From the IMG/VR virus record IMGVR_UViG_3300020428_000089, positions 1 through 23,213 of that record: a stretch of 23,213 nucleotides of DNA, one strand, 5' to 3'. The stretch's first letter is position 1. The number at the start of each line of letters is the position of its first letter. The notes below the pieces were generated by a model. It saw nothing but the letters and a program-made list of their open reading frames with translations, was not told the DNA's origin and made no database searches. Positions 1-23,213 of this stretch are shown one piece after another. The DNA is from a virus. Made by a program: the position numbers and the translations under genes.

Positions 1-67
1 CAGTATGCCAAGCTTCCATTATATCTGCTTCTAAATCAAATCTGTTTTTCATTTTGTTTATCTTCAT
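1..67 (-). CDS. Conserved phage protein, N-terminal fragment (runs off the left edge)
   Basis: Only the first 22 codons are in the window. The ATG at 67 overlaps the TGA of the upstream gene as ATGA, which suggests translational coupling; a second in-frame ATG lies at 52. The start MKNRFDLEADIMEAWH (from the second ATG) recalls a small protein family I know from T4-like cyanophages whose members begin with a similar MxNRFDLE stretch. Its function is unknown to me. The 3' part is missing, so neither length nor domains can be given. Confidence 0.65.
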   Translation of the reverse strand, partial: MKINKMKNRFDLEADIMEAWHT

Positions 68-336
68 ATTGAGTCAATAATTTTCCAACTGATAACTGTG
101 TCGGCAATAAATGAACGCCAAGCAGCCTTGTCTATACACCAACAAACAATCTGAGCAGATTCTGGTCTCTGGGATTCTACTGTTGTATCAATACCATTTT
201 TTTTCAAAATATCTGGGTGTAATGTACAAGGCATTACCCTAATTTCTTCAGTTGTGATTTTCTTAAATGTTACCTCAACACCAGTTTGACTCTGTGTAAG
301 AGCTTCGATTAATCTTTGTTTTTCACTTTTTTCCAT
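64..336 (-). CDS. Small SH3-like beta-barrel phage protein
   Basis: A 90-residue protein of unknown cellular role. The ATG at 336 is chosen because GGAG sits six bases upstream, inside the last codons of thyX; an in-frame ATG at 351 would overlap thyX and lacks a site. The pattern VTFKKITTEEIRVMPCTL, followed about 40 residues later by a CIDKAAWRSF stretch, matches the small phage family usually labelled SH3 beta-barrel fold-containing protein. In that family a lysine-rich strand leads into a MxCTL motif and the end is a tryptophan-rich strand. It is coupled to thyX on one side and to the next gene by ATGA on the other. Family assignment is from memory of the pattern; no activity is implied. 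Confidence 0.7.
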   Translation of the reverse strand: MEKSEKQRLIEALTQSQTGVEVTFKKITTEEIRVMPCTLHPDILKKNGIDTTVESQRPESAQIVCWCIDKAAWRSFIADTVISWKIIDSI

Positions 337-338
337 GT

Positions 339-1031
339 TTAACTCCAGCAATATTTTTTGATTTGTTCTTCACTAAATCGGTCTTTGAGGGGAAATATTT
401 CTGATATCACTTTTGCACATTCCATTGCGATATCCATATGTTCCCTTTGAGTTCCATTTTCGGCTCTCAATTCTACATAATGAATCCAACTCCTTAAAGT
501 TCCATTCATATACATTTTACTTACGGTACAACCTTCTGGAAGAACTGACCGAGCTTGTTCTTTTGCAATACCATTTTCAATTGCCCATTTATATGCATCT
601 TTTGAAACTTTTATAACTTCTTGTTGTTTCACATCCCACATATCTTGTATCGATTGAGGGGCTGCATCAATAGAATTTTGTCTATTTTTAGGGTCTTGTA
701 ATCTTGCACCTCTTCGAACAAAAGATAAGTCTTCTGTTGGGTCGGCGTATCTTTGACTAAATTCTTGAAATGAAAATGAACGATGTCTGAGCATTTGTCT
801 TGCAATGTCTCTAGTCGTTTCGATTTCCATGCATACATTTACCATTTCAAAAGGAGACCAATGTTGATTTTTAATCAAGTATTTTATCAACTTAGATGAA
901 TTTTCCATATTCTCTTGACCACTAGGATTACTTACTTTTGCACAGTAAGCAACTAATGTTTCAAGATTTCCGTTTGATATACTTTTGATGGGTTCATGTA
1001 GTTTTGAGTAAGAGAATAATTTAACTTTCAT
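339..1031 (-). CDS. thyX: Flavin-dependent thymidylate synthase ThyX
   Basis: Converts dUMP to dTMP using methylenetetrahydrofolate and FAD/NADPH, acting in the cytoplasm to feed phage DNA synthesis. The 230-residue length fits the family (about 220-250). The ThyX signature RHRx7S is present exactly (R82 H83 R84, S92), in the context RHRSFSFQEFSQRY. The conserved ARSVLP stretch lies at 160-165 and a substrate-binding-type NGTLRSWIHYVELR region at 176-189. The start overlaps the preceding 56-residue gene by 11 bases, and the stop codon lies two bases before the next start. With the RNR genes at 4635-7700 it gives the phage its own route to dTTP. I see no truncation or missing catalytic motif. 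Confidence 0.97.
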   Translation of the reverse strand: MKVKLFSYSKLHEPIKSISNGNLETLVAYCAKVSNPSGQENMENSSKLIKYLIKNQHWSPFEMVNVCMEIETTRDIARQMLRHRSFSFQEFSQRYADPTEDLSFVRRGARLQDPKNRQNSIDAAPQSIQDMWDVKQQEVIKVSKDAYKWAIENGIAKEQARSVLPEGCTVSKMYMNGTLRSWIHYVELRAENGTQREHMDIAMECAKVISEIFPLKDRFSEEQIKKYCWS

Positions 1032-1191
1032 CTTCTTCCTTTTTCACCACTTCATTCCATTTAGCTTTAGTTTTTTCCGATACAGCAAACTTTTCTGATT
1101 GAATATCAGCGTAGTCCTGTAAAACGTCTTCATCAGAGGGTTGAACTCCTTGTAAAGATTTCAACCTCTGTTTTATTTCTTTTCGTGTCAT
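1021..1191 (-). CDS. Small acidic/basic hypothetical protein, 56 aa
   Basis: A short gene that fills what otherwise looks like a gap before thyX. The ATG at 1191 overlaps the TGA of the upstream gene as ATGA, and the TAA at 1021-1023 overlaps the thyX start. The product begins MTRKEIKQRLKSLQGV and ends in a lysine- and glutamate-rich tail (VVKKEEDES). It is highly charged, with no membrane segment, no cysteines and no recognisable domain. Support comes from the exact fit between its neighbours with coupled junctions at both ends and from a long charged reading frame. I do not recognise the family. Confidence 0.7.
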   Translation of the reverse strand: MTRKEIKQRLKSLQGVQPSDEDVLQDYADIQSEKFAVSEKTKAKWNEVVKKEEDES

Positions 1192-1415
1192 GATGTAGCA
1201 CCGGCTAAAAATTTAGCACGTTCCTCTGCTTTCTTTTCGTTGATAAAAAATTGTGTGGTAACTTCTGGGCCACCAGAACGAGACCACGGCGAAGCGAAGT
1301 CAATTAGTTTGACTTCATACCCCCAATTATGTTTTCTCCATATAAGTGGACGCATCTTTACGATAGCGTTACGAGAATAATTTTTAAGGGTTAGGGTCTT
1401 CTCTTTTTTGGACAT
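1188..1415 (-). CDS. Small basic hypothetical protein, 75 aa
   Basis: A 75-residue basic protein beginning MSKKEKTLTLKNYSRNA. The ATG at 1415 is preferred to the one at 1430 because GAGGAA lies at a normal distance before 1415 but only about three bases before 1430. Features are a tryptophan-containing RPLIWRKHNWGYEVKL core, a glycine-rich SRSGGPE turn, and a C-terminal helix with EKKAEERAKFL. There is no signal peptide or membrane segment. It overlaps the upstream membrane-protein gene by 32 bases and the downstream 56-residue gene by 4. No family is recognised. The position between replication and nucleotide genes suggests early or middle expression, but this is inference. Confidence 0.7.
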   Translation of the reverse strand: MSKKEKTLTLKNYSRNAIVKMRPLIWRKHNWGYEVKLIDFASPWSRSGGPEVTTQFFINEKKAEERAKFLAGATS

Positions 1416-1563
1416 TGGTAATTTCCTCATGTTTCCTCACTTCAATTTGATTCATTTCTGCCTTTAGGTTATTAGAAACCAAAAAGCACATTAATATTAA
1501 TCCCACTACTCCTACAAGGATAACACCAGAAAGGACATTAACCATGTAAGAGCAATTACTCAT
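1384..1563 (-). CDS. Small single-pass membrane protein, 59 aa
   Basis: The ATG at 1563 overlaps the TGA of the upstream gene (ATGA), and the frame stays open to TAA at 1384-1386. The product has a short N-terminus with one cysteine, then a hydrophobic segment at roughly residues 7-29 (core VNVLSGVILVGVVGLILMCF). A charged tail follows, rich in E, K and R (EVRKHEEITNVQKRED). This is the profile of a type I or III single-pass inner-membrane protein. It overlaps the next gene by 32 bases in another frame. The function is unknown; small early membrane proteins of T4-like phages often act on the host envelope or in superinfection immunity, but nothing here shows which. Confidence 0.72.
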   Translation of the reverse strand: MSNCSYMVNVLSGVILVGVVGLILMCFLVSNNLKAEMNQIEVRKHEEITNVQKREDPNP

Positions 1564-1988
1564 GAGACTAGTTCTTCGGGTAGTAAATCTGGATAAGTTT
1601 CTCTGACTAACCTTTCCGTAAGTCCAGAAACTTTCATTTTTTTATTGATAATCTTACATAAGATGTCTGACTCTCTTTTTGGAATAATTTCTAACACATT
1701 AATTAGAATATTTTCTGCTCTTTCATTTGAAAGATTATTCCCTTCAATATCATACAACCTATCTATCATAAACATCTGTTTTTCCAACTGAGTAGATGAC
1801 AATCCATCTGGGTCATCACATACCTTATATTTGGGTGCAGATTTTACTTTATACTTTATAGATTTATCAAACATATTCTTCAATATAGATTTGAACTGAG
1901 GACGCTCATTATCCAAAAGGATTTGTTGTTTTTCTTTTACAGATTTAGTATCTGCGATTTCGTCAAAAATTTCGTGAATTAACTTCAT
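1560..1988 (-). CDS. Conserved T4-like phage protein, DUF6433-like
   Basis: A 142-residue protein beginning MKLIHEIFDEIADTKSVKEK. The ATG at 1988 is preferred over 2009 because GAGAAGAAA lies just upstream and homologues as I recall them start with a similar MKT/K-x-I-xEI sequence. It has three parts. An N-terminal helix is followed by NERPQFKSILKNMFD at about 30-44. A middle region runs to about 85. The C-terminal part ends VSGLTERLVRETYPDLLPEE. This layout matches the phage family I believe is called DUF6433, common in marine T4-like genomes and of unknown function. It overlaps rnh by 26 bases and the membrane-protein gene by 4, so co-translation with rnh is likely. The assignment is from pattern memory. 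Confidence 0.6.
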   Translation of the reverse strand: MKLIHEIFDEIADTKSVKEKQQILLDNERPQFKSILKNMFDKSIKYKVKSAPKYKVCDDPDGLSSTQLEKQMFMIDRLYDIEGNNLSNERAENILINVLEIIPKRESDILCKIINKKMKVSGLTERLVRETYPDLLPEELVS

Positions 1989-2850
1989 ATTTCTTCTCTT
2001 TAAAATCATGGATTTCTTCCATCAAAAGTATCATCCTATTCTTTATAAAATAATCAAACACCTTTGACATGTCTCCAATCGGTTGTTTATTATATTCGTC
2101 CAGAATTTCTGTTTCCATTGATTCTGGTACAAACGACAAGTCTACTAAGGTTTCGTTACGTTTATAATTACGCAACATATTTGCATCACAAAAGTCTTCT
2201 GGGTTTCGATTTATATCTAACCAATCTGACATTTTTTTCTTCACCAGAGGTTTCTGCCTCTGTTCACTCACAAAAACATCATCTGGGGAAAGAAAGTTAG
2301 GTACACCATCACCCCTATCGCCACGAATTATGTGTTCTCTGATATATTTATAAGGATTATCAGTTGTCAAAAACTTTTTAAGAATTGGACTATACTGTTT
2401 AACATTTGGATATCTCTGTAACTGTTTAAAATCCTTATCACTGGAGATTATGATAGTTTTCTCGTACTTTGAATAATGTTTTACCAAAACACCGATAACA
2501 TCATCAGCTTCTGCTCGATGTACCTCAATTATTTTGTATGGAAAAACTTCACGCAAATCATTTTTCATTTGCGTAATAGTATTAAAGATAAGATTCCAAT
2601 CAAAGTTAGACGATTCTCTGGTCTTTTTTCTCCCCGCTTTGTAGTAAGGAAAAATGTCTTTTCTCCAGAAGTTTTTGTTGTCACAACAAAGTATAACATT
2701 TCCATACTCATCCGAAAATCTTTTCTTCACGCTTCGAATACTATTCAAGATCATGTGACGAACAAGATTTTCGTCCATTGTCTCTTGATAATTATTCATC
2801 TGAACCATAAGGTTCGATATCACCACTTGGTTTAAGTCTATTAAAATCAT
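1963..2850 (-). CDS. rnh: T4 RNase H-like 5'-3' flap exonuclease (FEN family)
   Basis: A 295-residue nuclease of the FEN/5'-3' exonuclease family, the same size class as T4 RNase H (305). T4 RNase H removes RNA primers and flaps during lagging-strand synthesis. Metal-binding motifs are in the expected order: D5 in MILIDLN; D57 in CCDNKNFWRKDIFPYYKAGR; E114, D116 and D117 in AEADD; D138 and D140 in SSDKDF; and D178 and D181 in GDRGDGVPN, the start of the helix-3turn-helix region. It is the first gene after an apparent promoter at 2881-2914. It overlaps the DUF6433-like gene downstream. No catalytic residue is missing. Confidence 0.93.
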   Translation of the reverse strand: MILIDLNQVVISNLMVQMNNYQETMDENLVRHMILNSIRSVKKRFSDEYGNVILCCDNKNFWRKDIFPYYKAGRKKTRESSNFDWNLIFNTITQMKNDLREVFPYKIIEVHRAEADDVIGVLVKHYSKYEKTIIISSDKDFKQLQRYPNVKQYSPILKKFLTTDNPYKYIREHIIRGDRGDGVPNFLSPDDVFVSEQRQKPLVKKKMSDWLDINRNPEDFCDANMLRNYKRNETLVDLSFVPESMETEILDEYNKQPIGDMSKVFDYFIKNRMILLMEEIHDFKEKKYEVNSRNF

Positions 2851-2880
2851 AACGATTACTCGCTTGTTTGAACGTAATTA

Positions 2881-2914
2881 TATTTATAATACACTACTTA
2901 GGTTCAAATGTCAA
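2881..2914 (-). promoter_or_regulatory. Sigma-70-like promoter overlapping a T4-type late octamer, upstream of rnh
   Basis: On the minus strand TTGACA (2914-2909) is followed after exactly 17 bases by TATTAT (2891-2886). The late octamer TATAAATA (2888-2881) overlaps the -10 box. The -35 box lies inside the end of the preceding gene. TTTGAAC and GTTCAAA form a 7-bp inverted repeat around the site. The arrangement suggests expression of rnh both early and late; transcription itself is not shown. Confidence 0.72.
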
Positions 2915-3236
2915 GCTCTTCTTCCACTTTTTCGAAAACTTTTTCTACTTTCACACGATTGAACATGGTTTCATTGTGTTTACTATATTCATTATATTGA
3001 TGAGTTTTTACAGTTCCTGTAAAATGAAAACACTGACCAATATGTTCGTGATTCAATTCATCTAGAAGGTCTGAGAAAAATGCTCCAAACTTACCAGAAC
3101 GTGTTTCAAACTTGTAGATGTGACGTTCCCCATAATGGGTATTAACTCTTTTACACTCAACTAGTTTTGCGAAAAACTTTGCTCTTTCGTGTTCTTTTCC
3201 GATAAACTTATTAAGGTCTATTTTTTCATTTTCCAT
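2904..3236 (-). CDS. OB-fold-like phage protein, possible nucleic-acid binder
   Basis: A 110-residue soluble protein. The start at 3236 has GAGAG seven to eight bases upstream, overlapping the stop of the preceding gene. The second half, HIGQCFHFTGTVKTHQYNEY followed by an asparagine-arginine-valine strand, has the shape of a small phage family I remember with a GTVKxHxxYxGxxQTxxxR pattern. That family looks like an OB-fold single-strand nucleic-acid binding domain. The C-terminus is a charged helix (KVEKVFEKVEEELD). Its position between a recombination nuclease, rnh and other replication genes fits a DNA-binding role, but this is inference; no catalytic motif is visible. Confidence 0.7.
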   Translation of the reverse strand: MENEKIDLNKFIGKEHERAKFFAKLVECKRVNTHYGERHIYKFETRSGKFGAFFSDLLDELNHEHIGQCFHFTGTVKTHQYNEYSKHNETMFNRVKVEKVFEKVEEELDI

Positions 3237-3239
3237 AAT

Positions 3240-3797
3240 TTAACTCTCTATAAACCACTGAGGGATTTCACGTTTTGTCCATTTCATTTTAAACCGTTTT
3301 TGTTTGGTTTTGTAAAAAAGACGATAAGATTTTATCGGGTCATCGATAAACATACATTCTGGATTAGACTTCATTGCAAGTTTGAATGGAGTCATAGGAA
3401 TATGTGGAATGTTTTTTGGTGGAACAGACAAAAGTTCCATCAATAATGTTTCTGTACTGTGAACTTTTTCATATCTATATTGATACTCAATACATAATGC
3501 ATACCAATGGTCGTAATGCCAAGCATAATTTGAAAGAGATTCCATAGTCCATAATGTTGAAGGGTGACTTGGATGTACAGCCTTATATAAAGTATTTTCT
3601 ATATTCTTATTTGGATGAACCCAATAGTCAACCATTCGTTTTCCAGATTTTGATAGTTTTTTTGTTTTTGCACCATCAAGTATTCTGTGTGCAGTGGAGA
3701 GCATCTGGGCACTCTCAACAATCATTTTCACTACATGTTTGTCGCACTGTTCCTGTGCGGCTACAATAGGATTTTCATTTATAGCAAATATATTCAT
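3240..3797 (-). CDS. Conserved marine T4-like phage protein (CDKHVVKM family)
   Basis: A 185-residue protein belonging to a family widespread in cyanophages and related phages. Its signature is an N-terminal MNIFxxxENPxxAAxxxCDKHVVKM block (residues 1-25 here) followed by ESAQMLSTAHR. HPSHPSTLW then lies at about 75-83, and a helix containing YAWHYDHWYALCIEYQYRY follows. The conserved histidines, cysteine and arginines suggest an enzyme or a metal or nucleic-acid binder. I recall some relatives labelled pyrimidine-dimer glycosylase, but nothing in this sequence establishes that activity. GGGAAAG provides the ribosome binding site, and a consensus promoter lies just upstream at 3822-3850, so this gene probably opens its own unit. 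Confidence 0.8.
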   Translation of the reverse strand: MNIFAINENPIVAAQEQCDKHVVKMIVESAQMLSTAHRILDGAKTKKLSKSGKRMVDYWVHPNKNIENTLYKAVHPSHPSTLWTMESLSNYAWHYDHWYALCIEYQYRYEKVHSTETLLMELLSVPPKNIPHIPMTPFKLAMKSNPECMFIDDPIKSYRLFYKTKQKRFKMKWTKREIPQWFIES

Positions 3798-3821
3798 GTT
3801 GCTTTCCCTAACTTATACTAC

Positions 3822-3850
3822 ATCATACCAAATCTAGGCACTTTTGTCAA
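3822..3850 (-). promoter_or_regulatory. Sigma-70-like promoter
   Basis: TTGACA (3850-3845), a 17-base spacer and TATGAT (3827-3822) on the minus strand, 25 bases before the start of the gene at 3797. The -35 box overlaps the last codons of the RuvC-like gene. It shares the GCTTGACA core with the other promoters of the window. Confidence 0.75.
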
Positions 3851-4412
3851 GCAAATATTTACAAATATAGTAAGAATCTACTATATCTGACACTGGATTT
3901 CCTATTTTTTGTGATTTTATCTGAAATTCTTCTTGAAGGTTTGTCGATGTCTCTTCAAGAAATGAAGAAAACATCAATTCTTTGTTTGCATTTCCTTTAC
4001 CAGACGCAAACTTTTTAATAGAAGATGGTGAAACCAATTCATAATCCAATTCTGCTTGCCAAAGCTTCCATTTTAGTAGTCCACAATTCTCGGCAATATG
4101 AAATACCTTTCCTGTTGAACCATAACTATAATCTTCTAGTGCCACTTCTTCTATTTCATGTTTTAAAAGAATATCTATAGCCCAATCAGAGATAAAGTCA
4201 TACCTCTCTTCTGGACATGAGTATTCTGTCAAATTACTTTGACCATCAATATTATTTTTTTGATAATCTGAATATTTTTTTGTATTACTTAAAAAGTATA
4301 CTTTGCAGTTCTTAAATTTGAAGTTTTCAACTTCCCCTTCATATACGCAAACTGAAGGGGAAGTCAGGCTGTAATCAATACCACCTATTCTTCTTCCCAA
4401 TCGACATCCCAT
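3834..4412 (-). CDS. RuvC-like Holliday junction resolvase
   Basis: A 192-residue RNase H-fold endonuclease of the RuvC type, expected to cut branched DNA during recombination-dependent replication and packaging. The four acidic positions expected of RuvC are visible: D13 in GGIDYS, E93 in ALEDYSYG, and D176 with D179 in GNPVSDIVDSYYIC. The VSPSSIKKFASGKGNANKE region (128-146) is the typical RuvC segment before the last helix. The ATG at 4412 is the only methionine start and has AAGG six bases upstream. Homologues often begin only a few residues before the GIDYS block, so the true start is a little uncertain. It overlaps the zinc-ribbon gene by 28 bases. It probably does the job T4 gives to endonuclease VII. 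Confidence 0.82.
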   Translation of the reverse strand: MGCRLGRRIGGIDYSLTSPSVCVYEGEVENFKFKNCKVYFLSNTKKYSDYQKNNIDGQSNLTEYSCPEERYDFISDWAIDILLKHEIEEVALEDYSYGSTGKVFHIAENCGLLKWKLWQAELDYELVSPSSIKKFASGKGNANKELMFSSFLEETSTNLQEEFQIKSQKIGNPVSDIVDSYYICKYLLDKSA

Positions 4413-4564
4413 AGATCACCTTCTCCATCATTATCGTGATCTATATAGTCTTCTATTTTTTCACCACAAGAAGGGCAGTATTTTATAACTTCCTCTTCTT
4501 CTTCGAAAATTACTAAAAACTGAGAACCACAATAATGACATTCGGTTTTTTCTATGTCGGGCAT
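4385..4564 (-). CDS. Small zinc-ribbon protein with acidic tail
   Basis: A 59-residue protein. The ATG at 4564 is chosen over the longer frame starting at 4651 because GGAG stands seven bases upstream and the extra N-terminus would only cover intergenic DNA. Two cysteine pairs, C9-x2-C12 and C30-x2-C33 (CPSCGEK), make a classic zinc ribbon. A strongly acidic C-terminus (DHDNDGEGDLWDVDWEEE) follows. Zinc ribbons with acidic tails can bind proteins such as polymerases, or mimic DNA, but no specific partner is shown. It lies between nrdB and the resolvase gene. Confidence 0.82.
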   Translation of the reverse strand: MPDIEKTECHYCGSQFLVIFEEEEEVIKYCPSCGEKIEDYIDHDNDGEGDLWDVDWEEE

Positions 4565-4634
4565 TTTCAACTCCTTTGTTGTCCCTCTCAACCTATTTAG
4601 AGTCTTAAAATTCTTAAAACCTTCGTTTAAAGGG

Positions 4635-5906
4635 TTATGCACATACCTCACAATCTACTTCTGCGAGACCTTTGTACGCATCTTGCCAATCACCCTTCAA
4701 CCCAGCAACTTCATATTCTGTTACTCTGTTCTCAAAAAAGTTGGTATGATCAGCACCGTTAAGAATCCATTCTAACCAAGGAAGTGGGTTATCTTTTACT
4801 TTAAATACAGTTTTCATTCCCAACTGAAGTAAACGCCTATCGGTTATATATCTGATATACTGTTTTACTTCCTTAGAACTTAGACCTTCGATTTCTCCCA
4901 TTGCATAAGTTAAATCTACGAACTTATCTTCAAGGTCAACAGACAGTTCTGCCATTTCGTAAATTTTTGTTTTAAACTCATCATTTACAATTTTAGGATG
5001 TTCACCACAGAATTGTCTAAACACTTTTGACATTCCTTCAACATGCATTGATTCGTCACGAATAGACCATTCTACAACTTTCCCCATTCCTTTCATTTTT
5101 CCATATCTTTGAAAATTCAATAACATTACAAAAGATGCAAAGAGAGCAACTCCTTCATTGAATACAGATTTTGCAACTGCAAGACCTAAACCGTTGATGG
5201 TAGAAACATCTGAATCAGTCATGAAATCGACTTTATCAGTCATTTCGGAGTACTCAAGAAATGAATGAAATTCACTATCGGGCAAACCTAAAGTATCATT
5301 TAAAAGTGCATAAGCTCTTTGATGTATTGCTTCTCTTGTTGCAAAAGAACCAAGCATATTTCTAACTTCGTTATTTTTAAATTTTGGAATAAACTGTTCA
5401 TAGTAGTTTTTACCAACCTCAACATCAGATTGAGTAAATAGACGCAGAATATTAGTAGTATAATCCTTTTCCAAATCAGTCATCTTGCCAGCTTTCCAAT
5501 CAGTAACATCTTCTGACATATCGATTTCTTCTTCAATCCAATGTGCCTTTTCGTGCCTAACTGACAACTCGACTGCCCAAGGATAATAAAAAGGTTTATA
5601 TGTCTTGGATGGTTTCATTAGTCCACCAGATATTTTTTTAAGTATACTATCCGAAAACTCCATTAATCTCTCATACCCACCGATATGTTTATCATCGATG
5701 TATATCTGAGGCATAGAATTAACTCTTCTCGTTAATGCGCCATCACCAATTGTTTCTTGGGTATTATTAATTTTCTGATAGAATCCTAATCTTTGTTCTT
5801 CATCATCCAATTTTACTTCTGTGAATCGAATATTATGTTCGTTAAACCATTTTCTGGTCATATCACAAAAATTACAACCAGATTTTGAGTACATCATTAC
5901 TTTCAT
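4635..5906 (-). CDS. nrdB: Glutaredoxin-NrdB fusion: class I ribonucleotide reductase small subunit
   Basis: A 423-residue fusion. Residues 1 to about 92 are a glutaredoxin with the redox pair C11-N-F-C14, the cis-proline region VNSMPQIYID (62-71) and the GGYERL glutathione-site stretch (76-81). The rest is the RNR radical subunit. Metal ligands are D161, E192, H195, E251, E285 and H288 (ATREAIHQ, FNEGVALF, RDESMHVEG). The radical tyrosine is Y199, seven residues after E192 as in E. coli. The fusion would couple a dithiol reductant directly to the enzyme that needs it. The protein ends CEVCA, an unusual C-terminal CxxC. AGGAGA gives the binding site, and nrdA lies 12 bases upstream, so the two subunits are co-expressed. 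Confidence 0.95.
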   Translation of the reverse strand: MKVMMYSKSGCNFCDMTRKWFNEHNIRFTEVKLDDEEQRLGFYQKINNTQETIGDGALTRRVNSMPQIYIDDKHIGGYERLMEFSDSILKKISGGLMKPSKTYKPFYYPWAVELSVRHEKAHWIEEEIDMSEDVTDWKAGKMTDLEKDYTTNILRLFTQSDVEVGKNYYEQFIPKFKNNEVRNMLGSFATREAIHQRAYALLNDTLGLPDSEFHSFLEYSEMTDKVDFMTDSDVSTINGLGLAVAKSVFNEGVALFASFVMLLNFQRYGKMKGMGKVVEWSIRDESMHVEGMSKVFRQFCGEHPKIVNDEFKTKIYEMAELSVDLEDKFVDLTYAMGEIEGLSSKEVKQYIRYITDRRLLQLGMKTVFKVKDNPLPWLEWILNGADHTNFFENRVTEYEVAGLKGDWQDAYKGLAEVDCEVCA

Positions 5907-5918
5907 TTATTTTTTCTC

Positions 5919-7700
5919 CTATCCTTGACATGCAAGACATTCATCTTGCGATTCCTCTTTGTTATTTAAAGACTCCGATAAAGCGACTCTATGAACTTTT
6001 TCTGCGACATTTTCCGCTCTATTTGTTGCCTCCGTTCTGAGATAATACAATCCCTTACAACCATGTCTCCACGCCTCAAAATGTACACTGTGGAGATATG
6101 ACTTCGATGCACCAGCAGGAAAAAATATATTCAAAGATTGCCCTTGACATAAATGTTTTTGTCTGCTTCCTGCCAGCCTTACTACATGCAATTGGTCTAT
6201 TTCAATTGCAGTTTTAAACACATTTTTAGTGTGTTCATCTAAAAACTCTAGATGTTGAACAGAACCACCAGTGGTTATTATTGAACTCCATACTTCATCT
6301 GTGTTCTGGTCTATTCTTTTGAGTTCTTTTTCTAAATATTGATTCTTAACTAAATGAGAACCAGCTCTTGTTCTGTGAGTATATGCATTTGCCTTTTGGG
6401 GTTCTATAGAAGGTGAAGTACCACAAATTATAGAACTATTTGCATTTGGAGCAATTGCAAGAAGATGTGAATTTCTTCTTCCAGTTCCTTCCATATCTGG
6501 ACATTCTCCCTTCTGCTCTGCCAAAAGCATAGTCTCTGCATCTGCTTCTTTTCTAATATGACTAAAAATCTCTTCGTCTTTTTCGATTGCATCAGTTGAT
6601 TCAAACGGTATCATATGTTTGTGAAAATATGAATGAAGTCCCATAGCACCAAGACCCAAATCTCTTGATTGTTGTGCAGAAAATCTTGCTCGTGATATTT
6701 CGTCTGGGGCGTTTTCAATAAAAAATTCTAGAACATTATCCAAAAATCTTATTAAATCTCTGACTAGATTTGTATCTTTCCATTCATCATATTTTTCAAC
6801 ATTAAGAGATGAAAGGCAACATACAGCAGTCCTATCTGCATCAGTAGGAAGGTGAATTTCATTACAAAGATTAGAACCATGTATCTTTAACCCTTTTCTT
6901 TTCATTGGTTCGGGCAAATCTCTATTTGCCGTATCAATAAAATTAAGATATGGTTCACCAGTTCTATATCTAGCTTCTAAGATTTGTTCCCACAATTTTC
7001 TCGCATTTACTGTCTCTCTTACTTGTTCTCCTCTTTCATTGGGGTCTACTAAATCCCAAGGTAAATCTGCTTGAACAGCACACATAAATTTGTCTGTTAT
7101 ATTTACTGCATGATGCAAATTAAGACACTTTCTATTGACATCACCAGTTGGTATTCTTAGATTTATGAACTCTGCAATATCTGGATGGTCAACATCAATA
7201 TAGGCTGCATATGACCCCTTACGAGTCCTTCCTTGACGATATGCCGTCATATCTGAGTCTACTGTGTGTAAGAAAGGAATGGGGCCAGGCGCCTTGTCAG
7301 ACACGCTACGGACATGTGACCAATGACCACCTACTCCACCACCCTTTACAGATAACCATCTTAATTCAGAAGTATGGTCAATTAAACCTTCTAATGTATC
7401 TGGTACATAGGTTAGAAAACAAGATATTGGCAGCGCTTTTGCTTTACCGCCAGGCAGTGGCGCATTAGATAAAACTGGAGATGAAAACATAAACCAACCA
7501 CTTGATACAGCATCATAAATTCTTTGTGCTAGTTTTTTGTCTCCACCAGAATATGCAGTGGAAGCTCTTGCGAATGCTTGTTGAGGAGAGTTCTCATCTG
7601 GTGTACAATAATAATCTTTTAATAATTTATAAGATTGTTCTGATAGTGTTGTGTCTTTCGAAAAATCAACAGACACGCCAGCATAGTAATCTTCTGACAT
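5919..7700 (-). CDS. nrdA: Class I ribonucleotide reductase large subunit NrdA, short form
   Basis: The catalytic subunit that reduces ribonucleoside diphosphates. The active-site triad N277, C279, E281 (GSNLCNEI) matches E. coli N437/C439/E441. The redox cysteines are C94 (PISCF) and C294 or C295. The radical-transfer tyrosines are Y552 and Y553 (YYLRT). The C-terminal shuttle pair is C588 and C591 (ECLACQG). PNANSS, a conserved substrate-phosphate loop, lies at 418-423. At 593 residues it is about 170 shorter than E. coli NrdA and starts near the ten-stranded barrel, so the N-terminal ATP-cone that gives dATP feedback inhibition is absent. GGGAG lies seven bases before the ATG. The downstream neighbour is the Grx-NrdB fusion. 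Confidence 0.96.
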   Translation of the reverse strand: MSEDYYAGVSVDFSKDTTLSEQSYKLLKDYYCTPDENSPQQAFARASTAYSGGDKKLAQRIYDAVSSGWFMFSSPVLSNAPLPGGKAKALPISCFLTYVPDTLEGLIDHTSELRWLSVKGGGVGGHWSHVRSVSDKAPGPIPFLHTVDSDMTAYRQGRTRKGSYAAYIDVDHPDIAEFINLRIPTGDVNRKCLNLHHAVNITDKFMCAVQADLPWDLVDPNERGEQVRETVNARKLWEQILEARYRTGEPYLNFIDTANRDLPEPMKRKGLKIHGSNLCNEIHLPTDADRTAVCCLSSLNVEKYDEWKDTNLVRDLIRFLDNVLEFFIENAPDEISRARFSAQQSRDLGLGAMGLHSYFHKHMIPFESTDAIEKDEEIFSHIRKEADAETMLLAEQKGECPDMEGTGRRNSHLLAIAPNANSSIICGTSPSIEPQKANAYTHRTRAGSHLVKNQYLEKELKRIDQNTDEVWSSIITTGGSVQHLEFLDEHTKNVFKTAIEIDQLHVVRLAGSRQKHLCQGQSLNIFFPAGASKSYLHSVHFEAWRHGCKGLYYLRTEATNRAENVAEKVHRVALSESLNNKEESQDECLACQG

Positions 7701-7726
7701 TTTTTACTCCCAAAATTTGTATATTA

Positions 7727-8746
7727 TCAACACTTTTTCCACGATGAAAGTGTGAGTTTTGCGTTTAGACCAGATGTGGTATTTTTACTTATTATGTCCA
7801 AGATTTCAGAACTATCGATTCCACTCAATATTGCATCATTTATATCTTTTGTTTTAATATATTTTGGCCAGAAAAATATATCAAAATTTTGGGAAATAAC
7901 TTTTTCCATTCTATCTACAATTTGTTTGTTTCTTGGTTCATTATCAAAAACAAATACTACATCTAGTTCTTTAAAATAATCTACGTCTATATCAGCCCCA
8001 GCCATAGCAATGGAGTTTTTTAAAAATAAACTATCAATTGGGCCTTCAACCACCAGAGTTTTTTGTTCTGCGTTTAGTCGTTCAAGACCATATATTTTTG
8101 GTGCATCTTCATCTATCTTAATAGTAATATATCTCATATTACTTTCACCAATGCTTCTACCTTGCAATGCGATTACATTACAATCATCATCAAAAAAAGG
8201 TATTACAATTCTTTTGTCGTTCTCAATGAGTTTATATCTATCTTTCGTAAGTTTTTCAACTACAGATTTGAAGTCATCTGTGTAAAATAATAATCCCTCA
8301 TGTGGTATTTTTCTCTCTTCCACATAAACTCTTGCTGGGTGGTCAACATCCAAATCAGATATTTTTGTTCCAAAATCAAAACTACAACGTCTTTTGAACT
8401 TTGGTTTAAAATCAAAGTTATATTTGTTGTCTGTTTCTTTTACTGGAGTTGGTCTTCCAGTTTGGCCAGACTTCCACTTTTCTATTTTGTATTCTTTTGA
8501 AAGTTTCGGAGAAACTTGTTCAAGGAAAGAGTATAATGTCATAGATGCACCACAATTATGACACATATAGTTAAACTGATTACCCTTTTGGTAAAAAAAT
8601 CCTCTCGCCTTCCACGCTTTAGTTTTTGAATCTCCACATAAAGGACAACGACAATTGTATAAATTGTCCTTTTTCTGTGTAAATCTTTCTAGTTGGTGGG
8701 AAAGTTGATTGATGTAAATTTTATCTATATGAATCACGAAACACAC
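7727..8746 (-). CDS. 61: T4 gp61-like DNA primase
   Basis: Makes RNA primers for lagging-strand synthesis, in T4 as part of the primosome with the gp41 helicase. The 339 residues match T4 gp61 (342). The N-terminal zinc-binding domain has C34-x2-C37 (CPLCGDS) and C62-x2-C65 (CHNCG). The TOPRIM domain has E234 and D238 in VVEGPIDSLF, and D268 with E270 in VFVFDNEPR. No ATG fits the frame: GTG at 8746 is the most upstream start, while GTG at 8737, giving MIHIDKIYINQ, matches relatives better. Neither has a good Shine-Dalgarno sequence. A promoter lies at 8769-8797 and a ten-codon ATG frame (8721-8750) overlaps the start, hinting at translational control. Confidence 0.92.
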   Translation of the reverse strand: MCFVIHIDKIYINQLSHQLERFTQKKDNLYNCRCPLCGDSKTKAWKARGFFYQKGNQFNYMCHNCGASMTLYSFLEQVSPKLSKEYKIEKWKSGQTGRPTPVKETDNKYNFDFKPKFKRRCSFDFGTKISDLDVDHPARVYVEERKIPHEGLLFYTDDFKSVVEKLTKDRYKLIENDKRIVIPFFDDDCNVIALQGRSIGESNMRYITIKIDEDAPKIYGLERLNAEQKTLVVEGPIDSLFLKNSIAMAGADIDVDYFKELDVVFVFDNEPRNKQIVDRMEKVISQNFDIFFWPKYIKTKDINDAILSGIDSSEILDIISKNTTSGLNAKLTLSSWKKC

Positions 8747-8768
8747 TCATTGTTTATATATTTCTATC

Positions 8769-8797
8769 ATAGTACACTAATATACCATGAATGTCAA
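8769..8797 (-). promoter_or_regulatory. Sigma-70-like promoter of the primase-RNR unit
   Basis: TTGACA (8797-8792), a 17-base spacer and TACTAT (8774-8769) on the minus strand, directly downstream of a strong terminator. The spacer ends TAGTG, as does that of the rnh promoter. It marks the start of the transcription unit 8746-3834. Confidence 0.75.
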
Positions 8798-8807
8798 GTT
8801 TTTTTAT

Positions 8808-8876
8808 AAAAAAGACATCAGAGAGGATTTTTACGATACTCGCTACCTAAACAGTATCTTTTACTCTGATGTCTTT
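8808..8876 (-). terminator. Strong intrinsic terminator with a two-part stem
   Basis: A 13-bp perfect outer stem (8876-8864 with 8823-8811, AAAGACATCAGAG and its complement) runs into a T-rich tract on the minus strand. Inside the 40-base apex a second 6-bp stem (8858-8853 with 8840-8835, GATACT/AGTATC) carries a 12-base loop. The apex is larger than in a plain terminator, so this could also be the 3' end of a structured RNA. It separates the small genes at 8980-9494 from the primase unit. Confidence 0.75.
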
Positions 8877-8943
8877 CTTTGTGGTCTTTATAGAGTTTCC
8901 TACTCTTGCAGATTTGTTCATTATTTTTTAGAGTGGTTATGAA

Positions 8944-8961
8944 CTAGGGGGCACCCCCAAG
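8944..8961 (-). other. GC-rich palindromic hairpin after the 113-aa gene
   Basis: The minus strand carries CTTGGGGGTGCCCCCTAG, five G and five C around a two-base centre, extended by CT/AG after one mismatch. It starts about 20 bases after the stop codon at 8980. No T-tract follows, so it is not a simple terminator. It is the most conspicuous GC run I see in an otherwise AT-rich window. The 8877-8979 interval around it contains no gene I can support. Confidence 0.5.
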
Positions 8962-8979
8962 GCAGTCCACTATTCCTAC

Positions 8980-9321
8980 TTATATTCCTTGTTCTATTGC
9001 GGCCTCTTGCATTATTTGTGTCAAGATGGGTTCTAACTTTATATTGAAATTATCGAACTGATGTTGACTTATACCGCCCCTAGTGTAGACAGACATATCA
9101 AAGAACTGCGTGAAATGACTCCTACGATTCATAAGACCATTATTGAAAAGGTCATGTATAAGATTCTGTGCAACACGAAACTTTTCTAGTTTTTTGTTCT
9201 TGGAACGTCCTTGAGGAACTTTTCCTTGAAATGGGACAAGTTCATTTAACTTTTCTTGAAGGTCTTTAAATCCTTCATTAACTGCCCAAGAAGTTTGAAA
9301 CAAAGGTAACTGTTCCATCAT
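8980..9321 (-). CDS. Conserved hypothetical phage protein, 113 aa
   Basis: A soluble protein beginning MMEQLPLFQTSWAVNEGF. The ATG at 9321 overlaps the TAA of the upstream 57-residue gene (TAATG), and GGAGAT lies inside that gene's end. Features are a basic stretch (KVPQGRSKNKKLEKFR, about 34-49), then a helix ending in LFNNGLMNRRSHFTQFF, and a C-terminal helix. I have a weak memory of the NKxLEKFRxAQNLxxDLFNNGLMNR block in marine T4-like phages, without a function. No enzymatic motif is visible. Confidence 0.75.
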   Translation of the reverse strand: MMEQLPLFQTSWAVNEGFKDLQEKLNELVPFQGKVPQGRSKNKKLEKFRVAQNLIHDLFNNGLMNRRSHFTQFFDMSVYTRGGISQHQFDNFNIKLEPILTQIMQEAAIEQGI

Positions 9322-9494
9322 TATAAAATATCTCCATCATTTGCTTCTACGAAATTAGTAGCGATTGCGACTTCTAACTCAAATAGTTCTTGCGACATCT
9401 CAGAAAAGTCTAGATGACTAATATAGTCATAGATGTTTTGAGCATAGTTTTGGGAACAGTTTAAGAGGTCTTTGATTTGATTCACATAGTACAT
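9321..9494 (-). CDS. Small acidic hypothetical protein, 57 aa
   Basis: A short gene between the promoter at 9526-9554 and the 113-residue gene. The ATG at 9494 follows an in-frame stop, and GAGAGAAAG lies about 12 bases upstream. The product begins MYYVNQIKDLLNCSQNYAQ and ends ANDGDIL; it is acidic, helical in appearance, rich in tyrosine and asparagine at the front, and has one cysteine. The TAATG coupling to the next gene supports it. No family is recognised. Confidence 0.7.
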   Translation of the reverse strand: MYYVNQIKDLLNCSQNYAQNIYDYISHLDFSEMSQELFELEVAIATNFVEANDGDIL

Positions 9495-9525
9495 TACGAA
9501 GTGCTTTCTCTCTGATTACATATAC

Positions 9526-9554
9526 ATGATCGCATAAGCCTAGGGGAAAGTCAA
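9526..9554 (-). promoter_or_regulatory. Sigma-70-like promoter with extended -10
   Basis: TTGACT (9554-9549), a 17-base spacer and GATCAT (9531-9526) on the minus strand. The -10 box is poor (4 of 6), but TGC directly before it supplies an extended -10. The GCTTGAC core is shared with the other promoters. It would drive the genes at 9494 and 9321. Confidence 0.6.
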
Positions 9555-9579
9555 GCACTATTTGTATTTTTTTACTTTT

Positions 9580-9885
9580 TTATTGAGTTTTCTGAGAAAG
9601 CATAATCTGAATCAATTGAGCAAGTTTCTCATCAGATGCCTTAGATATCTCTTGCTGTTGGGCAAGACTATTACTTATCTGTCTAATGGCCTGTGCATTG
9701 AGTTGAACACCAGTGCTATTGTGTTGAGAAAGTTGTTCATTCGATTCTACAATTTTTTCTATTCTTTCAACTTCATCCTCTGTCGCTTGGGCGTTAGCTT
9801 GGGCAGCTCCATATGATACTGCACCAACCACAGCGCTCACCACGAAAGGTAGTGCCCATGTAGGGACTTTTATCGCATCAGTCAT
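9580..9885 (-). CDS. Small membrane-anchored coiled-coil protein, 101 aa
   Basis: One hydrophobic segment at about residues 9-28 (WALPFVVSAVVGAVSYGAA) is followed by AQANAQA, which could serve as a signal-peptidase site. A long charged and glutamine-rich helix (about 36-101) with heptad-like spacing follows. It could be anchored in the inner membrane or cleaved and released to the periplasm. AGGAG stands about nine bases before the ATG. Three further envelope-type genes lie upstream, so a lysis or envelope role is plausible, but no holin or spanin family is recognised with certainty. Confidence 0.72.
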   Translation of the reverse strand: MTDAIKVPTWALPFVVSAVVGAVSYGAAQANAQATEDEVERIEKIVESNEQLSQHNSTGVQLNAQAIRQISNSLAQQQEISKASDEKLAQLIQIMLSQKTQ

Positions 9886-9932
9886 AGATACGTTCTCCTA
9901 ATGTTGTGATTAAGTTTTTATTGAACCATTAT

Positions 9933-10268
9933 TTAATTCTTGACGGCTAATATATCTCTAAGTTCTTCTCTAGTGATATATTTACCCATTTCTTTCTGAA
10001 GGTCATCTATATCAGATTCTATTACTGCAAGTCTTTGGGTTTGAACATTCAAAGCATTCTTGAGTGAAGTTGATTCAGATAACATTTGGGCGAGACCGAC
10101 TTTAACATCTACAAGTCCTGTTCCTACCCATGAAAGAAATCCTACAATAAGAACCATGGCAATCGTCTGGATACGAGTTTCTAATGCATGATTTCGTTGT
10201 ATACCCAACGTATTTTGTGCGACTGACTTTTTTAGTGCATCGATATCGATATCTTTTGAGTCTGACAT
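9933..10268 (-). CDS. Single-pass membrane protein, holin-like topology, 111 aa
   Basis: The N-terminal 33 residues are charged and soluble (MSDSKDIDIDALKKSV). A hydrophobic segment at about 34-53 (core IAMVLIVGFLSWVGTGL) follows, then a C-terminal coiled coil (about 58-105) ending in ITREELRDIL. A short cytoplasmic N-terminus, one membrane span and a periplasmic C-terminal domain is also the layout of T4 holin gpT, although T4 gpT is twice as long. The neighbouring spanin-like pair makes a lysis role worth considering. Sequence identity to a known holin is not claimed. Confidence 0.72.
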   Translation of the reverse strand: MSDSKDIDIDALKKSVAQNTLGIQRNHALETRIQTIAMVLIVGFLSWVGTGLVDVKVGLAQMLSESTSLKNALNVQTQRLAVIESDIDDLQKEMGKYITREELRDILAVKN

Positions 10269-10325
10269 GGTAAATACCTTATATTGTTATTATGTGGTTT
10301 TAATCTACTAGTATTTAGTGTTTTT

Positions 10326-10700
10326 TTATTCTGACTCAGACACCGAATCTTCTTCATAGTACTCTTTATATTGTAAAATAATTAATTTTTGTTCTTTCAT
10401 ATATCTCAACATCTCTGCAATATTTATTGATAATTTTTGATAATCTTGTGTATTGACTGCATATAGAGCTTTACTGCCTCCATTCTTTTTCAATTCTTCC
10501 AATTTTTCTTCGTAATTTTCTGGAGTAATGACAATAAAATCAATATGTTTCCACTTCATACTTGCTGGAGATTCTAAATTTAGAGGAATTTTTTCCACAA
10601 GAACTTCTTCTGTAATTATTTTTTCTGGTCTTGAGAATGTACTGCAACCAGAAAGAATAACTAGTAAAACTATTCCAAGTAAGGGTGTGTACTTATTCAT
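10326..10700 (-). CDS. Outer-membrane lipoprotein, spanin-like (Rz1-type candidate)
   Basis: A 124-residue protein with a lipoprotein signal: MNKYTPLL, a hydrophobic core, then the lipobox LSGC with C19 as the lipidated residue. The mature part has an EEVLVEKIPLNLESPASM stretch near the membrane, a WKHIDFIVITPENYEEKL block (about 50-67) and a helical YQKLSINIAEMLRYMKEQ region. I recall this architecture from lipoproteins of T4-like marine phages. It starts eight bases inside the end of the inner-membrane coiled-coil gene. This is the classic order of an i-spanin followed by an overlapping o-spanin, which together fuse the two host membranes in the last step of lysis. The assignment is based on topology and context. 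Confidence 0.75.
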   Translation of the reverse strand: MNKYTPLLGIVLLVILSGCSTFSRPEKIITEEVLVEKIPLNLESPASMKWKHIDFIVITPENYEEKLEELKKNGGSKALYAVNTQDYQKLSINIAEMLRYMKEQKLIILQYKEYYEEDSVSESE

Positions 10701-11091
10701 CAGTACCTTCTTCTTTCATTATTTCTTCCAAAACTTTTTCGATATCTCTTTCTATTGCACTATTTATTAGTCTTTCTATAGTGTCTGGTTTCTTCTCTGC
10801 AAGATATCCCAAGTCATGTTCAGCAAACTTGTCTCTCAGATTGTCCACTTCCTGACTTAATTCTTCTCTTTGTTCTTGAACTTCTTGAGATATCTCTTTT
10901 AATTCAATAACATTATCATTTAATCTTTCTATTTCTTGAGTCTTAGAATCAACAGCTGTCGATAACTGTTCATTTGCAACTCTAAATTCTACTATACTTT
11001 CTTGTAGCTTTTTAACATAGAGATAACCCCCACCCGCCATCAATAGCGGGATAACTATTAAAGCTATCCTACCAGCACTAAAAATACCCAT
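10693..11091 (-). CDS. Inner-membrane coiled-coil protein, spanin-like (Rz-type candidate)
   Basis: A 132-residue protein with an N-terminal membrane anchor at about residues 7-25 (RIALIVIPLLMAGGGYLYV). A long coiled coil follows, about 27-90, dense in E, Q and L at heptad positions, and then an acidic tail. N-in, C-out anchoring plus a periplasmic coiled coil is the i-spanin (Rz) plan. The gene overlaps the lipoprotein gene as in many Rz/Rz1 pairs. GAGG stands seven bases upstream of the ATG. Alternatives are a tail- or head-associated membrane protein; no catalytic domain is present. Confidence 0.72.
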   Translation of the reverse strand: MGIFSAGRIALIVIPLLMAGGGYLYVKKLQESIVEFRVANEQLSTAVDSKTQEIERLNDNVIELKEISQEVQEQREELSQEVDNLRDKFAEHDLGYLAEKKPDTIERLINSAIERDIEKVLEEIMKEEGTDE

Positions 11092-11092
11092 T

Positions 11093-11758
11093 TTATACCT
11101 CGTTGTGTCTTCGCAATATAGTCATTATCCCATATTGGTCATCTTGTAAAACAATTTTCTTTTTTGGATTTTTTCTTATATATTCTCTGATTGGAGATGC
11201 CTCATCAGATTCTATATATTTTGCCCATCTAGCATACTTCTTTTTACCCCCAAGGAGTTTATTATATGTAGAAGATTTTATTCGAAAGATGGGCATACCA
11301 GCAAACTTAGCTGGAACACCAGTTAAGCCTGCAATATTCGAACCATCTCCTACAGAGTTTATCGGAGCATCCTCTAACAAATTTTCACCTTGTTTTTGTA
11401 CTTCTTCTTCTAAAAGATTTATGTAATCACAGAGTTGTCCTTCCAATAATTCATAACTATCATCATCTAAATGTTGTTCGTCTTTCCATTCTCTTAAAAG
11501 TGCAAACGCAGCTGCGTATGAAGCAATCCTACTTCTTCCGAATGGAAACTTTTCTAAAATTCTTTTGAGATTAAATACGAGGCGATGGAAGAGAGTGTAT
11601 GAATTTTTTTCTTTCTGTGTTTCTAAATCTGCTGTTTTCTTTAGTTGCTTGCCGTTTTCGTCTATGATACCAAGATCATAGGCTGGCATTTTATTCCACT
11701 TAGTAGTAAGTGTTTTTATGAACTGGTATGCAACAAAAGCGTTAAATATTGATGCCAT
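11093..11758 (-). CDS. Conserved T4-like phage protein, 221 aa, unknown role
   Basis: A soluble 221-residue protein beginning MASIFNAFVAYQFIKTLTTK. The region IIDENGKQLKKTADLETQKE, then a FHRLVFNLKRILEKFPFGRS stretch and SYAAAFALL, forms a block (about 31-88) that I recognise from many marine T4-like and other large phages. I do not know its function. The C-terminal part is rich in glycine (DGSNIAGLTGVPAKFAGMPIF), then basic (LLGGKKKYARW, NPKKKIVL). Only one base separates its stop from the spanin-like gene start region, so it is co-transcribed. A structural or packaging role is possible but not shown. Confidence 0.8.
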   Translation of the reverse strand: MASIFNAFVAYQFIKTLTTKWNKMPAYDLGIIDENGKQLKKTADLETQKEKNSYTLFHRLVFNLKRILEKFPFGRSRIASYAAAFALLREWKDEQHLDDDSYELLEGQLCDYINLLEEEVQKQGENLLEDAPINSVGDGSNIAGLTGVPAKFAGMPIFRIKSSTYNKLLGGKKKYARWAKYIESDEASPIREYIRKNPKKKIVLQDDQYGIMTILRRHNEV

Positions 11759-11762
11759 TTAA

Positions 11763-12152
11763 TTAAATTTCCCTTAGTACGGATATTATGTTTTCGTCCA
11801 GTGATATATCAGAAGTAAAAATATCTTTACTCCTTATTCCTTCAACTTTTACTGGCAACTTATTTATAAATAATAAAAAAGACTTCAAAATATAGTATTG
11901 AACCTCATCAGTTTTTAAGAATAATATTCTTGTACAAGCCTCATTTCCTAGAACATTATAAAGAACAACTAAATGATTGAGAATCAATCTTTCTTTTAAA
12001 ATCTTTTTGGTGTGATACCTATAAAACAATCTTTTAATATATTTTATCCTTTTCATATCATCCATAAACTCATCTATGGAAAAACATTGAGGATTTTCAT
12101 ACGCTTTCATCTGGTATAAATTAACATTTTCATCAGTCAAATTTTCAAACAT
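11763..12152 (-). CDS. Conserved marine T4-like phage protein, 129 aa
   Basis: Begins MFENLTDENVNLYQMKAYEN and continues with PQCFSIDEFMDDMKRIKYIKRLF and KERLILNHLVVLYNVLGNEA. This order (ENLTDEN, an F-D-M-KR-Y-KRLF helix, then RLILNHLxVLYNVxGxEAxxR) is a highly conserved small phage family that I know without a function. It is all-helical in appearance, with no signal or membrane segment. A T4-type late promoter octamer lies at 12186-12193, about 35 bases upstream, so late expression and a virion or assembly role are likely. Confidence 0.82.
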   Translation of the reverse strand: MFENLTDENVNLYQMKAYENPQCFSIDEFMDDMKRIKYIKRLFYRYHTKKILKERLILNHLVVLYNVLGNEACTRILFLKTDEVQYYILKSFLLFINKLPVKVEGIRSKDIFTSDISLDENIISVLREI

Positions 12153-12185
12153 TAAACATATTCTCTTTCAATCAAATTATAAAAT

Positions 12186-12193
12186 TATTTATA
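12186..12193 (-). promoter_or_regulatory. T4-type late promoter octamer
   Basis: A perfect TATAAATA (12193-12186, minus strand) in the 62-base gap before the 129-residue gene. In T4 this octamer alone specifies late promoters through gp55 and gp33. There is no TTGACA at a suitable distance here, so this start would be purely late. Confidence 0.65.
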
Positions 12194-12214
12194 TAGAAAA
12201 TAAACGACCTATTT

Positions 12215-12532
12215 CTAGTTGGTAGAAATTGCCAATTCCATTTCTTCTATTTCTTCAATCAACGCAGCCTTAGTTTTTCTTTTATCTAAATCAACGTCAA
12301 ATTTATCTTGTGCATATGCTTCAAGTTGGTCTTTGGTCATTGAACTAAGACTTGACTCTTCAACCTTTTCCTCTACCTTTTTAACTGGAGCTGCTTTTTC
12401 TACGAGATGACCAGCAGCAATCATTTTATCTTTGAGTCCACGATGACTAACGTAAACTTCTCCTGTCTTTGAATTTTCCCACCCACGATTAGTAGGTACT
12501 GCGTTTTTTCCTTTATTAATATACCATGCCAT
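12215..12532 (-). CDS. Small protein with C-terminal SAP/HeH-type domain
   Basis: A 105-residue protein with three parts. The N-terminal region (MAWYINKGKNAVPTNRGWEN then TGEVYVSHRGLKDKMIAAG, about 1-41) is compact. The linker is lysine- and glutamate-rich (about 45-60). The C-terminal helix-extension-helix motif is at about 64-97 (SSMTKDQLEAYAQDKFDVDL, then RKTKAALIEEI). HeH and SAP domains bind nucleic acid, and are common on phage structural and transcription-related proteins. The gene follows the 960-residue protein gene by 12 bases with AGGAGA as ribosome site. It is probably late and possibly DNA-associated in the head; the role is inferred. Confidence 0.75.
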   Translation of the reverse strand: MAWYINKGKNAVPTNRGWENSKTGEVYVSHRGLKDKMIAAGHLVEKAAPVKKVEEKVEESSLSSMTKDQLEAYAQDKFDVDLDKRKTKAALIEEIEEMELAISTN

Positions 12533-12544
12533 GATATTCTCCTA

Positions 12545-15427
12545 TTATTTGATGTGTGAAGCGATTTTTGTTGCTCTTGATTTATTTTTGTACTTTTCCA
12601 TTGCTAGGTCAAATACTTTTTTCTTGAGTTCGTTAGTTTTTAACTTTGGTTCAAGTTCTTTAACTAACTCAGACATCTCTTTTGCATCAGATTTATCTGA
12701 CTCAGCAATAACTTCAAGAATTGCTTCTTCATTCTGTCTCTTCAAAACAGCAGCAACTTGTTTGTGATTTGACAAACCTTTTTTGATTTTCTCAATCGCT
12801 TTAGAAGCACCAGTATAATTACCACCCTTGTATCTAGGGTCAGAAGCAATACCAATGGCCATTTTGATTTCTTTGGCTGTAAATTTTGCCTCAGTAATTT
12901 CATCTGACTCATACATCTTACGATGGGCAAATGCAATACTTCTCAAATAATCTCCAACTTCTGCATTTGGATACATTTTCATAAATGTTGCTGGGTCATT
13001 TTGATTTATGTTTGAAAGTATTCTTTCACTTGGGTCTGTATCAATATTCCATGCAATTTTTCCAAGTTTTTTGAGGTCACCCTTTACATATGCAGCTTTC
13101 GCCTTTTTGAAGTCTGCCGTATCAACACTATCACTCTTAATCATCTTATCAAACTCTTTTACAGCAGCTGCTTGAGTTTTTGCCTCAATAAGTGCAATTG
13201 ACTCTTTTACCATCTTAGGAAGTTTACGAATACTATCATTATCTTCTAAAGCAGACTTTACATCTTTAACCTTATCTTTTGATACATAGAGTTTTCCGTC
13301 TGCAAAATAAGCATCATATTCTAGACCAGCATCTTGAAGAGTGTCCATTACTGTTCTTTCATAACCTTCCAGAACAACTGATTCTCTTTTCATCATCTTG
13401 TGTGCAATATCAACCAATTTTGGCAATGCAAGACCGTCCATCTTTTTCTTGTTTGCATCGTTAACTTTGTCATAAATTTGAGTAATCATAGATGCAGTAA
13501 ATAGGTCTACAGTTACACCTTTAATCTTCGCATGTTGTTTGTCTTTAACAATTGTTTGAAGTTGAGGAATAACACTTTTCGCCTCATCAATTTCAATACC
13601 AATAACTGTTTCTTCGTTCTTTTTCTTTCTCAACTTTGCAAGGTCATCACCATCAACTTCACCATTTTTGTTGAGGTCAATTTTCTTTTGTTTTGAAGAA
13701 AGTTCTTCTTCTTTCTTCTCTTTTTCTTTCTTTGAAATTGCAATTGCGGCTTGTTGAGCTGGACTGACTGCCTCTTTAAAATCTTTCAAAGTTTTTAACA
13801 TATCCCTGTAGGATTTTGCCATTGCGTTTTGAAACTTTTCTTTACTTCTTGGTTTCATTTTATCAAATCTCTGTAATGCATAATTAAGAAATTTTAGGTC
13901 AACCTTTTTACTCTTTCCATCTGCAAACTTGATTTTGTGATTTCCCTTGACATCGATTGCTTTACGAATTTGCATGATGATATTCATCTTTGCAGCTTCT
14001 TTATCAGCAGCTGTTGCATCGTTATCGATATCTGCTGGGTCAATATCTTTTTTAACTTCGAAAATGCTATCATTAATGTTCATTATTGTCTCCTCTTTGA
14101 AATCTGCTATTGAAGCCCCCATATCACCAATTGCAAATGTTACTCGACCATCTCTCTTGTACATAAATCTTTTCACACCTGTAGGATTACCTTGCAAAAT
14201 TAATGCAATTTTTTCTACACCATTTTTTAATTTATTTTTTGATTTAACAACATATGGTTGGAGTCCTTTTCCTTTACTAATTGAGGAGTCTACTTTTAAT
14301 TGAATAACGTCTTTTGTTTTTAGTTTATCAAATACTTTTACTAATTTGTTTGAGTCTACCTTTTCTGTGAGAACTCCACTGTTCAAGAGAGAAATAAATA
14401 GTTCCTCTTCTTTGTAACAATGAGATGCATTGAGTGGTTGACCAATCATTTGCTTCTTCTTAGTTTTTATAATTCTTAATGTCTTTTTATCTTTAACTTT
14501 AATTGGTGGAAGTTCAGCTGATGCGATTGAAGATTTTGCACCTTTCTCATCTGAAGCAGTTGCAACTATTTTATTTTTATCAGCAGTGTCGTATACTACA
14601 AATGGTTCTTTTAATTCATTGAGTATATTAACCATTTCCTTATTAAGTGCGAATTTCTCTTCATTCATTGATTCTTTATACATATTGAGTTCATATGAAT
14701 TACCAGTATTATAGACTTGAATCTGTACACCCTTTTTACCATCTTTACCCATTAAACGATATGAGTTAGTTTTTCCCTTAGATGGTTTTCTGGGGCCCGT
14801 TGCAACTTTATTGTCAATCTCTTCTGGGTCAATCTCAATTTTCAATTTCTTCTTTGCAAAATCATAAGCATGCTTCATCGCACTTGAAAAGTCTTTATGA
14901 TAAAGCTCATATCCAGTTGATGATTTACCTTCTTCTATCTCATCTTTGTCATGAACATATCCTAATTTCTTCATGCGAATATGGTCATCGTAAGTCTTTG
15001 CCTCGTAACCTTTACCTGTTTTTGGATCATACATCATATGTGGTTCAAAATCTTTTTCTTCGCCCATCGCAAGAACCTCTGCTGGTTTACTGCTTCCTTT
15101 AAGATTGTCATATGCAAATTTAAAAATGTCTTTAAGTTGGTCTTTAGTTCCCTTGACCAAAAAACCATTTTTTCTGGGTTGGTCTGTGACAATCGCTTTC
15201 ATCTTTTTTGCCATCTTCAATATATCACTCATAAAGGAATTATCTTTGACATTCTTGACTAATACAGTACCTTTCGCCATTTCGACAACGGTATTTGCAA
15301 CATCACTCCCTACTGTAACTGGGAAAGTTTTATCACCAAACTTAAACTCTTTTTTGCCTTGTTTTTTCGCTTGGGAAGCGGCTGCAACAAAATCTGATAC
15401 ATCCTCTGGGAAAATACTTGTAGACAT
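12545..15427 (-). CDS. Large modular virion-type protein, 960 aa
   Basis: Not a known enzyme. I see a chain of small modules joined by charged linkers. They are an N-terminal domain (1-115), a MMYDPKTGKGYEAKTYDDHI module (131-150), and a basic domain (170-250). KEPFVVYDTADKNKIVATA follows at about 273-291, then a VFDKLKTKDVIQLKV domain (365-445). An alpha-helical block with IRKAIDVKGNHKIKFADGKS lies at about 487-506, and an EF-hand or dockerin-like loop DLNKNGEVDGDDL (584-596). The tail (850-960) has ASDPRYKGGNYTGASKAIEK. Sequences ending I/L-x-E followed by A, G or S occur at several module borders (after 166, 615, 748, 846 and 909). These resemble T4 prohead protease sites. Context suggests an internal head or core protein. 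Confidence 0.8.
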   Translation of the reverse strand: MSTSIFPEDVSDFVAAASQAKKQGKKEFKFGDKTFPVTVGSDVANTVVEMAKGTVLVKNVKDNSFMSDILKMAKKMKAIVTDQPRKNGFLVKGTKDQLKDIFKFAYDNLKGSSKPAEVLAMGEEKDFEPHMMYDPKTGKGYEAKTYDDHIRMKKLGYVHDKDEIEEGKSSTGYELYHKDFSSAMKHAYDFAKKKLKIEIDPEEIDNKVATGPRKPSKGKTNSYRLMGKDGKKGVQIQVYNTGNSYELNMYKESMNEEKFALNKEMVNILNELKEPFVVYDTADKNKIVATASDEKGAKSSIASAELPPIKVKDKKTLRIIKTKKKQMIGQPLNASHCYKEEELFISLLNSGVLTEKVDSNKLVKVFDKLKTKDVIQLKVDSSISKGKGLQPYVVKSKNKLKNGVEKIALILQGNPTGVKRFMYKRDGRVTFAIGDMGASIADFKEETIMNINDSIFEVKKDIDPADIDNDATAADKEAAKMNIIMQIRKAIDVKGNHKIKFADGKSKKVDLKFLNYALQRFDKMKPRSKEKFQNAMAKSYRDMLKTLKDFKEAVSPAQQAAIAISKKEKEKKEEELSSKQKKIDLNKNGEVDGDDLAKLRKKKNEETVIGIEIDEAKSVIPQLQTIVKDKQHAKIKGVTVDLFTASMITQIYDKVNDANKKKMDGLALPKLVDIAHKMMKRESVVLEGYERTVMDTLQDAGLEYDAYFADGKLYVSKDKVKDVKSALEDNDSIRKLPKMVKESIALIEAKTQAAAVKEFDKMIKSDSVDTADFKKAKAAYVKGDLKKLGKIAWNIDTDPSERILSNINQNDPATFMKMYPNAEVGDYLRSIAFAHRKMYESDEITEAKFTAKEIKMAIGIASDPRYKGGNYTGASKAIEKIKKGLSNHKQVAAVLKRQNEEAILEVIAESDKSDAKEMSELVKELEPKLKTNELKKKVFDLAMEKYKNKSRATKIASHIK

Positions 15428-15455
15428 CTTAAACCTCTCTTTTGTTTGGCTATAT

Positions 15456-17153
15456 TTATGGTTTTAAGTTATTCATGAAATCTTCATATTTAAGAACTTT
15501 ACTTGATGTCCCGAAATTCTTCTTCCTCATGATAGTTTTGTTGACAAGCTCAAACTCTCCATCCTTGTAGTTTATAACTACAGGCAGATTTAAATCTGTA
15601 GACATGTCCTTTAATACTGCTTCTATATCTGGATTTGACAGTATATTCTTACCTTTGTTTTTTTGAATCTTTTTAAATAACTTTTGAAGTTCTGAGACTT
15701 TTATCTCTGGACTGTTTCTTGGGTCATTCATCCTATCAACAAAATGTCTGGTAAATGTCACATCTATATTAAACTTTTTTAGAAGTTTATCTGCGAACTT
15801 TTCCAAATCACTTACTTGTTTTGGAGTAACCTCTTCTTCGATGAAATCATGATAAAACATCATCTCTTCTTCTTCAGAGATATTAAGTTTTTTTCTCAAA
15901 TCTTGAATCTGTTTCAAAACTTTTTTATGTGCAGGCGAACCAGCAGGCAGCTGCATCCCCTTGTTGTAAAGTTTCAATAGTTCTAAAGGTACTTTAATTT
16001 CTTTTTCTTCTACCTTTTCCCCATATTTTTTCTTCAAGATATTAGTTGCAGTGGCCATTTTAACTTGCATCCACTCATCACCATATCTTTTTTTAAAATC
16101 AGAATCATCAAGTTCTTTTGTAATATCTTCTAGTTCTTTTTTGACTTTTGGATTTGAAAAATCTAAATCTTCAACCATCCTTGCGAGAAGTTTGTAATCA
16201 ACATGTGAAAAACTTCTTGCAATCTGGTTAGCATAATATAAAACACCATGTTTCAACCCTCTACCACCTGACTCCTTTGTTTTCCTGTCAAGTACCTTTT
16301 TTAGTGTTTCGGCTGCCTTCTGATATTCTTTTGTATAAAGAGTATTTGCTAGTGCCTTTTTTAATGTTCTTCCTCCTAAAATTCTTTCAAATCCTACTTC
16401 CATAAAAGGCTCAAGAACACTTTCCTTTTTTTCATAATTGAGAGGCAAATCAAATGTTTCTTTCATAAAAGAAATTAATTCATCTTCTTCCAAATCTTCT
16501 ACAAGTTCTGGTATCTTCGTATCCATGAAATCATGCAAGGCAAGAATTTCTGCCTCAAACATTTCTTTCATCATACCTTCTACCTTCATTGCAGAACGAA
16601 CAGCAGAAAATAAATCTTCTCCATTTTTAAATGATTTCGGAAGACCGTTTTTAAATGAATCATAATCATTCGCAACAGCGGCTGCTCTCATTTTTGATGC
16701 AGACATTCCTGTTACACCTTCTGCATCTGGGTCACGTTCACCAGCAGATACTACTTGAATCCCACCTTCAAAATCATAAAATCCATGTCTGCCTATCTTA
16801 CCATTATATTTGTTTAATGTTGCATCAAACTCTGTGACTCTATCCCCACCTACAACCATAATACATTTCTTATATCCCATATCTTGAAGAAGAGAAGCAA
16901 CATTAAATGCAGTCTTTATTTTGGTATTTTTGATTATGTTTCTTGCGTACTTTGGAAACATTTTTTTCATGAATTTAACTTTAGTGTTAAAATCAAGTGG
17001 GTCTTTTTTTGCATTTTGTGACTGACTAGGAAAAATCATAAAGTCTGCTTTCTCTTTGCGAGCGACAGCACCAACCTTTTCTATCAACTTTTCATGTCCA
17101 GTTGTGGGGGGATTGAATCTCCCAAATGCAAAAACTATTGTGTCTTTCATCAT
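15456..17153 (-). CDS. Cytidylyltransferase-like nucleotidyltransferase with a possible RNase-like C-terminal domain
   Basis: A 565-residue protein. Residues 1-160 form a Rossmann nucleotidyltransferase of the NMNAT/cytidylyltransferase type. GRFNPPTTGH (11-20) is a variant of the nucleotide-binding HxGH motif, VVGGDRVTEF lies at 100-109, and GMSASKMR (149-156) stands in the place of the ISSTxxR motif. The middle is helical. From about 440 to the end is a separate domain with TFTRHFVDRMNDPRNSPEI (466-484). Its H470, R474 and R479 and overall plan resemble the barnase/colicin/RelE-like nuclease domains (PBECR-type) found on phage virion proteins. That second assignment is tentative. The ATG overlaps the upstream stop (ATGA). 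Substrate is unknown; NAD metabolism or a modified host target are options. Confidence 0.82.
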   Translation of the reverse strand: MMKDTIVFAFGRFNPPTTGHEKLIEKVGAVARKEKADFMIFPSQSQNAKKDPLDFNTKVKFMKKMFPKYARNIIKNTKIKTAFNVASLLQDMGYKKCIMVVGGDRVTEFDATLNKYNGKIGRHGFYDFEGGIQVVSAGERDPDAEGVTGMSASKMRAAAVANDYDSFKNGLPKSFKNGEDLFSAVRSAMKVEGMMKEMFEAEILALHDFMDTKIPELVEDLEEDELISFMKETFDLPLNYEKKESVLEPFMEVGFERILGGRTLKKALANTLYTKEYQKAAETLKKVLDRKTKESGGRGLKHGVLYYANQIARSFSHVDYKLLARMVEDLDFSNPKVKKELEDITKELDDSDFKKRYGDEWMQVKMATATNILKKKYGEKVEEKEIKVPLELLKLYNKGMQLPAGSPAHKKVLKQIQDLRKKLNISEEEEMMFYHDFIEEEVTPKQVSDLEKFADKLLKKFNIDVTFTRHFVDRMNDPRNSPEIKVSELQKLFKKIQKNKGKNILSNPDIEAVLKDMSTDLNLPVVINYKDGEFELVNKTIMRKKNFGTSSKVLKYEDFMNNLKP

Positions 17154-17596
17154 TCGCCCCTAGTTATCTCTGTTATTTTTTCCATTTGTGCCTTGATTAT
17201 TGGTTCTCTATTAGGCCAGTATATATATTCCTTGTCCTTATTCTTTAAGAGATTTGCCAATAACGGCATTATTAACTGTTCGACTTTTAATAATTTATCT
17301 TCTATAATTTCTTTAGTAACATCGGAAGAACTAGACTTTTCAGCATACAGTTGTTTTGCAGAAACTAATTCTGACATTATGTCTGTTTGCAGTTCTACCA
17401 GTTCAGCAACTTTCTCGCTCAGGTCTTTAATCTCAGACGCAGACGCATCTAGTTTTTCTGTAACTTCTACTGGAGTTGCAGTTATTTGTTTGAGTTCATC
17501 GCCATCAACAGCAGTAAATCCAAAATCAATATCTTCGTATTTGTATTCGTTTGTCATATTATTATTTATACTTTCCTTCTTACCAAACCATGCCAT
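17150..17596 (-). CDS. Conserved coiled-coil phage protein, 148 aa
   Basis: Begins MAWFGKKESINNN and has an acidic front (YEDIDFGFTAVDGDELKQ). A coiled coil runs over about 45-85 (ASEIKDLSEKVAELVELQ), and the helical C-terminus carries KEYIYWPNREPIIKAQMEKI at about 121-140. I recognise the YIYWPNR-x-x-x-x-x-AQ-x-x-K-I stretch from many T4-like marine phages, with unknown function. The start codon directly abuts the stop of the 473-residue protein gene, and the end overlaps the nucleotidyltransferase gene. A TATAAATA octamer inside codons 10-12 is probably fortuitous. Co-expression with the neighbouring virion-type genes suggests a structural or assembly role. Confidence 0.8.
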   Translation of the reverse strand: MAWFGKKESINNNMTNEYKYEDIDFGFTAVDGDELKQITATPVEVTEKLDASASEIKDLSEKVAELVELQTDIMSELVSAKQLYAEKSSSSDVTKEIIEDKLLKVEQLIMPLLANLLKNKDKEYIYWPNREPIIKAQMEKITEITRGE

Positions 17597-19018
17597 TTAC
17601 TTTCCCTTGTGCTTTTGCCAAAGGTCATTGTCAGACTTCCTTGCACCACCACCTGTGATAAAAGAGTTGACTCTTGCAAATGCCCATTGTTGGGGGGTTG
17701 TGCCTGGTCTGTGGCCACCTTTCCATGCAGCCATACCTCTATCATATACTTTTTTCAATATTCCATATGAAATACCAGATTTTTCTGATTTCTTCTTAAG
17801 TCCTTCTATTGCCTCTCCAAACATATCATGATACTTTTTAGTATGTTTTGAGGGTTTTGTTTTTGCGTTTGCATCGCCTGGCGCTGGGCCTTTTTTCTTT
17901 GAATCAAAATGTCTCGCTCTAGCTTGTTTAGTAGACTTTGACATCTCATCACCATCAGCATCTTTTGCATAATACTTTGCTGGTTGTGTTCCTTTTCTAT
18001 CTTCTATATCTTTGTCTTGACGAACTTCAGTAAAAGATTTAAGTGTTTTGGGGAACTGTTGATTAACATCTTCCAGATTTGTCATAACCTTCATTAGAAG
18101 TTTATCTTTTGCTAGGGTATGAATTAATGCTTTAACCTCACCAGCATCCATTTTCAACTTCTTTGCAATTTCTTTCGGAGACATTCCTTTTTTGTGAAGT
18201 GTAAACATATCTTTTAGTTTGCCCTCACTCACATAACTTTTTGTCAACTTTTCAATTTTTGCATATGGTGAATCTTTAAGATAAGTCTTCTTTGCTTTAT
18301 CTGTTCCAAACTCCCCAGCTCCTGCTTTCGATACAAATGGTTGTTTTTCTGCACCAGATACAGATTCCCCCATATTCAACAAATTATATAATTGTCCATC
18401 CTTCATAGTTGGTAGTATTTTCTTTAATTCTTTTTCTGGGTCTAGACTTTTAAGTGCAGCCTTTTCAAATTCATCTGCATATTTTTTTAAATTTTCGTGC
18501 CCTTTACCACGCATTGCGTGTGCAATATCTTTTACATATTCTTTTTCTTGGGCCTTACCTGTCAACCTTTTTACAGCTTCTTCTGGTATACAATTAGGCA
18601 CCATATTACCGTTTTTTCCTTTTTTCATTCCGACTTGTTTATATCCATCCCAACAAGGATTTTCTTCATCAACTTTTGCACCACCTCGCCACTGATAACA
18701 AGACCAATATTTAGCTTTCCACTTAGGGCCTGGATCTTTATCGCAACCATGTCTAGCTCTAAACGATGCTCGGCGTTTAGGGTCATCTCTTTTTATTTCC
18801 ATATTCGGATCACCAAAAGTAACCTTGACAATATTACCCTTATCATTCTTGGCATATACTCCAAACTTCTTTTTCGAGCCTGAAGGAAGACGAAAAGGAT
18901 TATTTAAATCTACTTTACGACCTTGATATTCTGCTTCTATAATAACATGGTCAAAGAGTTCATTTGAAGAGCAGTCTTCACAACCACAATCTTCCATGAA
19001 TAATTTAAATGATTTCAT
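17597..19018 (-). CDS. Mosaic internal-head-type protein, 473 aa, with capsid-targeting-like leader
   Basis: The ATG at 19018 overlaps the upstream TGA (ATGA) and has AAGGA nearby, so the longer frame from 19057 is not used. The leader MKSFKLFMED resembles the T4 internal-protein leader MKTYQEFIAE; a second possible cleavage site is IIE-A at 26-29. Modules follow. A basic cysteine domain at about 62-110 has FGDPNMEIKRDDPKRRASF, then RARHGCDKD and YWSC, and I recall it as DUF5872-like. A PCWDGYKQVGMKKGKNGNMV knot lies at 121-140. A helix-turn-helix-like stretch MSPKEIAKKLKMDAGEVKAL is at 279-298. The end (414-467), with GISYGILKKVYDRGMAAWK and HRPGTTPQQW, is DUF5824-like. Its function is unknown; it is probably packaged in the head. 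Confidence 0.82.
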   Translation of the reverse strand: MKSFKLFMEDCGCEDCSSNELFDHVIIEAEYQGRKVDLNNPFRLPSGSKKKFGVYAKNDKGNIVKVTFGDPNMEIKRDDPKRRASFRARHGCDKDPGPKWKAKYWSCYQWRGGAKVDEENPCWDGYKQVGMKKGKNGNMVPNCIPEEAVKRLTGKAQEKEYVKDIAHAMRGKGHENLKKYADEFEKAALKSLDPEKELKKILPTMKDGQLYNLLNMGESVSGAEKQPFVSKAGAGEFGTDKAKKTYLKDSPYAKIEKLTKSYVSEGKLKDMFTLHKKGMSPKEIAKKLKMDAGEVKALIHTLAKDKLLMKVMTNLEDVNQQFPKTLKSFTEVRQDKDIEDRKGTQPAKYYAKDADGDEMSKSTKQARARHFDSKKKGPAPGDANAKTKPSKHTKKYHDMFGEAIEGLKKKSEKSGISYGILKKVYDRGMAAWKGGHRPGTTPQQWAFARVNSFITGGGARKSDNDLWQKHKGK

Positions 19019-19332
19019 TTTCCTTGCCTCTTTAACATTGTTATTTTTTTCTTCCAAGCTGGTTTGCCCATTTCTTTCTCTACATCTTGAACAGCATCCA
19101 TAAAGAAATGGAGCATTTTCATTTCATACTCTATACTTCCCCAATTCTCTCTTTTTGCCTGTTTGACCATCTGTTCTAAATATCCTACGACTTTTCTTTT
19201 TACTTGGTCATGTCTTAGTCTACCATAACCACGCAAAAGTACTTCTGGATTGGTTGCATCATCAGAAGATTGTGGTTTGGTATCGTATATTTGTCCAGTA
19301 CCAGCCTCTGTTAATTGTTTAAAACTTTTCAT
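19015..19332 (-). CDS. Small internal-head-type protein with LTE-A leader, 105 aa
   Basis: The leader MKSFKQLTEAG matches the T4 capsid-targeting pattern, with L-T-E followed by A as the expected prohead protease site after residue 9. The remaining body is about 96 residues, basic and helical. It contains TNPEVLLRGYGRLRHDQVKR (about 27-46), then VVGYLEQMVKQAKRENWGSI, then FFMDAVQDVEKEMGKPAWKK. ATGA overlaps join it to both neighbours. The body resembles no enzyme I know; small basic helical proteins with this leader behave in T4 as injected internal proteins. Confidence 0.78.
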   Translation of the reverse strand: MKSFKQLTEAGTGQIYDTKPQSSDDATNPEVLLRGYGRLRHDQVKRKVVGYLEQMVKQAKRENWGSIEYEMKMLHFFMDAVQDVEKEMGKPAWKKKITMLKRQGK

Positions 19333-19838
19333 TTTTTTGATCTCCCAAACATTCTTTTCATAAACGATTTTTTATCATTTTTGGGTGTTTCGGGTTCTGG
19401 GTTGGTTAAGGTATACGCAACAAGGCCTTGTTTGGCACGGCCGTTAACTTCAATATCCCATTTAGATTTTGTTCCCCACATTTTTAAAAATCTTTTATAA
19501 AGTTTTGATCTATTACCGTCTTGTTTATTTGCATAGAAAGTTATTTTTCTGGCCTTAGTTTTGTCCAATTGCCCCCACCATTTTAACAAAGCGGCTTGGA
19601 CTGTCGCAAAAATTCTAAACTCATCACCTTGACCAGTTCGACCCATATTCTTTTTAGATGAACCTCTTGCAAATTCTATCTCATAAATACCATCAGGATC
19701 TTCACTAATATGAATATCTAACGCACTACCATCGTCAAGTTTTGCAATAGCACTTGAGGCACCTGTTGGTTTTAAATATTCCCATTTTATCGGATAGGGA
19801 TTATCAAATGCCTCGTTATATTGTTTAAAACTTATCAT
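19329..19838 (-). CDS. Internal-head-type protein with leader and compact alpha/beta domain, 169 aa
   Basis: Begins MISFKQYNEAFDN, close to the leader pattern, although the residue three before the expected cut is Y rather than L or I. The body has a beta-rich part (SAIAKLDDGSALDIHISEDP, about 29-48; YEIEFARGSS). A helical VQAALLKWWGQLDKTKARKI segment and a KITFYANKQDGNRSKLYKRF block (about 99-118) follow, and the tail is basic (SFMKRMFGRSKK). The FYAxKxDGxRxKLYxRxL pattern recurs in phage structural proteins and faintly recalls an acetyltransferase-like fold, but no catalytic residue can be named. It overlaps the upstream gene by 14 bases and the next by 4. Confidence 0.78.
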   Translation of the reverse strand: MISFKQYNEAFDNPYPIKWEYLKPTGASSAIAKLDDGSALDIHISEDPDGIYEIEFARGSSKKNMGRTGQGDEFRIFATVQAALLKWWGQLDKTKARKITFYANKQDGNRSKLYKRFLKMWGTKSKWDIEVNGRAKQGLVAYTLTNPEPETPKNDKKSFMKRMFGRSKK

Positions 19839-20139
19839 CTATTTTATCCTCATAATCATCTGCCCCATATATCATATAATCATGAACAGCAGAAACACTA
19901 TGAGCTGCATTACTAAATTTTGATTGTACCCAAGCAGGAAGTTCTATATCTGCATTATTATTTTGAACAACTAAATCCATAAGAAAGTCTGCAAGTTCAT
20001 TTGCCTTATGTTGGATAACTCTCAATTGACCAATAGCCATATCAACTTCTCTATCTTCAGTCAACTCCTTTACTTCATTATTTTCTACCAACTTTTTATA
20101 AGTTGTCTTCCAATCTGCTCTAACATTTTTTACAGTCAT
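19825..20139 (-). CDS. Conserved small helical phage protein (ELPAWVQSK family), 104 aa
   Basis: A helical protein with charged N-terminus (MTVKNVRADWKTTYKKLVEN) and a central helix (MAIGQLRVIQHKANELADFL). The block ELPAWVQSKFSNAAHSVSAV, followed by HDYM, spans about 66-89. The xLPxWVQSKIxxAxxYIxxxxDY pattern is one I recognise from many marine T4-like phages, often next to internal-protein genes. The function is unknown. The start overlaps the thermonuclease stop by ATGA, and GGAG stands inside the end of that gene. Confidence 0.8.
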   Translation of the reverse strand: MTVKNVRADWKTTYKKLVENNEVKELTEDREVDMAIGQLRVIQHKANELADFLMDLVVQNNNADIELPAWVQSKFSNAAHSVSAVHDYMIYGADDYEDKIDDKF

Positions 20140-20537
20140 ATCAGCTCTCCTAATTTTGTTCTATTTAATAAGTGTTCTTCTTCAATTTCTTTTTTTGATT
20201 GACCGTGATATTTTACTGCATGATGTTCTTCTATCATCTTTTGATTTACATTAGTATCGTAACAATACATTTCACCAAGAATACGACCAAATTTCCCTTT
20301 TGCGTCTTTCTGGGTCTTTATTGTAACACCACCAGAAGTCAACCATTTAGTCAAATATTCTTTCGCAGCCAAACCATATTTTTTTTCTTCCAAATCTCTT
20401 GTTCTAGATTCGGGGGTATCGATTCCAAAGAGTCTAATTCTTTGTTTTTTCAACCATACTCCAAATCCTAAATCAATATCTACATCAATGGTATCCCCAT
20501 CAACGATTTTTACTACTTTGCAACTATATTCATACAT
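20136..20537 (-). CDS. Thermonuclease (staphylococcal nuclease family)
   Basis: A 133-residue SNase-fold nuclease, Ca2+-dependent in the family, cutting DNA and RNA. All key positions are present: the acidic VDGDT loop (D13, D15), R35 and D40-T41-P42-E43 in RLFGIDTPES, and R85 in GKFGRILGEM. These correspond to the catalytic arginine, metal aspartates, general-base glutamate and second arginine of the prototype. No signal peptide is seen, so it acts in the cytoplasm or is packaged in the virion. It lacks the capsid-targeting leader of its neighbours and is joined to them by a 2-base gap upstream and ATGA downstream. It could help degrade host DNA; the role in this phage is inferred. Confidence 0.93.
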   Translation of the reverse strand: MYEYSCKVVKIVDGDTIDVDIDLGFGVWLKKQRIRLFGIDTPESRTRDLEEKKYGLAAKEYLTKWLTSGGVTIKTQKDAKGKFGRILGEMYCYDTNVNQKMIEEHHAVKYHGQSKKEIEEEHLLNRTKLGELI

Positions 20538-20539
20538 AT

Positions 20540-21793
20540 TTATTTATCCCAAGCCTTAGCGGCAGTAAAATTGTTATAACTGAACTCCATTCTGTCAACT
20601 AATTTAACAGCAGTAGTTCCGTCCCTATCGACAGCAACATATCCTTCTTCGTTACTGACCTTGTAACCATCCTTAGTTCTAACGAATATTTTTGCAAGTT
20701 GTTTTACTGAATTAAGTTTTGTAACGATTAATTGTTTTGCTTCTACCAATGAACTCATGAACTCTACAAGATTCAATATTAGAGAATCTTGTTTCAATAG
20801 TTGTGCGACAACCTCATCTCTAATTTGTTCTTTTTGTTTTTTCGCCTTGTCTGTTTTAAGTTTTGCAATAACCTTATCATCAAAGTATCCTTTTACATAC
20901 ATTGAATATGGTGTTTTCTTTACAGCAGATACGTTAAATTTTTCTCCTCTTTTTACATATTGATTTAAATATGTTTTAAAAGATGCCCCCACTAAACCTT
21001 TAGTTAATGTGTTATTCTGTAAATCAAGAAATTTCTTTAATTCTGATGATTTGATTTTTTGAAATGTTTTCCCTGTGGAAGATAGTATTTTTGTAACTTT
21101 CTCTGTTTCAGCTAATGTAAACTTTGCCTTTCCAGAAACATCTTTATATGATGCATCATCCATCCAGATACTTGATGTGGTTTTCAATTTACTAGTATCA
21201 GCACCAAACTTTGCAGTCATGTCTTGCAGTGTTGGGCCTCCTTCATATGTGGTATGCCAAACAACTCCTAGTTTTGCCTTAGAAACTATCTTACCCAAAC
21301 CGCTATTAACAGGGATAGCATAAACAAGAGTATTAGGCTGAAAAGTGTAATATGATATCCCATCAATATCTTTTTTCGATATATCATCTGTGAACATGAG
21401 GTCTCCTTGGAGAACTCCTTTGATTCCAAGTTTTGGGATTTCTGCGAGAGCAATTTTAAATTTTGAATTGAGTTGTCCTTTAAGTTCTGCATCTATTTCT
21501 TGATTTGTTTTATAAAATTTTGGATTTGCATTAAATACACCTTTTTTTGCGACAAAAAACTTTCCATCTTCTGGGTCAATTCCAGCAAATATTGCTGGGG
21601 CCCCATCCCATTTTACAGTCATATTAACACCAGAAGATGAACTTCCAGCAAGCATATTTCTAAGAGACCGTAAAAAGTTAATTGCAGCTCTACCGCCCGT
21701 TATTCCATAGTTTATTATTTCATCTTCAAGATGTTCTAGGTGAAGATTTTTACCACCCTTACCTTCAGTCAGGATTTCCATAAAATTTTGCAT
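20540..21793 (-). CDS. KxDG nucleotidyltransferase-like protein (DUF6267-like) with capsid-targeting leader
   Basis: A 417-residue protein of a family widespread in marine T4-like phages that I know as DUF6267. The leader MQNFMEILTEGKGG ends in L-T-E then G, a good prohead-protease-type site after residue 10. The body carries K61-W-D-G64 in VKWDGAPAIF, then FFVAKKG (79-85), IKGVLQGDLMF (124-134) and LGVVWHTTYEGG (175-186). This resembles the order of motifs I, III and IV of covalent nucleotidyltransferases (DNA/RNA ligases, capping enzymes), with K61 as the would-be AMP- or GMP-accepting lysine. Motif V is not obvious. It is translationally coupled (TAATG) to the possible nuclease gene. Activity has not been shown to my knowledge; it may be an injected ligase-like repair or modification enzyme. 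Confidence 0.8.
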   Translation of the reverse strand: MQNFMEILTEGKGGKNLHLEHLEDEIINYGITGGRAAINFLRSLRNMLAGSSSSGVNMTVKWDGAPAIFAGIDPEDGKFFVAKKGVFNANPKFYKTNQEIDAELKGQLNSKFKIALAEIPKLGIKGVLQGDLMFTDDISKKDIDGISYYTFQPNTLVYAIPVNSGLGKIVSKAKLGVVWHTTYEGGPTLQDMTAKFGADTSKLKTTSSIWMDDASYKDVSGKAKFTLAETEKVTKILSSTGKTFQKIKSSELKKFLDLQNNTLTKGLVGASFKTYLNQYVKRGEKFNVSAVKKTPYSMYVKGYFDDKVIAKLKTDKAKKQKEQIRDEVVAQLLKQDSLILNLVEFMSSLVEAKQLIVTKLNSVKQLAKIFVRTKDGYKVSNEEGYVAVDRDGTTAVKLVDRMEFSYNNFTAAKAWDK

Positions 21794-23151
21794 TAGTAAA
21801 GCTTCCCAAATGGCCCGAAAATGTTTCCTTTTTTCTGAGCGAGATACGTTAGAGATGTCAGTAAATCATTTCTATCTTTTTCTTTTAAACTATATAGTTT
21901 ACACATAAGGTCTAGTTGCATCAATTTACTATGTGCGAAATCTGGTCTTGCACTTCCATAAACTGCCATAAAATTAGTTTGAAAGTCTTTTGCCTTTATT
22001 GACGTTATAGATTCAACTTTCTTAAACTGGTAAAGAAATTCAGATGCTCTTTTTTCAAACTCTGATGCTGTTCTAGGAAATTTTTTATTATCATTATTTA
22101 ATGGTATTCCAAACTTCTTAAAAAGTGTTGCAGCCATACTCAAAGGGACTTTACCTAATCTGGCAGACGTTGCTCCCATATCAGTTCCTTCTATTTTTAA
22201 ATTGTTAAATCCAGCACTATTTTGTCTTATTTGAAATTTTACATCACCCTGTTTACCAGAAACAACAATTTTAGCATCTGAGTTTTTGAAGTTATTTTTC
22301 CCAGCCATATTAAGAGATAGTTGAGCACTTTTTAATTTGAACTGATATTCATCGTTGTCAAAAACATCCATATTTTCTAGATTTACCAATTCCCACTTCG
22401 CAGTTCTTCCAGACATCTTTTTAAGAGATATTCCTATTACTTTTTTTGCATGGAACATATCTCTAAGAATTGCATTAAATTCTTCTATTGGAGTTACATC
22501 ATCCATTACATATTTTTCTAGTTCTCTTTTTACTTTTGGGAAATCATGTACCAACCAAATATCGGCAGGATTCCAAGTATCTTTTTTTGCAATACCATAT
22601 TTGTTTTTGCAGATACCAGTAATATAGTCCATAAATCCACCATCTCTTGAATAGTGTTTATATGGGGTATTACCTACTTCTCTATATGTTGTGAGTTGTT
22701 GTTGAAAGAATGTATTTTCCCATTCTTCATTCATGTCTGGATATATCTTAATCAAATCTTCTCTATAAAGTTCATAAAACTTTTTCTGATTTGTATATCC
22801 ATTATTTTCGATTGATTTTTGTATTGCGAACAGTGATGCAAGTTCTTGTTGTTGTGTGGTCTTGCCGTCAGATGCACCACCAAGATTTGTGAACTGACTC
22901 TTATCTATCTCTGTCCACTTGTGGGTATTAAATATCCCAGCGTATTGCGAACCAACTTTCAATACCTTTTCTATATCTCTCTCATTTTTATTCTTGACAG
23001 ATTTTAGAAAAGATTTTACGACATCAGTTTGCTCAATTATTTGGAGGCGACCACCTACTTTGATTTGTTCGTTATTTTCTATTATATCTGAAACCATATT
23101 AAGATACGGTTTCTGGAAAGTGATATAAATTCCACCAGTTAAGTTTGCCAT
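21793..23151 (-). CDS. Conserved phage protein with possible PD-(D/E)XK-like nuclease core, 452 aa
   Basis: A 452-residue protein known to me from marine T4-like phages without a firm function. Three blocks line up as a restriction-endonuclease-like core: SDGKTTQQQELASLFAIQ with E103 (95-112), DTWNPADIWLV with D197 (191-201), and KKVIGISLKKMSG with S-L-K244 (236-248). A helical stretch separates D197 and K244 by about 45 residues, a usual distance. In this reading the E of ExK is replaced by serine, as in SLK variants of some type II enzymes. The C-terminal 190 residues hold no recognised motif. It has no capsid-targeting leader. It is the first gene after the promoter pair at 23173-23207, and its binding site GGGAG lies in a hairpin. 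Confidence 0.78.
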   Translation of the reverse strand: MANLTGGIYITFQKPYLNMVSDIIENNEQIKVGGRLQIIEQTDVVKSFLKSVKNKNERDIEKVLKVGSQYAGIFNTHKWTEIDKSQFTNLGGASDGKTTQQQELASLFAIQKSIENNGYTNQKKFYELYREDLIKIYPDMNEEWENTFFQQQLTTYREVGNTPYKHYSRDGGFMDYITGICKNKYGIAKKDTWNPADIWLVHDFPKVKRELEKYVMDDVTPIEEFNAILRDMFHAKKVIGISLKKMSGRTAKWELVNLENMDVFDNDEYQFKLKSAQLSLNMAGKNNFKNSDAKIVVSGKQGDVKFQIRQNSAGFNNLKIEGTDMGATSARLGKVPLSMAATLFKKFGIPLNNDNKKFPRTASEFEKRASEFLYQFKKVESITSIKAKDFQTNFMAVYGSARPDFAHSKLMQLDLMCKLYSLKEKDRNDLLTSLTYLAQKKGNIFGPFGKLY

Positions 23152-23156
23152 AGGAT

Positions 23157-23194
23157 AACTCCCTTTATTTACTATTTATATTATAAAGGGAGCT
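23157..23194 (-). promoter_or_regulatory. Hairpin that can mask the ribosome binding site of the 452-aa gene
   Basis: On the minus strand CTCCCTTTAT (23192-23183) pairs perfectly with ATAAAGGGAG (23168-23159) across a 14-base loop, and one G-U plus one A-U pair extend it in RNA. The Shine-Dalgarno GGGAG, seven bases before the ATG at 23151, lies wholly in the 3' arm, while TATAAATA lies in the loop. Read-through RNA would hide the site, whereas RNA started at the local promoters would lack the 5' arm. T4 gene e uses the same design. Confidence 0.7.
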
Positions 23195-23207
23195 ATCTAG
23201 ATGTCAA
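23173..23207 (-). promoter_or_regulatory. Perfect sigma-70 promoter adjoining a T4-type late octamer
   Basis: TTGACA (23207-23202), a 16-base spacer and TATAAT (23185-23180) match the sigma-70 hexamers at all twelve positions. TATAAATA (23180-23173) begins at the last base of the -10 box. It drives the coupled block 23151-15456. The -35 core GCTTGACA is shared with the other promoters of the window. Confidence 0.78.
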
Positions 23208-23213
23208 GCATTA

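Follow-up and report, generated by a model that had tools for sequence, protein, structure and literature searches.

Leaders resembling T4 capsid-targeting sequences on a gene cluster of a marine T4-like phage and its relatives

In phage T4, the internal proteins IPI, IPII and IPIII, together with Alt, carry a capsid-targeting sequence (CTS), a propeptide of 10–19 residues that is cut at L/I-x-E by the prohead protease gp21 (PMC9026906). For IPIII, the first 10 residues are enough for incorporation (PMC9026906). Enzymes have also been found in cyanophage virions: the cytidylyltransferase T4-GC190 was detected in purified S-SM1 virions by Sullivan et al. 2010 (PMC3037559), S-SCSM1 virions also contain an NMNAT (PMC9602691), and the S-CREM2 virion proteome lists four non-structural enzymes besides two endolysins (Table 3 of PMC10665884), the authors allowing that enzymes are possible contaminants of the CsCl preparation. 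The latter paper also states that an S-CRM01 kinase has been reported from virions.

The DNA analysed here (the window, meaning the whole stretch) is a 23.2-kb virus record representing a fragment of a T4-like marine myophage. Its nearest relative is Methylophilales phage Melnitz, the DUF6267 proteins of the two sharing 61% identity. No protease, scaffold or capsid gene was found within this 23.2-kb fragment. Melnitz, a complete T4-like genome, has gp21, gp22 and gp23 (annotated as prohead protease, prohead core protein and gp23), and its gp23 reads FLSE↓AA where T4 gp23 reads FLTE↓AE (an arrow marks the cut position, predicted for all proteins other than those of T4). A gp21-type protease, gp22 scaffold and gp23 are likewise annotated in HTVC008M, S-SM1 and S-CREM2.

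Leaders in the window and in related phages

Four proteins of the window, all on the minus strand with ATG starts at 19018, 19332, 19838 and 21793, begin with MKSFKLFME↓D, MKSFKQLTE↓A, MISFKQYNE↓A and MQNFMEILTE↓G, respectively, i.e. with the common pattern M-x-x-F...[LFY]-x-E. The first-pass annotation had claimed from sequence alone that these starts share a leader with F and then E at residue 9 or 10, that two of them fit L-x-E followed by A or G exactly, that the downstream bodies are unrelated, and that the leaders resemble the T4 CTS. The first three claims held: the starts are real, F is residue 4 in all four, E is residue 9, 9, 9 and 10, two leaders fit exactly and the remaining pair carry F or Y at P3, and the bodies gave a best pairwise BLASTP E of about 0.9 and belong to differing families (one DUF6267, one with DUF5824, and two small proteins without a Pfam match over the cut-off). 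The fourth is supported by the results below, although the leader's removal in the virion is only inferred. The leaders themselves are observed directly; measured to the predicted cut site, they span 9–10 residues in the window and about 5–25 in relatives.

Leaders were scored with a strict rule, requiring F or Y at residue 4 and a hydrophobic residue, T or S two residues before a glutamate at residues 9–11, with a permissive P1'. The features of the operon are:

18992–19018, minus strand: leader MKSFKLFME of the 473-aa protein; fits the strict rule
19306–19332, minus strand: leader MKSFKQLTE of the 105-aa protein; fits the strict rule; homologue leaders MKNFTQLKE and MRNFKEFNELTE
19812–19838, minus strand: leader MISFKQYNE of the 169-aa protein; fits the strict rule
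20136–20537, minus strand: SNase-family nuclease of the same operon, without leader (PF00565, 1e-15)
20540–21763, minus strand: DUF6267 body (PF19782, 4e-101), candidate ligase-type nucleotidyltransferase (KWDG, QGDLM, EGYVAVD, KLVD)
21764–21793, minus strand: leader MQNFMEILTE of the DUF6267 protein; in the alignment L8 and E10 are nearly invariant and the remaining leader is variable
21793–23151, minus strand: protein at the operon head matching phrog_1462, without leader in the window
23173–23180, minus strand: T4-type late-promoter sequence TATAAATA, closely preceding the first gene of the operon

Under this rule, leaders are enriched in the cluster, a result that is shown and not inferred. 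Within the window, 4/19 cluster-region genes were marked vs 0/15 elsewhere. The corresponding clusters gave 5/17 vs 2/190 other genes in Melnitz, 2/12 vs 2/210 in S-SM1 and 1/20 vs 2/168 in HTVC008M; pooled, with the window excluded, these amount to 8/49 vs 6/568 (Fisher p = 1.9e-6). A motif equally common on cytoplasmic proteins would have spoken against targeting, and this was not the case (1% outside the cluster vs 16% inside). The background among internal methionines was 14/3564 (0.4%), and as a control the rule recovered IPII and IPIII in T4. Related loci are non-independent samples, and some noise comes from the way gene starts were assigned in the scans, namely to the furthest upstream ATG that was suitable. 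A laxer motif rule, with 2–8% background, was dropped.

The first-pass annotation had also suggested looking for the tag on other genes of related phages, where it was found widely. Melnitz cluster starts read MQGFKTFLSE↓AK (on the gene at the position equivalent to the window's phrog_1462 gene), (MLT)LINFSKYITE↓D, MKKFSELTSE, MKKFSEIIE↓A (fused to cytidylyltransferase), MTRYNKTMSE↓A and MKNFKNHIAE↓E. Besides cyanophages and pelagiphages, the leader is present in phage C48C1 and in the soil Stenotrophomonas phage DLP6, whose DUF6267 proteins start MLDFKNFITE↓Q and MMKFTQFLAE↓S, respectively. Conservation is directly seen in the alignment of 36 DUF6267 relatives, where leader length and letters vary and L8 and E10 stay nearly invariant directly before the conserved body; L-x-E is also kept behind a variable leader in a set of 54 DUF6267 sequences. 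In pelagiphage-type DUF6267 proteins the leader is shorter, e.g. MELLNE↓D and MLLVE↓D, and L-x-E is retained.

Other families behave similarly. Cytidylyltransferases with a leader include MKKFKELTE↓AKKFASFTFGRF and MRSFRSHVTE↓AKETIVFTFGRF, those without include MKDTVVFTFGRF and the window copy, and by a loose test an x-E leader occurs in 32 of the 37 distinct N-termini; in many pelagiphage cytidylyltransferases L-K-E at residue 6 is all that is present, without a glutamate at 9–10. A tagged kinase family, matching AAA_33 and zeta-toxin models, has the leader forms MKTFAELQE↓G, MIPFILKE↓G and LNE↓G, the Melnitz member with MKTFAELQEG lying at a different locus (65855). In the NT5C-like protein, extra residues ending in x-E precede the domain. 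The tag is not on every cluster protein; the nuclease, cytidylyltransferase and phrog_1462 genes of the window lack it. No relatives of the 169-aa protein (MISFKQYNE) were found among the fetched loci.

The sequence TATAAATA is that of a T4-type late promoter. Its presence before the operon is a direct observation: it occurs at the equivalent place in Melnitz, as well as ahead of gp23, and across Melnitz-like loci it precedes 29/51 operon heads vs 7/87 other genes after a gap (p = 5e-10, merely indicative as the loci are related). It was not found before pelagiphage-type operons (1/47). The generic late-promoter pattern ATAAATA was no commoner in the window than expected by chance, and the pattern is informative solely by its position before operon heads.

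Mosaic proteins and predicted cut sites

A number of proteins in the cluster are built as mosaics, their modules recurring elsewhere in other combinations. Those of the window comprise:

12545–15427, minus strand: 960-aa mosaic protein; cut sites are predicted at module junctions or close to them, e.g. EIDE↓AK at 615 and ITE↓AK at 846
15456–17153, minus strand: cytidylyltransferase/NMNAT-like mosaic protein, without leader here, most relatives having one
17600–17812, minus strand: DUF5824-containing C-terminal module of the 473-aa protein (PF19141, 4e-20; Pfam match at residues 367–462)
17813–17821, minus strand: predicted protease site FGE within the chain (MFGE↓AIEG), at the border preceding DUF5824; same place in 20/20 contexts
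18668–18934, minus strand: module AEYQGRKV... of the 473-aa protein, phrog_7595-like; in other contexts [LIVMFY]xE is always just upstream (14/14)
18935–18991, minus strand: second propeptide segment of the 473-aa protein ending ...DHVIIE, followed by a predicted second cut E↓A at residue 28

The motif [LIVMF]xE↓[AGSDN] is 3.05 times denser at well-supported mosaic borders than 20–45 residues away, a border position that is directly shown. Control motifs with K, D or N/Q/S/T gave 0.56–0.60 at the same borders, and the value for [LIVMF]xE↓[AGSDN] in other multidomain proteins of the same loci was 0.96. Glutamate without a hydrophobic P3 was itself 1.94-fold denser at junctions, and part of the excess could possibly reflect E-rich linkers. 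Two individual modules have the motif at a fixed position: the EYQGK module has a cut site 2 residues upstream in all 14 distinct contexts, and DUF5824 has one 19–20 residues upstream of a landmark motif in all 20 contexts, though much of the preceding sequence is unrelated. The 473-aa protein combines its leader with VIIE↓AEYQGRK and MFGE↓AIEG, and the window cytidylyltransferase has an internal leader-like stretch, MMFYHDFIEE (approximately residues 433–442), at a module junction. We infer that the cluster mosaics resemble polyprotein precursors that would be cut up during head maturation; such cleavage has not been shown.

Leader-bearing proteins in virion proteomes and possible cargo functions

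Published proteomics detects proteins with leaders in purified virions. The available mass spectrometry data concern tagged proteins of S-SM1 and S-CREM2, not the window's own phage. The S-SM1 virion cytidylyltransferase starts MKKFSAFLNE↓AERSF. In S-CREM2, a leader is found on all four virion non-structural enzymes other than endolysins: the SAM hydrolase (MKDFDSFLE↓E), the APH-like kinase (MKRFDAFLTE↓E), the cytidylyltransferase (MKNFSSFLTE↓A) and the Cas9-like protein, which has an internal copy (...LRFASFMAE↓AA, residues 17–25). S-CREM2 gp13 (MKDLHSFLTE↓Q) and gp136 (MQTFSMFFSE↓D) likewise bear a leader. The strict rule, fixed ahead of the S-CREM2 test, marks 6 of the 219 annotated genes, and the virion proteome contains the products of 4; for non-structural genes, 4/6 marked vs 26/191 others are in the virion (p = 0.005), and among all genes 4/6 vs 48/213 (p = 0.03). 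Another, looser core pattern led to a comparable outcome but a higher background, and we do not rely on it. The leader on these enzymes argues against contamination, which the authors did not exclude. The S-CRM01 virion kinase is likely the one starting MISFDQFLSE↓K.

Invariant positions in the alignment of 36 DUF6267 relatives are K61, D63, G64, Q129-G130-D131-L132, E383-G384, V386, K397, V399 and D400, which were assigned by eye to ligase motifs KxDG, III, IV and V; by this assignment, the KxDG and motif III, IV and V residues of the covalent nucleotidyltransferase (ligase) superfamily are conserved in DUF6267. Comparison of predicted models with RNA/DNA ligases gave Z 5–6, mostly over 150–185 residues, tied with unrelated helical proteins. 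Foldseek returned nothing significant with either DUF6267 model, and a profile search against PDB sequences gave no match. The resemblance of the KWDG-type, QGDL, EGxVAxD and KxVD residues to ATP-dependent ligase motifs is therefore offered only as a suggestion. That DUF6267 could form an end-repair kit with the relatives' kinase and phosphatase is conceivable, but remains speculation.

Interpretation and comparison with known systems

In our judgement these leaders are very probably capsid-targeting sequences like those of the T4 internal proteins, here serving a cargo that has been widened by enzymes; core binding, cleavage and injection are inferred, without support from N-terminal peptide data. 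In the proposed mechanism, the operon would be transcribed late, and the first 9–12 residues of each tagged precursor would bind the prohead scaffolding core, leading to incorporation into the head. The prohead protease (gp21 homologue) would then cut after the glutamate of [L/I/F/Y]-x-E, freeing the mature protein inside the capsid, from where it would exit with the DNA into the next host at the next infection. The same protease would also be expected to cut several long cluster proteins at module junctions, so that one tagged precursor would yield several pieces. A bolder reading, taken as one joint claim, is that marine T4-like phages encode capsid-targeted polyproteins, which the leader brings to the prohead and the head protease cuts at module borders, so that a ready-made enzyme kit is injected before phage gene expression, perhaps with NAD-related functions and with enzymes for repairing nucleic-acid ends (ligase-like DUF6267, AAA_33 kinase, NT5C phosphatase). 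As a whole, we find this slightly easier to doubt than to accept.

The shared starts could instead be a translation or mRNA feature, i.e. an initiation region or coupling of overlapping genes, with no role as a protein signal. The window's cluster genes are indeed densely arranged, stops overlapping starts, and their early codons are rich in A/T. However, leader length varies yet L-x-E keeps its register with the protein body, and the motif also occurs at internal junctions far from start codons, which largely refutes this explanation and leaves it very unlikely. We regard as similarly improbable the idea that the leaders belong to minor structural proteins of the head, where they would bind the scaffold or help form the core and be cut as in T4 gp67 and gp22, and that these proteins act only in head assembly. 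In its favour, a number of cluster proteins have a high lysine content and no known function, and the same protease cuts T4 core proteins at many sites (PMC9026906); against it, enzymes account for many of the tagged bodies (cytidylyltransferase, AAA_33 kinase, NT5C phosphatase, SAM hydrolase, APH kinase).

A further alternative denies the leaders any function: one gene start was recently copied to adjacent genes, or an AT-rich genome produced the similarity by chance. This view could draw on the MKSFK common to two neighbours and on the background fits (6/568). It is all but excluded, as the pattern is kept in many divergent phages on different genes and loci (e.g. the Melnitz kinase at 65855) and predicts S-CREM2 virion proteins. 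If the leaders are capsid-targeting sequences, as we favour, the rule would predict which uncharacterised proteins of abundant ocean phages travel in the virion, and leaders would serve as compact, naturally occurring tags to bring foreign proteins into phage heads beyond the T4–E. coli system. The idea that late mosaic proteins are processed into several individual cargoes can be tested.

To the extent of the literature searched, whose coverage was incomplete and is no proof of absence, leaders of this kind have not been described for marine T4-like phages. The relevant sections of the cyanophage virion papers (PMC10665884, PMC9602691, PMC3037559) do not mention a targeting leader. The proteins in those purified virions (NMNAT-like cytidylyltransferase, APH/ChoK-like kinase, SAM hydrolase, Cas9-like protein) are the same as or similar to those discussed here, and a leader would explain their presence, including the recurrence of enzymes such as cytidylyltransferase in virion proteomes, which the authors could not tell from contamination. 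The phiKZ and SPN3US systems are similar in that a gp21-like protease cuts propeptides after Glu at a very short motif (S/A-x-E in phiKZ) on many head-packed proteins (PMC9026906); they differ in P3 residues and phage group, and to our knowledge have no common leader of this form. The closest likeness is to the T4 CTS (MKTYQEFIAE↓A): both systems have a short N-terminal leader with an aromatic at residue 4 and hydrophobic-x-E ahead of a small or acidic residue, both place it on unrelated bodies, and here too there are T4-type head genes (in the relatives) and a late promoter sequence. Unlike in T4, the set of cargo proteins is larger, conserved and inclusive of enzymes; many of the cargo proteins are mosaics with additional predicted cut sites where modules meet; and P3 is broader (L, I, F, Y, M). 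The tag system is already known from T4; what appears new in marine T4-like phages is the larger enzymatic cargo and the predicted cut sites at module borders.

Window proteins

15456-17153, cytidylyltransferase/NMNAT-like mosaic protein
21793-23151 (- strand), phrog_1462 protein, product of the operon-head gene

The mosaic protein carries MMFYHDFIEEE internally (residues 432-443), at a module junction; this may be the start of a once-separate gene with its own leader (a proposed T4 capsid-targeting type segment), now fused in frame. The phrog_1462 protein contains NPADIWLVHDF...IGISLKK, which, judged by eye only, looks similar to a PD-(D/E)XK nuclease core.

S-CREM2, S-CRM01 and HTVC008M

An unusual MxSRWxxWSxG-like start is common to the Cas9-like virion protein S-CREM2 gp12 (L177 7704-10313) and S-CRM01 g128 (L183 6405-6956), and is followed in both by an internal leader-like segment ending in FMAE/AA or FIKE/AA (slash, predicted prohead protease cut) near residue 25. 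S-CREM2 gp156 (L179 26012-26725), which adjoins the cytidylyltransferase and was detected in the virion, matches nucleotidyltransferase domain PF01909 and begins MKKLISE/L.

In HTVC008M, the EYQGK module recurring in the cluster's mosaic proteins occurs as a stand-alone protein (L007 9011-9412; start MTFEFKHPSKYKTVKEVKEETMVKSFKEVEE). Because MVKSFKEVEE is present internally, the true start possibly lies further downstream.

T4 gene 61.1

T4 gene 61.1 (L092 18966-19130) encodes 54 aa of unknown function. Its N-terminus, MKTFKEFIKE/DMVAG, closely resembles the leaders of T4 internal proteins IPI, IPII and IPIII, and its product might be an additional T4 internal protein.
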